DNA from: Thermincola ferriacetica
GTDB lineage: Bacteria; Bacillota; Thermincolia; Thermincolales; Thermincolaceae
NCBI RefSeq assembly: GCF_001263415.1
Contig: NZ_LGTE01000017.1
Coordinates: 1 to 64,000, forward strand
DNA: 64,000 nucleotides
Direction: 5' to 3'
This document shows, in pieces, positions 1 through 64,000 of the stretch. The notes beneath the pieces were generated by a model, which was not told the origin of the DNA, did no database searches, and saw only the letters and a program-made list of their open reading frames with translations. Positions within the stretch are counted from its first letter, which is position 1; each line of letters begins with the position of its first letter. The translations under genes were made by a program, and so were the position numbers.

Positions 1-2
1 GT

Positions 3-89
3 TCCCGCATGTTCGAAGATGGCGAAGGCCGCCGGGAAGTCCGGCACTCAACTTATCAGGGTGCCAAGGCTGTCGATAAGGGAGGTTAA
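3..89 (+). other. possible 3' end of a CDS entering from the left
   Basis: One plus-strand frame is open from the window edge to a TAA at 87-89 and encodes a 28-residue polar tail (…EDGEGRREVRHSTYQGAKAVDKGG). The stop codon lies inside the terminal inverted repeat of the element at 80-198, so the repeat would supply the end of the protein. I do not recognise the tail, and one other frame is also open here, so this is only a possibility. Confidence 0.22.
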
Positions 90-198
90 ATGTTTTCCGG
101 AGCGGGGCTTAAATCGTCCATCGGTCCGCGAGCCGCGTAAGCGGGAGCGGTTATCCGATGGAGATTTCGCCCGGAGCGGAGGAATCATTTAACCTCCC
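80..198. repeat. inverted-repeat element, copy 1 (119 bp, MITE/REP-like)
   Basis: The ends are a perfect 13-bp inverted repeat, GGGAGGTTAAATG (80-92) and its complement (186-198). Inside is a second perfect 8-bp stem, TCCATCGG (117-124) with CCGATGGA (155-162), and a small CCGC/GCGG hairpin. The same termini and subterminal sequence recur in opposite orientation at 56271-56489. There is no coding capacity. The nested stems suggest a non-autonomous mobile or REP-type structured repeat. Confidence 0.85.
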
Positions 199-491
199 CT
201 TTTCCAATCTGCGGCACGCAACATATGCTGAGTAACCGGACGGGAGGCGGCCTGACTTATTAGAAATGCAACATGAGCCATCGAGTTCGGGAACGCTGCC
301 TGCCTGGCCAGGTTTTGCAGCACAAAGCTCCTTGGTAGCGGAGAACCCCACCCACCCCTTCCGTGGTCGAAGGAAGGCGTAGCCCCGGAGCAACGGTTGT
401 TTCACCGGAACAGCGGCATCCGCAGAGCAACGTTGTTGCACCGTACAGCGACAAGATGCCTTCTGTGCCCCGCACAGCGAAGCTGTCAGCT
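199..491. other. non-coding stretch with short dispersed repeats
   Basis: No convincing gene is present: the frames open here lack ribosome binding sites and family resemblance. The stretch holds two tandem, imperfect copies of a dispersed motif, GGAGCAACGGTTGTTTCACC at 387-406 and a shorter variant at 425-442. I looked for 6S, SRP, RNase P and tmRNA signatures and found none. It lies directly downstream of the minus-strand Tad operon. Confidence 0.5.
387..442 (+). repeat. dispersed 20-bp repeat, two adjacent copies
   Basis: GGAGCAACGGTTGTTTCACC at 387-406 is followed by a degenerate copy at 425-442 in which GCAAC and GTTGC can pair as a hairpin. Near-identical copies occur at 29731-29750 (minus) and 41969-41988 (plus), always between genes. 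Confidence 0.65.
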
Positions 492-1235
492 TCATTTCTT
501 TAATTTGGTGACTGTTACTTTAATTAGACTTGTATCCGCGCCGGGCCCGGCGGTGATGATGTACTCGCCAATTCTCCACCTCTGTATTGGGAGGTCTTTG
601 GCAGGGCCGGTTTTTAGGGACAAATAATCAACTATTTCCCGGACTTTTTCCGGCGGAAACTTGCTGCTTAATATGGCCTGGACATCTGCCAACTGTTTGT
701 CCAGGTCTTTTTCTAAAGAAATCAAAATGCCGATATCAGTCTGCTCCGGATTTTCCGCCGGCGGAATTTCGTAGGTTAAATCTGTTTTATCAGGTATGTT
801 ATAACCGTTATTGACAAGTACTTTCGCTGTTTTGGTTTGTGCTTTCCAGTCCACCCCGGCGCCTAGAGTTTCACAAATGAAGCGCAGGGGAACCATAGTT
901 CTCCCATTATGCAAGGTGGCCGCAGTCTCCAAAAACAAAGTTTCACTATTGACCACTGCTTTATTTTCGCCAATTTTCAAGATGATTGTTGTGCATCCCC
1001 GTTGGATGGTGACTTTCTTGTCGTTACCGTCCCAATTTACGTGTGCACCCAGGAATTTACCTACAAAACGGACCGGGACCAATATATGGTTGCAGGCGTT
1101 AAGATAAGGCTGAGCATCGGGGAAAGAAACAGGCTCACCGTTTACGTTGACCTTTATAGTTGTTTGTGCCCAGGCAAAAGAAATATTAAATACAATGGCC
1201 AGGAAAGGTAATATAAATACAAAAGCCCTTTTCAT
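492..1235 (-). CDS. exported protein with copper amine oxidase N-terminal (stalk) domains
   Basis: This 247-residue protein has a clear N-terminal signal peptide (hydrophobic stretch about 5-20, ending in an AWAQ cleavage-like site). It is followed by two stalk-like copper amine oxidase N-terminal repeats at roughly residues 30-140, with the family signatures PVRFVGKFLGA, VNWDG and VPLRFICETLGAGVDW. No copper amine oxidase catalytic domain is present. In Clostridia these domains are extracellular modules whose exact role is unclear; cell-wall association is inferred. The C-terminal ~90 residues are a charged unique region. It is the last gene of the Tad pilus operon, 33 bp after the CpaB-like gene, so a surface role linked to the pilus is plausible. 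GGCGG precedes the ATG start. Confidence 0.8.
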   Translation of the reverse strand: MKRAFVFILPFLAIVFNISFAWAQTTIKVNVNGEPVSFPDAQPYLNACNHILVPVRFVGKFLGAHVNWDGNDKKVTIQRGCTTIILKIGENKAVVNSETLFLETAATLHNGRTMVPLRFICETLGAGVDWKAQTKTAKVLVNNGYNIPDKTDLTYEIPPAENPEQTDIGILISLEKDLDKQLADVQAILSSKFPPEKVREIVDYLSLKTGPAKDLPIQRWRIGEYIITAGPGADTSLIKVTVTKLKK

Positions 1236-1268
1236 TGTTCAACCCGCCTTGTATCGGAAAAGAATTGG

Positions 1269-2141
1269 CTAACGGGGCCTGGTTCGGGGCCCGGTGGAAG
1301 CAACATCATTTGTTTGAGCTGCCGCAGGAATTGTTTTTTGGACCGGTGCCGAAACCTGCGGCGCGGTGGGTCTGGACGGTCCTGCGGCAGGACTGGTATT
1401 GGGTTTAGGGACCGGCTTGGATACCGGTGCGCCATTAGTTTGCTTATGTTCAGCTATTTTAGAGGCTGTTTTTATGTCGACACCGACGGGAGCCAGATAA
1501 ATTTTACCGGTTTCTTGATACAGCACCAATAATTTCGCAACGGGAACAGTTGTTTCTAAAACGGCTACTGTTGGCATAGCCTCTTTTCCTTTTCCAGCGA
1601 CATTGGTGGCCTGGGAATTTAATACCTGTTTAACTAAGATATTGCCCAGAAGCGGATTTTCGTTGGGAGTGATGACTGTATCCTGTTCGCTCCGGTCGTT
1701 GGCCGGTTTAAACACCAATGCATTTACCTTTACACCAGGTTTTATGTTGGCGCCCGCTGACTTGACAAGATTTGTTTCTACCCCCACCAGAACTTTATTA
1801 TCTGTCAAAGAAATGGCTTTGCCGAAGGGATTGCTGTCTTCATCGACAATTCTGGATTTCCTGATGATATCTCCCGCGCCGATACCCAATTTTCCGGCAT
1901 ACCATTTTTTCTTTTCCAGGTATTTCGGATCTGTTACTGCATCTTCGGGGATAGAAGACCTGACTTTTTTGACCAGTTCATATTTGGTAATTGGGTTATA
2001 GGGAGTAACTGTTTCTTTTGCCACAACAACGGGCTTTAAATCGGTGTGTTGGGCTATATATGATTTGTTTAATATGAAGGTGGTGACGGCCAGCAGCAGG
2101 CCGGTAATCAGGACGAAGGTTATTTTAAGCCATTTTTTCAA
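1269..2141 (-). CDS. cpaB: CpaB/RcpC-like Flp pilus assembly protein (SAF domain)
   Basis: This is a 290-residue protein with one N-terminal membrane anchor (about 6-25). A SAF-type region follows at about 36-105 (PVVVAKETVTPYNPITKYEL… then GIGAGDIIRKSRIV), and a second beta-rich part at about 110-235. The C-terminal ~55 residues are rich in Pro, Ala, Ser and Thr and look disordered. CpaB/RcpC proteins are periplasmic or extracytoplasmic Tad pilus assembly factors. In Gram-negatives they work with the secretin, which is absent here as expected for a monoderm or secretin-free system. The start is TTG at 2141, preceded by a strong GGAGGAG site. It belongs to the minus-strand Tad operon. Confidence 0.8.
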   Translation of the reverse strand: MKKWLKITFVLITGLLLAVTTFILNKSYIAQHTDLKPVVVAKETVTPYNPITKYELVKKVRSSIPEDAVTDPKYLEKKKWYAGKLGIGAGDIIRKSRIVDEDSNPFGKAISLTDNKVLVGVETNLVKSAGANIKPGVKVNALVFKPANDRSEQDTVITPNENPLLGNILVKQVLNSQATNVAGKGKEAMPTVAVLETTVPVAKLLVLYQETGKIYLAPVGVDIKTASKIAEHKQTNGAPVSKPVPKPNTSPAAGPSRPTAPQVSAPVQKTIPAAAQTNDVASTGPRTRPR

Positions 2142-2153
2142 AGTCTTCTCCTC

Positions 2154-2600
2154 CTACTCTGTTCCGCAATAGGTGGTCAGTTGGAATTGGTTTTTTCTGA
2201 TAGTAATCGGGATGGTCGGTTGGCCAAACATAGTGGGGGACATAATTGCTACGGAAGTCGAGACAATCCCCGAAACATAAGGCTTATCTGCAGGGACGTC
2301 GGGATTGCCCTGGTTTATTTCGATGGTAAAGGTAGTGTCCTTCATTAAGTCGTTTTCGAAAAACTCGTTGAGGTTAAGGTTTTCTTTGAAAGTTGCCTCT
2401 GCTGCCGCCCGGGCTAATTCCTCATCGACATATATGGTTCCCAGTTTGGCGTCTTCTTCTTTGATGCCCTGGATCAATGCTGCATCCAGTGCGTGTTCCA
2501 TTGCGGTGTAAATCTTATTGTATGTTACATAGATTTTACCTACTTCCATGATAATGACGCTGATTAAAAGAGCGCCCAGCATGGACCATAAGGTTTTCAT
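2154..2600 (-). CDS. TadE/TadG-like minor pseudopilin or pilus accessory protein
   Basis: This 148-residue protein has a single N-terminal transmembrane helix (about 5-24) and a short extracytoplasmic domain with a beta-rich C-terminus. Its size, topology and position between the Flp-like pilin and the cpaB-like gene match TadE/TadG-like minor pseudopilins, but no diagnostic motif is visible and sequence similarity is weak. The mature part carries several acidic residues and one cysteine near the C-terminus (TTYCGTE). GGGGGGAT precedes the ATG. It lies 5 bp after the neighbouring TadE-like gene, implying co-translation. Confidence 0.6.
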   Translation of the reverse strand: MKTLWSMLGALLISVIIMEVGKIYVTYNKIYTAMEHALDAALIQGIKEEDAKLGTIYVDEELARAAAEATFKENLNLNEFFENDLMKDTTFTIEINQGNPDVPADKPYVSGIVSTSVAIMSPTMFGQPTIPITIRKNQFQLTTYCGTE

Positions 2601-2605
2601 CCGGT

Positions 2606-3028
2606 TTATCCCCCCGGTTGCTTAAACATCTGCGCGACACCTGATAACCTTACTCGGATGGGTACAATAATTTCTTTATTCAAAGGTTTCAGTGAACGTA
2701 CTTTGTAAGTTGTGGAAATTTCCAGAGTAACCATATCGCCCCTGTTGATGTTTTCGTCTGTCAATGTCCGTTCATCTATTTTAACCCTGGTTGGGTCCAG
2801 GCCTACCTTTGTTAACATATCGTTGTAAAAGGCTTCGGCCCTTTCATCCCAACCGTTGTACATTTTCATTACCGTTAAAGTTTCTGAGACGACGGTCCGC
2901 AGTTTTTGGTTGGTTACATAAATGCCGAAAATATCTACGCCCATATACAGGACCATACATACTATCAGAATTAGAACGGGGAGAGTAAGCATACTTTCTC
3001 CCTTTTGGTCATGCCACAGCGCAAACAT
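2606..3028 (-). CDS. TadE-like pseudopilin
   Basis: This 140-residue protein starts with a short cytosolic leader containing QKGES, then a hydrophobic helix at about 14-36. That is the class III prepilin-like layout of TadE proteins (basic leader, Gly, Glu, helix). The remaining ~100 residues form an extracytoplasmic domain rich in Thr and Val. In Tad systems such proteins are minor pseudopilins needed for Flp pilus assembly or retraction. The gene begins 4 bp after the pilin stop codon within the same operon. The family assignment rests on topology and context. Confidence 0.65.
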   Translation of the reverse strand: MFALWHDQKGESMLTLPVLILIVCMVLYMGVDIFGIYVTNQKLRTVVSETLTVMKMYNGWDERAEAFYNDMLTKVGLDPTRVKIDERTLTDENINRGDMVTLEISTTYKVRSLKPLNKEIIVPIRVRLSGVAQMFKQPGG

Positions 3029-3032
3029 GGTA

Positions 3033-3248
3033 TCAACCGCCTGCGCCGGTTTCCGTTATTTTTTCAATATTAGCCTCAACATCGGCCCAGAAATCGCCTA
3101 GCCAACCGGTGATGGCTCCATGCAAGATTGTCACAATAGTTACGGTAAGCAGGGCTCCTACAATCCAACCCACCATACCTTCGCCTCTTTCATCTTTTAA
3201 ATAGCGTCTGAACAGTAATTCTGCATGTATTTTCAATAAATACAACAT
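3033..3248 (-). CDS. Flp-like type IVb pilin candidate
   Basis: This 71-residue protein carries the Flp pilin pattern: a basic leader, then DERGEGMVGWIVGALL and a hydrophobic helix (about 26-45). It is followed by a short acidic tail ending in GAGG. In Flp pilins the leader is cut by a prepilin peptidase after Gly and the helix packs in the fibre core. The usual Glu-Tyr pair is not intact (Gly-Trp here), so it may be a variant major pilin or a minor one. AAGGAGAGG lies six bases before the ATG. It is the smallest gene of the operon and sits between tadC and the TadE-like genes. Confidence 0.68.
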   Translation of the reverse strand: MLYLLKIHAELLFRRYLKDERGEGMVGWIVGALLTVTIVTILHGAITGWLGDFWADVEANIEKITETGAGG

Positions 3249-3264
3249 TTTTCAACCTCTCCTT

Positions 3265-4176
3265 CTAAAAGATTTTGTTCACGTTGGAAAACAGATTTAC
3301 TGCGGTTAAGGCCAAAGCCGCCAAAGCATGGGCAATCATAATTCCTTTGAGGAAAACAACTTTTTCCGGTTTATTTTTGGTAAGCTCTTCCAGAGACAGT
3401 TTTCTTAGGTCTCTAATATCATCCTCGATATTGGCAAAGTAACTTTCTGCCTGTTCGTACCCTACCTCCATACCTACTTTCAGAGCCGCGACAAACTTAA
3501 CCATTACCGGCAATCCAAAGTCCTGGGCAAATTCGTCCAGGGCCTGAGCGGGCCGCATGATCTGCATATCATTTATCAATCTTTCCACTATTTTGCTTAA
3601 CCTGGGTCCGGAATTTTCCTGGACCTTTTTTAAAGCAGATAGGTAATCCTTGCCGCTGGCCAAACTGATGCGCATTTTGTCAATAAGTTCGGGTATATCT
3701 TTAACCACTTCGTTTTGCCATGCTTTAAACCGTTTTTTCACCATTTGGGCCTGGCCGACCATAATCAGAATTATGGCCACAGGATAAAGAAGAAAATACA
3801 GCTCAAATCCCGTAACTAAAGGCAAGACCAGCATAACGGAACCGGCTAAAACTGCAGTTACTATATGGTCAGCCAACAGCCGTTCGGGTTTCTTTTTCTC
3901 TCCCATCATTTTAAGCATATTTCTCAGGTCGTAGCCGAAGAGTTTTTGCAGGTCAAGCGCTTTTTCTATTTTGGGGAGAAAATCAGCTACCAGGCTGACT
4001 AGCTTGCCGTCTTTTCTTCTTTGTAGTTCGTATTCACTCAAAGTAATGTCGCCGGCCTTCAATATTGCCCTGACAACTTTTCTGTCTTTGGCAAACAAAA
4101 GAGAGCCCAACCAGATTGTCAACAAAAAAGCAGCTACAGGCAGAATATATGACCAAATTATAGCAATAGGCTTCAC
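3265..4176 (-). CDS. tadC: TadC-like inner membrane platform protein (T2SS F domain)
   Basis: This 303-residue protein has transmembrane helices at about 8-28, two more near 105-145 and one at the C-terminus (about 275-300). A cytosolic type II secretion F-like domain at about 155-265 contains ELIDKMRISLASGKDYLSALKKV. TadC pairs with TadB to form the membrane platform on which the TadA ATPase drives pilin assembly. The GTG start at 4176 is preceded by GAAAGAAGG. It follows the tadB-like gene by 15 bp. The assignment to TadC rather than TadB rests on gene order. Confidence 0.85.
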   Translation of the reverse strand: MKPIAIIWSYILPVAAFLLTIWLGSLLFAKDRKVVRAILKAGDITLSEYELQRRKDGKLVSLVADFLPKIEKALDLQKLFGYDLRNMLKMMGEKKKPERLLADHIVTAVLAGSVMLVLPLVTGFELYFLLYPVAIILIMVGQAQMVKKRFKAWQNEVVKDIPELIDKMRISLASGKDYLSALKKVQENSGPRLSKIVERLINDMQIMRPAQALDEFAQDFGLPVMVKFVAALKVGMEVGYEQAESYFANIEDDIRDLRKLSLEELTKNKPEKVVFLKGIMIAHALAALALTAVNLFSNVNKIF

Positions 4177-4191
4177 CTTCTTTCCCAGGGT

Positions 4192-5064
4192 CTATAGTTC
4201 TTCAAGTTTCAGGCTGAGGTAGTCTTCTCCCTTAATCAACACAACCATGGTTGAAATTATGTATAAAAAAATCAGGACCTTGCCGGAAAAAGTGTCTAAA
4301 AAAATGTTTGTGTTATCTGTGTTCATAAAGGAAAGGACTACCGGGAAGAGCCAGGATGCGATTACTACCGAGAACAGTTCCCGTTTTTTCTTCCTGGTAG
4401 TTATTTGCAGGGCTTCAATAGCCTTAATATCGCTTTCGATGGACTCTACCGCTTTTTTCATCGCTGCCAGGGCTTCGGTAGAGTAACCCTCCTGGTGTGC
4501 TAACAAGAGTGTTTCAATAAAAGTGTTAAATTTACGGTAAGACACCTTGACTTTTAAATTTTCCAAAGCTAGCTGAACACCTATGCCCACACCAACGTCT
4601 TTGACAAATTCTTGGGCCAGGGTTTTCATCGGCTCAAAGCAATCTTTTTGGGTCATTTCAAAAGCTTTTACTATGCTGTGGTGGTCTACCAAATGCGCAA
4701 TCAAGATTCGCGCAAAATCCGGTATGGCAACCATCAGGGTCATTCTTTCGCGTTTTTTGTAACGCTGCACGATAAAGCGCGGCAGATAGTATCCGGCTAC
4801 AACCCCGGCAACAATTATCAAAGGGTTTTTAAAGATTAATGCTAAAACCAGACCGATACCTATAGCGAACAACACGATAGCCAAAAATTCTTTTGTGGTA
4901 ATGTTCCAACCTGCATCCTTAGCCTGATCGCTGACCTGGCTGTAACCGAAATAGTGCACAAGGTTCAGTTGGCGTCGAACAGTACTTTTCTTGCGGTCTA
5001 ACAGCAGTGAGCCGGCCATGATAACCCAAAAGAAAATGAATAGGGCCGGTATAATAGATATCAT
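4192..5064 (-). CDS. tadB: TadB-like inner membrane platform protein
   Basis: This 290-residue protein has helices near the N-terminus (about 3-22), a pair at about 62-98 and a C-terminal pair (about 225-280). A cytosolic T2SS-F-like domain lies at about 115-215. Together with the TadC-like protein it would form the assembly platform of the Flp pilus. The start ATG overlaps the stop codon of the tadA-like gene (ATGA), and GGAGGTGAAGG lies just upstream, so the two are translationally coupled. Confidence 0.85.
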   Translation of the reverse strand: MISIIPALFIFFWVIMAGSLLLDRKKSTVRRQLNLVHYFGYSQVSDQAKDAGWNITTKEFLAIVLFAIGIGLVLALIFKNPLIIVAGVVAGYYLPRFIVQRYKKRERMTLMVAIPDFARILIAHLVDHHSIVKAFEMTQKDCFEPMKTLAQEFVKDVGVGIGVQLALENLKVKVSYRKFNTFIETLLLAHQEGYSTEALAAMKKAVESIESDIKAIEALQITTRKKKRELFSVVIASWLFPVVLSFMNTDNTNIFLDTFSGKVLIFLYIISTMVVLIKGEDYLSLKLEEL

Positions 5065-6452
5065 TGACCTTCACCTCCTGTACCGGGAAGGGTTTGCCAT
5101 TTCCTGATGCGCTCTTCAGGAATAAGGTTGTTGCGCCATTTTTCTGCCAAGGAAGCGGATATTCTACCTACCCGTTCATGGCAACCTAATACCTTGCCGT
5201 CCTTTTCGCCCGTTTTTCTCCACCGGAAGATGGGGTTGACGATGGGTTTTTTAGCTCCTTCATAGCCTATGAGTTCTACAATTTCGGTAATAATGCGTTG
5301 GGATTTAATTTTTTGCTGGAAGAAGATTAAGTCCACGTTGTCAGCTAATTGGGCGGCAATAACGTCGTCGTTATATCCGTCGCCGGCCAGTTGCACAATC
5401 CGGATGGCGGCATGCCTGGCTGAACTGCAGTGAATAGTCATATAGAGGGCATGCCCGGTGTTCATGGCTTCATGAGCCTGTCTTGCCGCTTCACTGAAAC
5501 GCACTTCGCCGATGATAATTTTAAAAGGGCGCATGCGGAGACTGACGCCCGTTAATTTGGCGATGTCATATCTGCGAGATGGTTTTTCATGGGGTTTTGT
5601 TTCCAGCGCCACGATGTTTCTGTATTCTTTATAGGCATGTTTTTGCCGGAGCATCATTTCCGGGGAGTCCTCTATGGTGATAATCCGTTCATGCTTGTCC
5701 AGGTAGAGGGGAAGCCTGATCAGGGTAGTAGTTTTTCCTGAGTTGGTTGAACCGCCGATGATAATGTTGGAACCTCCCGGAACGGCATCTTTAAAAAACT
5801 CAATAATTTCCTCATTGAGGGTGCCTGTTTCGATCAGGTACTCGTCGCTCAGGATATCCGGAGAAAACTTGCGTATAGAAACAGCCGGGCCGTCACTGCA
5901 TATGCCGCCCCGGTCCTTGCCAAGAACTGCACAGATTCTGAACCCTTCAAACTGGGAATCCACATGAGGTTCGTTGGCGGTAAGGCTTTTGCCCATAGGC
6001 AGCAGCATTTTGTCAATTACCCGGTAAAGGTGGTCTTCATCCTGGAAAGCCAGGTCCGGGCGGTAGACCTCTTCTCCGTTTACTTCCAGGTATATATCGT
6101 AAGGTCCGTTGATCTCAATGTTGGAAACAGTAGGGTCATCCAGAGCATCCTGTATTGGCCCCAGATGCACTATCTCGTTCTGCAGCGTTTGAATCTGTTT
6201 TTCCAGCGAGAGGCCGGGAATGTGTAAATCGGCGTTTTCCTTGATATAGTCAGCGATAATAAGCAGCAGCTCAGCCCGGCATTCCCTGGACATCAGAGAC
6301 TTGGCAAACAGGTGGGAATGACGTTCTCGCAGGTAAAACCTGACCTGTTCCGCTATTTTATAGATTTTTTCCGTTGCGGAGATAACCGCTTCCTCTATAA
6401 CCGGTTGAGCGACCGTTCTGTGTTCGTAAGGCCTGAACAATGTAACTGTCAT
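5061..6452 (-). CDS. tadA: TadA/CpaF-family secretion ATPase
   Basis: This 463-residue protein has the secretion-ATPase (VirB11/PulE) fold. An N-terminal domain is followed by the Walker A motif GGSTNSGKTTTL at about residue 236, an Asp box (IITIEDSPEM), a Walker B-like IIIGEVRFSEA and a His box (MTIHCSSARHAA). It would power assembly of the Flp pilus as a cytosolic hexamer docked to TadB/TadC. The start overlaps the stop of the TadZ-like gene by ATGA. Replacement of the usual GEVRG context by GEVRF is a minor deviation. This is the most confidently identified member of the operon. Confidence 0.92.
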   Translation of the reverse strand: MTVTLFRPYEHRTVAQPVIEEAVISATEKIYKIAEQVRFYLRERHSHLFAKSLMSRECRAELLLIIADYIKENADLHIPGLSLEKQIQTLQNEIVHLGPIQDALDDPTVSNIEINGPYDIYLEVNGEEVYRPDLAFQDEDHLYRVIDKMLLPMGKSLTANEPHVDSQFEGFRICAVLGKDRGGICSDGPAVSIRKFSPDILSDEYLIETGTLNEEIIEFFKDAVPGGSNIIIGGSTNSGKTTTLIRLPLYLDKHERIITIEDSPEMMLRQKHAYKEYRNIVALETKPHEKPSRRYDIAKLTGVSLRMRPFKIIIGEVRFSEAARQAHEAMNTGHALYMTIHCSSARHAAIRIVQLAGDGYNDDVIAAQLADNVDLIFFQQKIKSQRIITEIVELIGYEGAKKPIVNPIFRWRKTGEKDGKVLGCHERVGRISASLAEKWRNNLIPEERIRKWQTLPGTGGEGQ

Positions 6453-7207
6453 CCCGTAACCACCTGTTCTTGTTTAAGATGTTGATTTTTGGCAGTCGTG
6501 CTAGACCCCTGGTCAGCCAGCGCATGGACAATTTTATGCAGGGGGAGGACTGGACATTTGAGCACTTTTTGTATTTCTTCGTAATATTGCGGCGAGGTGG
6601 TGATAGTTGTGGCGAGAAAAGCGTTTACGTCAATGTCATAAGCATCAACCAATCGTTCTTTGTTGATTAAGGTCCACGCCAAATCTGAAGGGTCGTCCAC
6701 CACTAATATGATTGTGTTGGCCTGTTTTAAAGCAAAAAAGGTCATAGGCGAGACCAGTACCCCCTGGCAGTCAAAAATAATAACGCTGTAACCTTTTTTC
6801 CTTGCTCGATTGATAAAGTGAGCGGGGAAGGATTGCAATGTTTGATTGTTTTCAACTTTATGCACCACCGGGTGATCGGGCAAAGCGTAAGCGTTTGCCG
6901 CCAGTATGGCCAGGTTATCGTTAACCTTTTGGCAAAAGTCAATTGGTGAACTGTTTTTTCTTTCATATTCCAATATAGCCGCATCGGTATGCAGAGTACG
7001 GTCCAAACAATCGGCCTGTAAGGCAAGACGGGGGATCCCCATGCAGGGAAGTTCCACAAGGGCGATGGTGGTATGCCTGGCAATATGATTAGCCAAAGGC
7101 CAACTGACTTTTGCTGTATTTAAGCCTGCCGGGCTCCAAACAGTTATCACCTGTTCCTTTACGGTTAACACTTCTTTTGTTTTTTTGAAAAAGAGCAATA
7201 GTAGCAC
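6449..7207 (-). CDS. tadZ: TadZ/CpaE-like ParA/MinD-fold protein with degenerate Walker A
   Basis: This 252-residue protein resembles atypical ParA/MinD ATPases of Tad operons. The position normally occupied by the deviant Walker A motif (KGGxGKT) reads WSPAGLNTAKVS, which lacks the Gly-Lys-Thr. The later strands are kept, for example SVIIFDCQGVLVSP and IILVVDDPSDLAW. TadZ/CpaE proteins localise the pilus machine at the pole, and several family members have lost ATPase residues. Start: GTG at 7207 with GAAAGG upstream. An alternative in-frame GTG lies 12 codons later (VLTVKEQ). It is the first gene of the operon. Confidence 0.7.
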   Translation of the reverse strand: MLLLLFFKKTKEVLTVKEQVITVWSPAGLNTAKVSWPLANHIARHTTIALVELPCMGIPRLALQADCLDRTLHTDAAILEYERKNSSPIDFCQKVNDNLAILAANAYALPDHPVVHKVENNQTLQSFPAHFINRARKKGYSVIIFDCQGVLVSPMTFFALKQANTIILVVDDPSDLAWTLINKERLVDAYDIDVNAFLATTITTSPQYYEEIQKVLKCPVLPLHKIVHALADQGSSTTAKNQHLKQEQVVTG

Positions 7208-7261
7208 CTGCCTTTCCCAAAATATGTGCCATATTTTATAAAAAGTGAAACACCATTTCCA

Positions 7262-7267
7262 ATTATA
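7262..7267 (-). promoter_or_regulatory. candidate -10 box of the Tad operon
   Basis: On the minus strand TATAAT occurs about 55 bp upstream of the first Tad gene. No good -35 box is found 16-18 bp further upstream, so the promoter may be weak or need an activator. Confidence 0.35.
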
Positions 7268-7412
7268 CAGAAAAGTTTCTGAAAATTCTGTCGAACACTG
7301 TCGGCAATATCAAAAAAATTTAGTATCTGTCAGATAAAGCAGGAAAATCCGTAAATGTTGCTGAAAAGTAAATTATTTGTAATATTAGACGAAACCCGCG
7401 CATCTGAAAAAA

Positions 7413-7421
7413 TGTTATAAT
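7413..7421 (+). promoter_or_regulatory. extended -10 promoter of the PAP2 gene
   Basis: TGTTATAAT forms an extended -10 element about 70 bp upstream of the PAP2 start. No recognisable -35 is needed for this class. The 7208-7491 interval is the divergent control region between the Tad operon and this gene; I saw nothing else in it. Confidence 0.5.
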
Positions 7422-7491
7422 AGGTAAAAAAGAATACACTCAGAATGGACTCAATTCCGGAAGTTTGTCTGCATCAGGGGAGGGATATTGG

Positions 7492-8166
7492 ATGGCGCAA
7501 GTTAAGGGAAATCTGGTATCATTCCTGTTAATGCTCTCAATCCCAATAATCAATGTGTCCTATGTTATCCTCAACAACCCTGGCCGGGGTGTACACAGCA
7601 TGGTAACGGTAGCGGACAGGTGGATACCCTTTGTAAAGGTTTTTGTGCTGCCATATCTGGGCTGGTACATATTCATTTTTATCCTACTATGCTATTTTTG
7701 CTTTAAAGACAGGCAAACTTACTATACTACATTAATTGCCTTGAACATGACCCTCTTGCTGAGTTACCTGATATTTTATTTCTACCAGACTACTGTTCCC
7801 AGGCCTGAATTGGTGGGAGCCGATATCCTGACCAGGTTGATGGCTTTTGTATACAGTAAGGACCAACCATATAACTGTTTTCCCAGTATTCACGTCTCGA
7901 CAAGCTACCTGATGGTGAAAGCCTTACGGGTCAGCCCGTTAAGAAACAGAATTAACAGCGTGGCAGTACGGATTATTGCCGGTATAATTATTCTGTCGAC
8001 TTTATTTGTGAAGCAGCATGTCATTTTGGATGTCCTGGGGGGTATTCTCCTGGCAGATATTATCTTTGACGTGGTCTATAATTATAATTTTGCGGCGAAA
8101 GCTGCTGCCTGGGGAAAGAGAACATATGCCCAGTTAGTCAGAAAGCTTGACTTGGAAATTGATTAA
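7492..8166 (+). CDS. PAP2-superfamily membrane phosphatase
   Basis: This 224-residue protein has about six transmembrane helices. The PAP2 phosphatase signature is split in the usual way: FPSIHVSTS (PSxH motif, about residue 133) and a later VKQHVILDVLGG (HxxxD motif, about residue 178). The first motif is reduced to a single Arg-Pro (PRPEL). This arrangement resembles the PAP2_3 group (inositol phosphotransferase/sphingomyelin synthase-like) rather than classical BcrC. The substrate is unknown; a lipid phosphate is likely. The start is ATG 7492, because AGGGGAGGG ends about 7 bp before it; an upstream TTG at 7465 has no such site. It is monocistronic and divergent from the Tad operon. Confidence 0.8.
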   Translation: MAQVKGNLVSFLLMLSIPIINVSYVILNNPGRGVHSMVTVADRWIPFVKVFVLPYLGWYIFIFILLCYFCFKDRQTYYTTLIALNMTLLLSYLIFYFYQTTVPRPELVGADILTRLMAFVYSKDQPYNCFPSIHVSTSYLMVKALRVSPLRNRINSVAVRIIAGIIILSTLFVKQHVILDVLGGILLADIIFDVVYNYNFAAKAAAWGKRTYAQLVRKLDLEID

Positions 8167-8209
8167 GGAATCAGGTATTAGGCAAGATTCAGGCCTCCTC
8201 AAATTTGCC

Positions 8210-8271
8210 TTGACAGGGGGCTTTTTCTGGGAGTATAATATGACCAACCGGTCATATGACTAGTTGGTCAT
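8210..8271 (+). promoter_or_regulatory. promoter and TetR operator of the efflux operon
   Basis: TTGACA (8210-8215), an 18-bp spacer and TATAAT (8234-8239) form a near-consensus promoter. Immediately after the -10, a 30-bp dyad spans 8241-8270. Its outer arms TGACCAAC and GTTGGTCA are perfect, the central GTCATATGAC is palindromic, and only four positions break symmetry. It covers the expected transcription start, so a bound TetR dimer pair would block initiation. The regulator gene starts 24 bp further on, which points to autoregulation. Confidence 0.85.
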
Positions 8272-8294
8272 GCTTATTGATTGGGAGGGGTGTT

Positions 8295-8954
8295 ATGCCG
8301 AGACAGACCTTTTTTAATCTGCCTGAAGATAAACGAAAAAAAATTATAGATATTGCTCTTGATGAGTTTGCCGGCCGGCCTTACAGCAAAGCCTCCCTGT
8401 CCAGGATTGTGGCCAGGGCGGGGATTGCCAAGGGCAGCATGTACCAGTACTTTGAGGATAAAAAGGACCTCTTTATGTACCTGCTCGAGTTAGCGGCCGG
8501 GGAGAAACTGGCTTATATTGAGCAGGAAGTTGATCCCGGTGCGGATTTTTTTACCGCCTTTGAACAGTCCATGCTGGCCGGTATCCGTTTTAACCTTGAC
8601 CACCCAAAACTGAGCCGGGTTATTGCCAATGCCATGGATTCTACCGGGGAAGAAGCGCTGCACGATTTTATCGTCAAGGGCAGGAAGATGACCCTTGAAT
8701 ATTTCAGCCAAATGGTCAGGCGAGGTCAGGAACAGGGTAGCATCAGGAAAGATATAGATATTAAGCTTGCTTCCTATATGGTTTCTTCTATGCTGTCCCA
8801 GGGACTAACGGAATATATTCTGGATATCCTCGGGGGCAGCGCCGTGGATGATCTTCTTAAGAAGCCTGAACTGGCAGAGAGGCTCAACGAGGAACAAATA
8901 AAAGGTATTATTGACGAAACAATGAAGCTGCTGCGTAACGGGTTGCAACCTTAG
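8295..8954 (+). CDS. TetR-family transcriptional regulator
   Basis: This 219-residue protein has an N-terminal TetR helix-turn-helix at about 10-57 (KKIIDIALDEF … SLSRIVARAGIAKGSMYQYFEDKKDLF) and a divergent all-helical ligand domain. The start ATG 8295 follows GGGAGGGG by four bases; the longer reading from 8256 would begin inside the operator. It is the first gene of an operon with the ABC exporter genes and a membrane fusion protein, and it follows the dyad described at 8241-8270. The inference is that it represses the exporter until a toxic ligand binds. The ligand cannot be told from the sequence. Confidence 0.9.
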   Translation: MPRQTFFNLPEDKRKKIIDIALDEFAGRPYSKASLSRIVARAGIAKGSMYQYFEDKKDLFMYLLELAAGEKLAYIEQEVDPGADFFTAFEQSMLAGIRFNLDHPKLSRVIANAMDSTGEEALHDFIVKGRKMTLEYFSQMVRRGQEQGSIRKDIDIKLASYMVSSMLSQGLTEYILDILGGSAVDDLLKKPELAERLNEEQIKGIIDETMKLLRNGLQP

Positions 8955-9002
8955 GCTGTTAGCGCTGCCCATTTTTTAACTTTAACCAAAGGGGCAATTA
9001 TT

Positions 9003-9707
9003 ATGGAAATAGTTATTAAAACGAAAAACCTGCATAAAACCTTCTTTAACGGTGAGGTGCCTGTCCATGCCCTCAAGGGAATTAACCTGGACATTAACGA
9101 GGGAGAGTTTGTGGTTATCCTGGGGCCCAGCGGTTCCGGCAAGAGTACGCTCCTGAATATTCTTGGTGGGATGGATGCTCCCACCGAAGGAGAGATTTAC
9201 TATCGGGGTATCCCGCTGCATAATATGGGCAAAAAAGAACTGACCATGTTCAGGCGGAATGCTGTAGGCTTTATTTTTCAGTTCTACAACCTGATACCCA
9301 ATCTGACAGCTTATGAAAATGTGGCCCTGGCGGCGGAAATAGCCGTTAACCCCTTAGACCCCGCCAAAGTTCTTGCCGAAATGGGGCTGGCCGACAGAAA
9401 AAATCATTTTCCGTCCCAGTTATCGGGCGGGCAACAACAGCGTGTTGCTATAGCCCGGGCTATTGCGAAAAACCCGGATATTTTACTCTGCGACGAACCT
9501 ACCGGAGCTTTGGACTACGAAACAGGGAAGCAGGTGTTAGATACGTTAAGAAACTTCAATCGGGTGATGGGCAAGACTGTTTTGGTCATTACCCACAATG
9601 CCGCCATAGGAAAAATGGCCGACCGGGTTATATACATCAAGGACGGCCGGGTGGATAAGGTAGAGGTTAATGCCAACCCCGTAACTGCCGGCGAGGTGAG
9701 CTGGTAA
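9003..9707 (+). CDS. MacB/LolD-type ABC transporter ATP-binding protein
   Basis: This 234-residue nucleotide-binding subunit has all the motifs: Walker [10 protein letters not shown] (about 41-49), Q-loop ([17 protein letters not shown]), signature [14 protein letters not shown] (about 139-152), Walker [13 protein letters not shown] and H-switch ITHN. The set is typical of the MacB/FtsE-like class that couples to FtsX-fold permeases. Its stop codon overlaps the start of the permease gene (TAATG). It works with that permease and the fusion protein as a three-part export system. Confidence 0.93.
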
Positions 9708-12061
9708 TGCTGAAACGCAAACTGTGGAGGGACATCAGGGGTAACTGGGGCGCCTACCTGGCCGTAATCAGCGTCTTGGTAATCGGCTTGATGCTTTATG
9801 TTTCTCTTTCCCTGACCCTGGAAAGTTTAAGGATCAGCAAGGATAATTATTATAGGGATTACCGTTTTGCCGACGGCTTTGCCCAGATTGCCAGGGGCCC
9901 GGAAAGTATAGTAGACGAGCTGGAAGATATAAAAGGCATTGACCGGGCTATCGGCAGGATAGTGCAGAACGTTTTGGTCCATAAAACTTCTGGTGAGGAA
10001 ACGACCACCTTGCGTCTTGTCTCTTTTACACCGGGGCAGCCGTTGAACAATTTTAAGTTGGAATCAGGCAGGCTGCCGGCGGGCGAAAGCAGGGAATTGT
10101 TGGTTACCCCGGCTTTTTTGGCCGGAAATAATTACCGGATAGGAGATGAAATTCCCCTTATCATTAAAGGACGGGAAGTAAAATTCACTATTACGGGAAC
10201 GGCCAACAGCCCGGAGTATGTATATGAAATACCTGACGGGTTGACATTGACACCCAATCCGAAAACCTTTGGGGTGGCTTTTGTACCGTATCGTGTGTTG
10301 GCATCGCTTCTGGGTATGAGTGGACAGGTAAACGACGTGACTTTTACGCTGGATTCCGGAACGGATTTTTCCAGTGTCAAGACCCAGGTCACCAGGATGC
10401 TGGCGCCTTATGGTATGACCCGGCTTATCCCCCGTAAAGATCAGTTGAGTAATTCCATGCTGGAACAAGAGCTGAAAGGGCTGGAAGGGTCTGCGTTCGC
10501 AACGCCAGTCATTTTCTTGGCCGTTGCAGGCAGCATCCTGTATATTATGCTCAGGCGTATGGTGGAACAACAGAGGGGCCAGCTTGGCGTGCTCAAGGCT
10601 TTTGGTTTTACTGACCGGGAAATTATCAGGCATTACCTTGGATATGCCTTTTTAGTCGGGAGCGTGGGCGGGCTTGCAGGCGGTATGGCCGGTTCGGCTT
10701 TATCATTTTACCTGGCCCGCATATATCAAATGTATTATAACATTCCTGGGTTAACCGGCCGATTTTCATGGGTTTACCTTATTGCCGGCGCCTTTCTTTC
10801 GCTGTTAATCAGTTTGTTTGCGGGTTACCGGGGTTGCAGAAGGGTTATAACCCTGACACCGGCAGAGGCCATGCGGCCCCCGGCGCCTATTGTGGGAAAA
10901 AAGACGCCGGTGGAAAAAGTCACCTTTTTCTGGGAACTGTTGAATATCCAGGCCAGAATGGCTGTCAGGAATGTCTTCCGTAACAAGCAGCGGGCTTTAT
11001 TTGTCGTACTGGGTGTGGCCGGCGCTTTCAGCATGATGGTTGCTTCCGGGGCATCCTTCGATGCTACCTACTACCTGGTTAAATTCCAGTTTGAACGGGT
11101 CGAAAAATATGATTTAAAAGTGATATTAGACCGTTACGTGGTTAAAGAGCATGGTGTGCGGGACAGCGAATACCTGGATGGGGTTATCAGGGCGGAGCCT
11201 TTGTTGGAAGTGCCGGTTACCGTGAACCATAAATGGCTGGAAAAAGATATCATCATTACCGGGCTTCCGGCCAACACCAGGCTTTTTTCTCTGTTGAGTA
11301 AAGATGGCCGGAGAGTGGACCTGCCGCGTAACGGTATGGTGGTTTCAAACCAGTTAGCCAGGGTTTTAAGTATTAAAGAAGGCGATTTGGTAACAGTCAA
11401 ATCCTTTCTGGGGGATAAAAAAGAAAAGCAGGTCGTGGTACGACAGGTTATTCCCCAATACGTCGGTTTGGGAGCCTATATGGAAATAGGGGCTTTGGGC
11501 GACCTCATGGATATGCCTTCGGCTGCTTCTTCCATACTGCTTTCAGTAGAACGGGATAAGATGGCCGAGGTCCGAAAGAATTTACAGGAGGGCCGCAATG
11601 TGGCCGCAATCCATGACAAGACTAAAATGAAAGAACAGTTTGAGGAATTAATGGCCTCCTCAAAGGCCAGCCAGTTCATTCTTCTTTTCTTTGCTTTTCT
11701 GACAGGTTTTGCCATAATTTATAACGTAAACCTTATTTCTCTGTCGGAGCGGGAAAGGGAATTGGCCACTTTAATGGTACTGGGCATGACTGAGCGGGAA
11801 GTGGGGCGGATTTTACTGTGCGAGCAGGTTTTCCTGGGTTCACTGGCGATAATTTGTGGCATACCGCTCAGCTATGGCATGCTTTATGCCATTGTTAATG
11901 CTGCCGGCAGTGAGATTTACAATATGCCTTTGATAATTGCTCCCAAAACATTTTTCATCAGCCTGCTGGGAACCTTGTTATTCCTGGTTGTCGCCCAGTG
12001 GCGGATGAAAGGAAAGATAGGCAGGTTGTCCATGTTAGGTGTACTCAAAGAGCGTGAATAA
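9707..12061 (+). CDS. FtsX/MacB-fold ABC transporter permease (two FtsX modules)
   Basis: This 784-residue permease has an N-terminal helix at about 15-35, a large extracytoplasmic domain, three helices at about 265-370, and then the whole layout again: a helix at about 425-445, a second outer domain, and three helices at about 650-770. The duplicated FtsX module is the usual form of Gram-positive single-chain MacB-like permeases. Motifs include QLGVLKAFGFTDREI and a parallel ELATLMVLGMTEREV in the second half. It would export a peptide, lipid or drug, or perform mechanotransmission. It is co-transcribed with the ATPase gene upstream and the HlyD-like gene 15 bp downstream. Confidence 0.9.
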   Translation: MLKRKLWRDIRGNWGAYLAVISVLVIGLMLYVSLSLTLESLRISKDNYYRDYRFADGFAQIARGPESIVDELEDIKGIDRAIGRIVQNVLVHKTSGEETTTLRLVSFTPGQPLNNFKLESGRLPAGESRELLVTPAFLAGNNYRIGDEIPLIIKGREVKFTITGTANSPEYVYEIPDGLTLTPNPKTFGVAFVPYRVLASLLGMSGQVNDVTFTLDSGTDFSSVKTQVTRMLAPYGMTRLIPRKDQLSNSMLEQELKGLEGSAFATPVIFLAVAGSILYIMLRRMVEQQRGQLGVLKAFGFTDREIIRHYLGYAFLVGSVGGLAGGMAGSALSFYLARIYQMYYNIPGLTGRFSWVYLIAGAFLSLLISLFAGYRGCRRVITLTPAEAMRPPAPIVGKKTPVEKVTFFWELLNIQARMAVRNVFRNKQRALFVVLGVAGAFSMMVASGASFDATYYLVKFQFERVEKYDLKVILDRYVVKEHGVRDSEYLDGVIRAEPLLEVPVTVNHKWLEKDIIITGLPANTRLFSLLSKDGRRVDLPRNGMVVSNQLARVLSIKEGDLVTVKSFLGDKKEKQVVVRQVIPQYVGLGAYMEIGALGDLMDMPSAASSILLSVERDKMAEVRKNLQEGRNVAAIHDKTKMKEQFEELMASSKASQFILLFFAFLTGFAIIYNVNLISLSERERELATLMVLGMTEREVGRILLCEQVFLGSLAIICGIPLSYGMLYAIVNAAGSEIYNMPLIIAPKTFFISLLGTLLFLVVAQWRMKGKIGRLSMLGVLKERE

Positions 12062-12076
12062 AAGGGGGATGGAATT

Positions 12077-13354
12077 ATGTCCAAATGGCCGGAGGTTTTC
12101 CAGACAGGGCTGAAAGACAACAAAAAGCGGAAAAAATGGATTTACGCCGGCGTAGGGTTGCTGGTTATATTAGGCCTGATAAGCTCAGTGGCTTTTCAAG
12201 CGGTGGATGTTGACACATACACCGTGCAGAGAACCGATGTAGTGTCTACCGTATGGGAAACGGGTAAAGTTGTAAGTGACTCTACTGAAGACATTTACAG
12301 TGAAATTCAGGGGAGGGTAAAGGCCGTTTATGTGGATACCGGCGACAGTGTAGAAAAAGGCAAATTATTGGCCGTTATCGACGTTAGCGAACTGGACACC
12401 CAGATAGCCCGCCTGGAAGGGGAATTAAAATCCGTGGAGGGTCAGGAGCAAACGGCTTTATCCCAGGTGGACATTAACCAAATAAAACAACAGGAACTGG
12501 CGGTGGAACAGGCCCGGGTAGCCTTGGGGCTGGCCAAAGCAAATTATGAAAGGATCAAAGAACTTTATGCCCAGGGAGCGGCGACCAGAGTGGAGCTGGA
12601 CCGAAGCGAGGCTGACCTGGCAACCAGACAAAAAGCTGTATCCCAGGCTGAAGCTGCCCTGGCTTCCTTAAAGAAGCAGAATAAAAGCAGCCAATTGCAG
12701 TATGAGGGCCAAAGAGAGAGCCTGCAAGCTGAACTGCGGCACCTGCAGGGACAAAAAGCCAAATCCCGGGTAACCGCCGACCGGGATGGCATTGTATTTA
12801 CCAGGAAGGTAAAAGAGGGGGATATAGTTTCTCCGGGCAGTTTATTGTTTACCGTGGGCAGTAGGGAGAAGACGAAAATTGAGGTATATGTTAACAATAA
12901 AGACATGATGCGGGTGAACACGGGCGATGAAGTGAAGGTTATCTTTAGAGTCCCGGGCGAGGATGTGGAGGTTAAAGGGGTGATTGACCGGATTGCTCCT
13001 GCCGCTGAAGAGATAATTTCTTCCCTGGGCATTCCCGAAGATAAAATCAAAGTAACAGTTAATTTAAAGGAAAAGCCTGCGGGAATCAAGGTAATACCGG
13101 GTGCTACCGTGGATGTGGTGGTTACCACCCAAAAGGCGCCTGATGTACCGGCGGTGCCTAAAGAAGCCCTTTTTTCCGACAAGGGCGAAGATTATGTCTG
13201 GGTAAACAGGCAGGGTAAAGCAGCTATTGTCAAGGTGCAGACCGGTGTGGAAGGAGACGACCTGGTAGAAATTAAAAGCGGCCTTAAAGAAGGCGACCGG
13301 GTGCTGTTGAACCCACATCTGCCGGAACTGAAAGAGGGTATCAGGATAAAATAA
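12077..13354 (+). CDS. MacA/HlyD-like membrane fusion protein
   Basis: This 425-residue protein has one N-terminal transmembrane helix (about 22-42). A lipoyl-like half motif (GRVKAVYVDTGDSVEKGKLLAVID) is followed by a long coiled coil at about 105-220 with heptad-rich Gln/Glu/Ala content. The second lipoyl half is GIVFTRKVKEGDIVSPGSLLF, and beta-barrel and membrane-proximal domains end the chain. This is the standard adaptor layout. In monoderms such proteins act with MacB-type permeases without an outer membrane channel. It is the last gene of the TetR-controlled operon; no clear terminator is seen in the 57 bp before the convergent gene. Confidence 0.9.
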   Translation: MSKWPEVFQTGLKDNKKRKKWIYAGVGLLVILGLISSVAFQAVDVDTYTVQRTDVVSTVWETGKVVSDSTEDIYSEIQGRVKAVYVDTGDSVEKGKLLAVIDVSELDTQIARLEGELKSVEGQEQTALSQVDINQIKQQELAVEQARVALGLAKANYERIKELYAQGAATRVELDRSEADLATRQKAVSQAEAALASLKKQNKSSQLQYEGQRESLQAELRHLQGQKAKSRVTADRDGIVFTRKVKEGDIVSPGSLLFTVGSREKTKIEVYVNNKDMMRVNTGDEVKVIFRVPGEDVEVKGVIDRIAPAAEEIISSLGIPEDKIKVTVNLKEKPAGIKVIPGATVDVVVTTQKAPDVPAVPKEALFSDKGEDYVWVNRQGKAAIVKVQTGVEGDDLVEIKSGLKEGDRVLLNPHLPELKEGIRIK

Positions 13355-13411
13355 TTATTATGTTGTTGCCAAATGTTTTCTGATGAATATTTTTTGTCTC
13401 AAATAAATATT

Positions 13412-14989
13412 TTACCTCCGAGTTGATAATTGATTGTTCTTTATCAGATACTCGTTTTTCCCTGTATTGAAATTCCATATTTCCAGCAGTCTTCTTTTGT
13501 CAAAGAGATTGCCGCGGGTAACCAGGGAAAGTTTGTCATAGTATTCAGCCAGTTCCCGATCTTTTATTTGATTTTTGCCGGACCGTAGGGTTGCCAGGTA
13601 GCCCGATGGGATATTGCGCTCAAAATGCCCGATACGCCAGGGCTTTTTAGCCGGCAGCCGGGCCAGCAGGGGATCTGATAAAGCCATTTCGTCAACGATA
13701 TATACTGCGGGACCGGCGAAATAACCGTAGTAGCCTATGGCTTTTCGAACTACCACCGAAGGGCCTTTTTTTTTGGCCTCCAAGCCTGCTGTTGTCCAGA
13801 CGTGGTTTGGCATAATCTGGCCTTTTCTGGCTTTCAGTAAACCTGAAGCCTGATAGTAAAAAGCGCGTTCGTCAGCAATACCGTCGGCATAAATAGCTTG
13901 CCTTTGCAAACCGTAATCGGCATTTGAAAGGATGGGGGGGAATGGGCCAATTAGGCTGACGGTTATAATAAATAAACCTGTCATCCATGCCTGCTTTTTC
14001 CCGAATATGCCCAGGTTATGGTACTGGCATAATAGCGCTACGCCGGAAAAGAGCACAACTGTAAAAAACCGGCCGCTCATGAAATCGCCACCGATTTTAA
14101 TAATATAAAGCAGGTACAAGGCTATACCTCCGGCGACGGCCAGCTTATCTCTTTCCCTTTTCAACAGTGCGGCGACCAACGAAGCAATTATAGTTACCAA
14201 AGTTAAAGGATCTAGGCCAAGAGAGTTTTTAAAGTAGCGGATTCCCTGAACCGCCAGGGCCGCGTTGCTAATGCCTGTATGTAGTTTGGCGTAGGCAGTA
14301 TTAGGGAATGGAAAACCGTAATAGAAGAGGGAAAACAGTTCCCAAACCACAATGGGAGTAAAACCGATGGCGGCCCAATACAGTCCTGATTTTTTACGGA
14401 ATCTGAGCATTGCATACAATAGGCAGGGAAAATAAATAAGTACAGTATCAATCCTGTTGAGCATGCCCAATGAAGCTATAAGCGACAAAAGGAACAGTTT
14501 CTTTTGGTTTGGTTCGCCTTTGAAATATACAAGGAAAAACAATGCTAAAATCAAATGATTCAAGGGGTTTTCCAATCCTGATGTGGAATAATCGATAAAG
14601 GCTTTGGAACCGGTCAATACCAGGATGCCCAAAATTGCTACTGTTCTGGAATTAGCTATTTTCAAGGCAAGTATCAGCACAGCGGCCAGGGACAGAAAGA
14701 GGGACAAAAAAATGCTCGTATAAAAAGCCTCATGGGTAAAAAAATACAGAGCGGATACCATGAACATCCACAGGGGGTGGGTATAAGCCTGCACTCTCTC
14801 GCCTACATTCCAGGTTAACCCGTACCCGTTGACAAAGTTGTTTACTGTCCGGAAGGTAATGTATGCGTCGTCGGAAACCCAGGCGTTTCTTAAAACAACT
14901 ATGGCAAAAATCAATATTGCCAAAAACAGAAAAAGCGCCGCCACCTTGTTCTTTTGCATGGTTGTTAATTCGCGGGTCAATTTTTTCAT
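13412..14989 (-). CDS. GT-C fold membrane glycosyltransferase-like protein
   Basis: This 525-residue protein has about 11 transmembrane helices. The first outer loop carries SDDAYITFR and then NVGERVQAYTHPLW, the pattern of GT-C enzymes that use lipid-linked sugars (arabinofuranosyltransferase-like and related uncharacterised families); the Asp-Asp pair is the presumed catalytic motif. A soluble, extracytoplasmic C-terminal domain of ~130 residues follows. Substrate and acceptor are unknown; a cell-envelope glycan is likely. The start ATG 14989 has GGAGAGG close upstream; an internal Met (QKNKV) is an alternative. It is monocistronic, with a good minus-strand promoter. Confidence 0.72.
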   Translation of the reverse strand: MKKLTRELTTMQKNKVAALFLFLAILIFAIVVLRNAWVSDDAYITFRTVNNFVNGYGLTWNVGERVQAYTHPLWMFMVSALYFFTHEAFYTSIFLSLFLSLAAVLILALKIANSRTVAILGILVLTGSKAFIDYSTSGLENPLNHLILALFFLVYFKGEPNQKKLFLLSLIASLGMLNRIDTVLIYFPCLLYAMLRFRKKSGLYWAAIGFTPIVVWELFSLFYYGFPFPNTAYAKLHTGISNAALAVQGIRYFKNSLGLDPLTLVTIIASLVAALLKRERDKLAVAGGIALYLLYIIKIGGDFMSGRFFTVVLFSGVALLCQYHNLGIFGKKQAWMTGLFIITVSLIGPFPPILSNADYGLQRQAIYADGIADERAFYYQASGLLKARKGQIMPNHVWTTAGLEAKKKGPSVVVRKAIGYYGYFAGPAVYIVDEMALSDPLLARLPAKKPWRIGHFERNIPSGYLATLRSGKNQIKDRELAEYYDKLSLVTRGNLFDKRRLLEIWNFNTGKNEYLIKNNQLSTRR

Positions 14990-15082
14990 CCTCTCCAGCG
15001 TATTTGAGCCCCATTTATGCCTATATGCAAAAGGTGTAGTTCTATTGTTCCACAGGTGACTGAGAGATTGTTTACTATGGTG

Positions 15083-15111
15083 ATTATAGCAGACTTGGTA
15101 TCTTTAAGCAA
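15083..15111 (-). promoter_or_regulatory. promoter of the GT-C protein gene
   Basis: On the minus strand TTGCTT (15111-15106), a 17-bp spacer and TATAAT (15088-15083) form a sigma-A type promoter about 95 bp upstream of the start codon. The rest of 14990-15198 shows nothing further. Confidence 0.6.
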
Positions 15112-15198
15112 TTTCCACAGTAGCGAAAATCTTTTACGGAACACCGGTGCCCAGGTCTTTGCGTTTATGTCTGGGGCAACCGTTTGTTTCAGAAGGGG

Positions 15199-16080
15199 CT
15201 AAACAAGCAATGCTACAAATTTTTGCGCTGCCACCGACAGGGGAATGTTGTTATTTGTTAAAACACCCAGCTTCCTGGCAGGTATCTTTTCCCGCAGGTT
15301 CAACATAAAAACTTCGCTGCCGGAGAGTTCTTTTTCGATGTATTCTTTTACCACCAGAGAGATGCCCAGGCCTATTTTGGCCATTTCCACCAGCAGGTCC
15401 ACACTGCCCAGTTCCACTTCGGGGATTATCTTTACGCCTTTACTTTCCAGGAACGTATCAATAAAGTTTCTTGTTGTGGTGTTTTTTTCCAGCATCAGCA
15501 CAGGATATTGTGCCAGTTCTTGCAAGGAGATTTTCTTCCTCTTCAGGTGGGCGAAGTTTTGCCCGGCTATAAACACATCGTGTATGGTTTTCACCTTATC
15601 TACCCGCATCGTTTTCTCCACTGTTCCAGGCATGTTCACCACTGCCACGTCTACACTGCCTTTTTTCAGTAGTTCAATACACCTGGGCGATGTCCTGTTG
15701 GTCACTTTGATGCGAATGTTGGGGTAAAGGCGGTTAAACTTCTTGAGATAGGGAAGAAGGTAGTATTTACAGATGGTATCACTTGCCCCTATCCTGACTT
15801 CTCCCTGTTGCAGGGAGTGGATTTCCTCAATGCTTCTTTCACCGGCCCTGATCAGGTTATAAGCCTGTTCAATATGCCTGAACAGGGTCTCCCCTTCCTG
15901 AGTAAGTTTGACCTGCTTGGTATTCCTGATGAACAGCCGGCAGTTCATTTTTTCCTCCAGCAGTTTGACGGACTGGCTTACGGCGGACTGGGAGATGTGC
16001 AGCTCCTGTGAAGCCCCGGAGAAGCTGAGATTTTTGGCTACGTAGTAAAAAACTTTGTATAATTCGAAGTTGATGTCCAT
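15199..16080 (-). CDS. LysR-family transcriptional regulator
   Basis: This 293-residue protein has the N-terminal winged helix-turn-helix of LysR proteins (about 1-62, with FSGASQELHISQSAVSQSVKLLEEKM) and a periplasmic-binding-like effector domain from about 90. The latter begins GEVRIGASDTICKYYLLPYLKKF, as in the CysB/CbbR-like branch. It is divergent from purL with a 106-bp gap that contains a dyad. Classical LysR logic would make it regulate either itself or purL; no effector can be named. Purine control by a LysR protein is not usual, so it may only govern itself and distant genes. Confidence 0.85.
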   Translation of the reverse strand: MDINFELYKVFYYVAKNLSFSGASQELHISQSAVSQSVKLLEEKMNCRLFIRNTKQVKLTQEGETLFRHIEQAYNLIRAGERSIEEIHSLQQGEVRIGASDTICKYYLLPYLKKFNRLYPNIRIKVTNRTSPRCIELLKKGSVDVAVVNMPGTVEKTMRVDKVKTIHDVFIAGQNFAHLKRKKISLQELAQYPVLMLEKNTTTRNFIDTFLESKGVKIIPEVELGSVDLLVEMAKIGLGISLVVKEYIEKELSGSEVFMLNLREKIPARKLGVLTNNNIPLSVAAQKFVALLV

Positions 16081-16090
16081 ATAAGAGCTC

Positions 16091-16107
16091 CTAATAAAAT
16101 ATATTAG
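16091..16107. promoter_or_regulatory. candidate LysR operator
   Basis: CTAATA (16091-16096) and TATTAG (16102-16107) flank a 5-bp centre and sit 11 bp from the LysR start codon. The size fits a T-N11-A type LysR box. The region is very AT-rich, so chance is not excluded. Confidence 0.4.
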
Positions 16108-16186
16108 TAATATTAACTACACTTATTAATTTTAGTATGGTAGAATAAAGCTGTAAAGTAGTAAATTTCATGGGGGTAAAATTACT

Positions 16187-19100
16187 GTGACAGTGCGGAG
16201 AATTTTTGTCGAAAAGAAACCCGGTTATGATGTGGAAGCGCAAAACCTGTACCGGGACCTTAAGGAGAACCTGGATATTGCGGGTCTGGAGCGCCTGCGG
16301 ATTGTCAACCGTTATGATATCGAGGGGATTTCCGATGAAGAATACCGGAACGCCAGAACCACCGTTTTTTCAGAACCGACCGTCGACTACGTTTATGACG
16401 AGGCGCTGCCTGTCGATGACGGCGACATAGTGTTTGCCGTGGAATACCTGCCGGGCCAATATGACCAGCGGGCAGATTCGGCGGCTCAATGCGTGCAGAT
16501 TCTCACCCAGAAGGAAAGGCCGGTTATCCGGTCGGCCCGGGTAATTGTGCTGAAAGGCAGCATTTCCGATGATGAAATAGCCAGGATAAAAAGTTACTGC
16601 ATTAATCCTGTTGATTCCCGGGAAGCATCTCTGGACAAGCCTTTAACCCTGGGTATGGAATGTATTGTTCCCCCTGATGTGGCGGTGGTGGCAGGTTTTA
16701 TTTCCCTGCCTGACGGAGAGCTGCAGCGCCTGATGGATGAAATGGGCCTGGCCATGAGTTTTGCCGATCTCAAGTTTCTGCAGGAGTATTTTAGGGACAC
16801 TGAAAAAAGGGATCCTACCGTTACGGAACTGAGGGTAATAGATACCTACTGGTCCGACCACTGCCGGCATACCACCTTTTTGACTGAAATAGAGGAAGTG
16901 GCCATAGAAGAGGGGACTTTTACCCAACCCGTAAAGAAGGCTTATGAGGAGTACCTGCAGTCCCGCAGGTTTGTTTATGAAGATAAAGGGAAGGATATTT
17001 GCCTTATGGATATCGCCACCATGGGCATGAAAGAACTGCGCAAGAGGGGGCTTTTGCAGGACCTGGATGAATCAGATGAAATAAATGCCTGCAGTATTGT
17101 GGTAAATGTGGACGTGGACGGCCGGGAGGAAGAATGGCTGGTTATGTTCAAAAACGAAACCCATAACCACCCCACGGAAATAGAGCCTTTTGGTGGCGCG
17201 GCCACTTGCCTGGGCGGAGCCATCAGGGACCCGCTCTCGGGGCGTTCCTATGTCTATCAGGCCATGCGGGTTACCGGCAGCGGTGACCCCCGGACCAGGA
17301 TAGAAGACACCCTGCCCGGCAAGCTGCCCCAGCGGAAGATAACCACCGAGGCGGCTCATGGCTACAGTTCTTACGGCAACCAGATCGGATTGGCCACGGG
17401 CCAGGTGGCTGAGTTGTATGATGAGGGATTTGTGGCCAAGCGAATGGAAATTGGCGCCGTCATAGGCGCTGTGCCCAGGAAAAATGTGGTCAGGAAACAA
17501 CCGGCAGCGGGAGATGTGGTTATCCTGGTGGGCGGCCGCACAGGCCGGGACGGTTGCGGTGGGGCTACAGGCTCTTCCAAGGAGCACACTGAAGAGTCTA
17601 TTCTGACCTGCGGCGCCGAGGTCCAGAAGGGTAACCCCCCCGAGGAACGCAAAATCCAGCGGCTGTTCAGAAACCCCGAAGTCAGCGTAATGATAAAGAA
17701 GTGCAATGATTTTGGCGCCGGCGGGGTATCGGTGGCTATCGGAGAACTGGCTGACGGGCTGGATATAAACCTTGATGCAGTACCCAAGAAGTATGAGGGG
17801 CTGGACGGTACGGAGCTGGCCATTTCCGAATCCCAGGAGCGCATGGCTGTTGTGGTGGACCGGGAAAATGTGCAGCGCTTTATCCAATTAGCCCGGGAAG
17901 AAAACCTGGAAGCCACTGCGGTGGCGGAAGTAACCTCCACCGGCAGGCTGCGCATGAGCTGGCGGGGGCAATACATTGTTGACATCAGCCGGGCTTTCCT
18001 CAACACAAACGGGGTAAAACAGAAGACCAGGGTAGCGGTGAAGGCGCCGGCAGAGGATGAGAGCTATTTTGCCAGGCTCAACCCCGGTGTGGAAAAAGAG
18101 TTGGGGGATTTAAAGGCTGCCTGGCTGGCCAACTTGAGGGATTTAAACGTCTGCAGTCAAAAGGGTTTGGTAGAAAGATTTGACAGTACCATCGGCGCCG
18201 GCACCGTGCTCATACCCTTTGGCGGGAAATACCAGGCCACCCCGGCGGAAGGTATGGTGGCCAAAATCCCTGTTCTGGCGGGGGATACCACGACGGGAAC
18301 GGTGATGACCTTCGGATATAACCCCCAATTAGCCAAGTGGAGTCCTTTCCACGGCGCTTTGTATGCTGTTCTGGAAGCTGTGGCAAAAGTGGTTGCTATA
18401 GGCGGAGATTATAAAAAAATCAGGCTTACTCTCCAGGAATACTTTGAAAAACTGGGGAAAGACGCAGCCCGGTGGGGCAAGCCTTTCAGCGCTTTGCTGG
18501 GGGCCTTCTATGCCCAGAAAAGATTTGGCATTCCGGCCATTGGCGGCAAGGACAGCATGTCAGGTACCTTCAAAGACCTGCATGTTCCTCCTACCTTGGT
18601 AGCTTTTGCCGCCGGTGTTGTGAAAGTGGATAAAGTGGTTTCGCCGGAATTCAAAAAAGCTGGCAGTAAAGTTGTTTTGGTTCCGGCTGCCCGGGATGCC
18701 AAGGAGATGCCTGATTTCGACCGGTTGGCTGCAAACTTCTCCAAGGTATATGAACTGATCCAGTCAGGCAAGGTTTTGGCAGCGCACTCGGTAAGAATGG
18801 GCGGGTTGGCTGCTGCTGTGAGCAAGATGGCCTTTGGCAACCGGATAGGCATGGTCTTTACCGCCAAAATGGAACCGGCTGACCTTTTTGCGCCCGATTA
18901 CGGTTCCATAGTCCTGGAGCTGGACGAAAAGATAAATCTGGAAGAGGTTTTCGGTTCTGTGCATTACAAGGTGTTGGGGTATACCAGCGAAAAGGCTGTT
19001 TTACAGGTAAACGGTGTAGAAATAGGCTTGGCAGAGGCTGTTGCTGAGTGGGAGAAACCCCTGGAAAAAATCTTTCCTACCAGGACAGACGCCATATCTG

Positions 19101-19960
19101 AAAAGCCAAAAACAGCGTGGTTTACCGGGAGAAACACCGGCAAGCCGGCTATACCGGTGGCCAGGCCACGGATATTTATCCCGGTATTTCCCGGCACCAA
19201 CTGTGAATATGACAGCGCCAGGGCCTTTGAAAAGGCCGGCGGCATAGTGGAAACCCTGGTTATCAGGAACCTTACCCCCGTGGAAATAGAGCAATCAATT
19301 GAGGCCATGGTCAAGGCCATTGATAATTCGCAGATAATTATGATACCCGGCGGCTTTAGCGCCGGTGATGAGCCTGACGGTTCCGGCAAGTTCATCGCTG
19401 CTATATTCAGAAACTCCAGGGTTAAAGAGGCAGTCATGAAATTGTTAAAACAAAGAGACGGCCTGATGCTGGGCATCTGCAACGGTTTTCAGGCTCTGAT
19501 TAAGCTTGGTTTGGTGCCCTACGGTGAAATCAGAGATATTTCGCAAGACTGCCCTACCCTCACCTTTAATACCATCGGGCGCCATGTTTCCTGCCTAGTG
19601 CGGACCAAGGTAACGTCTACCCTGTCTCCGTGGTTTAACAATGTAAATGTGGGCGATGTCCATACTGTAGCTGTTTCTCACGGCGAAGGGCGTTTTGTGG
19701 GCAGGGAGGAAGAGATAGAACAGTTGATGAGAAACGGGCAAGTGGCTACTCAATATGTGGACCTCGAGGGGAAACCAACTTACGACATTGCCTTTAACCC
19801 CAACGGATCCATGCATGCCATTGAAGGTATTACCAGCCCTGACGGCCGGGTGCTGGGCAAAATGGGACATTCAGAGAGAATTAGCTCCAATGTCTATAAG
19901 AATGTACCCGGAGAAAAAGACCAAAAGCTGTTTGAGGCCGGGGTAAGGTATTTTGCTTAA
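16187..19960 (+). CDS. purL: phosphoribosylformylglycinamidine synthase, single-chain
   Basis: This 1257-residue enzyme converts FGAR, ATP and glutamine to FGAM, step four of IMP synthesis. The catalytic PurL part carries the motif DTYWSDHCRHTTF (about residue 220) and the substrate loop NETHNHPTEIEPFGGAATCLGG. A duplicated AIRS-like half follows, and a C-terminal glutaminase domain begins about residue 1000 with FPGTNCEYDSARAF, the nucleophile in GICNGFQAL, and the His of VAVSHGEGRFV. Bacilli use separate PurS, PurQ and PurL; here synthetase and amidotransferase are one chain, as in some Clostridia and Proteobacteria. GTG start at 16187, with TGGGGG 11 bp upstream. It is the first gene of the purine cluster. 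Confidence 0.95.
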   Translation: MTVRRIFVEKKPGYDVEAQNLYRDLKENLDIAGLERLRIVNRYDIEGISDEEYRNARTTVFSEPTVDYVYDEALPVDDGDIVFAVEYLPGQYDQRADSAAQCVQILTQKERPVIRSARVIVLKGSISDDEIARIKSYCINPVDSREASLDKPLTLGMECIVPPDVAVVAGFISLPDGELQRLMDEMGLAMSFADLKFLQEYFRDTEKRDPTVTELRVIDTYWSDHCRHTTFLTEIEEVAIEEGTFTQPVKKAYEEYLQSRRFVYEDKGKDICLMDIATMGMKELRKRGLLQDLDESDEINACSIVVNVDVDGREEEWLVMFKNETHNHPTEIEPFGGAATCLGGAIRDPLSGRSYVYQAMRVTGSGDPRTRIEDTLPGKLPQRKITTEAAHGYSSYGNQIGLATGQVAELYDEGFVAKRMEIGAVIGAVPRKNVVRKQPAAGDVVILVGGRTGRDGCGGATGSSKEHTEESILTCGAEVQKGNPPEERKIQRLFRNPEVSVMIKKCNDFGAGGVSVAIGELADGLDINLDAVPKKYEGLDGTELAISESQERMAVVVDRENVQRFIQLAREENLEATAVAEVTSTGRLRMSWRGQYIVDISRAFLNTNGVKQKTRVAVKAPAEDESYFARLNPGVEKELGDLKAAWLANLRDLNVCSQKGLVERFDSTIGAGTVLIPFGGKYQATPAEGMVAKIPVLAGDTTTGTVMTFGYNPQLAKWSPFHGALYAVLEAVAKVVAIGGDYKKIRLTLQEYFEKLGKDAARWGKPFSALLGAFYAQKRFGIPAIGGKDSMSGTFKDLHVPPTLVAFAAGVVKVDKVVSPEFKKAGSKVVLVPAARDAKEMPDFDRLAANFSKVYELIQSGKVLAAHSVRMGGLAAAVSKMAFGNRIGMVFTAKMEPADLFAPDYGSIVLELDEKINLEEVFGSVHYKVLGYTSEKAVLQVNGVEIGLAEAVAEWEKPLEKIFPTRTDAISEKPKTAWFTGRNTGKPAIPVARPRIFIPVFPGTNCEYDSARAFEKAGGIVETLVIRNLTPVEIEQSIEAMVKAIDNSQIIMIPGGFSAGDEPDGSGKFIAAIFRNSRVKEAVMKLLKQRDGLMLGICNGFQALIKLGLVPYGEIRDISQDCPTLTFNTIGRHVSCLVRTKVTSTLSPWFNNVNVGDVHTVAVSHGEGRFVGREEEIEQLMRNGQVATQYVDLEGKPTYDIAFNPNGSMHAIEGITSPDGRVLGKMGHSERISSNVYKNVPGEKDQKLFEAGVRYFA

Positions 19961-19970
19961 AACTCTAATC

Positions 19971-19999
19971 TTGACACAAACATGCTCTCTTGTTAAGAT
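19971..19999 (+). promoter_or_regulatory. promoter of the ykkC-leader/permease unit
   Basis: TTGACA (19971-19976), a 17-bp spacer and TAAGAT (19994-19999) form a strong promoter just after the purL stop codon. It launches a leader of about 430 nt that contains the riboswitch and terminator. Confidence 0.75.
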
Positions 20000-20055
20000 A
20001 AATTTGTAAAATTAAATCTCGTTTTTCGGTAAGCTGCACCGTTATACGAGGGAAA

Positions 20056-20200
20056 GTGTGCCTAGGGTTCCGCTGTAGTTAGTGGCCAATGACCGGTTGC
20101 TGGTACAAGTGGTCATTTGGTTCTAACTTATAGGACTGGTCCGAGTGGTACAGGTGTTTTTTAACACTACACCGACGGGATAAAAGCCCAGACGGGTAGG
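20056..20200 (+). ncRNA. ykkC-class riboswitch (probable subtype 2, PRPP-type)
   Basis: The leader carries the conserved blocks of ykkC RNAs in order: CCTAGGGTTCCG at 20061-20072, GGACTGGTCCGAGTGGTAC near 20133-20151, and CACCGACGGGATAAAAGCCC near 20170-20189. Between the first two blocks is a long P2-type hairpin (GTTAG … CTAAC with TGGCCAATGACC … GGTCATTTGG). Known ykkC subtypes sense guanidine, ppGpp, PRPP or nucleoside diphosphates. The purine cluster context favours the PRPP subtype, but I cannot discriminate by eye. The 3' block is shared with the terminator downstream, giving an obvious switch. Confidence 0.85.
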
Positions 20201-20240
20201 TTTCACTCGATTGAGTAGATCTACCGGTCTGGGCTATTTT
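20185..20240 (+). terminator. riboswitch-controlled intrinsic terminator
   Basis: AGCCCAGAC…GGTAG (20185-20200) pairs with CTACC…GTCTGGGCT (20221-20235), followed by ATTTT. The 5' strand overlaps the conserved 3' end of the ykkC aptamer, so ligand binding would prevent terminator formation. The 190 bp between this hairpin and the permease start hold no other structure that I recognise. Confidence 0.85.
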
Positions 20241-20432
20241 AATATTTCATACTTTTGTTTATTTTGGTAAACTTTTTTGTTTTTTGTTCTAATTTCACAG
20301 TTAAGTGGGAGAATATTACCGGCAACCTTAGCATTGTAGAAATTGCTTAAGCAGTACAATTATAAAATCAATATTCAATGTTTTAATGGTTACCAAAGCT
20401 AACGCACTTTAAACTTAAGGAGGTATTCTGCT

Positions 20433-21806
20433 ATGCTGGAAAGGTTATTCAAACTCAGGGAATTAGACACCAGTGTCGGAACAGAAGTTGTTGCCGGGTT
20501 GACCACTTTTATGACGATGGCCTACATACTTGCCGTCAACCCCATTATTCTCTCCGGGGCAGGCATGGATTACAATGCCGTTTTCCTGGCTACGGCGCTG
20601 GCGGCAGGGATAGTTACTATAGCCATGGGGCTGTTCGTGAACTTCCCCATCGCCCTGGCGCCGGGTATGGGTCTGAATGCTTACTTTGCCGCTGTTGTGG
20701 CTTCAGGCCAGATGACCTGGCAAGTGGCCCTGGGAGCTGTATTCATTTCCGGAGTTATTTTTTTGATTTTGACAGTAACCAACATTCGACAGTTGTTGGT
20801 AGAAGCTGTGCCAAATTCTATGAAAAAAGCAATTACCGTCGGTATTGGATTGTTTATTACTTTTATAGGTGTGAAATTATCCGGGCTTACCGTTGTCTTC
20901 CTGGAATTACTGCCCGGCAAATTTGGCGGCACGCTGGAAGGGATTGCCAAAGCAGGCAAAGGTGTTATCCAGCCGACAGAATGGGTGGTTCAACTGGGGA
21001 ACATCAGTCACGGCCCGGCCCTCCTGGCGATTATAGGTCTGCTTATTTCCGGCCTGTTGATGGCCAGAAAAATCAAAGGTTCTTTGCTCTGGGGAATTAT
21101 CATAACGACTGTTATAGGCATTCCGTTGGGGGTAACCAAAATTGAAGGTTTTAAGTATGCCCTTCCCTCTTTCAGTAATGTTGCCATAGGCCAGCTTGAT
21201 GTGAAGGGCGCTCTCGGAGCAGGACTGATTACCGTAATATTGACTTTTACCTTTGTTGAGCTCTTTGATACCTTTGGTACTTTGGTGGGGACTGCAGGCA
21301 AAGCGGGACTGCTTGATGAGAAGGGGAATAACCCCAAAATTGGCCGGGCTATGCTGGTTGACGCTCTCGGTGTCAGTTTTGGAGCGCTCATGGGAACCAG
21401 TACCGTTACTGCTTATATTGAAAGCGCCGCCGGTATAGGAGAAGGTGGTAAGACAGGCCTTACGGCAGTCACCACCGGAATAATGTTCCTGCTGGCCATT
21501 TTTCTGGCGCCTTTTTTCGTTCTCATTCCGAGCGCGGCCACTGCTCCTGCTCTGATTCTCGTGGGTTTATTGATGGTATCGGCCATCAGGGATATTGATT
21601 TTTCGGAAATGACTGAGGCCATTCCGGCATTCCTTACCATTGTATTTATGCCTTTTACCCAAAATATTGCCAATGGCGTTTCAGCCGGCATATTTACTTA
21701 CGTATTTTTAAAAATAGCCACGGGAAAAGCAAGGGAAGTTCACTGGCTGATGTATATACTGGTTGTCCTGGTGGCTGTTAGGTACACTATGCTGGGGAGC
21801 GCATAA
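20433..21806 (+). CDS. AzgA/PbuG-type purine (guanine/hypoxanthine) permease
   Basis: This 457-residue NCS2/AzgA-family transporter has about 12-14 transmembrane helices. It includes the family signatures TTFMTMAYILAVNP near the N-terminus, APGMGLNAYFA, and FVELFDTFGTLVGTAGKAGL in the middle. Family members import hypoxanthine, guanine or adenine by proton symport. It lies inside the pur cluster but has its own promoter and a ykkC-class leader, so uptake is controlled separately from the flanking biosynthetic genes. Start ATG 20433 with AAGGAGG upstream. The exact base imported is an inference. Confidence 0.9.
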   Translation: MLERLFKLRELDTSVGTEVVAGLTTFMTMAYILAVNPIILSGAGMDYNAVFLATALAAGIVTIAMGLFVNFPIALAPGMGLNAYFAAVVASGQMTWQVALGAVFISGVIFLILTVTNIRQLLVEAVPNSMKKAITVGIGLFITFIGVKLSGLTVVFLELLPGKFGGTLEGIAKAGKGVIQPTEWVVQLGNISHGPALLAIIGLLISGLLMARKIKGSLLWGIIITTVIGIPLGVTKIEGFKYALPSFSNVAIGQLDVKGALGAGLITVILTFTFVELFDTFGTLVGTAGKAGLLDEKGNNPKIGRAMLVDALGVSFGALMGTSTVTAYIESAAGIGEGGKTGLTAVTTGIMFLLAIFLAPFFVLIPSAATAPALILVGLLMVSAIRDIDFSEMTEAIPAFLTIVFMPFTQNIANGVSAGIFTYVFLKIATGKAREVHWLMYILVVLVAVRYTMLGSA

Positions 21807-21909
21807 TTTTAAAGGATAAAGGTTTTTGACACAGGAAACTTAACCTTGCATGTGGAAAATTTATTTAGAAAAACTTTTTACTGTATGATAATAGCTTTGG
21901 AGGTGGCTT

Positions 21910-22431
21910 ATGGCTAAACCGCTTGTTGGTATTGTAATGGGGAGTGACTCAGACCTGAAGATAATGCGGAATGCGGCCAACATACTGGCAGAGTTCGGTA
22001 TCGAAAGCGAGGTTATCATTTCTTCGGCCCACCGTGTACCTGAGAAGACGGCGCAGTATGCCAAAACGGCCGCAGAAAGAGGACTGGAAGTAATTATTGC
22101 CGGGGCCGGTATGGCTGCCCACCTGCCAGGAGTCATTGCTGCCCTCACTCCGCTGCCGGTTATAGGGGTGCCTATCAAATCAGGGGCTCTGGAAGGAGTG
22201 GACGCCCTGTACGCTATTGTTCAGATGCCGCCGGGAATTCCTGTAGCCACGGTTGCCATAAACGGGGCAAAGAATGCAGGTATCCTGGCCGCCCAGATTA
22301 TTGGCGCCAAGTACCCTGAAGTCAGGGAAAAAATAAAGGAATATAAAGCGAAAATGGAACGGGAAGTGGAGGAGAAAGCTGCCAAACTTGCCGAATTGGG
22401 TATAGAAGGTTATTTGAACAACGGCAGTTAA
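21910..22431 (+). CDS. purE: N5-carboxyaminoimidazole ribonucleotide mutase
   Basis: This 173-residue PurE has the family signatures VGIVMGSDSDLKIM at the N-terminus, SSAHRVPEKT and GAGMAAHLPGVIAA. It isomerises N5-CAIR to CAIR. The SAHR context is that of class I PurE, which needs PurK to make N5-CAIR, yet no purK gene lies in this cluster. The usual SAHRTPD is SAHRVPE here. GGAGG precedes the ATG. Confidence 0.93.
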   Translation: MAKPLVGIVMGSDSDLKIMRNAANILAEFGIESEVIISSAHRVPEKTAQYAKTAAERGLEVIIAGAGMAAHLPGVIAALTPLPVIGVPIKSGALEGVDALYAIVQMPPGIPVATVAINGAKNAGILAAQIIGAKYPEVREKIKEYKAKMEREVEEKAAKLAELGIEGYLNNGS

Positions 22432-22440
22432 TAGAATTTT

Positions 22441-22617
22441 TTAGCCACAGAGAATTTTTTTAACCACAGAGAACGCAGAGGACGCGGGGACTAAGTTTCA
22501 AAAGTAAAGTTTCCGGCTACTCCGGTCATTGAATTCCAAATAATTTCTGTGGAATTTTCCTGTTTACTATTTATTTCAATGTTTTCTCTGTGTTCTCCGT
22601 GCCCTCGGTGGTGATTT
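22441..22617. repeat. imperfect palindromic repeat of the ACCACAGAG type
   Basis: A left arm with ACCACAGAGAACGCAGAGG (from 22463) and a right arm with TCTCTGTGTTCTCCGTGCCC then GGTGGT (to about 22613) form a long imperfect inverted repeat about 90 bp apart. A second ACAGAGAA lies just upstream at about 22446. Such accessory palindromes are common between genes in many bacteria. It separates purE from the purB leader. It has no coding capacity. Confidence 0.7.
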
Positions 22618-22647
22618 TTTAAAATCACAAAGTAGACATCCTGATAT

Positions 22648-22715
22648 CCTCGTATATACTCGATAATATGGTTCGAGAGTCTCTACCCGGCACCGTAAAT
22701 GACCGGACTACGAGG
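22648..22715 (+). ncRNA. guanine riboswitch aptamer (purine class, C74)
   Basis: The three-way junction consensus is complete: P1 strands CCTCGTA (22648-22654) and TACGAGG (22709-22715), the J1/2 ATAC, loop-closing ATATGG, TCTCTACCCGGC, CCGTAAAT and GGACTACGAG. The base that pairs with the ligand is C (GACTAC), not T, so guanine or hypoxanthine is predicted and not adenine. It precedes purB by about 140 nt and should reduce the purBCFMN… transcript when guanine is plentiful. Confidence 0.95.
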
Positions 22716-22773
22716 GAACACCGGTTCTTTTGGCATTCCTTTAAAGGAATCCGGTATACCATGCTGATTTTTG

Positions 22774-22819
22774 GCTCTGGTGGTTCCCTGGTTCTGGACT
22801 CGCCAGAGCTAATTTTATC
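22774..22819 (+). terminator. candidate expression platform of the guanine riboswitch
   Basis: GCTCTGG (22774-22780) pairs perfectly with CCAGAGC (22803-22809), followed by a short TAATTTT. An alternative pairing joins the aptamer-proximal AGGGAACACC (22713-22722) to GGTGGTTCCCT (22779-22789). The two pairings compete, as expected of an anti-terminator and terminator pair. Which one forms with ligand is inferred. Confidence 0.5.
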
Positions 22820-22854
22820 TTGTCAGAACAAAATTTAACGGAGGTACCTAAAGG

Positions 22855-24147
22855 ATGATTGACCGTTACACATTACCTGAAATGGGGAAAATCTGGACCC
22901 TGGAGAACAAGTTTCAAAAGTGGCTGGACGTGGAGATTGCCGCCTGTGAAGCCATGGCCGAACTGGGCTATATACCGGTGGAGGCGGCGAAGGCAATCAG
23001 GGAAAAGGCAGCTTTTGATGTTGACCGGATTAACGAGATTGAAAAGGTGACCAACCATGATGTGATTGCCTTCCTGACCAACGTGGCCGAAAACGTGGGT
23101 GAAGAGTCAAAATACATTCACATGGGTATGACTTCATCGGATGTGGGGGACACGGCCCTGTGTTTGTTAATGAAGGAAGCGGGAGAACTTTTGCTTCCCC
23201 GCCTGCAGATCCTGCGGGAAAAGCTGGTGGAAAAAGCCAAAGAGTACAAATATACACCGATGATCGGGCGGACCCACGGCATTCATGCCGAACCGATGAC
23301 CTTCGGCATGAAAATGCTCCTCTGGATTGCGGAAACAGACCGCAATATCGAACGGCTGAAAAGGGCCATCGAAAATATCAGCGTCGGTAAGTTATCCGGG
23401 GCTGTAGGCACTTACGCCAATATCGACCCGGAAGTGGAGCGCCGGGTTTGCGAAAAACTTGGCTTAAAACCTGCGCCGATAGCCACTCAGGTTATTCAGC
23501 GGGACCGGCACGCTGAATACATGGCGACCATAGCGGTGATAGGATGCACGTTGGAAAAAATCGCCACGGAGCTGCGCAATCTGCAACGGACCGATATCAG
23601 AGAGGCCGAGGAGTACTTTGCCAAGGGGCAGAAGGGTTCTTCGGCCATGCCCCATAAGAGAAACCCCATCACAGGGGAAAGAATTTCCGGTTTGGCACGC
23701 GTATTGCGGGGCAACGCTTTGGCGGCCATGGAGAACGTGGCTTTATGGCATGAAAGAGACATATCCCATTCTTCTGTAGAGCGGGTAATCATACCTGACA
23801 GCACTATCCTACTTGATTACATGCTCCATCTGACCATAAAAATTGTTAGTAACCTACTGGTTTATCCCGACGCTATGATGGAAAACATGAATAAAACCAG
23901 GGGCCTGATTTACTCGCAAAGGGTACTGCTGGCCCTTGTGGAAAAAGGTATCCTTAGAGAAAGAGCTTACGAACTGGTGCAGAGAAATGCCATGGAGGTT
24001 TGGCGCACCAAGCAAAACTTCCTGGATCTCTTGTTAGCGGACGAGGATGTAACGGCCCTTATTTCACCCGAAGAACTGCGTTCTCTGTTTGATTACCAGT
24101 GGTATCTCAGGTATGTCGATACCATCTTTGCCCGCTTTGGTTTATGA
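22855..24147 (+). CDS. purB: adenylosuccinate lyase
   Basis: This 430-residue fumarase-superfamily enzyme cleaves SAICAR to AICAR and adenylosuccinate to AMP. The signatures are [11 protein letters not shown] (about 85), [14 protein letters not shown] (about 138) and the family loop [17 protein letters not shown] (about 262). It follows the guanine riboswitch and starts at an ATG preceded by GGAGG. A 67-bp gap with no terminator separates it from purC, so it is transcribed with the rest of the operon. Confidence 0.95.
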
Positions 24148-24214
24148 TTAGTGGCCGGTGTGCAGTGACCGGTTGACAGATGCCTGTGTGGCTTAAATTT
24201 AAGGGGGGAGAACA

Positions 24215-24934
24215 ATGGATATTCAAAAGCAGGAATTACTTTATGAAGGGAAAGCCAAAAAAGTCTACAAGACTACTGACCCGGACCTGTACTGGGTGGA
24301 GTACAAAGACGATGCAACGGCCTTTGACGGCAAGAAAAAAGGCACTATCATGAACAAAGGAATCCTAAACAACAAGATTTCTACCCATTTTTTCAATTTG
24401 CTGGAAAGCAAAGGGATACCAACTCACCTGGTGAAACAGGTCAACGACAGGGAGCAAATTGTCAAGGCGGCAAAGATTATCATGGTAGAAGTTGTTGTGC
24501 GCAATATTGCGGCCGGTTCTTTATCCAAGCGGATAGGACTGCCGGAAGGTACCATGCTGCCCAGGACGGTGCTTGAGTTCTATTACAAGGATGATGCCCT
24601 GGGTGATCCGCTAATTAACGAATACCATATCTATGCTCTTAATTTAGCTACGCCCGAACAGGTGCAAACAATTTCTTCCATAGCTTTGCAGGTGAACGAC
24701 ATTCTCAGAGAGTATTTAAAAGATAAAAAAATAGATTTAATTGATTTTAAATTGGAGTTTGGTATTCATAAAGGCGAGGTAATTCTGGCTGATGAAATTT
24801 CACCTGATACCTGCCGCTTCTGGGATGTGGAAACGAAAGAAAAACTCGATAAGGACCGTTTCAGAAGAGACTTGGGCAACGTGGAAGAGGCTTACCGGGA
24901 AGTGCTTAGAAGGCTCACGGGAGAGAGTATTTAA
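24215..24934 (+). CDS. purC: SAICAR synthetase
   Basis: This 239-residue enzyme joins CAIR and aspartate. Motifs are [11 protein letters not shown] at the N-terminus, [24 protein letters not shown] and the C-terminal [12 protein letters not shown]. The length is that of typical bacterial PurC. The ATG follows GGGGGGAG by six bases. It sits between purB and purF within the operon. Confidence 0.95.
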
Positions 24935-24985
24935 GCTTTGGCATATTTCCGGAAATGATTTACTTTGTATGCGGAGGAAGATAAA

Positions 24986-26440
24986 ATGATCAAGGAAGAT
25001 TACGGGCTCTCCTCGGACAAAGACGTCGAACCGGACCTGTTCCGGGCCGACAAACCAAGGGAAGAATGCGGAATTTTCGGTATTTTCGGACCGGATAAAG
25101 ATGTTGCCCGCCTGACCTATTACGGGCTTTACGCCTTGCAGCACCGGGGACAGGAAAGCGCAGGTATTGCCACTGCTGACGGTAAAAACATCCTGCTGCA
25201 TAAAAATATGGGCCTGGTGCCCGAGGTTTTTGACGAAGCCCGGTTAGACAGCCTGAAAGGACATGCGGCTATTGGACATGTGCGCTATTCCACCACTGGT
25301 TCCAGTTTAGTCACCAATGCCCAGCCGCTCGTGTGTTATTACCAAAAAGGTATGATTGCCCTGGCTCATAACGGCAACCTGACCAATGTCCACCAACTTC
25401 GCCCGAAGCTCATGGAAAGGGGTGCAGTGTTCCAATCTTCTATTGATACCGAGGTAATTGTAAACATCATAGCCAGACACAGCAACGTGCCTATTGAGAA
25501 GGCTATTACCAGGTGTATGGATGAAATAGAAGGCGCCTATTCCCTGGTGGTTTTGACCGGGGATAAGTTAATCGGGGTGCGGGACCCACATGGCGTCAGA
25601 CCGTTGTGTCTCGGTAAACTGGGCGGCGCTTATATACTTGCTTCCGAATCCTGTGCCCTTGATACCATTGGGGCCGAGTTGGTCAGGGATGTGGAACCGG
25701 GCGAGGTAATCGTCATAGACAAAAACGGCATTAAGTCTATACATTACGGGGCAGCGGAAAGAAAAGGCCTCTGTGTTTTTGAGTTCATATATTTTGCCCG
25801 GCCCGACAGCGTTATTGACGGGTATATGGTCAATCAGGTTCGCCGTGAGATGGGTCGCCAATTAGCGAAAGAGTACCGTGCCGATGTGGACCTGGTGATA
25901 TCTGTGCCGGATTCGGGAAATGCCGCTGCCCGGGGCTATGCCGAGGAATCAGGGCTGCCTTTTGAGGAAGGGCTCATGAAAAACCGTTATATCGGCAGGA
26001 CCTTTATCCAGCCGACACAGGAATTGAGGGACCTGGCGGTACACCTGAAATTAAACCCGATCAAAAACATTCTCAAGGGGAAACGGATTCTGATGATTGA
26101 TGACTCCATTGTCAGGGGTACTACCTGTAGCCGTATGGTTAAAATGCTCCGGGATACAGGAGTCAAAGAAATCCACATGTGTGTCAGTTCGCCGCCTATT
26201 TTATGGCCCTGTTATTATGGTATAGATACTTCCAACAGGAAAGAACTAATAGCTGCCAAGATGTCCCTTGATGAAATAAGGCAATTCATCGGGGCCGACG
26301 GGCTCCATTACCTGAGCCTGGAAGGGCTCTTGAAAGCGTTCAATACCGTACCCGGTAAGTTTTGTACAGCCTGTTTTGACGGCGATTATCCCATTCCTAT
26401 CCCCAAACCGGAGGAAATGGGAAAATTCGTTCTGGAATAG
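24986..26440 (+). CDS. purF: amidophosphoribosyltransferase
   Basis: This 484-residue enzyme makes phosphoribosylamine from PRPP and glutamine, the committed step. The N-terminal nucleophile Cys28 follows a 27-residue propeptide (…KPREE|CGIFG), as in the Bacillus type. The PRPP loop is RILMIDDSIVRGTTC. Cysteines in KGLCVFEF, MCVSSP and KFCTACFDGD match the 4Fe-4S-binding type of PurF, which is oxygen sensitive. Start ATG 24986 is chosen because GCGGAGGAAG ends six bases before it; the longer frame from 24965 has no ribosome binding site. Confidence 0.95.
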   Translation: MIKEDYGLSSDKDVEPDLFRADKPREECGIFGIFGPDKDVARLTYYGLYALQHRGQESAGIATADGKNILLHKNMGLVPEVFDEARLDSLKGHAAIGHVRYSTTGSSLVTNAQPLVCYYQKGMIALAHNGNLTNVHQLRPKLMERGAVFQSSIDTEVIVNIIARHSNVPIEKAITRCMDEIEGAYSLVVLTGDKLIGVRDPHGVRPLCLGKLGGAYILASESCALDTIGAELVRDVEPGEVIVIDKNGIKSIHYGAAERKGLCVFEFIYFARPDSVIDGYMVNQVRREMGRQLAKEYRADVDLVISVPDSGNAAARGYAEESGLPFEEGLMKNRYIGRTFIQPTQELRDLAVHLKLNPIKNILKGKRILMIDDSIVRGTTCSRMVKMLRDTGVKEIHMCVSSPPILWPCYYGIDTSNRKELIAAKMSLDEIRQFIGADGLHYLSLEGLLKAFNTVPGKFCTACFDGDYPIPIPKPEEMGKFVLE

Positions 26441-26452
26441 GAGGGGAAGGAA

Positions 26453-27499
26453 ATGGAAGAAAAAAAAGGGATAACTTATGCCGATGCAGGTGTAGACATT
26501 ACAGCCGGCAATGAGGCGGTAGAATTGATGAAGGCCCATGTCATGAGGACCTTCCGCCCGGAAGTACTGACCGGCATAGGAGGGTTTGGCGGCTTATTTG
26601 CCTTGGATGCAGCCAAATATAAAAATCCGGTCCTGGTTTCCGGAACGGACGGAGTAGGTACCAAATTAAAAATAGCTTTTATGACGGGCAGGCATGATAC
26701 CATCGGTATTGATGCTGTGGCTATGTGTGTGAACGACATCCTGGTGCAGGGAGCGGAACCCCTGTTTTTCCTGGACTACCTGGCAGTAGGGAAATTGGTT
26801 CCTGAAAAGGTAGCCGATATTGTAAAAGGGATTGCCGAAGGCTGCCGGCAGGCCGGGTGTGCCCTGATTGGCGGTGAAACTGCGGAGATGCCCGGATTTT
26901 ATGCCGAAGACGAATATGATGTGGCCGGGTTTGTTGTCGGTATTGTTGACCGGGAAAAAATAATTGACGGCCATGCTGTTCAGCCTGGTGACAAACTGGT
27001 CGGTTTGCCTTCATCCGGACTCCACAGCAACGGGTTTTCCCTGGCCAGAAAAGTGCTGCTGGAAATAGGCGGTTTTGCCCTGCATGAGACACCGGCGCCT
27101 TTAACCAGGCCATTGGGCGAGGAACTTCTTGAGCCAACCCGTATTTACGTGAAACAGGTACTTCCCCTGTTGAAAAAACATCGTATTAAAGGGATGGCGC
27201 ATATTACCGGTGGTGGCTTGACGGAAAACATTCCCCGTATCCTTCCCAACAACTGCAAGGTAGTAATTGACCCGTCGGCCTGGACAGTACCGCCTATCTT
27301 TAAACTTATCCAGGAGACGGGCCGCGTGGTAGACCATGAAATGCTGCGCACATTCAATATGGGCATAGGCCTGGTCATAATTGCGGCTCCCGACGAAGCG
27401 GAAGCTGTAATGCAGACCCTTGCCGCTAACGGGGAAAAAGCCGTTTATATAGGTGAGGTAGTACCCGGAGAGGCGGCTGTAGAATATAAGGGGGTATAA
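26453..27499 (+). CDS. purM: phosphoribosylformylglycinamidine cyclo-ligase
   Basis: This 348-residue AIR synthetase closes the imidazole ring of FGAM. Motifs include [36 protein letters not shown] and [13 protein letters not shown]. The start ATG follows GGAGGGGAAGG. It is 12 bp from purF and 2 bp from purN, so it is tightly coupled. Confidence 0.95.
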
Positions 27500-27501
27500 C
27501 T

Positions 27502-28113
27502 ATGGCCAAAGTAAAGCTGGGCGTGCTGGCCTCCGGCAGAGGTTCCAACCTGCAGGCAATCATGGATAACATTGATGCCGGGAAGCTATCGGCGGAAGTG
27601 GTTGTTGTCATCAGCGACAAACCAGGGGCCTTTGCCCTGGAAAGGGCCAGGAAAAAAGGAATTCCGGCTTTCTGGTTTGAACTGGCAAGTTTTCCAGGGA
27701 AAGCCGAATACGAGAAAGCAATAGTGGACACCCTGGTTCAGCATGGTGTTGACCTGGTGGTTCTGGCAGGCTATATGAAGTTGGTCGGTGAAGTGCTGCT
27801 ACAGAGTTTTCCCAACCGGATAATGAACATTCACCCCGCTTTGCTGCCTGCATTTCCAGGGGCGCATGGCCAAAGGGATGCGGTAGAATACGGGGTCAGG
27901 TATTCGGGATGTACCGTCCATTTTGTAGACGCCGGCATGGATACAGGTCCGATTATCCTGCAGGCTGTCGTACCTGTCATGCAAGACGATGATGAAGACA
28001 CTTTGGCTCAGAGAATACTGCAAGAGGAACACAAGATTTACTCCCAGGCCATTCAACTCTTTGCTGACGGTAAATTAAAGGTTGAGGGAAGAAAAGTGCG
28101 GATCAGTGACTAG
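27502..28113 (+). CDS. purN: phosphoribosylglycinamide formyltransferase (folate-dependent)
   Basis: This 203-residue GAR transformylase carries VLASGRGSNLQAI at the N-terminus, the catalytic NIHPALLPAFPGAHG and the downstream DAGMDTGPII. It uses 10-formyl-tetrahydrofolate to formylate GAR. The usual SLLP is ALLP here. It begins 2 bp after purM. Confidence 0.94.
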   Translation: MAKVKLGVLASGRGSNLQAIMDNIDAGKLSAEVVVVISDKPGAFALERARKKGIPAFWFELASFPGKAEYEKAIVDTLVQHGVDLVVLAGYMKLVGEVLLQSFPNRIMNIHPALLPAFPGAHGQRDAVEYGVRYSGCTVHFVDAGMDTGPIILQAVVPVMQDDDEDTLAQRILQEEHKIYSQAIQLFADGKLKVEGRKVRISD

Positions 28114-28146
28114 GACGTTGCTGAAACCGGAAAAGGAGGAGTAAAG

Positions 28147-29691
28147 TTGAGCAGGAGAGCGATTATCAGTGTGTCAAACAAGGAAGGCGTTGTTGAATTT
28201 GCCCGCGCCCTGCACGGGCTGGGGTTTGAAATTGTGTCCACGGGCGGCACTTTCAAAACTATTAAAGAAGCGGGAATACCGGCCAAGTATGTTACTGAGA
28301 TAACCGGATTCCCGGAAATCCTGGACGGCCGGGTCAAGACTTTAAACCCGTATGTCCACGGTGGTATCTTGGCGAAGAGAACCCCCGAGCATTTAGCCCA
28401 GTTAGAAGAACATAACATTGGTCCGGTAGATTTGGTTGCGGTGAATCTGTATCCTTTCAAGCAGACCATCAGCAAGCCGGACGTGACACTGGAAGACGCC
28501 ATTGAAAACATAGATATCGGCGGGCCTACCATGGTAAGGGCGGCAGCCAAAAACTTTGAGCATGTTATCATTGTGGTGAACCCGGTGAGATACGGCCAGG
28601 TTATTGAAGAACTGAAAAAAGGAAAAGTAAGCAGGGAATTCAGAATGCAGTTGGCAGCCGAGGCCTTTACCCACACGGCAGAGTATGATACATACATCAG
28701 CGCCTATATGAACAACTTGGTACGGGAAACGACGGGGGAAAAGTTCCCGGCCAACCTCCATCTCAGCTTTGTCAAGGCCCAGGATTGCCGGTACGGCGAA
28801 AACCCGCATCAAAAAGCGGCTTTCTACCGGGACCCGCTGGCAAAAACGCCGGGTGTTGGAACAGCGCAGCAACTGCAGGGGAAAGAATTGTCTTTTAACA
28901 ATATTATGGACGCCAATGCAGCCTTCGAAATAGCCAGGGAATTTACAGAACCCACGGTGGTCATCATCAAGCATAACAATCCCTGCGGCGTGGCCAGCGG
29001 TGCCAGTTTAGCCGAGGCTTACCGGCGGGCCTATGAAGCCGACCCTGTATCGGCCTTCGGCGGGATTGTGGGCATAAATACTACTGTGGACAAAGCTACA
29101 GCCGAAAAAATGAATGAGATTTTCCTGGAGGCCGTTATTGCTCCTGATTATACGGAGGAGGCTCTGGAAGTTTTTGGGGTAAAGGAAAATCTGCGGGTTT
29201 TGAAGACCGGGCAGATGCCCGAAGGGCCGCCTGCGGGCTACGATATGAAGGCTGTAAACGGCGGCTTGCTTGTTCAGGAATCTGATGCCGGGTCAATAAC
29301 TGTCGATGACCTGAAAGTAGTGTCCAAAGCCCAGCCTACCAGAGAACAATTAGAAGAAATGCTTTTTGCCTGGAAAGTTGTTAAGCATGTGAAATCCAAC
29401 GCCATAGTAGTGACTAAGGATAAGTGCACATTGGGAGTCGGCGCCGGACAGATGAACCGTGTGGGTTCGGCCAGGATAGCCTTTGCCCAGGCCGGCGAAA
29501 AGGCGAAAGGGGCGGTGCTGGCCTCCGATGCCTTCTTTCCCTTCCGTGACACAGTCGACGAGGCCGCCAAAGCGGGAATTACGGCCATTATTCAGACGGG
29601 CGGTTCCCTACGGGACGAGGAATCCATCAAAGCGGCCGACGAGCATGGCATAGTCATGGTCTTCACTGGCATGAGGCATTTCAAACACTGA
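28147..29691 (+). CDS. purH: bifunctional AICAR formyltransferase / IMP cyclohydrolase
   Basis: This 514-residue protein carries out the last two steps to IMP. The N-terminal MGS-like cyclohydrolase domain (about 1-190) has [12 protein letters not shown] and STGGTFKTI. The formyltransferase part has [13 protein letters not shown] (about 275) and ends in TGMRHFKH. The start is TTG at 28147, well placed after AAAGGAGGA. It is the last gene before a 340-bp repeat-filled gap and purD. Confidence 0.95.
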
Positions 29692-29696
29692 AACGG

Positions 29697-30020
29697 TCCG
29701 TTGACATTGGTCGGTTACCGCCACAGTAATGGTAAAACAATCGTTGCTCCAAAGCTGCGGGCGGAAACAGTGTAAACTCCGTTCAGTTGAAATCACTGAA
29801 CCCGGCCAAATCGTCGTCCATGACTCAATGGCCGGGTTTCCGGCGTCCGTGCCGGAAACAGTGATTTCAAGCCTTCACTGTCGTTAACACTGTTTGACCG
29901 CCCTCCGCTAAATCGCAATTCACTGTTTCACCATAACTGTGGCTGGATATCAACTGACCACTGTCTCCGGGCTGTGAACAAAATTTCTGGCCGGTTGTCA
30001 AAGACCACTGGCCGTTTACA
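29697..30020. repeat. palindromic repeat cluster between purH and purD
   Basis: The gap is built from nested inverted repeats. TTGAAATCACTG (29787-29798) pairs with CAGTGATTTCAA (29860-29871). Inside are AACCCGGCC/GGCCGGGTT and a CCGGC…GCCGG hairpin, giving a three-way junction. Outer arms are also related: CCACAGTAATGGTAAAACA near 29721 matches the reverse complement of the sequence near 29920-29945. The part 29770-29822 recurs inverted at 31471-31522, beyond purD, and 29731-29750 is a copy of the dispersed 20-bp motif. No coding sequence is evident. Confidence 0.7.
29731..29750 (-). repeat. dispersed 20-bp repeat copy
   Basis: The reverse complement reads GGAGCAACGATTGTTTTACC, one base different from the copy at 41969-41988. 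Confidence 0.65.
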
Positions 30021-30032
30021 GAGGTGAATAGC

Positions 30033-31301
30033 TTGAAAGTACTGGTTGTTGGCGGTGGCGGGCGTGAACATGCCCTGGTCTGGAAAATCAAACAAAGCCC
30101 AAAAGTGACAAAGGTCTATTGTGCGCCGGGAAACGCCGGGATGGCGCAAATTGCCGAATGTGTCGCCATTTCCGTCGAGGATATTGACGGTTTGTTAAAC
30201 TTTGCTCAACAGGAAGGCATTGATATGACCGTGGTTGGGCCTGAAGCGCCGTTAACCATGGGTTTGGTGGATAAATTTCGAGTCGCAGGTCTCAAGGTAT
30301 TCGGGCCTTCCCGGCAGGCTGCGGAACTGGAAGGCAGCAAGGTGATGGCCAAGGAACTTATGTCCAAGTACAACATCCCCACGGCCAAATACGCCAAGTT
30401 TACTGATGCCGGGTCTGCCATCGAATATATTAAGGAAACGGGGGCGCCTTGCGTGGTCAAAGCTGACGGTTTGGCGGCCGGAAAAGGTGTGGTGGTGGCG
30501 CGGGATGAAGAAACGGCCATAAATGCCGTGCGCATGATGATGGAAGACAAAGCCTTTGGCCAGGCCGGGGATATGATTATCATTGAAGAATGCCTGGAAG
30601 GCGAGGAAGTAAGTATTTTAGCTTTTACCGACGGGGAAACGGTGGTTCCCATGGTGTCTTCCCAGGACCATAAAAGGGTATTTGATAATGACGAAGGACC
30701 CAATACCGGCGGCATGGGCGCCTATTCGCCCGCTCCCGTTTATACGGATGAATTACACCGGCAGGTGATGGAAAAGATTCTTAAACCCACCATGCAAGGT
30801 ATGGCCCAGGAGGGGCGCCTTTACGAGGGAGTACTCTATGCCGGCCTGATGATAACCAAAGACGGGCCGAAAGTCCTGGAATTTAACGTGCGTTTTGGGG
30901 ACCCGGAAACCCAGGCGGTATTAACGCGCTTGGACAGCGATCTGGTGGAGATTATGGAGGCGGTAATAGACAAGCGTTTGCATGAAGTTAATATCAGGTG
31001 GAAACCGGAAGCGGCTGTCTGTGTGGTGCTTGCAGCAGGGGGGTATCCGGGTAGCTATAAAAAAGGCGACCCTATTACCGGGTTAGACGATGCGGCTAGA
31101 GAGGCCATTGTCTTCCACGCAGGAACGGGTTTACAGGATGGCCGCATAGTTACATCCGGAGGACGGGTGCTCGGTGTAACGGCCCTTGGCCCATCTATAC
31201 CGGCGGCAATTGAAAATGCCTATAAAGCTGTAGGCAAAATCCATTTCGACAACATGCATTATCGTAAAGATATCGGTCAAAAGGCTTTACGACATCTATG
31301 A
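30033..31301 (+). CDS. purD: phosphoribosylamine-glycine ligase
   Basis: This 422-residue ATP-grasp enzyme makes GAR from phosphoribosylamine and glycine. It starts VLVVGGGGREHALVWK and has the ATP-grasp elements VVKADGLAAGKGVVVA and NTGGMGAYSPAP, and LEFNVRFGDPETQ near the metal site. TTG at 30033 is preferred because GAGGTG lies six bases upstream and the product then begins at the family's usual MKVLV; GTG 30024 overlaps that site. It is separated from purH by a palindromic cluster, and an inverted copy of part of it follows the gene. Confidence 0.94.
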   Translation: MKVLVVGGGGREHALVWKIKQSPKVTKVYCAPGNAGMAQIAECVAISVEDIDGLLNFAQQEGIDMTVVGPEAPLTMGLVDKFRVAGLKVFGPSRQAAELEGSKVMAKELMSKYNIPTAKYAKFTDAGSAIEYIKETGAPCVVKADGLAAGKGVVVARDEETAINAVRMMMEDKAFGQAGDMIIIEECLEGEEVSILAFTDGETVVPMVSSQDHKRVFDNDEGPNTGGMGAYSPAPVYTDELHRQVMEKILKPTMQGMAQEGRLYEGVLYAGLMITKDGPKVLEFNVRFGDPETQAVLTRLDSDLVEIMEAVIDKRLHEVNIRWKPEAAVCVVLAAGGYPGSYKKGDPITGLDDAAREAIVFHAGTGLQDGRIVTSGGRVLGVTALGPSIPAAIENAYKAVGKIHFDNMHYRKDIGQKALRHL

Positions 31302-31658
31302 AACACATAAATTAATTGTTTCCTTTGTGTCCCAAATCACGGACCCGGCTGAATTGCCGTATGTGGCTCCAGCCACGGCTGTTATTGGCCTTAGCCGGTG
31401 ATTTGGGGCATTTTACTTTCAACCGTGGCCCCTGTTCCAGTATGGACATCGGAAACCGTGGGCCTCAAACCATGCACGGCGATTTGGCCAAGTTCAGTGA
31501 TTTCAAGTGAACGGAGTTCCACTAACCAATCTTGTGTATACTATTTTCTGAAAAAACGGTCTAAAATATGGTTAGTTTTTTATTTTAGCATATTAAAGAA
31601 GGGAAATATGTTTCATTGTGGAATTAGGTAAACCAAAAGAGATCATGGAGGGAGAACC
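31302..31658. repeat. repeat-bearing gap after purD
   Basis: Imperfect inverted repeats pair CCCAAATCACGGACCCGGCT (about 31331-31350) with AGCCGGTGATTTGGGG (about 31393-31408). The segment 31471-31522 is the inverted partner of 29770-29822 (about 46 of 53 positions alike). The AT-rich end contains possible control elements for the next gene, including a weak match to the his-type dyad at 31583-31598. No gene is evident. Confidence 0.65.
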
Positions 31659-32024
31659 TTGGTTGAATTCAAACTGAAAGATCCTTTGCTTGACCAACTG
31701 TTTGAAGCTGTGCTGCTGCTGGAAAATGTCGATGAATGCTACCGTTTTTTTGAAGATATATGTACGGTGGCCGAGCTCAAGGCCATGGCCCAGCGGTTGG
31801 AGGTGGCCAAAATGCTGCAGGCCGAAAAGACCTACGGGGAGATTGCTGAACGGACCGGGGCCAGTACGGCCACTATCAGCAGGGTGAAACGCTGCCTGAA
31901 TTATGGTGCGGACGGATATAAGCTTGTATTGGAAAGGTTAAAATCTGAAACCGCCGCTGACAGACGGCAGCAGCTCTGTTCCAGGGATTTGAGTTCTTCC
32001 TTGGGGACACGGAAGAAAACATAG
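31659..32024 (+). CDS. YerC/YecD-family TrpR-like regulator
   Basis: This 121-residue protein belongs to the TrpR-like YerC family: an all-helical fold with LFEAVLLLENVDECYRFFEDICTVAELKAMAQRLEVAKML. The DNA-binding helices follow in KTYGEIAERTGASTATISRVKRCLNYG. Members occur next to pcrA or his genes in Firmicutes, and some have been proposed as histidine-responsive repressors. Here it lies 3.8 kb upstream of the his operon, whose two promoters carry a shared dyad. The start is TTG 31659 after GGAGGGAG. The C-terminal ~20 residues are a polar extension. The ligand is inferred only. Confidence 0.8.
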   Translation: MVEFKLKDPLLDQLFEAVLLLENVDECYRFFEDICTVAELKAMAQRLEVAKMLQAEKTYGEIAERTGASTATISRVKRCLNYGADGYKLVLERLKSETAADRRQQLCSRDLSSSLGTRKKT

Positions 32025-32126
32025 GTTCACAGGATAAAAATAACATGATGAAGGATTTTAGCAAAAAATGTCGAAATAATAAGAATTAGAAATATAGACT
32101 TTTGGTTTCAGGAAGGAGAGATGTAA

Positions 32127-32747
32127 ACGGAAAAAATTATCGGTAAATTTTCTGATTACCTGCAAAGAGAATTGGGCTTAAGCAATGAACAGGCAGAGAT
32201 TGTAACTTATGGTTTTGCTGTTTTTGTAAGCAATTTGGCCGGAATTGTCCTGATAGTCATTATATCCTGGCTGCTTGGAGTTGTTCAGTTGGCCCTGGTT
32301 GCGGCTTTTACCGCAGCCGGGCTGAGAGTACTGTCCGGAGGCGCTCATTCTGCCAGTATCAGGAACTGTTCTCTGCTGGGGGCTATAGTTTCTCCCACCA
32401 TCGCAATCTTCTCGCGACTTGCTCACATCTATTTTTCCTCTCCTCTGCTTTCGGCACTGGTAACAGCAGTATGGTTGCTGGGTTTGTGGGCTGTTTATAA
32501 ATATGCGCCTGCCGATACGCCCAACAAACCGATTACCGAAGAAAAAATGAAGAAGCGGCTGCGCAGATTATCACGGATGTATCTGGTTGCCTGGTTTATT
32601 CTTTGGGGCGGGAGCGCCTGCGGTATTGTAAACTTATTCAAATCCGATGTTATTTTGGCCGGCACCCTGGGACTGATGTGGCAGATTTTCAGCCTGACAC
32701 CCTGTGGGTATCGTCTGGTGGCAATGGTGGACAGAATGTTGCCTTAG
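32127..32747 (+). CDS. agrB: AgrB-like autoinducer-processing membrane peptidase
   Basis: This polytopic protein cleaves and cyclises the AgrD propeptide. The catalytic His and Cys are in LSGGAHSASIRNC, seven residues apart as in known AgrB. The conventional start is TTG 32172, but the frame continues upstream to an ACG at 32127 and adds EKIIGKFSDYLQRE, the amphipathic N-terminus typical of AgrB. AAGGAG (32113-32118) lies eight bases before this ACG, and no ATG, GTG or TTG lies between. Just upstream an ATG is followed at once by TAA. Initiation at ACG, a sequencing error, or re-initiation would all fit. With this start the His and Cys are residues 74 and 81. Confidence 0.85.
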   Translation, partial: TEKIIGKFSDYLQRELGLSNEQAEIVTYGFAVFVSNLAGIVLIVIISWLLGVVQLALVAAFTAAGLRVLSGGAHSASIRNCSLLGAIVSPTIAIFSRLAHIYFSSPLLSALVTAVWLLGLWAVYKYAPADTPNKPITEEKMKKRLRRLSRMYLVAWFILWGGSACGIVNLFKSDVILAGTLGLMWQIFSLTPCGYRLVAMVDRMLP

Positions 32748-32773
32748 CCTCTGGAGAAAGGGGGAGGGAACCC

Positions 32774-32896
32774 ATGTACAGAAGATTGCTGATGCTGGCT
32801 ATTGCGCTGTTTACATTTCTGGCCCAAATAAGCGTGGTTTCCGCGTGTAATGTAAGCGGATACCAACCTTCGCTGCCCGAAGCACTGAGAAAATAA
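32774..32896 (+). CDS. agrD: AgrD-like cyclic (thio)lactone autoinducer propeptide
   Basis: This 40-residue peptide has an N-terminal amphipathic/hydrophobic leader (about 2-22). A single Cys25 lies in SACNVSGYQPSLPEALRK. The C-terminal YQPxxPExLxK tail is the hallmark of AgrD-type propeptides recognised by AgrB. The mature signal is predicted to be a thiolactone ring starting at Cys25 and ending around Gly29 or Tyr30; the exact ends cannot be read from the sequence. The gene starts 26 bp after agrB with GGGGGAGGG upstream. Confidence 0.88.
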   Translation: MYRRLLMLAIALFTFLAQISVVSACNVSGYQPSLPEALRK

Positions 32897-32965
32897 AGCT
32901 TTGTGATGTAAAACGCTGAATAAAAATATTTACCTATAGCTGTACTTGCAAAGGAGGCAATTATC

Positions 32966-33445
32966 GTGGAAGATCTCAGGGTGCTGGTTTTCTTTTACAT
33001 CATAGAAGGCGCTCTGGTCGGTTATACCGGCATGGCGCTGATTGGCATCAGGCTAAACCTGAAACAGACTGTCATGGTAGGCCTGCTGCAGGGATTGCTG
33101 GTCTACCTGGTACGCGGTATTTATACCATTAACCAGTGGCCGTTAGGCACTCATACTGTGCTGAACCTGCTGGGGTTAATCATCATTTTGCGTCTGGTCG
33201 GCCGCAGGAACTGGGGTGCCAGTGCCGTGGCCGGCCTGGTGGGCTTTATTATTCTGATTCTTAGCGAATCAGCTACTTTCCCCTTTATTCTTAGTAAACT
33301 AAATATCACTATTGAAGATATAATGTCCAATACCTGGCTCCATATTGTCACCGGTTACCTGGGCGATGCGTTACTTATTTTGGCGTGTCTGTTTACTGCC
33401 TTTACCGGCCGGGCGCTGATAAATATTGAACAACTGGGCCGATAG
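32966..33445 (+). CDS. membrane protein of the agr-like locus (about five TM helices)
   Basis: This 159-residue protein is almost wholly hydrophobic, with five likely transmembrane helices and short loops. It has no enzymatic motif that I recognise. Its position between agrD and two kinases, whose own N-termini have only two helices, suggests that it could be the peptide-sensing membrane part of a split receptor. That is an inference; AgrC receptors normally carry six or seven helices on the kinase itself. GTG start at 32966, with AAGGAGG nine bases before. Confidence 0.6.
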   Translation: MEDLRVLVFFYIIEGALVGYTGMALIGIRLNLKQTVMVGLLQGLLVYLVRGIYTINQWPLGTHTVLNLLGLIIILRLVGRRNWGASAVAGLVGFIILILSESATFPFILSKLNITIEDIMSNTWLHIVTGYLGDALLILACLFTAFTGRALINIEQLGR

Positions 33446-33530
33446 GCTTAAAGCGACAGGTCAAGACTCCGGCCACCGCGGGAGTAGACAACTGTGAAAT
33501 GGGGGTCCAGTGGTTAGCGGAGGAACAGTT

Positions 33531-34418
33531 ATGATACCAGGATATAAAGTTGACAAAAAAATATTACTCCTTTTTTTGATACTGCTGCAGAGCTTTGTGG
33601 TGGTTGAGACGGGAATATGGACTTATTTTGCTCTGCATGAGAAAGTGGGCATTTCCCTGAGAACCGTTGGCATCCTTTCATTATCGGCCGGTATTGTACT
33701 GGGCGGCTGGTCTGTCCTGATGCTCAGGGAGGTTATCCGGCTGGCAGCCAGGGAACAGGAGGCCGAGGTGTACAAGGTTCATTTAGAGGAGAACCGGGAG
33801 CTCATTGATGTTTTGCGTTCTCACCGCCATGATTTTCTCAACCACCTGCAGGTGATAATGGGATGTATCCATTTGAACAGAGCGGAAAATGCCCTCAATT
33901 ATATCAATGAAGTGGTGGATTCCCTGAAAAACGAATCCCTGATCAGTAATATGGAACATCCTGAAGTGGCTGCTTTGTTGTTTAAAAAGATGCACCATGC
34001 GGAACAGGATGGGATTCGCCTTGTTGTAAGGCCGGAATCGGATTTACGGGGTTTGGACCTTCCTGCAAGTGTTATTTCCAGAATATTGGGAAATTTAGTG
34101 GATAATGCTTTTTATGCCGTTAAGGGTTTACCGGCAGAAGAGGATCGAACTGTAGAAATAACTTTCAGCGAAGACAGCCGGCGTTTTATTATCAAGGTTT
34201 GTAATAGCAAGCCTGCCATACCGCCGGAATTACAGGAAAAGGTTTTTCAGAAGGGCTTTACAACCAAGGGTCGTAATGGCAGCGGATTGGGTTTGTATAT
34301 TGTCAAGGAGCTTACTGAAAAACACGGAGGGACTGTTGAACTAACCAGTAACGAAGAAAAAGGTACTGTTTTTGCAATCTGTTTTCCGAAAAATGTTCAG
34401 GCGCCAGAAGTATCTTGA
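33531..34418 (+). CDS. Spo0B/AgrC-like sensor histidine kinase 1
   Basis: This 295-residue protein has two N-terminal transmembrane helices (about 8-30 and 43-65). An H-box of the Spo0B/CitA/AgrC kind follows (LRSHRHDFLNHLQVIMG, about 105-121). The HATPase domain has NLVDNAFYAVK (N box) and GSGLGLYIVKELTEKHGG (G box). There is no extracytoplasmic sensor domain and no receiver domain. ATG 33531 follows AGCGGAGGA by six bases; the frame is open earlier but without a site. It is one of two tandem paralogues; no response regulator gene is nearby. Confidence 0.85.
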   Translation: MIPGYKVDKKILLLFLILLQSFVVVETGIWTYFALHEKVGISLRTVGILSLSAGIVLGGWSVLMLREVIRLAAREQEAEVYKVHLEENRELIDVLRSHRHDFLNHLQVIMGCIHLNRAENALNYINEVVDSLKNESLISNMEHPEVAALLFKKMHHAEQDGIRLVVRPESDLRGLDLPASVISRILGNLVDNAFYAVKGLPAEEDRTVEITFSEDSRRFIIKVCNSKPAIPPELQEKVFQKGFTTKGRNGSGLGLYIVKELTEKHGGTVELTSNEEKGTVFAICFPKNVQAPEVS

Positions 34419-34447
34419 CATGTAAATACTTTAAATGGAGGAAAACC

Positions 34448-35326
34448 ATGCTTTCACCGTCACAATTTAACCAAAAATCAGCATTCCTGATTATGGTAAT
34501 TTTGCTACAAGTTTTAATTTTTTTTGTAAACGGGTTCTGGGGCTATTTTTCTTTGTACCAAAAAGTTGCCAAACCCATGAAGACTATGTTTGGCTTCTCG
34601 TTAGCAGCCGGAGTAGTTCTGGGAATAGCGGCCATTTACCTGGTAAGGGAAATTATCAGGTTGGCGAAAAAGGAAAAAGAGGCGGAACTAAACCAGGCCT
34701 GTTTAAAAGAAAGCCAGGAGCTGGTCGGTATTTTACGCACCCATAGGCATGATTTTTTTAATCACCTACAGGTGATCATGGGTTCTATTCAATTGGGCAA
34801 AAAGGATCATGCCCTGCAGTATATTAAAGAAGTGACCGATCGTTTAAAAACAGACACCTCAATAAGTAACCTGGAACATCCGGAAATAGCAGCCCTCTTG
34901 CTGAAAAAAAGACATAATGCCGAGTCAAGGGGGATTCGGTTTTCCGTTGATCTGAAATCAAAGTTACTTGGCCTAAAGATTTCTGCTATTACTATATCTC
35001 AAATTATCGGCAATTTGATTGACCATGCTTTGGATGCGGCAGAAAACGTATCCGCTGACGACAGGCAGGTAAAAGTTACATTTAGTGAAAACGGCGAAGG
35101 TTTCTTTTTGGAAGTTGCCTGCCGGAGACCGTTAGTACCGGAACAATTAAGAGATAAAATTTTTGAAAAAGGTTTTTCCGCCAAAGGTTTGGAAGGCAGC
35201 GGTTTAGGTTTACATACGGTAAAAAAATTGACAGAAAAACACGGGGGAACTGTCAGCTTGACCGGTAATGAAGAAGTGGGGACGGTCTTTACCGTTTATT
35301 TTCCCCAAAAACAGCCGGCTAATTAG
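34448..35326 (+). CDS. Spo0B/AgrC-like sensor histidine kinase 2 (paralogue)
   Basis: This 292-residue paralogue of the preceding kinase has the same plan: two transmembrane helices (about 12-32 and 46-66), H-box LRTHRHDFFNHLQVIMGSI, N box NLIDHALDAAE and G box GSGLGLHTVKKLTEKHGG. The two proteins are similar along their whole length, pointing to tandem duplication followed by divergence. ATG 34448 follows AAATGGAGG. The last Asn of the N box is replaced by His here (DHA for DNA), which may affect ATP/Mg binding. Confidence 0.85.
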   Translation: MLSPSQFNQKSAFLIMVILLQVLIFFVNGFWGYFSLYQKVAKPMKTMFGFSLAAGVVLGIAAIYLVREIIRLAKKEKEAELNQACLKESQELVGILRTHRHDFFNHLQVIMGSIQLGKKDHALQYIKEVTDRLKTDTSISNLEHPEIAALLLKKRHNAESRGIRFSVDLKSKLLGLKISAITISQIIGNLIDHALDAAENVSADDRQVKVTFSENGEGFFLEVACRRPLVPEQLRDKIFEKGFSAKGLEGSGLGLHTVKKLTEKHGGTVSLTGNEEVGTVFTVYFPQKQPAN

Positions 35327-35338
35327 ATGCCGTATTGG

Positions 35339-35379
35339 GCACGCCGTAGGGTTTGCGTTACGGGGTGCTTTTTCTTTTT
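35339..35379 (+). terminator. intrinsic terminator after the kinase genes
   Basis: GCACGCCGTA (35339-35348) pairs with TTACGGGGTGC (35358-35368), followed by TTTTTCTTTTT. It ends the agr-like transcription unit before the his promoter. Confidence 0.8.
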
Positions 35380-35403
35380 GGTAGGGAGAAAGGCAATTCC
35401 GCC

Positions 35404-35432
35404 TTGACACTTATGGGGATGTATGGTAAGAT
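35404..35432 (+). promoter_or_regulatory. hisZ promoter
   Basis: TTGACA (35404-35409), a 17-bp spacer and TAAGAT (35427-35432), about 45 bp upstream of hisZ. Confidence 0.75.
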
Positions 35433-35441
35433 ATCTTTATC

Positions 35442-35459
35442 ACTTTAATATGTTAAAGT
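35442..35459. promoter_or_regulatory. dyad operator at hisZ
   Basis: ACTTTAA (35442-35448) and TTAAAGT (35453-35459) form a perfect dyad around TATG, just downstream of the -10 box. The same pattern, CTTTAA-N4-YTAAAG, occurs at the hisG promoter. A repressor bound here would block initiation. A YerC-type regulator is the candidate. Confidence 0.7.
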
Positions 35460-35477
35460 AGTAGAGGGGTGTGGATG

Positions 35478-36656
35478 ATGTCCAGGAGTTTTAAAACCGA
35501 AATACCTTCCGGTGTGAGGGACCTGATGCCGGGCGAAGCTTGGTGCAAAAGGGAACTGGAAAGAGAGATCAGTGATATTTTCAGGGCCTGGGGTTACCAG
35601 GAGGTTGTTACGCCGGCCTTTGAATATTTTGATGTTTTAAAGATAGGTCAGCGGGACGAACAGTTAGACCTTATGTATAAGTTTATTGACCGGCAGGGAC
35701 GGATTTTAGCCTTGCGTCCCGATATGACCACGCCAATAGCGCGGTTGACGGCATCGAGGCAAAAAAGGGGACCATTCCCCCTACGGCTTTTTTATATAGC
35801 AAATGTTTTCAGCTATGAAGAACCGCAGGCCGGGCGCCAGAGAGAGTATTACCAGGCCGGAGTAGAGCTTATAGGTTCAAGCAGCCCCGAAGCTGACGCC
35901 GAGGTGCTGGCCCTTACCGTGGAAGTTCTTAAAAAAATCGGCTTGCAAAATTTCAAATTGAGTGTAGGACAAATAGATATTTTTAATGGACTTATGGAAG
36001 AACTGGAAGTTGCCGAAGAGGTAAAAAAAGAAATAAAAACAACTATCAGCAACCAAAACTTTGTAGGTGTGGAAGAAATATTACATAACCAAAAACTACC
36101 GGAGAAAGAGATTGATAAGGTGATGCAGATAATTACCCTCCGCGGAAGCCGGCGGGAACTGGAAAGTATAAGGCCTATGCTTACAAGCGCCAAAGCTTTG
36201 AAGGCTTTAGATAACCTGGAGGAAGTCTTTGCCGTATTAACTGATTACAGGCTGGACCGGTATGTCGACCTGGATTTGGGGCTGTTGAGGGATTTTGATT
36301 ACTATACAGGTCTTGTTTTTGAAGGGTCGGCCCTGGGATTGGGGTTCCCCATTTGTGGGGGCGGTCGTTATGACGGTTTGCTTGGCCAGTTTGGTTTGCC
36401 ATGCCCGGCTACCGGTTTTGCCCTGGGGATAGAAAGGATTATGCTGGCTCTGGAACGCCAGGGACATTCCCGGGATTTCAAAAACCTGGATTATATCATT
36501 GAATATGAAAGCCACCGGCGCCTGGAGGCCTTTGATAAAGCTGCCCAATTGAGAGCAGAAGGTCACCGGGTAGTTACAAGAGACAGAAGATCCGGTGTCC
36601 GACTGAATTCTGAGGATTCCATGTTCAGCGATGCAAAGGTTATTACCTTGGATTGA
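35478..36656 (+). CDS. hisZ: ATP phosphoribosyltransferase regulatory subunit
   Basis: This 392-residue class II aminoacyl-tRNA-synthetase paralogue resembles HisRS but lacks the anticodon-domain activity. It binds HisG and confers histidine feedback. Features: PSGVRDLMPGEA near the N-terminus, RPDMTTPIARL, and a later GGGRYDGLLGQFG and ATGFALGIERI. GTG at 35469 and ATGs at 35475 and 35478 are all in frame; GAGGGG at 35464-35469 fits 35478 best. The short hisG further on confirms a HisZ-dependent system. Confidence 0.93.
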   Translation: MSRSFKTEIPSGVRDLMPGEAWCKRELEREISDIFRAWGYQEVVTPAFEYFDVLKIGQRDEQLDLMYKFIDRQGRILALRPDMTTPIARLTASRQKRGPFPLRLFYIANVFSYEEPQAGRQREYYQAGVELIGSSSPEADAEVLALTVEVLKKIGLQNFKLSVGQIDIFNGLMEELEVAEEVKKEIKTTISNQNFVGVEEILHNQKLPEKEIDKVMQIITLRGSRRELESIRPMLTSAKALKALDNLEEVFAVLTDYRLDRYVDLDLGLLRDFDYYTGLVFEGSALGLGFPICGGGRYDGLLGQFGLPCPATGFALGIERIMLALERQGHSRDFKNLDYIIEYESHRRLEAFDKAAQLRAEGHRVVTRDRRSGVRLNSEDSMFSDAKVITLD

Positions 36657-36681
36657 CATTTATCAAAATCCATGCTATAAT
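36653..36681 (+). promoter_or_regulatory. hisG promoter
   Basis: TTGACA (36653-36658), overlapping the end of hisZ, a 17-bp spacer and TATAAT (36676-36681) make a near-perfect internal promoter. Confidence 0.85.
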
Positions 36682-36690
36682 TTCATCATG

Positions 36691-36713
36691 TTAGCGCTTT
36701 AACGCGCTAAAGC
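36691..36713. promoter_or_regulatory. dyad operator at hisG
   Basis: GCTTTAA-CGCG-CTAAAGC (36696-36713) repeats the hisZ dyad pattern, with TTAGCGC added on the left (36691-36697) so that a second dyad, TTAGCGC/GCGCTAA, overlaps it. It lies 14 bp after the -10 box, in the position of a repressor site. Confidence 0.72.
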
Positions 36714-36733
36714 GAAAGGGGTCCTGGTGTTTT

Positions 36734-37387
36734 ATGGATGATTATTTATCTATAGCTATTCCCAAAGGCACACTATATAAGGATACGATCCGGGTTCTCA
36801 GGGAAGCCGGGCTCAACGTGGATGAACTGGAGACTGATTCACGGAAACTCTTTTTTGTCAACGAAGAAGACCGGGTAAAATATATCATTTGCCGCCCTAC
36901 CGATATTCCCACTTTTGTGGAGTACGGGGCAGCGGATCTGGGGTTTGTCGGCAAAGATACCATCGTGGAACAGAACAAGGACGTTTACGAACTTCTGGAT
37001 TTGAAATACGGGGCCTGCCGGTTCGTAGTGGCCGTTCCTGAAAAGACGGCCCAGGACGGACAATGGGAACAGATGACCCATGCCAGGGTAGCCACGAAGT
37101 TTCCGCGGGTGGCCCAAAATTATTTTGCTGCCGAAGGGAAGCAGATGGAAATTATCAAACTGCATGGCAACATAGAATTGGCGCCGTTGGTCGGCTTGTC
37201 CGAGATGATTGTGGATATTGTGTCCACGGGCCGGACTTTGCGGGAAAATAATCTGGTGGCTGTGGCTGAAATATTTAAGTCTACGGCCAGGCTGATTGCT
37301 AACCGGGTCAGCCACCGGCTGAAGAACAACAGAATCAATCCCTTGATTGGGCAGTTGAAAGAGGTTGTGGGAAAACTGAACGACTGA
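36734..37387 (+). CDS. hisG: ATP phosphoribosyltransferase, short form
   Basis: This 217-residue catalytic subunit commits PRPP and ATP to histidine. The short form lacks the C-terminal regulatory domain and needs HisZ. Motifs: IAIPKGTLYKDTIRVL at the N-terminus, VEYGAADLGFVGKDT, and the PRPP-binding VDIVSTGRTLRENNL. Start ATG 36734 has AAAGGGG upstream. It has its own promoter within the operon. Confidence 0.95.
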   Translation: MDDYLSIAIPKGTLYKDTIRVLREAGLNVDELETDSRKLFFVNEEDRVKYIICRPTDIPTFVEYGAADLGFVGKDTIVEQNKDVYELLDLKYGACRFVVAVPEKTAQDGQWEQMTHARVATKFPRVAQNYFAAEGKQMEIIKLHGNIELAPLVGLSEMIVDIVSTGRTLRENNLVAVAEIFKSTARLIANRVSHRLKNNRINPLIGQLKEVVGKLND

Positions 37388-37445
37388 ACAGGGCTTTAGG
37401 AAATTTGAACAGCTAAAGAAGTCTAAAGAAACGGGGGAAGGAAAA

Positions 37446-38741
37446 ATGATCAGAATTTTAAAAAGCGGCCAGACCGAGGTGGAAAAGGTATTAAACAAAG
37501 TATATGAAGACCAGGCCGTTTATGAACAGCGGGTAAGCGAAATTTTAAAGGAGGTACGGGAGAGAGGCGACGAGGCTGTGCTGGAATACACGGCTCGCTT
37601 CGATAAAGCCCGCTTAACGCCGGAAACTTTACGGGTTTCGGAAGAAGAAATCGAAGAAGCTTACCGGGTTATTGATAAAGATGTTTTGCCTGCCCTGCAA
37701 AAGGCCCGCGACAATATTGCCGCTTATCACGAAAAACAACTGCAAAAGTGTTGGTTTGACCCAGAAGAGGACGGCACTGTCCTGGGGCAGTTGGTACGCC
37801 CCCTGGAACGGGTTGGCATCTACGTACCCGGGGGTACGGCATCCTATCCTTCTTCTGTGCTGATGAATGCCGTGCCGGCAAAGGTGGCGGGAGTTAAAGA
37901 GATTGTTATGGTCGCTCCCCCAACGGCCGGGGGCCGGATTGATCCCTATTCGATAGTTGCTGCGGCGGAGGCCGGAGTTACGGAAATATATAAAGTTGGC
38001 GGCGCCCAGGCCGTGGCTGCGCTGGCTTACGGGACCCGGACCATAAGGAAGGTTGACCTTATTACAGGCCCCGGTAACATATACGTTACCCTGGCCAAAA
38101 AGATGGTTTACGGCCAGGTAAATATAGACATGCTGGCGGGACCGAGCGAAATCCTGATCATCGCAGATGCCTCAGCAGATCCCACTTATGTGGCGGCTGA
38201 CCTGCTTTCCCAGGCTGAGCACGATGTGCTTGCTTCGGCAGTTTTAGTTACTCCTTCCGAAAAATTGGCCCATGCCGTAAAAGCAGAAATTGAGCGCCAG
38301 GTATCATATTTGTCCAGGAAAGAGATTTTAACGGCTTCTTTGCGGGACTACAGCGCCATTATTGTGACTGACAGCCTTGCCGAAGCCATTGAAATGGCCA
38401 ACACTTATGCGCCCGAACACCTGGAACTGGCAGTGGAAAAGCCTTTTGACATTTTGGGAAAAATCAAAAACGCCGGAGCTGTTTTCATGGGTCATTACAC
38501 GGCCGAACCAGTCGGTGACTATTACGCCGGCCCCAACCATGTACTGCCCACAGGCGGTACGGCCCGCTTTTATTCTCCGTTAAATGTGGACACCTTTATG
38601 AAAAAAATGAGTATTATTGCCTATTCCCGGGATCGCCTGGGAAAAGTGGGCCAGGACATTGTCAAACTGGCAAAAGTGGAGGGTTTGGACGCCCACGCCA
38701 ATTCCATCCAGGTAAGGTTGGATAAATTAGCAAAAAAATAA
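37446..38741 (+). CDS. hisD: histidinol dehydrogenase
   Basis: This 431-residue enzyme oxidises histidinol to histidine in two NAD-dependent steps. Family signatures: YVPGGTASYPSSVLM, KVGGAQAVAALAYGT, ITGPGNIYVTLAKK, DMLAGPSEIL and QAEHDVLASAVLVT. The Zn-binding and catalytic residues occur in YAPEHLEL and PVGDYYAGPNHVLPTGG. It follows hisG by 58 bp. Confidence 0.95.
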   Translation: MIRILKSGQTEVEKVLNKVYEDQAVYEQRVSEILKEVRERGDEAVLEYTARFDKARLTPETLRVSEEEIEEAYRVIDKDVLPALQKARDNIAAYHEKQLQKCWFDPEEDGTVLGQLVRPLERVGIYVPGGTASYPSSVLMNAVPAKVAGVKEIVMVAPPTAGGRIDPYSIVAAAEAGVTEIYKVGGAQAVAALAYGTRTIRKVDLITGPGNIYVTLAKKMVYGQVNIDMLAGPSEILIIADASADPTYVAADLLSQAEHDVLASAVLVTPSEKLAHAVKAEIERQVSYLSRKEILTASLRDYSAIIVTDSLAEAIEMANTYAPEHLELAVEKPFDILGKIKNAGAVFMGHYTAEPVGDYYAGPNHVLPTGGTARFYSPLNVDTFMKKMSIIAYSRDRLGKVGQDIVKLAKVEGLDAHANSIQVRLDKLAKK

Positions 38742-38783
38742 AAGCCAATTAGCGAAAAAAAACAGACAAAAAGGAGTAGTAAT

Positions 38784-39869
38784 ATGAGCATACAATTTGA
38801 TGTCCGGACAAGGGTCAGGGAAGATCTGCGGGATTTGGTACCTTACGACACCCATCCCTATCCCAATGTCATCAGAATGGACTTAAACGAAAACCCCTAT
38901 CCTTTTCCGGAAGCGGTTTGCCAGGAAATTATCAAAAAACTGAACAGCGATGTTTTTACCCGGTATCCGGACCCCGGGGCGGTCGAACTCAGGCAGGCTT
39001 TGGCAGACTATAACGGGGTGGCGCCGGATAACCTCATAGCAGGTAATGGCTCCGATGAGCTGATCCAGCTCATCTATTTAACCTTTGGGGGTAATGACAG
39101 GACTGTATTAATACCGGTACCTACCTTCTCCATGTTCAAGATTCATGCCCGTATTACCGGTACAGGCGTTGAGGAAATGCGGACCGGCGAAGACTTTGCC
39201 GTACCTGTGCAAAAACTTGTGGAACGGGCCCGGGCAGGGATCGACATCGTTGTATTGGTTTCGCCCAATAACCCCACCGGGACAGTGATTCCACCGGAAG
39301 ACATCATGTATGTGCTCGAGAATACCAGCGCTCTTGTTATCGTAGATGAAGCCTATTTTGAATTTAAAAGGGAAACCATAGTTTCTCATTTAAACAGGTA
39401 TCCCAACCTTATAGTATTACGAACTTTCTCCAAGGCCTTCGGGCTGGCGGGCATGAGGGTTGGCTACCTGATTTCCAACGAATCAGTAATTAAGGAACTG
39501 AACAAAATAAAACAACCCTTTAATGTCAATTCTTTTTCCCAACTGGCTGCCAGGACAGCTCTCAAATACAGGCAACTTTTTGATGAACAAATAGGGATGA
39601 TTATTGAAGAAAGGGAAAAACTTTTCATGGAACTGCAAGGTTTAAGCGGTGTAACGGCTTTTCCCAGTCAGTCCAATTTCATCCTGTTCAGAACCCCGGT
39701 AAATTCGGATAAAGTGTATCAGGAACTGCTTAAAGGCGGCATCCTGATCAGGAATTTAGGAAAAGTGCCGGGTTTGGAAGATTGTCTGCGGGTAACCATT
39801 GGGAAAAAAGAGGAAAACGCAATTTTTTTGGAGAAATTAGGTGTAATTCTAAGGGATAACAAGGAGTGA
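38784..39869 (+). CDS. hisC: histidinol-phosphate aminotransferase
   Basis: This 361-residue PLP aminotransferase of fold type I has the substrate motif MDLNENPYPFP, the PLP-binding VSPNNPTGTV and VIVDEAYFEF, and the Schiff-base lysine in RTFSKAFGLAGMRVGY. AAAGGAG lies upstream of the ATG. Its end overlaps the hisB start region. Confidence 0.94.
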   Translation: MSIQFDVRTRVREDLRDLVPYDTHPYPNVIRMDLNENPYPFPEAVCQEIIKKLNSDVFTRYPDPGAVELRQALADYNGVAPDNLIAGNGSDELIQLIYLTFGGNDRTVLIPVPTFSMFKIHARITGTGVEEMRTGEDFAVPVQKLVERARAGIDIVVLVSPNNPTGTVIPPEDIMYVLENTSALVIVDEAYFEFKRETIVSHLNRYPNLIVLRTFSKAFGLAGMRVGYLISNESVIKELNKIKQPFNVNSFSQLAARTALKYRQLFDEQIGMIIEEREKLFMELQGLSGVTAFPSQSNFILFRTPVNSDKVYQELLKGGILIRNLGKVPGLEDCLRVTIGKKEENAIFLEKLGVILRDNKE

Positions 39870-40486
39870 TGGGTGTGGCTGGTAAAAGTAAAAAAGGGCA
39901 TGGCAGGACGGCGGAATATACAAGGACTACCACGGAGACCGACATTCAGGTAGCACTGAACCTGGACGGGAAAGGAAGCTATTTCCTTGATACCGGTGTT
40001 CCTTTTCTGGACCATATGCTGGCCCTGTGGTCCAAACACGGGCTTTTTGATTTAGATATCACTGCCCAGGGTGATACAGGCATAGATGACCACCATACGG
40101 TGGAGGACATAGGCATCTGCCTGGGACGGGCTTTTGCTGAAGCCTTGGGAGATAAAGTAGGGATCCGGCGGTACGGTACTGCTTTAGTGCCCATGGACGA
40201 GGCCCTGGCTATGGCGGTAGTGGACCTGAGCGGGCGTGGTTTCCTTGTTTTTGATGCGCAGCTTCCCTGCCAGAAGGTGGGTGACTTTGACACCGAACTG
40301 GTGGAGGAGTTTTTACGCGCTTTTGCCGTCAATGCCGAATTAACCCTGCATGTGAAACAGATGGCCGGGAAAAATACCCACCACATTATTGAGGCCATAT
40401 TTAAGGCCTTGGGCAGAGCCTTAAATGAAGCTTCGGCTATAGATGAAAACATTTCCGGCGTACTGTCAACCAAAGGGAGCTTGTAA
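39869..40486 (+). CDS. hisB: imidazoleglycerol-phosphate dehydratase
   Basis: This is the monofunctional IGPD (about 205 residues) with the two Mn-binding repeats DDHHTVEDIGI and KNTHHIIEAIF, and FLDHMLALWSKHG. The histidinol-phosphatase domain of the enterobacterial HisB fusion is absent, so that step must be done elsewhere. The exact start is uncertain: ATG 39869 overlaps the hisC stop, whereas GTG 39875 is better spaced from AAGGAG (39861-39866). Confidence 0.94.
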   Translation: MGVAGKSKKGHGRTAEYTRTTTETDIQVALNLDGKGSYFLDTGVPFLDHMLALWSKHGLFDLDITAQGDTGIDDHHTVEDIGICLGRAFAEALGDKVGIRRYGTALVPMDEALAMAVVDLSGRGFLVFDAQLPCQKVGDFDTELVEEFLRAFAVNAELTLHVKQMAGKNTHHIIEAIFKALGRALNEASAIDENISGVLSTKGSL

Positions 40487-40498
40487 GCGGAGGAACAT

Positions 40499-41104
40499 AT
40501 GATTGCTATTATCGATTATGGAATGGGTAATTTGCGGAGTGTACAAAAAGGATTTGAGAAGGTAGGCTTTCCTGCCGAGATTGTCACCGGGCCGGAGGCC
40601 GTTCTGCAGGCACAAGGCGTTGTTTTGCCAGGAGTGGGAGCCTTTGGCGATGCCATGCGGAACCTCAGGGCTGCCGGCTTTATTGAAGCTATCTACGAGG
40701 TTGTATCCCGGGGTACTCCCTTTCTGGGTATTTGCCTGGGCCTGCAGCTCATGTTTGAAGAGAGCGAGGAATGGGGCCTGCACAGGGGACTGGGTCTTTT
40801 TCCGGGCCGCGTCAAAAAGTTTCCTCCGGGCTTAAAAATTCCCCATATGGGCTGGAACCAGATAGAAATACAGCAAGAAACCCCTATTCTCAAGGGTATA
40901 CCCGATAAATCAGCTTTTTATTTTGTGCATTCCTATTATGTTGATGCCGGAGAAGATGTAACGCTGGCCAGAACAGAGTACGGCATACCATTTACGTCGA
41001 TAGCCGGAAACGACACTGTTTTTGGTATCCAGTTTCATCCGGAAAAGAGCAGCAAGTTAGGCTTGCAAATTTTAAAGAATTTTGGAGGTCTGGTATCATG
41101 TTAA
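40499..41104 (+). CDS. hisH: imidazole glycerol phosphate synthase, glutaminase subunit
   Basis: This 201-residue class I amidotransferase feeds ammonia to HisF. The catalytic triad is visible: Cys in GICLGLQLMFE, and His and Glu in GIQFHPEKSS. Also MGNLRSVQKGFEKVG at the N-terminus. GCGGAGG precedes the ATG, and its last codons overlap the hisA start by 7 bp. Confidence 0.95.
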   Translation: MIAIIDYGMGNLRSVQKGFEKVGFPAEIVTGPEAVLQAQGVVLPGVGAFGDAMRNLRAAGFIEAIYEVVSRGTPFLGICLGLQLMFEESEEWGLHRGLGLFPGRVKKFPPGLKIPHMGWNQIEIQQETPILKGIPDKSAFYFVHSYYVDAGEDVTLARTEYGIPFTSIAGNDTVFGIQFHPEKSSKLGLQILKNFGGLVSC

Positions 41105-41823
41105 TCATTCCGGCTATAGACCTGCGCAACGGCAAATGCGTCCGGTTGGTCGAAGGCAGGCTGGACAGGGAAACCATATATTCCGATGACCCGGCAGAGA
41201 TGGCCAGGAAATGGGCGGCCAAGGGAGCCAGGTTCCTGCACCTGGTAGACCTGGACGGAGCTTTTGCCGGTGAACCCAAAAATGTGGAAGCTGTCAGGAA
41301 GATCATTGCTGCTGTGGATATACCGGCTGAGTTGGGTGGCGGTATCAGGAACATGGATACCATTGATATGTACCTGGACATGGGGCTGAACAGGGTAATT
41401 CTGGGCACGGCTGCCATTTCTGATTCCCGGTTGGTGGAGAAGGCCTGCGCCAGGTACGGTGAAAGAATAGTGGTGGGTATTGATGCCAGGGACGGTTATG
41501 TGGCTGTTGAGGGTTGGGACCAGACGGCTGCCAAAAAGGCTGTGGACCTGGGCCGGGAAATGAAGGACCTGGGAGTCACCAGGATAATATATACCGATAT
41601 AAAGAGGGACGGCACATTGAAAGGTCCTAACCTGGAAAGCACCAGGGAAATGGCGGAGGCCACCGGCTTGAAAATAATTGCTTCCGGCGGTGTTTCTTCC
41701 CTGGAAGACCTGATTGCCGTCAGCCAACTGGAACCTTACGGCGTTGAAGCGGTAATTACGGGAAAAGCCCTTTATGATGGGCGTATAGATCTGGAAGAGG
41801 CGCTGAGGACAGTTGGCAGTTAA
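41098..41823 (+). CDS. hisA: ProFAR isomerase
   Basis: This 241-residue (beta-alpha)8 barrel isomerises ProFAR to PRFAR. The half-barrel signatures IPAIDLRNGKCVRLVEG, LHLVDLDGA, ELGGGIR and the later TDIKRDGTLKGPNL and ASGGVSS are present. The extreme C-terminus (…RTVGS, stop) is encoded inside a tandem heptamer array that starts at 41810, so the stop codon at 41821-41823 belongs to a repeat unit. Confidence 0.95.
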   Translation: MLIIPAIDLRNGKCVRLVEGRLDRETIYSDDPAEMARKWAAKGARFLHLVDLDGAFAGEPKNVEAVRKIIAAVDIPAELGGGIRNMDTIDMYLDMGLNRVILGTAAISDSRLVEKACARYGERIVVGIDARDGYVAVEGWDQTAAKKAVDLGREMKDLGVTRIIYTDIKRDGTLKGPNLESTREMAEATGLKIIASGGVSSLEDLIAVSQLEPYGVEAVITGKALYDGRIDLEEALRTVGS

Positions 41824-41970
41824 CAGTTGGCAGTTGGCAGTTAACAGTTGACAGTTAACAGTTGGCAGTTGGCAGTTAACAGTTGGCAGTTGACAGTTGA
41901 CAGTTAACAGTTGGCAGTTGGCAGTTGACAGTTGATAATTGAGAATTGATAGTTGGCAATTGTCAATTGG
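41810..41970 (+). repeat. tandem heptamer array CAGTTRR between hisA and hisF
   Basis: Eighteen perfect consecutive 7-bp units CAGTTGG, CAGTTAA or CAGTTGA fill 41810-41935, then five decayed units reach 41970. The two final bases vary only as GG, AA or GA, in a non-random order with recurring blocks. The array begins within hisA and includes its stop codon. It precedes a copy of the dispersed 20-bp motif and the hisF ribosome binding site. It is translatable only as low-complexity peptide. Confidence 0.95.
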
Positions 41971-41988
41971 AGCAACGATTGTTTCACC
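41969..41988 (+). repeat. dispersed 20-bp repeat copy
   Basis: GGAGCAACGATTGTTTCACC, directly after the heptamer array and 34 bp before hisF. Confidence 0.7.
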
Positions 41989-42022
41989 TTGCAGTGCCAA
42001 CGCATTAAAGGAGAGTATACAT

Positions 42023-42784
42023 ATGCTAATGAAGCGAATTATTCCCTGTCTTGATGTGACAGGTGGCAGGGTAGTAAAAGGGACTAACTTCGTTAATCTT
42101 AGAGATGCCGGAGATCCCGTGGAACTGGCTGCTCTTTATGACCGGGAGGGCGCTGACGAGCTCGTTTTCCTGGATATTACCGCCTCTTCCGACGGGCGGG
42201 CTACTATGGTAGACGTGGTCAGACGCACGGCGGAAGAAGTGTTTATTCCTTTTACCGTGGGAGGCGGGATCAGGACCATAGATGATATGCGGTTGATGCT
42301 GACAGCAGGCGCCGATAAAGTATCGGTAAATACCGCTGCTGTTCAGAATCCGGCCCTTATTGCGGAGGGAGCCGGTAAATTTGGTTCGCAATGTATCGTG
42401 CTGGCGGTGGATGCCAAAAGTACGGGAGAACCGGGAAAGTGGGAGGTATATATCCACGGGGGCAGAACGCCGACCGGCATCGATGTGCTGGAATGGGTAA
42501 AGAAAGCAGAGGAATTGGGAGCGGGGGAAATCCTGCTGACCAGCATGGACCGGGACGGCACCAAAATAGGTTTTGACCTGGCACTGACCAGGGCTGTGGC
42601 GGAAGCTGTCAATATTCCTGTTATCGCCTCCGGAGGAGTCGGCAATCTTCAGCACATTGCTGACGGATTTCTGGAGGGAAAAGCCGATGCTGCATTAGCT
42701 GCCTCTATCTTCCATTTTGGCGAGTATTCAATCAAGGAGTGCAAAGAGTTCTGTATCCAACGAGGGGTGGCGATGAGACTTTGA
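42023..42784 (+). CDS. hisF: imidazole glycerol phosphate synthase, cyclase subunit
   Basis: This 253-residue (beta-alpha)8 barrel joins PRFAR and ammonia to give IGP and AICAR. Features: [19 protein letters not shown] with the catalytic Asp, [27 protein letters not shown] and [14 protein letters not shown] with the second catalytic Asp. ATG 42023 is chosen because AAAGGAGAG lies 7 bases before and the product then begins in family register; the longer open frame runs into the repeat array. ATG 42029 is possible. Confidence 0.95.
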
Positions 42785-43455
42785 GTTGTGAGGTAAATAA
42801 CCTGAAATTTAATGCGGACGGACTGATTCCGGCCATTGTGCAGGATGTAAGAAGCAAAGAGGTTTTGATGCTGGCTTACATGAATGCGGAAAGTTTGCAT
42901 AAAACCCTGGAAACCGGCGAAACCTGGTTTTACAGCCGCAGCAGGCAAGAGCTCTGGCACAAAGGGGCAACTTCCGGAAACATTCAAAAGGTTAAAGAGG
43001 TTTTTTATGACTGTGATGCTGATGCGCTGCTGGTTATGGTGGAGCAGCAGGGAGTGGCTTGCCATACCGGCGAAAAAACCTGTTTTCATAACAGAGTGGA
43101 TGGAATTAAGGAAAATCAAGATGTTCAGGGAAATTGCTCACAGGTCAGAAATCAAACTACGGACAGGACAGCAGCGGGAGCAGAGATACTCTACGAGGTA
43201 TATGATGTCATTGCCGACCGTTATGTTGAACGGCCGGAAGGGTCTTATACTACATATCTGTTTAATAAGGGACTGGATAAAATACTGAAAAAAGTGGGGG
43301 AAGAAGCGGCCGAGGTAATAATCGGAGCCAAGAACAGGAACAAGGCAGAGGTGGTTTATGAAGTCGCCGACCTGTTGTATCATCTGCTTGTTCTGCTGAA
43401 GGAACAGGACATCAAACCAGATGATGTGTTTGCGGAATTGGGGAAGAGGCGGTAA
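42781..43455 (+). CDS. hisIE: bifunctional phosphoribosyl-AMP cyclohydrolase / phosphoribosyl-ATP pyrophosphatase
   Basis: This 224-residue fusion carries steps two and three. The HisI half (about 1-110) has [26 protein letters not shown] and the metal site cysteines in [13 protein letters not shown]. The HisE half (about 135-224) has [27 protein letters not shown]. Start: TTG 42781, overlapping the hisF stop (TTGA), after GAGGGGTGG. It is the last gene of the operon and is followed by a terminator. Confidence 0.93.
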
Positions 43456-43473
43456 ACCTGATTGAAAACTTGA

Positions 43474-43514
43474 AAGGGACAGTCCCGGTTAACTGTTGGG
43501 ATTGCCCCTTTTAC
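43474..43514 (+). terminator. terminator of the histidine operon
   Basis: GGGACAGTCCC and GGGATTGCCCC pair (one G-T wobble and mismatch) around GGTTAACTGTT, followed by TTTTACTTTT. Confidence 0.75.
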
Positions 43515-43557
43515 TTTTACCTCACTATAATCGGCCATGGTTATTTTACGAGCCTAC

Positions 43558-45414
43558 TTAAACTTTAAACCTACCGGTCAGGTTCTTTAATGCGGCAGCC
43601 ATTTCAGCCAGTTCTTTCGAAGAAGAAGCTAATACATCGCTGATCGTATACATCTGTTCACTTGAAGCTGTTACCTCCTGGGCGGCAGCAGCACTTTCTT
43701 CGGCAACATAGGCTATGTTCTGGATGGATTTTTTTACTTCATCGCTGTTGGCGGCCATTTTTCCTGTAGCGGATGAATTTTCTTCGGTAACCTGAGCCAC
43801 CACATCTATGGCCTCAACAACCTCTGCGTTCTGATCGGAGATACGCTGGACAGCGTTTGAAATTTTGTGTATTTCGTCATTGGTTCGGGTCACATTGTTT
43901 AATATGCTCTCGAGGGCTTTGCCGGCATCAATGGCAAGATTTGCTCCTGTTTCAACCTCTGTTGTACTCTCATTCATGGCCAGGACGGCTTTGTCAGTGC
44001 CCTGCCTGATATTATTGACCAATTCGGCAATTTCTTTGGTTGCTTTGCTGCTTCGTTCCGCAAGTTTTCTGACTTCATCGGCAACTACCGCAAAACCTTT
44101 TCCGTGTTCACCTGCTCTGGCTGCTTCAATAGCGGCATTTAAGGCCAACAGGTTAGTCTGTTCGGCTATTTCATCTATAACCTGTATTATTTCTCCGATA
44201 TGCTGCGACTGTTCACCAAGTTCTTTAATCTTGTCGGCTGCTTCAAATACCTTGGCTTTGATAGTTTCCATTCCGCCAACAACTTTTTCAACAACTTCAC
44301 TGCCGGCACTGGCAACTTCAGATGTTTCCTCGGCAGTTTTGGCGGCATAACGGGCACTTGCGGCTACTTCCTCCACCTCGGCAACCATTTGGCTGATGGC
44401 CGACGAGGCCCTGTTTACATTGGTTGCCTGTTGATCGGCACCCTGAGCGATTGAATAAATGGCCTGACTGAGCTCGTCAATGCTTTTCACTACTGCGGCA
44501 ATTTCCTGGGTCTGGGTGGTATTACCCTTGGCAACTTCTTCAATTGCTTTGTTTACTTCTTCGTTGGACCTGCTGAGATTACCGGCGTTTTGGGTAAATT
44601 CATTGGCAGTATCGGACAATTTCAGACTGGCAGAAATGATGTCACCGATAATTTCTCTGATATTTGCTACCATTCTGTTGAAGGAAGAAGCCAAGATACC
44701 GAGTTCATCACCGGTGTCAACTTTGAGGTCAACGGTGAGGTCTCCTTTTTCAGCGCGCTCCATGGCATTTTTCAGGCGGAAAAGGGGTGAGGAAATGGTT
44801 CCGGCAATTATCCATGCCAGTACAAAGGCCAGCAGGAGAACAATCAGCCCTGTTATGATCTGTTTGACTATAAATCTGAAGGTAAGGTCATCGAGAAACT
44901 TTTTTGAAATACCGACATACCAGATACCGATTATCTGTCCCTCGGAATTCCGGATAGGCTGATATGCTGTCTGGTATTTCACCCCCACCACATCGGCTTC
45001 ACCGTAATATGGCTCTCCCTTGCCGATAACAATGTCTTCAACTTCCTTGGATACAGTGGTGCCAACTGCCCGTTTGCCGTCTTTTTTTACAGTAGTGGCT
45101 ATCCGGGTATTTCCCTGGAATATGGTGACTGTATCACCTGTCAATTCAGCAATTTTGTCAACTATGGCGAAATTGTCGTTCATCAATTGGGAACCCTTGT
45201 AAAGCTTTCCGTCTTTGATAGCCCAGTTGCCAGGGTATGTTTGGTCAATAATGGCCAGGCCGGTAGCCGAATCTGCTTTGGCTTTCTCCAGTACCGTACT
45301 GACAACTGCTTCCTTCATTGAAAAAACAGTAACCAATGTGATGGGAATAATGCACAAAATTACCAGAGCTACAAAAGCAAACAAAATTTTTTTGCGGATT
45401 GTGATATTCTTCAA
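43558..45414 (-). CDS. methyl-accepting chemotaxis protein with a single-Cache sensor
   Basis: This 618-residue receptor has a transmembrane helix at about 10-32 and a ~150-residue extracytoplasmic sCache-like domain containing [22 protein letters not shown] second helix (about 185-205), a HAMP domain (about 205-260) and a long signalling coiled coil follow. Its hairpin tip reads [31 protein letters not shown] with [15 protein letters not shown]. It would report an unknown ligand to CheA. The start is TTG 45414 with AGGGGGGG upstream. It is monocistronic. Confidence 0.93.
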
Positions 45415-45677
45415 AAAAACCCCCCCTGTTGAAAACCCCCTGTTAGGAACGTTTTCCTGTTTTTCTGTTATGCGGGTCTTTACATATCACCTCCCGCGGA
45501 AACTACTACAAGGGATAACTGGCTTGGTAGTTTGTAAATATCGAAAAATTAAACTAATACCAAATTTCGACAAAAAAATACTAATTCCTGCAAAATTCAG
45601 TTCATTGGAAAAAAGTTGTTATACATAAATTTAAATCAACTGTAAAAACTAGAAAAAAATATCAAGGAGGCGATTTT
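45415..45677. other. divergent intergenic region with RBS-ATG-TAA motif
   Basis: On the minus strand GGGAGGTGAT is followed by ATG TAA (45485-45480), a start-stop pair about 66 nt upstream of the chemotaxis receptor start. The region also holds a repeated CAGGGGG tract next to the receptor start. The rest is AT-rich, with no clear promoter on either strand. Confidence 0.4.
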
Positions 45678-46199
45678 ATGGTAATGATGGGCGACCCCTT
45701 TGTGGGTAATGTGCCAAAGAAACTCTCCAGGGAAGAGTTGATACAGGCTTTGAGAGTGGACATTGCCGGGGAACTGGAAGCGATTATGGGCTATGATGCT
45801 CACGCGATGGCTACTGATGACCAGCGGGTAAAAACCATATTGTATTCCATTCGGGACGAGGAACGCCAGCATGTGGGAGAACTGCTGCGTTTGATGGAAA
45901 TTCTGGATTCCCAGGAAGCGCAGTTTCTGGCCAAAGGCCGCCAGGAAGTGGAGCAACTGCTCAACCAAAAGGGGCAAACGAGACAACCTTACCAGATGCA
46001 GCAGGGACAGCAGGCCAGGCAACCTGCCCAGTCCCAGCAATACCAATACAGCCCTTACACGCTGCCCGGCATGCAAACGGGCCATATATTTCAGGAGCAG
46101 GTACAGGGTCAGCAAACCCCACAGTGGAACCAGGCCCAGCACCAGAACCAGAACCAGAACCAGAACTTTAACCGGCACCATGGGGGTACAGACCACTAA
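45678..46199 (+). CDS. ferritin-like protein with a Gln/Asn-rich C-terminal tail
   Basis: This is a 173-residue protein. Residues about 15-95 form a ferritin-like two-helix unit with carboxylate motifs AGELEAIMGYDAHA and IRDEERQHVGELLRLME (ExxY … EExxH), similar in layout to half-ferritins such as encapsulated ferritins. Residues about 100-173 are a disordered tail of Gln, Asn, Pro and Tyr, ending in repeated NQNQNQNQ and a His-rich end. No encapsulin-targeting peptide is visible. The function of the tail is unknown: adhesion, condensation or metal binding are possible. AAGGAGG precedes the ATG, and a terminator follows, so it is monocistronic. Confidence 0.75.
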   Translation: MVMMGDPFVGNVPKKLSREELIQALRVDIAGELEAIMGYDAHAMATDDQRVKTILYSIRDEERQHVGELLRLMEILDSQEAQFLAKGRQEVEQLLNQKGQTRQPYQMQQGQQARQPAQSQQYQYSPYTLPGMQTGHIFQEQVQGQQTPQWNQAQHQNQNQNQNFNRHHGGTDH

Positions 46200-46237
46200 T
46201 GATTAAGCAACCGGTCCTAATTTATGTTGTTGTTGAT

Positions 46238-46268
46238 AACCTCTCTCTTTTCGGGAGAGGTTGTTTTT
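46238..46268 (+). terminator. terminator of the ferritin-like gene
   Basis: AACCTCTC (46238-46245) pairs with GAGAGGTT (46255-46262) around CTTTTCGG, followed by GTTTTTG. Confidence 0.85.
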
Positions 46269-46294
46269 GCTTAAGGTTAAATTTTGGCTATAAT
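46267..46294 (+). promoter_or_regulatory. promoter of the TauE/SafE gene
   Basis: TTGCTT (46267-46272), a 16-bp spacer and TATAAT (46289-46294). A second TATAAT lies at 46299-46304. Confidence 0.6.
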
Positions 46295-46336
46295 GTGATA
46301 TAATAAAAAAAAAACGCAGCCAAGTAGGTGGAGGAA

Positions 46337-47107
46337 ATGCAGGAGTTATTTTTGTTGTTTATCGTCGGTATATTAAGTGGCATTTTTGGTGCGCTGTTGG
46401 GGTTAGGTGGGGGCTTTATACTGATTCCGGCCCTCACTATTGTTTTGGGTTTACCCATGCATCAAGCTATAGGCATCAGTCTGATCAGTGTAATAGCCAC
46501 ATCGACGGGAGCAGCCAGCCTTTACGTCAGGGAGGGCAAGGCTGACATCAGGTTGGGCATGGTATTGGAATTGAGTACTACTATTGGAGCTATTGCGGGG
46601 GCTTTAATAGCCAATATGGTTGACGGTTCTACCTTGCAGATATTATTTGGCCTCTTGTTGTTATATAATGCAGTTTCTATGGTCAGGCACCGGGAAACGG
46701 CAGCGGCATCGGTCAATAGCGCCGGACGGTATTCCCGCTTGCCGGCAGGCCTTGCCGCATCCGGGCTGGCCGGGGTTTTGTCTGGCTTATTGGGTATTGG
46801 CGGCGGATTGATAAAAATTCCGGCCATGTATATTTTGATGGGGGTTCCTTTAAAAAGGGCTGTAGCCACAAGTAATTTTATGATCGGGGTTACTGCCTCG
46901 GCCAGCGGTTTTATCTTCTTTTTTCGTGGGTTGATTGACCCTGTTACCGCAGCGCCTTCAGCCCTGGGGGTTTTTCTGGGCGCCCGGCTGGGAACCCGTT
47001 TCAATGACAAAATTTCTGTGGCCGGCCTGAAAAAAGTATTTGTCGTCATCTTTTTATACCTGGCTGCAGACATGATATTAAAGGGGTTGGGGGTTAAGCT
47101 ATGGTAA
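46337..47107 (+). CDS. TauE/SafE-family sulfite/anion permease
   Basis: This is a protein of about 256 residues with eight transmembrane helices. The duplicated family signature occurs as GALLGLGGGFILIPALTI near the N-terminus and LSGLLGIGGGLIKIPAMYI in the second half. Family members export sulfite, sulfoacetate or related anions, or act in sulfur and organic acid transport; the substrate here cannot be told. It overlaps the next small membrane gene by 7 bp. The start is uncertain: GTG 46328 and ATG 46337 are in frame, and GGAGG is close to both. Confidence 0.88.
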   Translation: MQELFLLFIVGILSGIFGALLGLGGGFILIPALTIVLGLPMHQAIGISLISVIATSTGAASLYVREGKADIRLGMVLELSTTIGAIAGALIANMVDGSTLQILFGLLLLYNAVSMVRHRETAAASVNSAGRYSRLPAGLAASGLAGVLSGLLGIGGGLIKIPAMYILMGVPLKRAVATSNFMIGVTASASGFIFFFRGLIDPVTAAPSALGVFLGARLGTRFNDKISVAGLKKVFVVIFLYLAADMILKGLGVKLW

Positions 47108-47406
47108 ATCGTAATCAGGTCAATGTGAAGCTTAACAGTATTGTCAGCCAGGTATTGTCTGTCGGTTATTATGTCAGCATAATCATTACTCTGGCCGGGT
47201 TGATTCTCCATTTGGCCGGAGCGGGATCCTGGGCTGTTACAGTTATAAAAGCCGGTTTGTTCATCCTTTTGGCTACGCCGTTGTTGCGGGTGGTTACAGC
47301 CGTTCTTGTTTTTTATTTCATCGAGCAGGACAAAAAATATGCCCTGATTTCTCTGGCCGTACTTTTAATCCTGACGGTAAGTATTTTTATCGGCCGGGAG
47401 TTTTAG
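47101..47406 (+). CDS. DUF1634-type small membrane protein
   Basis: This 101-residue protein has three transmembrane helices (about 17-40, 45-73, 78-98). Proteins of this size and topology, DUF1634 in type, are commonly encoded next to TauE/SafE permeases and may form part of the transporter. The ATG overlaps the permease stop region. No motif gives an activity. Confidence 0.75.
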   Translation: MVNRNQVNVKLNSIVSQVLSVGYYVSIIITLAGLILHLAGAGSWAVTVIKAGLFILLATPLLRVVTAVLVFYFIEQDKKYALISLAVLLILTVSIFIGREF

Positions 47407-47526
47407 GAGGAAACAGGCTCCCTGGCAGCGAACTTCAGTGATAAGTAATCCCAATCTAATGGTGCAACAATTACACGGTGGAGAACTACAATTAGTCACT
47501 TTTGACATATTCAGGGAGGGAAAGTT

Positions 47527-49752
47527 TTGACTGGAGCTAATTTGAATCCGGAACAAAAGGAAGCTGTAGAATGGACGGAAGGACCGCTGCTTATTCTGGC
47601 CGGAGCGGGAAGCGGTAAAACAAGGGTGTTAACCTATCGGATAGCCCATTTAATACATAGGAAAGGGGTATTCCCCCGCAACATCCTGGCTATTACTTTT
47701 ACCAATAAGGCTGCTCAGGAAATGAAAGAGCGGGTGGAACGCTTTTTGGGATATGATTCGCGGGACCTTTGGGTTTGTACTTTTCATTCGGCCTGTGTGC
47801 GTATTCTGAGAATGGAAATAGAGAAACTAGGGTATGGCCGGAATTTTGTAATTTACGATTCGGCAGACCAACAAACTTTACTGAAAAACTGTTTAAAGGA
47901 ATTGAACATTGACGATAAAAAATATCCTCCCCGGGCCATGCAAGTTTTGATTAGTCAGGCCAAGAACGGCTTGCAGGACCCGGCGGCTTTTAAGCGGCAG
48001 GCCCAGGACTATTACCAGGAGGTCGGGGCGCGGGTTTATGAACTGTACCAGCACAAGCTAAAGGAAAATAATGCCATGGATTTTGACGACCTGATCATGA
48101 AAACCGTTGAGCTGTTTGAAAAGTTTGCGCAGGTTCTGGATTATTATCAGGAAAGGTTTAAATACATTTTAGTGGACGAATACCAGGATACCAACCACGC
48201 CCAATACAGGCTGATCAGGCTGTTGGCAGCCAAATACAGAAACCTGTGTGTTGTCGGAGACGACGACCAGTCGGTATACGGGTGGCGCGGAGCCGATATT
48301 CAGAATATCCTTGATTTCGAGCGGGATTACCCGGAAGCTAGGGTAATCAAATTGGAACAGAATTACCGCTCCACAAAAAACATCCTGGCGGCGGCAAATC
48401 ACGTGGTCAAAAGGAATATAGGGCGGAAAGAAAAATCCCTGTGGACGGAAAATGAGGAAGGCCTGCTGCCTGTATTTTTCAGGGCCCAGGACCAATACCA
48501 GGAGGCCTATTATATAGCTGAACGCATTTATCGCCTGCATCTTGAAGAGGACAGGCCTTACCGTGATTTTGCCGTACTTTACAGGACCAACGCCCAATCC
48601 AGGGTAATTGAGGAAGTTTTCATCAAGAATGGGATTCCGTATACCATCGTAGGCGGTTTGAAGTTTTATGAGCGTAAGGAGATAAAGGACATCCTGGCTT
48701 ACCTTCGTGTGATATCCAACCCGGCCGATAACATTAGCCTACAGCGGATTATCAATGTGCCCAGGCGGGGGATCGGTGACACCACTATGGGTAAGATTGC
48801 AGAATATGCCAATTACCAGGGAATTTCGCATTACGAGGCGCTGATCCGGGCAGAGGAAATACCGGGGCTTACAGGAAGGTCACTGTCAACGGTAAAGAAT
48901 TTTGGCCAATTGATAGAAGCTTTTAGGCAGCAGGCCCGGCATTATTCTGTAACTGAACTGGTTAATGAAGTGTTGCAGCAAACGGGGTATATTCGGGAAC
49001 TGGAAGCAGAAAAAAGCGTAGAAGCGCAAACCCGCCTGGAGAATATTAAGGAATTCCTATCAGTGACCAAGGAATTTGACGCCAGGGCCGCTGAAAACCG
49101 GTTGGAAGACTTTCTGGCGGAGGTATCACTGATTTCCGATGTGGATGAATATACGGAAGGGGCCGATGCCGTGGTGTTGATGACACTGCATAGCGCCAAG
49201 GGCCTGGAGTTTCCCGTGGTGTTTATTGCCGGTATGGAAGAGGGAATCTTCCCACATTCCCGGGCAATGCTGGACAACAGCCAGTTGGAAGAGGAACGCC
49301 GCCTGTGTTACGTAGGGATTACCAGGGCCAAAGAACGGTTATACCTTACGGCTGCCTGGGAAAGGAACCTTTTCGGTAACACCATGTTTAACCCTGTATC
49401 GAGATTTATAGAGGAGATACCCCCTGCTTTACTGGATACGGAAGGCGGCGAAAAGCGCCGTCACGAACGGGAGTCCCGGGAAATGTTCCGGGGTTCACGG
49501 GACAAAGACTGGCGGAGCTCTTTTGCTGACAGGGCCCATGTTTCGCCCGTAGGAAGTTACAAAATAGAGGACAGGCCAAAAGAAAGTTTCTTTGACCTGG
49601 GTGATAAAGTACAGCATAGCAAATGGGGCGTGGGCGTGGTTGTTGCCGTCAACGGCAAGGGGGAAGATGCTGAATTGAGTATCGCTTTTCCCGACCTGGG
49701 TATTAAAAAGCTGATGGTACGATACGCACCCTTGAAGAAGGTTTCGGGATAA
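47527..49752 (+). CDS. pcrA: UvrD/PcrA superfamily 1A DNA helicase
   Basis: This 741-residue helicase has Walker A LAGAGSGKTRVLTYRIAH (about 23-40), motif Ia ITFTNKAAQEMKERV, motif II VDEYQDTN, motif III VVGDDDQSVYGWRGAD, motif IV VIKLEQNYRST, motif V VVLMTLHSAKGLEFPVVF and motif VI EERRLCYVGITRAKERLYL. A C-terminal Tudor-like tail (GDKVQHSKWGVGVVVAVNG) is the PcrA-type RNA polymerase-contacting segment. The start is TTG 47527 with AGGGAGGG upstream. It sits before amj and ligA; PcrA and LigA are commonly adjacent in Firmicutes. Confidence 0.95.
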   Translation: MTGANLNPEQKEAVEWTEGPLLILAGAGSGKTRVLTYRIAHLIHRKGVFPRNILAITFTNKAAQEMKERVERFLGYDSRDLWVCTFHSACVRILRMEIEKLGYGRNFVIYDSADQQTLLKNCLKELNIDDKKYPPRAMQVLISQAKNGLQDPAAFKRQAQDYYQEVGARVYELYQHKLKENNAMDFDDLIMKTVELFEKFAQVLDYYQERFKYILVDEYQDTNHAQYRLIRLLAAKYRNLCVVGDDDQSVYGWRGADIQNILDFERDYPEARVIKLEQNYRSTKNILAAANHVVKRNIGRKEKSLWTENEEGLLPVFFRAQDQYQEAYYIAERIYRLHLEEDRPYRDFAVLYRTNAQSRVIEEVFIKNGIPYTIVGGLKFYERKEIKDILAYLRVISNPADNISLQRIINVPRRGIGDTTMGKIAEYANYQGISHYEALIRAEEIPGLTGRSLSTVKNFGQLIEAFRQQARHYSVTELVNEVLQQTGYIRELEAEKSVEAQTRLENIKEFLSVTKEFDARAAENRLEDFLAEVSLISDVDEYTEGADAVVLMTLHSAKGLEFPVVFIAGMEEGIFPHSRAMLDNSQLEEERRLCYVGITRAKERLYLTAAWERNLFGNTMFNPVSRFIEEIPPALLDTEGGEKRRHERESREMFRGSRDKDWRSSFADRAHVSPVGSYKIEDRPKESFFDLGDKVQHSKWGVGVVVAVNGKGEDAELSIAFPDLGIKKLMVRYAPLKKVSG

Positions 49753-49795
49753 AAATATCTTTGGTGGGTGTGCAGTTCCGGGAAGTTGGTGAAGC

Positions 49796-50620
49796 ATGGC
49801 TATTACGCATCGTCTGTGGCTTGTTCTGGTTTTGACGGCCTTAATACATTTAATCAATACGCTTGGCTATTCTGTCCGCCTGGCTGGAGTGCGGACCCAG
49901 CGGCTGGCCTTGGCTTTTTCCCTGTGGAACGTCATATTTCTGGTCTCCAGCACGGCCAATACCATTCAGGCGCCATTGATGGGTAAAATAATTGACCGGG
50001 CCGGCGCCATGGTGGCTGTCAACCGGCAGGAGGTTTTACTGGCCGTTAGCCGGGAAATGAGATTGGTGCTTTTGGCCGCTACCGTCGGGACTATCCTGGG
50101 GACGATTATGATACCCAGTTTTGTCAGGATTTTTACTAAAGGAATCTTTCTCTTTGAACGGGTTGGTTCTGTACCAGGAATGGTTAAGATGCTGTTGAGC
50201 CCGCAAAAAATCAAAAGCCTATTGGGCGCCGTCAGGTTGCCTGGCAAAAAACAGATTGCGCATATTTCGCGGCAAAAGATACCTAAGCGGATTGTTGTTT
50301 TAAATATTCTGGTTACGGGAATTTACACGACGGGTGTCTTGTCTGCTCTTTACGCGGGGCTGATGGATATAAATCATGTCAGGACGGCCACCAATATGAC
50401 CGGCATTATTAACGGGCTTGCGACGGTTTTGGGGGTTACTGTCATAGACCCCAAGGTGGCATCCATTACCGACCAGGCTGCCAGAGGGTTGCGGGCAGAG
50501 GCTGATGTTAAAGACATGACTGTTTATCTTGCTCTCAGCCGGATTGGCGGGACTATCCTCGCCCAGGCGATTTTCTTTCCTGCCGCCTGGTTTATTGTAC
50601 AGGTGGCTAAATTGATCTAG
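49796..50620 (+). CDS. amj: Amj-type lipid II flippase
   Basis: This 274-residue membrane protein resembles B. subtilis Amj (YdaH), an alternative lipid II flippase that can replace MurJ. The recognisable elements are LIHLINTLGYSVRLAGVRT at the N-terminus, NVIFLVSSTANTIQAPLMGK and a C-terminal GIINGLATVLGVTVIDPKVA. It has about six transmembrane helices. It lies 43 bp downstream of pcrA and 68 bp upstream of ligA, so it is probably co-transcribed with these DNA repair genes. The function is inferred from family resemblance. Confidence 0.85.
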   Translation: MAITHRLWLVLVLTALIHLINTLGYSVRLAGVRTQRLALAFSLWNVIFLVSSTANTIQAPLMGKIIDRAGAMVAVNRQEVLLAVSREMRLVLLAATVGTILGTIMIPSFVRIFTKGIFLFERVGSVPGMVKMLLSPQKIKSLLGAVRLPGKKQIAHISRQKIPKRIVVLNILVTGIYTTGVLSALYAGLMDINHVRTATNMTGIINGLATVLGVTVIDPKVASITDQAARGLRAEADVKDMTVYLALSRIGGTILAQAIFFPAAWFIVQVAKLI

Positions 50621-50640
50621 CTTTCGAAACAACAGGTTGA

Positions 50641-52692
<2,052 letters not shown>

Positions 52693-52730
52693 TAAAGCAA
52701 GACTCTGGTTAAGATTTTTTAAAAATAATC

Positions 52731-52759
52731 TTGACAAAAATAGTATAGTTTTGTAAAAT
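52731..52759 (+). promoter_or_regulatory. promoter and candidate Rrf2 site of the Rrf2 gene
   Basis: TTGACA (52731-52736), a 17-bp spacer and TAAAAT (52754-52759). The spacer holds TAGTATAGTTTT (52741-52752), the reverse complement of which, AAAACTATACTA, matches the repeats in front of cydA. Confidence 0.65.
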
Positions 52760-52802
52760 GAAAGTACACAAAAACGGTAAACAATTAAGGTGGGAATTGG
52801 TC

Positions 52803-53207
52803 ATGCACATAAACCAGGCAACAGATTATGCATTCAGAGCAGTACTGTTCCTTGCTCAGCAGCCCAAAGGAAAGGTGGTGGAAGCGCAGGTTATTGCCCG
52901 GAAAGAAGTTATTCCCATGCGATTCTTGCTTAAGATTATGCCCTCCCTGATTAAAGCCGGCATTGTCAAGTCGCAGCGCGGGGTGGGCGGCGGATATTAC
53001 CTGGCGAAGGACCCCAGGGATATCAGCTTTTTGGATGTAGTAACGGCTATTGAAGGGCCCGTGGCTATTAACAGGTGCCTCATAGATCCCGAATACTGCA
53101 GCAAAAAAGGTCCTCCTGGCTGCAAAGTGCACAGGGCCCTGGACGGTATTCAGAAAAAGTTGTATAACGAACTGAAAAACCATAACTTTGGCAATCTGAT
53201 AAATTAA
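52803..53207 (+). CDS. Rrf2-family transcriptional regulator with Cys cluster
   Basis: This 134-residue winged-helix protein starts HINQATDYAFRAVLFLAQ and has the recognition helix in PMRFLLKIMPSLIKAGIVKSQRGVGGGYYLA. Three cysteines lie late in the sequence (NRCLIDPEYC…PPGC, spacing C-x6-C-x7-C), as in Fe-S binding members. It could sense oxygen, NO or iron-sulfur state. Start ATG 52803 follows AAGGTGGG; the earlier in-frame ATG 52758 lies in the promoter. It precedes cydAB by 95 bp, and both promoters share a motif. Confidence 0.9.
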   Translation: MHINQATDYAFRAVLFLAQQPKGKVVEAQVIARKEVIPMRFLLKIMPSLIKAGIVKSQRGVGGGYYLAKDPRDISFLDVVTAIEGPVAINRCLIDPEYCSKKGPPGCKVHRALDGIQKKLYNELKNHNFGNLIN

Positions 53208-53220
53208 ATTTTTTTACGTT

Positions 53221-53275
53221 AAAAGTATACTAAAGTAGTGTATAATTTTTACTCCAAAAGTATACCAAAATAGTA
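53221..53275. promoter_or_regulatory. direct-repeat operator and promoter of cydAB
   Basis: Two direct 19-bp repeats, AAAAGTATACTAAAGTAGT (53221-53239) and AAAAGTATACCAAAATAGT (53257-53275), differ at only two positions and flank a TATAAT (53241-53246). The shared core AAAASTATACYA is also found in the Rrf2 promoter. This suggests binding by the Rrf2 regulator, covering the promoter. A weak GTTAAA lies 17 bp before the -10. Confidence 0.75.
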
Positions 53276-53301
53276 AACAATAAAAAATGGGAGGTTATGC
53301 C

Positions 53302-54663
53302 ATGGATGCCGTATTTTTATCCAGACTGCAATTTGGTCTGACTGCATTTTTTCACTTTCTTTTTCCGCCTTTGAGCATCGGCCTGGCTACAATTATTGCC
53401 GTCATGGAGTTTCTGTACTGGCGGACCGGTAAGGAAGTTTACGACCGGATGTCCCGGTTCTGGTTTAAACTTTTTGCCATTATCTTTGCTGTCGGGGTTG
53501 CCTCCGGTATAACGATGGAGTTCCAGTTTGGCACCAACTGGTCGGAGTACTCCAGGTTCGTCGGTGATATTTTCGGCGCGCCGCTTGCTGCTGAGGGAGT
53601 TTTCGCTTTCTTCCTGGAATCAACCTTTATGGGCCTGCTGCTTTTCGGCCGCGACAGGATTTCCAAAGCCATGCGCTTTTTTGCATCTTTCTTTGTGGCC
53701 TTAGGGAGTACCTTATCGGCTTTTTGGATTATCGTGGCCAATTCCTGGCAGCAGACGCCGGCCGGCTTCCAGATTGAAGGAGGCAGGGCCGTGTTGACCG
53801 ACTTCTTTGCGGCTGTGTTCAATCCGTCTACGATACCAAGATACTTGCACACTGTTGATGCTTCCTACATTACCGCTGCTTTCTTTGTCATCGGTATCAG
53901 TGCCTGGTTCCTTTTACGCAATAAAAATGTAGAAGTGGCCAAAGGTTCCATGAAGATTGCCCTGATATTTGCCCTATTTGCCGTGGTGGCCCAGGGGTTC
54001 CTTGGTGATATGCACGCCAAGCAGGTTGCTGTTACCCAGCCCGCTAAACTGGCGGCCTTTGAAGGAATGTGGGAAAACAGTGCCAATGCCTCATTAAATC
54101 TTATCGGCTTTCCTGATCCGCAAAAGGAAGAAACCCGATTTTCTATCGGTGTTCCCGGTCTCCTGAGTTGGTTGGTATACGGAGACACCAGGGCTGAGAT
54201 AACAGGCCTCAAGGCATTCACGCCTGAAGACAGGCCGCCTGTTCTGGCTACCTACTGGTCTTACCGGGTCATGATCTTCCTTTTTGGCTGGTTTGTGCTA
54301 CTGGTACTCTGGGGCGCTTACCTGTTCATCAAAGGCAGGATATATACAGACAGGAGATTCCTTAAGACGGCTTATTATTCCATGCTGTTGCCACTGGCCG
54401 CTAACGAGTTCGGCTGGTTCGCAGCGGAAATCGGTCGCCAGCCCTGGATTGTCAACGGGTTACTTAAAACCGGGGTTGCCGTTTCACCACTGCCCGCCGG
54501 TGAGATATTGCTGACCATCCTGTTGTTTGTTGTGGTATACAGCGGTCTGTTGGGGGCGCTGGTCTACTTGATTCGGCGGGAAGTAAAAAAGGCGGCTGTA
54601 GAAGAAGATATGACTGCAACTTCTGCTGTTTCCCTTTCCGGCACAGTCCCGGTACAGCAATAA
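53302..54663 (+). CDS. cydA: cytochrome bd quinol oxidase subunit I
   Basis: This 453-residue membrane protein has nine or so helices and binds all three haems. The His ligand in QFGLTAFFHFLFPP, VGVASGITMEFQFGTNWSEYSRFVGDIFGAPLAAEGVFAFFLEST, the quinol-loop LGDMHAKQVAVTQPAK, and GWFAAEIGRQPWIV are conserved. The Q-loop is short, as in Firmicutes. ATG 53302 follows GGGAGG by seven bases; an ATG five codons earlier is within the site. In an anaerobe it serves to remove oxygen. Confidence 0.95.
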   Translation: MDAVFLSRLQFGLTAFFHFLFPPLSIGLATIIAVMEFLYWRTGKEVYDRMSRFWFKLFAIIFAVGVASGITMEFQFGTNWSEYSRFVGDIFGAPLAAEGVFAFFLESTFMGLLLFGRDRISKAMRFFASFFVALGSTLSAFWIIVANSWQQTPAGFQIEGGRAVLTDFFAAVFNPSTIPRYLHTVDASYITAAFFVIGISAWFLLRNKNVEVAKGSMKIALIFALFAVVAQGFLGDMHAKQVAVTQPAKLAAFEGMWENSANASLNLIGFPDPQKEETRFSIGVPGLLSWLVYGDTRAEITGLKAFTPEDRPPVLATYWSYRVMIFLFGWFVLLVLWGAYLFIKGRIYTDRRFLKTAYYSMLLPLAANEFGWFAAEIGRQPWIVNGLLKTGVAVSPLPAGEILLTILLFVVVYSGLLGALVYLIRREVKKAAVEEDMTATSAVSLSGTVPVQQ

Positions 54664-54678
54664 TTGGGGGTGGGGAAT

Positions 54679-55695
54679 ATGGATTTAAACACAATATGGT
54701 TCCTGTTAGTGGGTATATTAATTATTGGCTATGCCATTTTAGACGGTTTTGACCTGGGCGTGGGTTCTCTCTATTACTTACTTGGAAAAACGGAAGAGGA
54801 AAAACAGGTACTGTTAAATTCTGTGGGCCCCTTTTGGGACGGGAACGAAGTATGGCTCTTAACGGGCGGCGGAGCGCTGTTCGCGGCTTTTCCTCAGGTA
54901 TATGCCTCCGTTTTCAGCGGGTTTTACCTGGCGATGATGGTGGTCCTGCTGGGATTGATTTTCCGGGCCGCGGCCATAGAGTTCCGCAACAAGGTTGAAA
55001 GCGAGACGTGGAAAAAGAGATGGGATTTCCTCTTTTTCCTGGGCAGTTTTTTACCGGCCCTGCTGTTTGGGGTGGCCGTCGGCAACGTAGCTAAAGGGTT
55101 GCCTTTGGACAGCGCCTATAATTATACGGGCGGTTTCCTGGCGCTCCTCAATCCTTATTCTCTGCTGTTGGGTTGCCTTGGTTTGGCGGCCTTCCTGATG
55201 CAGGGAGTCACCTATACCATGCTGAAAACGGAAGGCGCTGTTCAGGAGCGGGCCAAAGGTCTGTTTACCAGGATATGGATCGTATTTGTGGCTGTTTATG
55301 TAATATCGGCAGTAGCTACTTATATCGTTGCACCCGGTTTGTTTGCGAATTACGCCAAAATGCCGGCGCTTTTCCTGGTGCCTTTACTGGCCCTTGCCGG
55401 TATAATACTGGGGCCCCTGTCTACCAAGGCCGGGCGGTATGGCATGGCTTTCCTGGCTTCATCGGTAACTATGGCCGCCATGATTTTGACTATGGCCCTG
55501 GGTATGTATCCCAACTGGGTGCCTGCCACAGACCCCAACCTGAGCTTAACTATATACAATGCGTCTTCTTCTCCGTTAACTCTTAAGATAATGCTTATTA
55601 TTGCTCTGTTGGGAGTACCGGTAGTCCTTTTTTATACAACCTATGTTTACCGCGTATTCCGGGGTAAAGTCCAAGCCGGTCGGCAGGGGTATTAA
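54679..55695 (+). CDS. cydB: cytochrome bd quinol oxidase subunit II
   Basis: This 338-residue subunit has eight transmembrane helices. Family signatures: YAILDGFDLGVGSLYYLL at the N-terminus, VGPFWDGNEVWLLTGGGALFAAFPQVYA and GLIFRAAAIEFR. It binds no haem of its own but stabilises CydA. ATG 54679 has GGGGGTGGGG upstream. It ends 93 bp before a rubrerythrin. cydDC, needed for assembly in many bacteria, is not adjacent. Confidence 0.94.
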   Translation: MDLNTIWFLLVGILIIGYAILDGFDLGVGSLYYLLGKTEEEKQVLLNSVGPFWDGNEVWLLTGGGALFAAFPQVYASVFSGFYLAMMVVLLGLIFRAAAIEFRNKVESETWKKRWDFLFFLGSFLPALLFGVAVGNVAKGLPLDSAYNYTGGFLALLNPYSLLLGCLGLAAFLMQGVTYTMLKTEGAVQERAKGLFTRIWIVFVAVYVISAVATYIVAPGLFANYAKMPALFLVPLLALAGIILGPLSTKAGRYGMAFLASSVTMAAMILTMALGMYPNWVPATDPNLSLTIYNASSSPLTLKIMLIIALLGVPVVLFYTTYVYRVFRGKVQAGRQGY

Positions 55696-55788
55696 TTTTC
55701 GTTCGAAACCAACAATAATAGGGAACAATTTTAACTGGAAATTTTGTAAATCCAGTTTAAAAAACATATTATGTGAGGAGGAATGAAT

Positions 55789-56208
55789 ATGGAATTTGCT
55801 ACTAAGAACGAAATTGGTGTTACAAAGGGAACCGCTGTTGAGGAGGCAGTGGACCAGAACTTTCGGGGAGAAACCATGGAAGTGGGCTTATACTTGGCCA
55901 TGGCCAGGCAGGCCCAAAGGGAAGGATACCCAGAAATTGCCGAGGTCTTTAAGGCCATTGCCATGGATGAAGCCTGGCATGCGGCCAGGTTTGCCGAATT
56001 AAACGGGCTCATTAGCAGTTCTACCAAGGAAAACGTGGAAAAAATGCTGAAAGGGGAAACCATGGCCAACAAAGGCAAAAAGGAGGCGGCTGTAAAGGCC
56101 AAAGAAAACAATATTGATGAGGCCCATGATGTTTTTGACGAGTCGGCCAAGGATGAAGCACGGCATGCCCTGGCCCTGGATGGGTTACTGAAAAGGTACT
56201 TTGGTTAG
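55789..56208 (+). CDS. rubrerythrin-like diiron protein without rubredoxin domain
   Basis: This 139-residue ferritin-like protein has [51 protein letters not shown] for the first diiron half and [21 protein letters not shown] for the second (ExxH/ExxRH). It lacks the C-terminal rubredoxin domain. Such proteins detoxify peroxide with NAD(P)H-derived electrons. The start is ATG 55789 because GAGGAGG ends seven bases before it; ATG 55783 is too close. It follows cydAB in an oxygen-defence group. Confidence 0.9.
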
Positions 56209-56216
56209 AGCGCTGA

Positions 56217-56236
56217 AGCTCCGGGTAACCGGAGCT
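56217..56236 (+). terminator. GC-rich hairpin without T-run after the rubrerythrin
   Basis: AGCTCCGGGTAACCGGAGCT is a perfect hairpin with no T-tract. A close relative with a T-run lies on the far side of the inserted element at 56526-56551, suggesting that the original terminator was disrupted or duplicated. Confidence 0.5.
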
Positions 56237-56270
56237 TACAGCTTGAAGACAAAGTAACATAGTAGGCCAA

Positions 56271-56489
56271 GGGGAGGTTAAATGATTTCGTCGCTCTGGG
56301 CGAAATCAAAAAATGGAGGGCATATTATTCTTCCGCTCACGGACGAAATCTCCTCCGGCAGCCGCTCCCACTGCGTGGGTCACGGGCCGGAGGACGATTT
56401 AAGTGCCTCTTCAGAATAATATGTCCTCCTGACACCAGAAGAACAATGGGAAGATTTTAGCCCCGCTCCGGAAAACATTTAACCTCCCC
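56271..56489. repeat. inverted-repeat element, copy 2, carrying a nested copy
   Basis: The ends are a perfect 14-bp inverted repeat, GGGGAGGTTAAATG (56271-56284) and its complement (56476-56489). The subterminal parts match copy 1 in reverse. In place of the central stem of copy 1 there is a complete second element (56315-56429). The 219 bp have no open reading frame of note. Confidence 0.85.
56315..56429. repeat. nested inverted-repeat element (third copy, divergent termini)
   Basis: GGAGGGCATATTATTCT (56315-56331) pairs 16 of 17 with 56413-56429. The core CGAAATC…CCGCTCCC…GGACGATTTAAG aligns to copy 1. The stem TCCTCCGG (56351-56358)/CCGGAGGA (56387-56394) replaces TCCATCGG/CCGATGGA with paired changes at both positions, so base pairing has been kept. 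Confidence 0.8.
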
Positions 56490-56525
56490 GAATTTTCCAA
56501 CATATCCTTTGTAAAAAAGTTTGGA

Positions 56526-56551
56526 AGCTCCGGTTATCTGGAGCTTTTTTT
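56526..56551 (+). terminator. intrinsic terminator
   Basis: AGCTCCGGTTATCTGGAGCT is followed by seven T residues. It may be the original terminator of the rubrerythrin unit, now separated from it by the element. Confidence 0.8.
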
Positions 56552-56733
56552 GTTGCTAACGTTCCCCAAAATAATCCTTTTAAAGACGCAGTAAAATTTA
56601 CAGCCAAAGCGCAAGACAGAATTGCACCAGGTCTAAAGGGCTTCCTTGTTACTTTTCGCCCACATCTATTACATAAAGACCTGAACCCGATTGAATATCG
56701 GGCTCAGGTTGTAAGTTTTACCCCAAAACGTTT
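56552..56733. other. AT-rich gap with a minus-strand hairpin
   Basis: CCTGAACCCGAT (about 56681-56692) pairs with ATCGGGCTCAGG (about 56698-56709) and may serve as terminator for the minus-strand open frame that begins at 56734. The rest has no recognisable content. Confidence 0.45.
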
Positions 56734-57250
56734 TTAATTTGTTTTATTAACGGAAAATCCGAGTACTCCATTGACTTTGAAGTCCCAGGTTTCTCCGGTT
56801 GGCAGGCGCTTCATTGTACAGTACATTGTTTGACCAAAATTGTAGGGGGCGCTCATGGCTAAGGACTTCCAAGTAGTTGGGGGATACAGTGTAAAGGAAT
56901 TTGACGTCGGATAAATGTAATTGGGACCTTGGTCGGAATAGCCATTAGTATTGGGGTAAAGGGCGCCATTGGCACCATAAGATACTTTTCGGCTGATAAT
57001 ACTCGCCTGACTATCAAGAATTGTCCAGCTTCCGGTTCCTTTTGTGAATTTAATAAATTTACTACCGCTGCTGTTATACTCGTAATTCCAATAAATTGTA
57101 CTAGTAGCCTTTACACTTATTGTTTGGTCGTTTGCAGAATCCGTTAACTGAACGGTAAAAAATGTCAATTTTTTTATTATGGGAATATCTGATTGCTTTA
57201 ACATTAGATGCCATGGTAAAATAAAGTAAATTAAAAAGAGAAATGCTCAA
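56734..57250 (-). pseudogene. exported protein gene with an N-terminal frameshift
   Basis: The longest frame (56734-57204) gives 156 residues with no signal peptide, of unknown family. The C-terminal half is rich in Tyr, Asn, Ser and Thr and has one cysteine, as in secreted beta proteins. A second minus frame upstream encodes a hydrophobic signal-like stretch (TLLLLFLSISLFNLLYFTMASNVKA) and overlaps the start of the first. The two frames join if one base is shifted in the A-run at about 57172-57180. No ribosome binding site precedes the upstream part, so the 5' end may also be lost. A sequencing error is the main alternative. Confidence 0.5.
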
Positions 57251-57272
57251 AAACAGTAATAGGAGGGTTTTT

Positions 57273-57704
57273 ATGACTGATTTAAAACGGGGGGTTGTAT
57301 ATTTTTTATCTGTATTAGTATATAGTGCAATTCTAGTTTTGGGCATTAAGATTCATATATTTTTCGAACTTACCGGAGAGAGAACTTACAATATTAAACC
57401 AAGTGTAGAATTTTTTTTAGTTTTCTCAGTTATTTTTGGTTTATTACTTGCAATTCCTAAATTTATTTTTAGGTTGAAAAAAGAGGGCTTCTGGAAAATA
57501 GATTGGGTCAAAATTATATCTATTACTTTACCGACATTCATTCTCTCTCTTTTAAGGTATTTATATTTTTGTACAGGTATAGGATTATTTTTGCCGTTTC
57601 CATTTCTTTTTAAAAATGACGCTCTGGCTTTGGGCTTTTTCTTTTTTGCGGGAGTAGTATCAGGTTATATTTTACTTAACAGTATAAAGAAGGAAGAAGC
57701 ATGA
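57273..57704 (+). CDS. small membrane protein, low-GC, unknown function
   Basis: This 143-residue protein has four likely transmembrane helices and charged loops (RLKKEGFWKIDWVK). I do not recognise the family. Base composition is much more AT-rich than the neighbours, suggesting recent acquisition together with the adjacent broken gene. ATG 57273 follows AGGAGGG. A strong terminator follows the gene. Confidence 0.65.
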   Translation: MTDLKRGVVYFLSVLVYSAILVLGIKIHIFFELTGERTYNIKPSVEFFLVFSVIFGLLLAIPKFIFRLKKEGFWKIDWVKIISITLPTFILSLLRYLYFCTGIGLFLPFPFLFKNDALALGFFFFAGVVSGYILLNSIKKEEA

Positions 57705-57742
57705 GTAAACAATCTCTACCATTAAATATTCAAAAAAATAGC

Positions 57743-57790
57743 AAAAGCCGGTTTTTCCTTAGCGTAGGCAAAACCGGCTTTATATTTTTG
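57743..57790 (+). terminator. intrinsic terminator after the small membrane protein
   Basis: AAAGCCGGTTTT (about 57743-57754) pairs with AAAACCGGCTTT (about 57770-57781) and is followed by ATATTTTTG. Confidence 0.85.
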
Positions 57791-57889
57791 AATCTTGGCT
57801 TTAGACTGTTTTTTTGGCGTGTTCCCCCAAAAGTATGCCAACCCCAAACCCATGTCTTTGGCCCAAGACATTAAACTAACTACCGACTG

Positions 57890-57914
57890 AAACTCGCCTA
57901 AGGCGAGTTTTTTT
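57890..57914 (+). terminator. second intrinsic terminator
   Basis: AACTCGCC and GGCGAGTT form a perfect hairpin with loop TAA, followed by TTTTTT. It insulates the alcohol dehydrogenase gene from upstream transcription. The remainder of 57791-57984 shows no gene. Confidence 0.85.
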
Positions 57915-57984
57915 ATGCCTCGAATGCAAAATGTACAAAGTTTTGGTGAATAATAACCATAAATAATGAAAATGAGGTGGCAAC

Positions 57985-59145
57985 ATGGCTTTAGGAGAAA
58001 CGGTTTACAGCTATTTTATGCCGCCGGTGAGTTTAATGGGCGCCGGCGCCGCCAAGCAAACCGGTGACCAGGTGAAAAGTTTCGGAAGAAAGGCTTTAAT
58101 CGTAACAGATGAGTTTTTAGCCAACAGCGGGATGGCTGAGCAAATTGCCGGCTACATTAAAGGGGCAGGAGTGGAGGTGGAAATTTATCCGGGAGCCGAA
58201 CCCAACCCTACTGATAAGAATGTGCATGAAGGCGTGGAGCTATTGAAGGAGAAGGGGTGTGATGTGATAGTTTCTCTGGGCGGCGGTAGCCCCCACGACT
58301 GCGCCAAAGGAATAGGGATTGTCGCCACCAACGGCGGCTGCATCCGGGACTATGAGGGGATTGACAAGATGACCAGACCCATGCTGCCGCTGATTGCGGT
58401 AAATACCACCGCCGGGACCGCCAGTGAAATGACCAGGTTTGCCATTATTACCAATACCGATACTCACGTGAAAATGGCGATAGTGGACTGGCGGTGTACA
58501 CCCAATGTAGCTATTAATGACCCGCTGCTGATGACCGGCATGCCGCCGAGTTTGACGGCAGCCACGGGAATGGATGCCCTTACCCATGCGGTGGAAGCTT
58601 ATGTATCTACAATTGCCACGCCGGTAACGGATTCGGCAGCTTTGATGGCTATCAGGCTTATTGCCTGGAACCTGCGGGAAGCCGTGGCCAACGGGGATAA
58701 CTTTGAAGCCCGCGACAAGATGGCTTACGCCGAATTCCTGGCCGGTATGGCTTTTAACAATGCCAGCCTGGGTTTTGTGCATGCCATGGCGCACCAACTC
58801 GGCGGTTTATATAACCTACCCCACGGAGTTTGCAATGCGATTTTACTGCCTCATGTAGAAAGGTTTAACCTGATTGCCGCTCCGGAGCGGTTTGCCCATA
58901 TAGCCGAGGCTATGGGTGAAAACATCAGTGGACTGTCGGTCCGGGATGCGGCTGACGTAGCGATAGAGGCCATTGAAATATTGGCTGAAGACATCGGAAT
59001 TCCGGCGGGGTTGACGGAGCTTGGGGTGAAGGAAGACGATCTGGCGTTGATGGCGGAAAACGCCATGAAAGATGCCACCAGCTTTACCAATCCGCGCAAA
59101 GCAACCCTGGAAGACATTATTCAGATTTATAAAAATGCTCTTTAG
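57985..59145 (+). CDS. iron-containing alcohol dehydrogenase
   Basis: This 386-residue group III alcohol dehydrogenase interconverts alcohols and aldehydes with NAD(P)H. Motifs: VSLGGGSPHDCAKG (nucleotide binding), NTTAGTASEMTRF, and the iron ligands Asp and His in MDALTHAVEAYVS, FVHAMAHQLGG and LPHGVCNAILLPHV. GAGGTGG precedes the ATG. It is followed after 58 bp by an aldehyde:ferredoxin oxidoreductase, which suggests a route linking alcohol, aldehyde and acid with ferredoxin. Confidence 0.94.
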   Translation: MALGETVYSYFMPPVSLMGAGAAKQTGDQVKSFGRKALIVTDEFLANSGMAEQIAGYIKGAGVEVEIYPGAEPNPTDKNVHEGVELLKEKGCDVIVSLGGGSPHDCAKGIGIVATNGGCIRDYEGIDKMTRPMLPLIAVNTTAGTASEMTRFAIITNTDTHVKMAIVDWRCTPNVAINDPLLMTGMPPSLTAATGMDALTHAVEAYVSTIATPVTDSAALMAIRLIAWNLREAVANGDNFEARDKMAYAEFLAGMAFNNASLGFVHAMAHQLGGLYNLPHGVCNAILLPHVERFNLIAAPERFAHIAEAMGENISGLSVRDAADVAIEAIEILAEDIGIPAGLTELGVKEDDLALMAENAMKDATSFTNPRKATLEDIIQIYKNAL

Positions 59146-59203
59146 ATTTAATAGACATCCTGGATGTAATGATGAAAAAGAAATTTTTTTCAGGAGGTTT
59201 TTT

Positions 59204-60958
59204 ATGAAAATATGCCGAGTAAATATGGCCAATTTATCTGTAAGTACTGAAGATGTGCCGGAAGAATGGAAATATCTCGGCGGCAGGGCTCTGACTTCGG
59301 CCATTGTGGCCAAGGAGGTTGATCCCACCTGCCATCCGTTGGGAAAAAGGAATAAACTCGTATTTGCGCCGGGCTTGCTTTCGGGAACAACGGCGCCCAA
59401 TTCAGGGCGCATGTCAGTGGGCGCCAAAAGCCCGCTGACAGGCGGTATAAAAGAGAGCAACTCGGGCGGCACGGCAGCACAAAAGCTGGCCAGACTGGGT
59501 ATCAAGGCCATCATTATTGAAGGGATGCCGGAAGGTGGTAAATACTATAACTTACATGTGGACAAAAACGGCATCAAGGTCCAGGAAGAAAAGGAACTCC
59601 TGGGTAAGGGCAACTATGAGGTAATAGACGTGCTTTCCAAAAAATACGGTGAGAAAATCGGCGTAATAACCATCGGACAGGCGGGGGAGTACCGGATGTC
59701 GGCGGCAAATATTTCTGTTAAAGACCCCCACGGCAATATACGTAGCGCCGGGCGGGGAGGGCTGGGGGCTGTTATGGCTTCTAAAGGGATTAAATATATT
59801 ACTGTTGATGATACTGATGCACCCGGCGTACCGATAGTTAACCTGGAGAAATTCAGGGAGGCCGCGAGGACTTTTGCTGCCGCTTTAAGAGAACATCCCA
59901 TTACGGGCGAAGGGTTGCCCAAGTACGGTACCAACGTACTTATTAATATTTTAAATGAAGCCGGCGGGCTGCCAACGAAAAATTTCCGGATGGGCAGGTT
60001 TGCAGGGGCTAACAAAATCAGTGGTGAAACGATGTACGATATCATTGTGGACCGAAAAGGCAAGCCCACCCATAACTGCCATGCCGGTTGTGTTATCAGT
60101 TGTTCTCAGGTGTATAATGACAAGGAAGGCAATTATGTTACCGCCGGGTTTGAATACGAAACCATATGGGGTTTTGGGGCAGTATGCTATGTTAACGACC
60201 TGGACATAATCGCCCAGGCAGACCGCATCTGTGACGATATAGGCATAGATACCATAGAGACAGCCGTGGCTATTGCCGTTGCCATGGAAGGGGGAGTACT
60301 GCCCTTTGGCGACGGACCAGGTATGCTGGACCTGTTGAGGGAAATCGAGAAGGGCAGCCCATTGGGCCGGATAATAGGCAATGGGGCAGCCGTTACAGGA
60401 CAGGTGTACGGTGTGACCAGAGTTCCTGTTGTAAAAAGACAGGCCATTCCCGCCTATGACCCACGGGCGGTCAAGGGTATCGGGGTAACTTACGCTACCA
60501 CTCCGATGGGAGCTGACCATACTGCCGGGTATTCTGTCGCCGCTAATATATTGAAAGTTGGCGGAGAAGTCAGTCCCCTGGCCAAGGAAGGTAACGTGGA
60601 ACTGTCCAGAAACCTGCAGATTGCTACGGCCGCCATTGACAGCGCGGGCCTGTGCCTGTTTGTGGCCTTTACCTTACTGGATAATCCTGATGCGTTCCAG
60701 GCCATGATTGACCTCATTAATGCTCAGTATGGATTAAATATGACTGCCAACGATATTAACGACCTGGGTAAATCGGTCCTGGTAACGGAGTTGGAGTTCA
60801 ACAAGGCGGCCGGCTTTACCAGGCAAGACGACCGATTGCCCGAGTTTTTTGAAGAAGAAATTCCACCCCACAATGCGGTATGGGATTTTACCGGCGAAGA
60901 ACTGGATGAGGTTTTCGAGGAAATAGAGAAAGAAGAAAAAGTTCTAGTGCCTGTTTAA
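59204..60958 (+). CDS. aor: aldehyde:ferredoxin oxidoreductase (tungsten-type)
   Basis: This 584-residue AOR-family enzyme would oxidise aldehydes to acids (or reduce acids) with ferredoxin, using a tungstopterin and one 4Fe-4S cluster. Signatures: GGRALTSAIVAKEVDP, SGRMSVGAKSPLTGGIKESNSGG, AGRGGLGAVMASKG, and the cluster cysteines in THNCHAGCVISCSQVY with spacing C-x3-C-x3-C and a later Cys in DSAGLCLFVAFT. The spacing differs from the C-x2-C-x3-C of P. furiosus AOR. ATG 59204 follows CAGGAGG. The pairing with the upstream alcohol dehydrogenase suggests an operon. Confidence 0.94.
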   Translation: MKICRVNMANLSVSTEDVPEEWKYLGGRALTSAIVAKEVDPTCHPLGKRNKLVFAPGLLSGTTAPNSGRMSVGAKSPLTGGIKESNSGGTAAQKLARLGIKAIIIEGMPEGGKYYNLHVDKNGIKVQEEKELLGKGNYEVIDVLSKKYGEKIGVITIGQAGEYRMSAANISVKDPHGNIRSAGRGGLGAVMASKGIKYITVDDTDAPGVPIVNLEKFREAARTFAAALREHPITGEGLPKYGTNVLINILNEAGGLPTKNFRMGRFAGANKISGETMYDIIVDRKGKPTHNCHAGCVISCSQVYNDKEGNYVTAGFEYETIWGFGAVCYVNDLDIIAQADRICDDIGIDTIETAVAIAVAMEGGVLPFGDGPGMLDLLREIEKGSPLGRIIGNGAAVTGQVYGVTRVPVVKRQAIPAYDPRAVKGIGVTYATTPMGADHTAGYSVAANILKVGGEVSPLAKEGNVELSRNLQIATAAIDSAGLCLFVAFTLLDNPDAFQAMIDLINAQYGLNMTANDINDLGKSVLVTELEFNKAAGFTRQDDRLPEFFEEEIPPHNAVWDFTGEELDEVFEEIEKEEKVLVPV

Positions 60959-60975
60959 ACATCCCCGAGAGTTTT

Positions 60976-61014
60976 AAAAGCGCCTATGAATCAAATAGGT
61001 GCTTTTTTATTTTT
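60976..61014 (+). terminator. terminator of the adh-aor unit
   Basis: AAAAGCGCCTAT pairs with ATAGGTGCTTTT, followed by a long run of T residues. Confidence 0.9.
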
Positions 61015-61098
61015 TTTACATAATAATTTTACCTGGCACATCCCTGGTCATTCTCCTATAAAATGCAGTAAGAAGCTGCTCATGTGGGAGATGATATT

Positions 61099-62418
61099 AT
61101 GGCCGACATTTTTGCCCAAAAAGTCAGGGAAAACAGTTTTAAACTGTGCCGGGTATTAAAAAACAAAATTAACGAGATGGATTCTTTTCCGAGATGGATG
61201 CCCACCTTTTTACGCAGGCCCCTACAGTTTTTCAGGGATATTTTCGTGAAGCAAAAGATTATCGTTCAACTCAACGACAGATATGTCTCCGTTCTAACGG
61301 CGGGGGATAAAAAGATCCTGGGCTGCAAGGTTGATGCCAGGCTGAATATTATTAACGGATTTTCTACTACTGTTAATATGAGGAAGCTGAAACAACTCAT
61401 TATCCATGAGTCGGTGGCGGGAGTCTGGGTTGATCGCAAGGTAAAGGCCGTACTCGATGTGGCTGCACCTGTTGTCGGTGCGCCCCCTGTATGGCAGACG
61501 GGTTACGAAGGGAAAGGCGTGGGTATTGCCATATTGGATACCGGAATATACCCCCACCCAGATTTAACCAGACCTGTTAACCGCATTATAGCTTTCAAGG
61601 ACTTTATAAATAAAAAAACCCAGCCTTATGACGATAACGGCCACGGTACCCATTGCGCCGGCGATGCTGCCGGCAACGGTTATGCATCCAATGGCAAATA
61701 TAGAGGGCCGGCGCCTAAAGCCAACCTTATAGGCGTAAAGGTCCTTGATAAAAAGGGCTCAGGCCTTTTGTCCCGTGTCATGGCCGGTGTTCAATGGTGT
61801 ATGGAAAACAAGCGGCAATATGGAATAAAAGTGCTTTCGCTGTCAGTAGGCGTTAAAGCAACGGAATCATATAAAAATGATCCCCTGTGCCTGGCCCTGG
61901 GCAAGGCATGGGAAGCGGGACTGGTTGTCTGCGCAGCAGCCGGTAACGACGGGCCGGACCGGCAGACCATTAATTCCCCCGGCATTTCACCGGTAATAAT
62001 TACAGTGGGAGCTGAAGATGACCGGAACACTGTCCGCATAAGTGATGATCCGGTGGCCAGTTTTTCCAGCCGGGGGCCCACTGTGGACGGACTTGAAAAA
62101 CCCGATCTGGTGGCGCCTGGGGTCAATATAGTCTCTCTTCGTTCCCCGTGCTCTTATCTGGACCTGCGCAGCAGGCGGGCCAGGGTAGGGAAGCACTACC
62201 TGTCTATGTCCGGGACTTCCATGGCCACACCGATTTGTGCCGGTGTTGCTGCTTTGCTCTTAGAAAGTTCGCCTCATTTGCAGCCCGATGATGTAAAAAA
62301 ACTTTTAATGGATACCTGCCGAAAAATAAATTACAACCCCAATGCTGCAGGAGCAGGCTTAATTGATGCGGCTGCCGCTATACGCCGGGCCGGTTCCCCG
62401 CAGCTTGAACGCCTTTAA
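61099..62418 (+). CDS. AprX-like subtilisin family (S8) serine protease
   Basis: This 439-residue protein has no signal peptide. The N-terminal ~105 residues form a propeptide- or I9-like domain; the catalytic domain has Asp in GIAILDTGIYPHPDL, His in DNGHGTHCAGDAAG and Ser in MSGTSMATPICAGVAALLL. Asn of the oxyanion hole is in AAAGNDGPDRQT. Length and lack of a signal resemble the cytosolic AprX of bacilli. ATG 61099 follows GGGAGATGATATT. Its last 4 bp overlap the convergent activase gene. Confidence 0.88.
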   Translation: MADIFAQKVRENSFKLCRVLKNKINEMDSFPRWMPTFLRRPLQFFRDIFVKQKIIVQLNDRYVSVLTAGDKKILGCKVDARLNIINGFSTTVNMRKLKQLIIHESVAGVWVDRKVKAVLDVAAPVVGAPPVWQTGYEGKGVGIAILDTGIYPHPDLTRPVNRIIAFKDFINKKTQPYDDNGHGTHCAGDAAGNGYASNGKYRGPAPKANLIGVKVLDKKGSGLLSRVMAGVQWCMENKRQYGIKVLSLSVGVKATESYKNDPLCLALGKAWEAGLVVCAAAGNDGPDRQTINSPGISPVIITVGAEDDRNTVRISDDPVASFSSRGPTVDGLEKPDLVAPGVNIVSLRSPCSYLDLRSRRARVGKHYLSMSGTSMATPICAGVAALLLESSPHLQPDDVKKLLMDTCRKINYNPNAAGAGLIDAAAAIRRAGSPQLERL

Positions 62419-63176
62419 TCATTCTTCGCCAGAATTGCTGCCCCCAGAGCTCCGATTATCTGCGGATTATCAGGTACATTAACCGGACAGCCCAGGGCAT
62501 CGGAAAGAGCTTCCTGCATGCCCGGAATGCGGGCTACACCTCCGGTAAAGGTAACTCCCCGGACGGAGCCAAGAGAAGCGGCCATCGCAGCCGTTCGCCT
62601 GGCTATTGAACGGTATAGCCCTGAAACAATACGTTCCTTGGGAACGTTCTGGGTTAGAAGGCTGACCACTTCAGATTCCGCGAAAACGGTACACATGCTG
62701 TTAATAGTTGCCGGTTTCGCTGGCGGCAGTTCTTTAAGCCGGTCTAACTCAAGGCCCAGGGTCATAGCAATAACCTGAATGAAGCGACCGGTACCTGCCG
62801 CGCACTTGTCATTCATGATGAAGTTTAATACTTTCCCGTCTTTGTTAATAAGAATGGCCTTACTGTCCTGGCCGCCGATATCGATAACCAGGTTGTTGGC
62901 GGGGAAAAAATAGTTGGCGCCCAAGGCATGACACGTAATCTCCGTTACTGCCCTGTCTAAAAAATCCAGGGCCACCCGGCCGTAACCTGTCCCTACAATG
63001 CGGGTCACGTCCTGCCGGGTAATTTTCGCTTCCGCCAAAGCTGCTTCGAAGACGGCTTTCCCTGCTTCCCCGGGGCTCCAGCCCGTAGGTTGGATGACCC
63101 TCGATAAGATTTTACCGTTACTCAGGATGACAGCTTTAGCTGCCACTGAGCCGACATCTATACCTGCATAAATCAT
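62415..63176 (-). CDS. 2-hydroxyacyl-CoA dehydratase activase (BadF/HgdC family)
   Basis: This 253-residue ASKHA-fold ATPase transfers an electron to a 2-hydroxyacyl-CoA dehydratase or double-cubane partner. Features: YAGIDVGSVAAKAVIL, VIDIGGQDSKAI and the Cys of KCAAGTGRFIQVIA plus the second Cys of NSMCTVFAESE, which hold the 4Fe-4S cluster at the dimer interface. ATP hydrolysis drives low-potential electron transfer. It overlaps the convergent protease gene and immediately follows the partner gene (1 bp gap). Confidence 0.93.
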   Translation of the reverse strand: MIYAGIDVGSVAAKAVILSNGKILSRVIQPTGWSPGEAGKAVFEAALAEAKITRQDVTRIVGTGYGRVALDFLDRAVTEITCHALGANYFFPANNLVIDIGGQDSKAILINKDGKVLNFIMNDKCAAGTGRFIQVIAMTLGLELDRLKELPPAKPATINSMCTVFAESEVVSLLTQNVPKERIVSGLYRSIARRTAAMAASLGSVRGVTFTGGVARIPGMQEALSDALGCPVNVPDNPQIIGALGAAILAKND

Positions 63177-63177
63177 T

Positions 63178-64000
63178 TTACTTATCTAACATCTCCAGGA
63201 AGGCTTCAATTCTGGTCTGCAGTTGGCCGGTATCTTCTTCGCTGAAGTCGCTTTCAATTTTTATGACAGGGATGCCGGCTTCCTGGAGGGCCTTTTCTAC
63301 TTTCCGGTATTCAATGCTGTATGGCTGGCAAAAGGCCAGGTTATAATAAACCACACCGTCAGCATTGTATTCTTTGACCAGCCGGAGAATGTCCTCTATC
63401 CGGCCATTGTTAGGAGTGTAGCAGGCACAGTTTATATTCAGGGCACGCTCAGAGATGGCGGCCAACTGTTCATCGAGAGTAGCTCCGTCTTCCCGTACTG
63501 TTGTCTCAAAATACCTGGTGCCGGTACATGTTTCTTCGCAGACAACCACAGCGCCGCTCCCTTCGATAATGGCGTGCAGCTTCCAGCTCGGTATCGGCAT
63601 AGGACTGCCCGTGATAAGGATTCTTGGGGCGCCTTTTTCAGCAATACCTTCACCTCTGACAATCCGTGTCTCCAGCTCATCGCACAGGGCGTTGACCTGT
63701 TGGGTAAAACGTTTGGGGTCATCAAAAAAGGCCAGCTCACTTATCAGCAGCACGTCTTTGCCGGAGATGGGCGCCGGGTCTGCTTTACGGCAGTTATAGA
63801 GCCGTTGGAGGGCGGCTCTTTTTTCATTGGCAATTTTGATGGATGCGGCCAGCTTTTGGGCAGTTATGGCGACGCCTGATTCTTTCTCCATTTTTTCTTT
63901 GAAACGCCTTATTTCTTCCATCCAGAGGGCTTTATCAGCTTCTGCCCTGCGTTGGGGAAGTTCCATGACATGGGTAGGAATGAATTCGTCAAGAATTTCC
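63178..64000 (-). CDS. 2-hydroxyacyl-CoA dehydratase / double-cubane cluster protein, 5' truncated by window edge
   Basis: The frame stays open to the right edge. The Met at 63966 is internal: the upstream codons read EILDEFIPTHVMELPQRR, a segment normally found within HgdB/DCCP-type proteins. The visible ~270 residues include CEETCTGTRY and CYTPNN cysteines suited to 4Fe-4S binding, and the C-terminal VVYYNLAFCQPYSIEY. Partners of the activase reduce or dehydrate hydroxyacyl-CoAs, or reduce small molecules such as acetylene when of the double-cubane type. Which one cannot be told without the rest. Confidence 0.88.
   Translation of the reverse strand, partial: EILDEFIPTHVMELPQRRAEADKALWMEEIRRFKEKMEKESGVAITAQKLAASIKIANEKRAALQRLYNCRKADPAPISGKDVLLISELAFFDDPKRFTQQVNALCDELETRIVRGEGIAEKGAPRILITGSPMPIPSWKLHAIIEGSGAVVVCEETCTGTRYFETTVREDGATLDEQLAAISERALNINCACYTPNNGRIEDILRLVKEYNADGVVYYNLAFCQPYSIEYRKVEKALQEAGIPVIKIESDFSEEDTGQLQTRIEAFLEMLDK

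Follow-up and report, generated by a model that had tools for sequence, protein, structure and literature searches.

Several kinds of short palindromic or structure-guided mobile DNA have been described in bacteria. Insertion sequences of the IS1272/IS1182 family take as their target a stem-loop of unrelated sequence, and the cruciform model proposed for them covers both replacement of the stem-loop and, if the element is joined at the 5' feet, its duplication (PMC5678879). Bacterial MITEs such as Chunjie and QMITE are short, gene-free and intergenic, carry terminal inverted repeats, occur in many copies, some of them truncated, and duplicate their target (PMC10969869). The pneumococcal BOX, RUP and SPRITE repeats are small families that insert into each other, SPRITE being terminator-like, according to the same source, which also covers the Rickettsia palindromic elements of about 100-150 bp (PMC10969869). 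REP/REPIN repeats, moved by RAYT proteins, are imperfect extragenic palindromes recognised by structure (PMC3116915, PMC8266576).

In this report, we describe a family of palindromic elements, unreported in the open-licence literature as far as this was searched, that resembles each of these systems and differs from each. It was followed from a 64,000-nucleotide stretch of a Thermincola ferriacetica contig (NZ_LGTE01000017.1, positions 1 to 64,000; hereafter the window). Like IS1272, it uses a stem-loop target irrespective of sequence, and its product is the duplication foreseen by the cruciform model; IS1272 itself, however, deletes its target without duplication, whereas the present element duplicates the stem-loop and is gene-free, and none of the five relatives tested has an IS1182-type transposase domain. 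The elements share with MITEs small size, lack of coding capacity, terminal inverted repeats, intergenic location, multiple and truncated copies and, as seen in Thermincola only, mobility with target-site duplication; in contrast to MITEs, the duplication of 16-37 bp is a hairpin, the palindromes are multi-level with fixed nesting positions, and no parent IS was found. Hairpin-length target duplication and recursive nesting are not described for BOX, RUP and SPRITE in the sections available. REP/REPIN repeats are palindromes of 20-40 bp with a GTAG/CGTC tag and no target duplication; compared on length and duplication rather than on the tag, the present element is much longer (a 119-bp palindrome in a 205-215-bp unit) and duplicates its target, and no RAYT was found. 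One copy gives an era-like gene its stop codon, a point set beside the Rickettsia elements; nearly all copies here are instead intergenic, beside terminators.

A palindromic element family across the class

The first-pass annotation of the window had proposed a family of structured inverted repeats with nested copies and compensating changes in the stems, and this is strongly supported by covariance models (A1 and R1, built from 14 seeds) applied to ten genomes. The search recovered 36 copies in the assembly to which the window belongs, well beyond the three in the window (BLAST gave 41 matches); the loci examined in this genome are the stretches around the matches. The element was present in all ten genomes sampled from the class, which comprises anaerobic bacteria including Thermincola, with 5-71 copies each (36 in the window's genome, then 59, 67, 20, 5, 55, 23, 13, 22 and 71). 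Element-bearing relatives include T. ferriacetica (G003, same hit in L109), Thermincola sp., HGW-Firmicutes-14 (G005), SKS1.bin35 and UBA2595. Among 58 genomes from elsewhere in the phylum there was no match, under filters stricter than those of the class run that still recovered 29, 49 and 54 copies in three positive genomes. Pattern matches in a genome collection (50 stretches from Actinobacteria and others) were mostly chance matches in G+C-rich sequence, the 16 tested scoring at most 22 bits. No Rfam family matches the element, and neither plasmids nor phages gave a match. Elsewhere in the window, Rfam identifies a purine riboswitch (RF00167, 22630-22730) and a TwoAYGGAY RNA (29752-29910, minus strand); a sub-threshold TwoAYGGAY match lies near an element copy (L024, 1092-1249, minus strand), and this RNA could itself be a repeat here.

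In Thermincola, the full unit of about 205-215 bp consists of imperfect terminal repeats (TCAG..TTGACAAA and TTTGTCA..CTGA), an A+T-rich subterminal part and, in its middle, the G+C-rich imperfect palindrome. Unit length and terminal repeat are maintained across unrelated loci, and two families of the class have terminal repeats that are similar in sequence. Copy 1 (Table 1) forms an almost perfect palindrome of 119 bp that contains internal loops (GGGAGGTTAAATG..CATTTAACCTCCC). As the annotation had read them, copies 1 and 2 share arms in opposite orientation and copy 2 holds a complete second element; in copy 2, however, the outer element has not simply been interrupted, since its own core stem is missing and AAAAAAT, the inner element and TGACACC stand in its place. 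The same type of composite, with different outer flanks, lies at C3:149501-149717, and a half-decayed one at C23:6117-6292. Copy 1, copy 2 and the nested copy each fold far more stably than dinucleotide shuffles (0/200 as good; z -6.5 to -8.6), on either strand and as DNA or RNA.

Table 1. Element copies and associated features in the window
Feature	Position	Strand	Evidence or remark
Element Z, palindrome of about 300 bp with copy 1 at its centre	1..354	.	left arm cut by contig start
Copy 1, element A	80..198	-	arms GGGAGGTTAAATG; core strand CCGCTCCCGC reads on -; R1 match 127.9 bits; folds
Upstream gene, rubrerythrin family; its terminator is the target	55783..56208	+	Pfam PF02915, E=3.9e-17
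Left terminator stem-loop copy GAAGCTCCGGGTAACCGGAGCTT	56215..56237	+	no T-run after it
Left outer terminal repeat ACAGCTTGAAGACAAAG	56238..56254	+	sequence; cf. TCAG..TTGACAAA at the ends of copies in Thermincola
Copy 2, outer element A whose core is replaced by a second element	56271..56489	+	
Nested inner-type element, arms GGAGGGCATATTATTC	56315..56429	+	R1 match 112.1 bits at 56314-56430
Right outer terminal repeat CCTTTGTAAAAAAGTTTG, imperfect	56506..56523	-	sequence
Right terminator stem-loop copy (GAAGCTCCGGTTATCTGGAGCTT) with T-run	56524..56551	+	direct repeat

Insertion beside terminators and duplication of the stem-loop

The elements are mobile, as empty sites in sister Thermincola genomes demonstrate. 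A site filled in G001 (L119) is empty in G002 (L193) and G003 (L186), each with one hairpin and no element, and two further filled and empty pairs agree (L124 versus L197; L120 versus L179); this evidence comes from Thermincola genomes only. Direct repeats of 16-37 bp flank 16 copies (15 of those examined in relatives or nested, and copy 2 of the window), at a spacing of 197-214 bp, or 284-286 bp for two copies with nested inserts. Repeats scoring at least 15 were found at 9/68 copies, against 0/68 control maxima. The repeats take the form of terminator-like stem-loops next to the upstream gene; nearly all fold as hairpins, and a T-run follows many of the right copies. The whole stem-loop of the intrinsic terminator is directly repeated on both sides of the element, whereas sister genomes hold a single one; because the duplicated target is a hairpin of varying length, insertion appears to be read from structure rather than from sequence. 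Where the element meets the duplicated hairpin, the position of its ends varies by as much as about 10 bp, which is unusual for a transposase.

Copy 2 has the layout of the Thermincola full units and lies 3' of the rubrerythrin-family gene. Its stem-loop (GAAGCTCCGG..CCGGAGCTT) occupies 56215-56237 and again 56524-56546, with a T-run after the second only, and this direct repeat scores 14 against at most 8 in that copy's control flanks. The two hairpin copies differ in a few places, so the insertion is old. At the end of an era-like gene (L118 in G001, L158 in G003, L138 in G002), the element gives the stop codon in two species; in a third, its position is downstream of the gene, and there the core is unchanged but the outer arms differ.

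Base pairing, nesting and turnover of cores

In an alignment of 87 copies, 33 of the 37 stem pairs show changes on both sides, and two-sided changed cells number 579, compared with 48-99 in slid controls and 149 on average in shuffles. The two-position paired change in the core stem reported by the first-pass annotation (TCCATCGG/CCGATGGA versus TCCTCCGG/CCGGAGGA) is exact. Covariation this strong is what a structured RNA, acting as a 3'-UTR or small RNA with its fold under selection, would show. However, G-U pairs are normally frequent in RNA helices, and a fold selected on one RNA strand would be expected to show more G-U than A-C; at positions at least 85% Watson-Crick, only 29 of 2594 pair cells are G-T (about 1%) and 40 are A-C, and pairing is therefore kept at the DNA level and not as an RNA fold. 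Placement is not strand-specific either: elements occur in both orientations relative to genes, one orthologue is flipped in place, and orthologous sites are often empty or collapsed. Between co-directional genes, the CCGCTCCC strand is sense in 27/37 copies (p=0.008, with orthologous copies not removed and genes called as simple open frames), while convergent genes flank 14 copies and divergent genes 7. This bias and the position downstream of genes would suit an RNA, but insertion relative to a terminator predicts the bias just as well, and the bias is too loose for a cis-acting RNA. The RNA fold that the annotation had offered as one alternative is very unlikely.

The annotation took the compensating changes as a sign of selection on a fold. 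Pairing is indeed maintained; nevertheless, covariation alone does not prove such selection, because template switching during replication, a documented source of paired changes (PMC8794818), produces them as well. It also leads to an account that needs no dedicated enzyme: once a fork has stalled at a terminator hairpin, the nascent strand takes another palindrome as template and then returns, so that the element is copied in, the hairpin is copied twice, arms are kept complementary, centres are flipped and cores are collapsed or swapped. Consistent with this, one orthologous pair has the element inverted in place (L133/L142), another has its apical hairpin replaced (L137/L145), four copies have collapsed cores (L198, L180, L196, L191), orthologous arms carry multi-base paired changes (three two-sided changes in L118/L138), ends are imprecise and G-U intermediates are almost absent. 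On the other hand, template switching does not sit easily with a terminal repeat and unit length held at unrelated loci and shared between two families, and it would tend to perfect the internal loops and bulges, which stay imperfect throughout the class. We regard it as an unlikely explanation. The unpaired T65, C66 and T97 are conserved at 97-99% while the outer arms vary freely, and this near-invariance suggests that the imperfect hairpin is recognised, perhaps through its unpaired bases.

Nesting is general, with palindromes unrelated to the element standing at fixed positions within its loops. Four copies in G002 carry a G+C-rich palindrome of about 70 bp at one position where their G001 orthologues have CT (L189, L187, L185 and L199 versus L126, L128, L131 and L132), and a palindrome of about 52 bp stands at the apex in L195 (G002) and is missing from L129 (G001). 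The same apical insert in L208, judged against the non-orthologous L157, shows no target duplication. These inserts represent two further small palindrome families in G001/G002 (L189, L187, L185, L199, L208). At L156/L164 and L121/L183, the site is occupied by a different element subtype. Element Z, a multi-level palindrome of about 300 bp, has about 50 matches in the window's genome; it is enclosed by element A at C9:19886-20256 (L211) and occurs as half-copies at L212, L213, L215 and L217-L219, whereas A lies in the centre of Z at copy 1, where window positions 1-53 and 238-354 match the C9 Z at 89-91%. Both nesting orders thus occur, although a single composite may be the ancestor of the copies that share Z flanks. 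Nine near-identical copies in this genome share Z flanks (L001, L003-L005, L007, L009; L002 on one side) or outer ends (L006 and L008), and consequently do not represent nine independent jumps. Many contig ends fall in Z, which indicates breaks in the draft assembly at this element. By eye, a Z-like stretch is visible in G001 (L208) as well.

A proposed mobilising enzyme and the significance of the family

A transposase-recognised hairpin, the other alternative in the first-pass annotation, fits the empty sites and hairpin target better than an RNA does; the search for an IS200/TnpA-REP or DDE transposase with matching ends found none. The IS1182-type domain DDE_Tnp_1_6 (PF13751) occurs in the window's genome only as a single interrupted fragment and is absent from five relatives, and DDE_Tnp_1 is absent from this genome and G002. 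The Y1 proteins examined are of the ordinary IS200/IS605 TnpA type, are not adjacent to elements and have unlike ends, and G003 has none. In the window's genome and G001, no transposase was recognised between matching terminal repeats, and the solo terminal-repeat ends examined were collapsed elements or terminators with no recognisable transposase open reading frame. With the DDE candidates absent or broken and the Y1 proteins unlinked, the elements have no assigned enzyme, and an enzyme-free origin in replication comes into consideration. G003 has the fewest copies of the three Thermincola genomes (20) and several collapsed cores, which may be chance.

Movement by a RAYT (TnpA-REP) transposase, as for REP/REPIN repeats, would account for extragenic, imperfect hairpins with a conserved unpaired T in tens of copies, and for a 52-bp nested insert that leaves no target duplication. 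Nevertheless, the types and locations of the Y1 proteins, their absence from G003 and the target duplications of full units make it very unlikely.

We consider it probable that these are class-specific, non-autonomous, MITE-like elements that target hairpins and are moved in trans by a structure-guided enzyme. A G+C-rich palindrome could extrude as a hairpin or cruciform; a putative trans-acting enzyme would recognise the element ends and the hairpin and join the element to the feet of the extruded target stem-loop on each strand, and repair of the target would then leave a duplication of exactly stem-loop length. Similar chemistry, inserting into or replacing a loop or core hairpin, might give rise to nested copies. 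It is quite possible, if short of probable, that this amounts to a previously undescribed form of structure-guided transposition, in which gene-free palindromes enter terminators, the stem-loop is duplicated and the products are targeted again, with recursive growth (A-in-Z, Z-in-A).

Taken together, the family provides empty and filled sites at which the duplicated target matches a DNA hairpin whose length varies, naturally occurring copies by the dozen next to terminators, and palindromes nested in a natural series. Strong covariation kept at the DNA level is a warning for covariation-based RNA discovery, and our findings point to an enzyme yet to be found in Thermincola-like bacteria.
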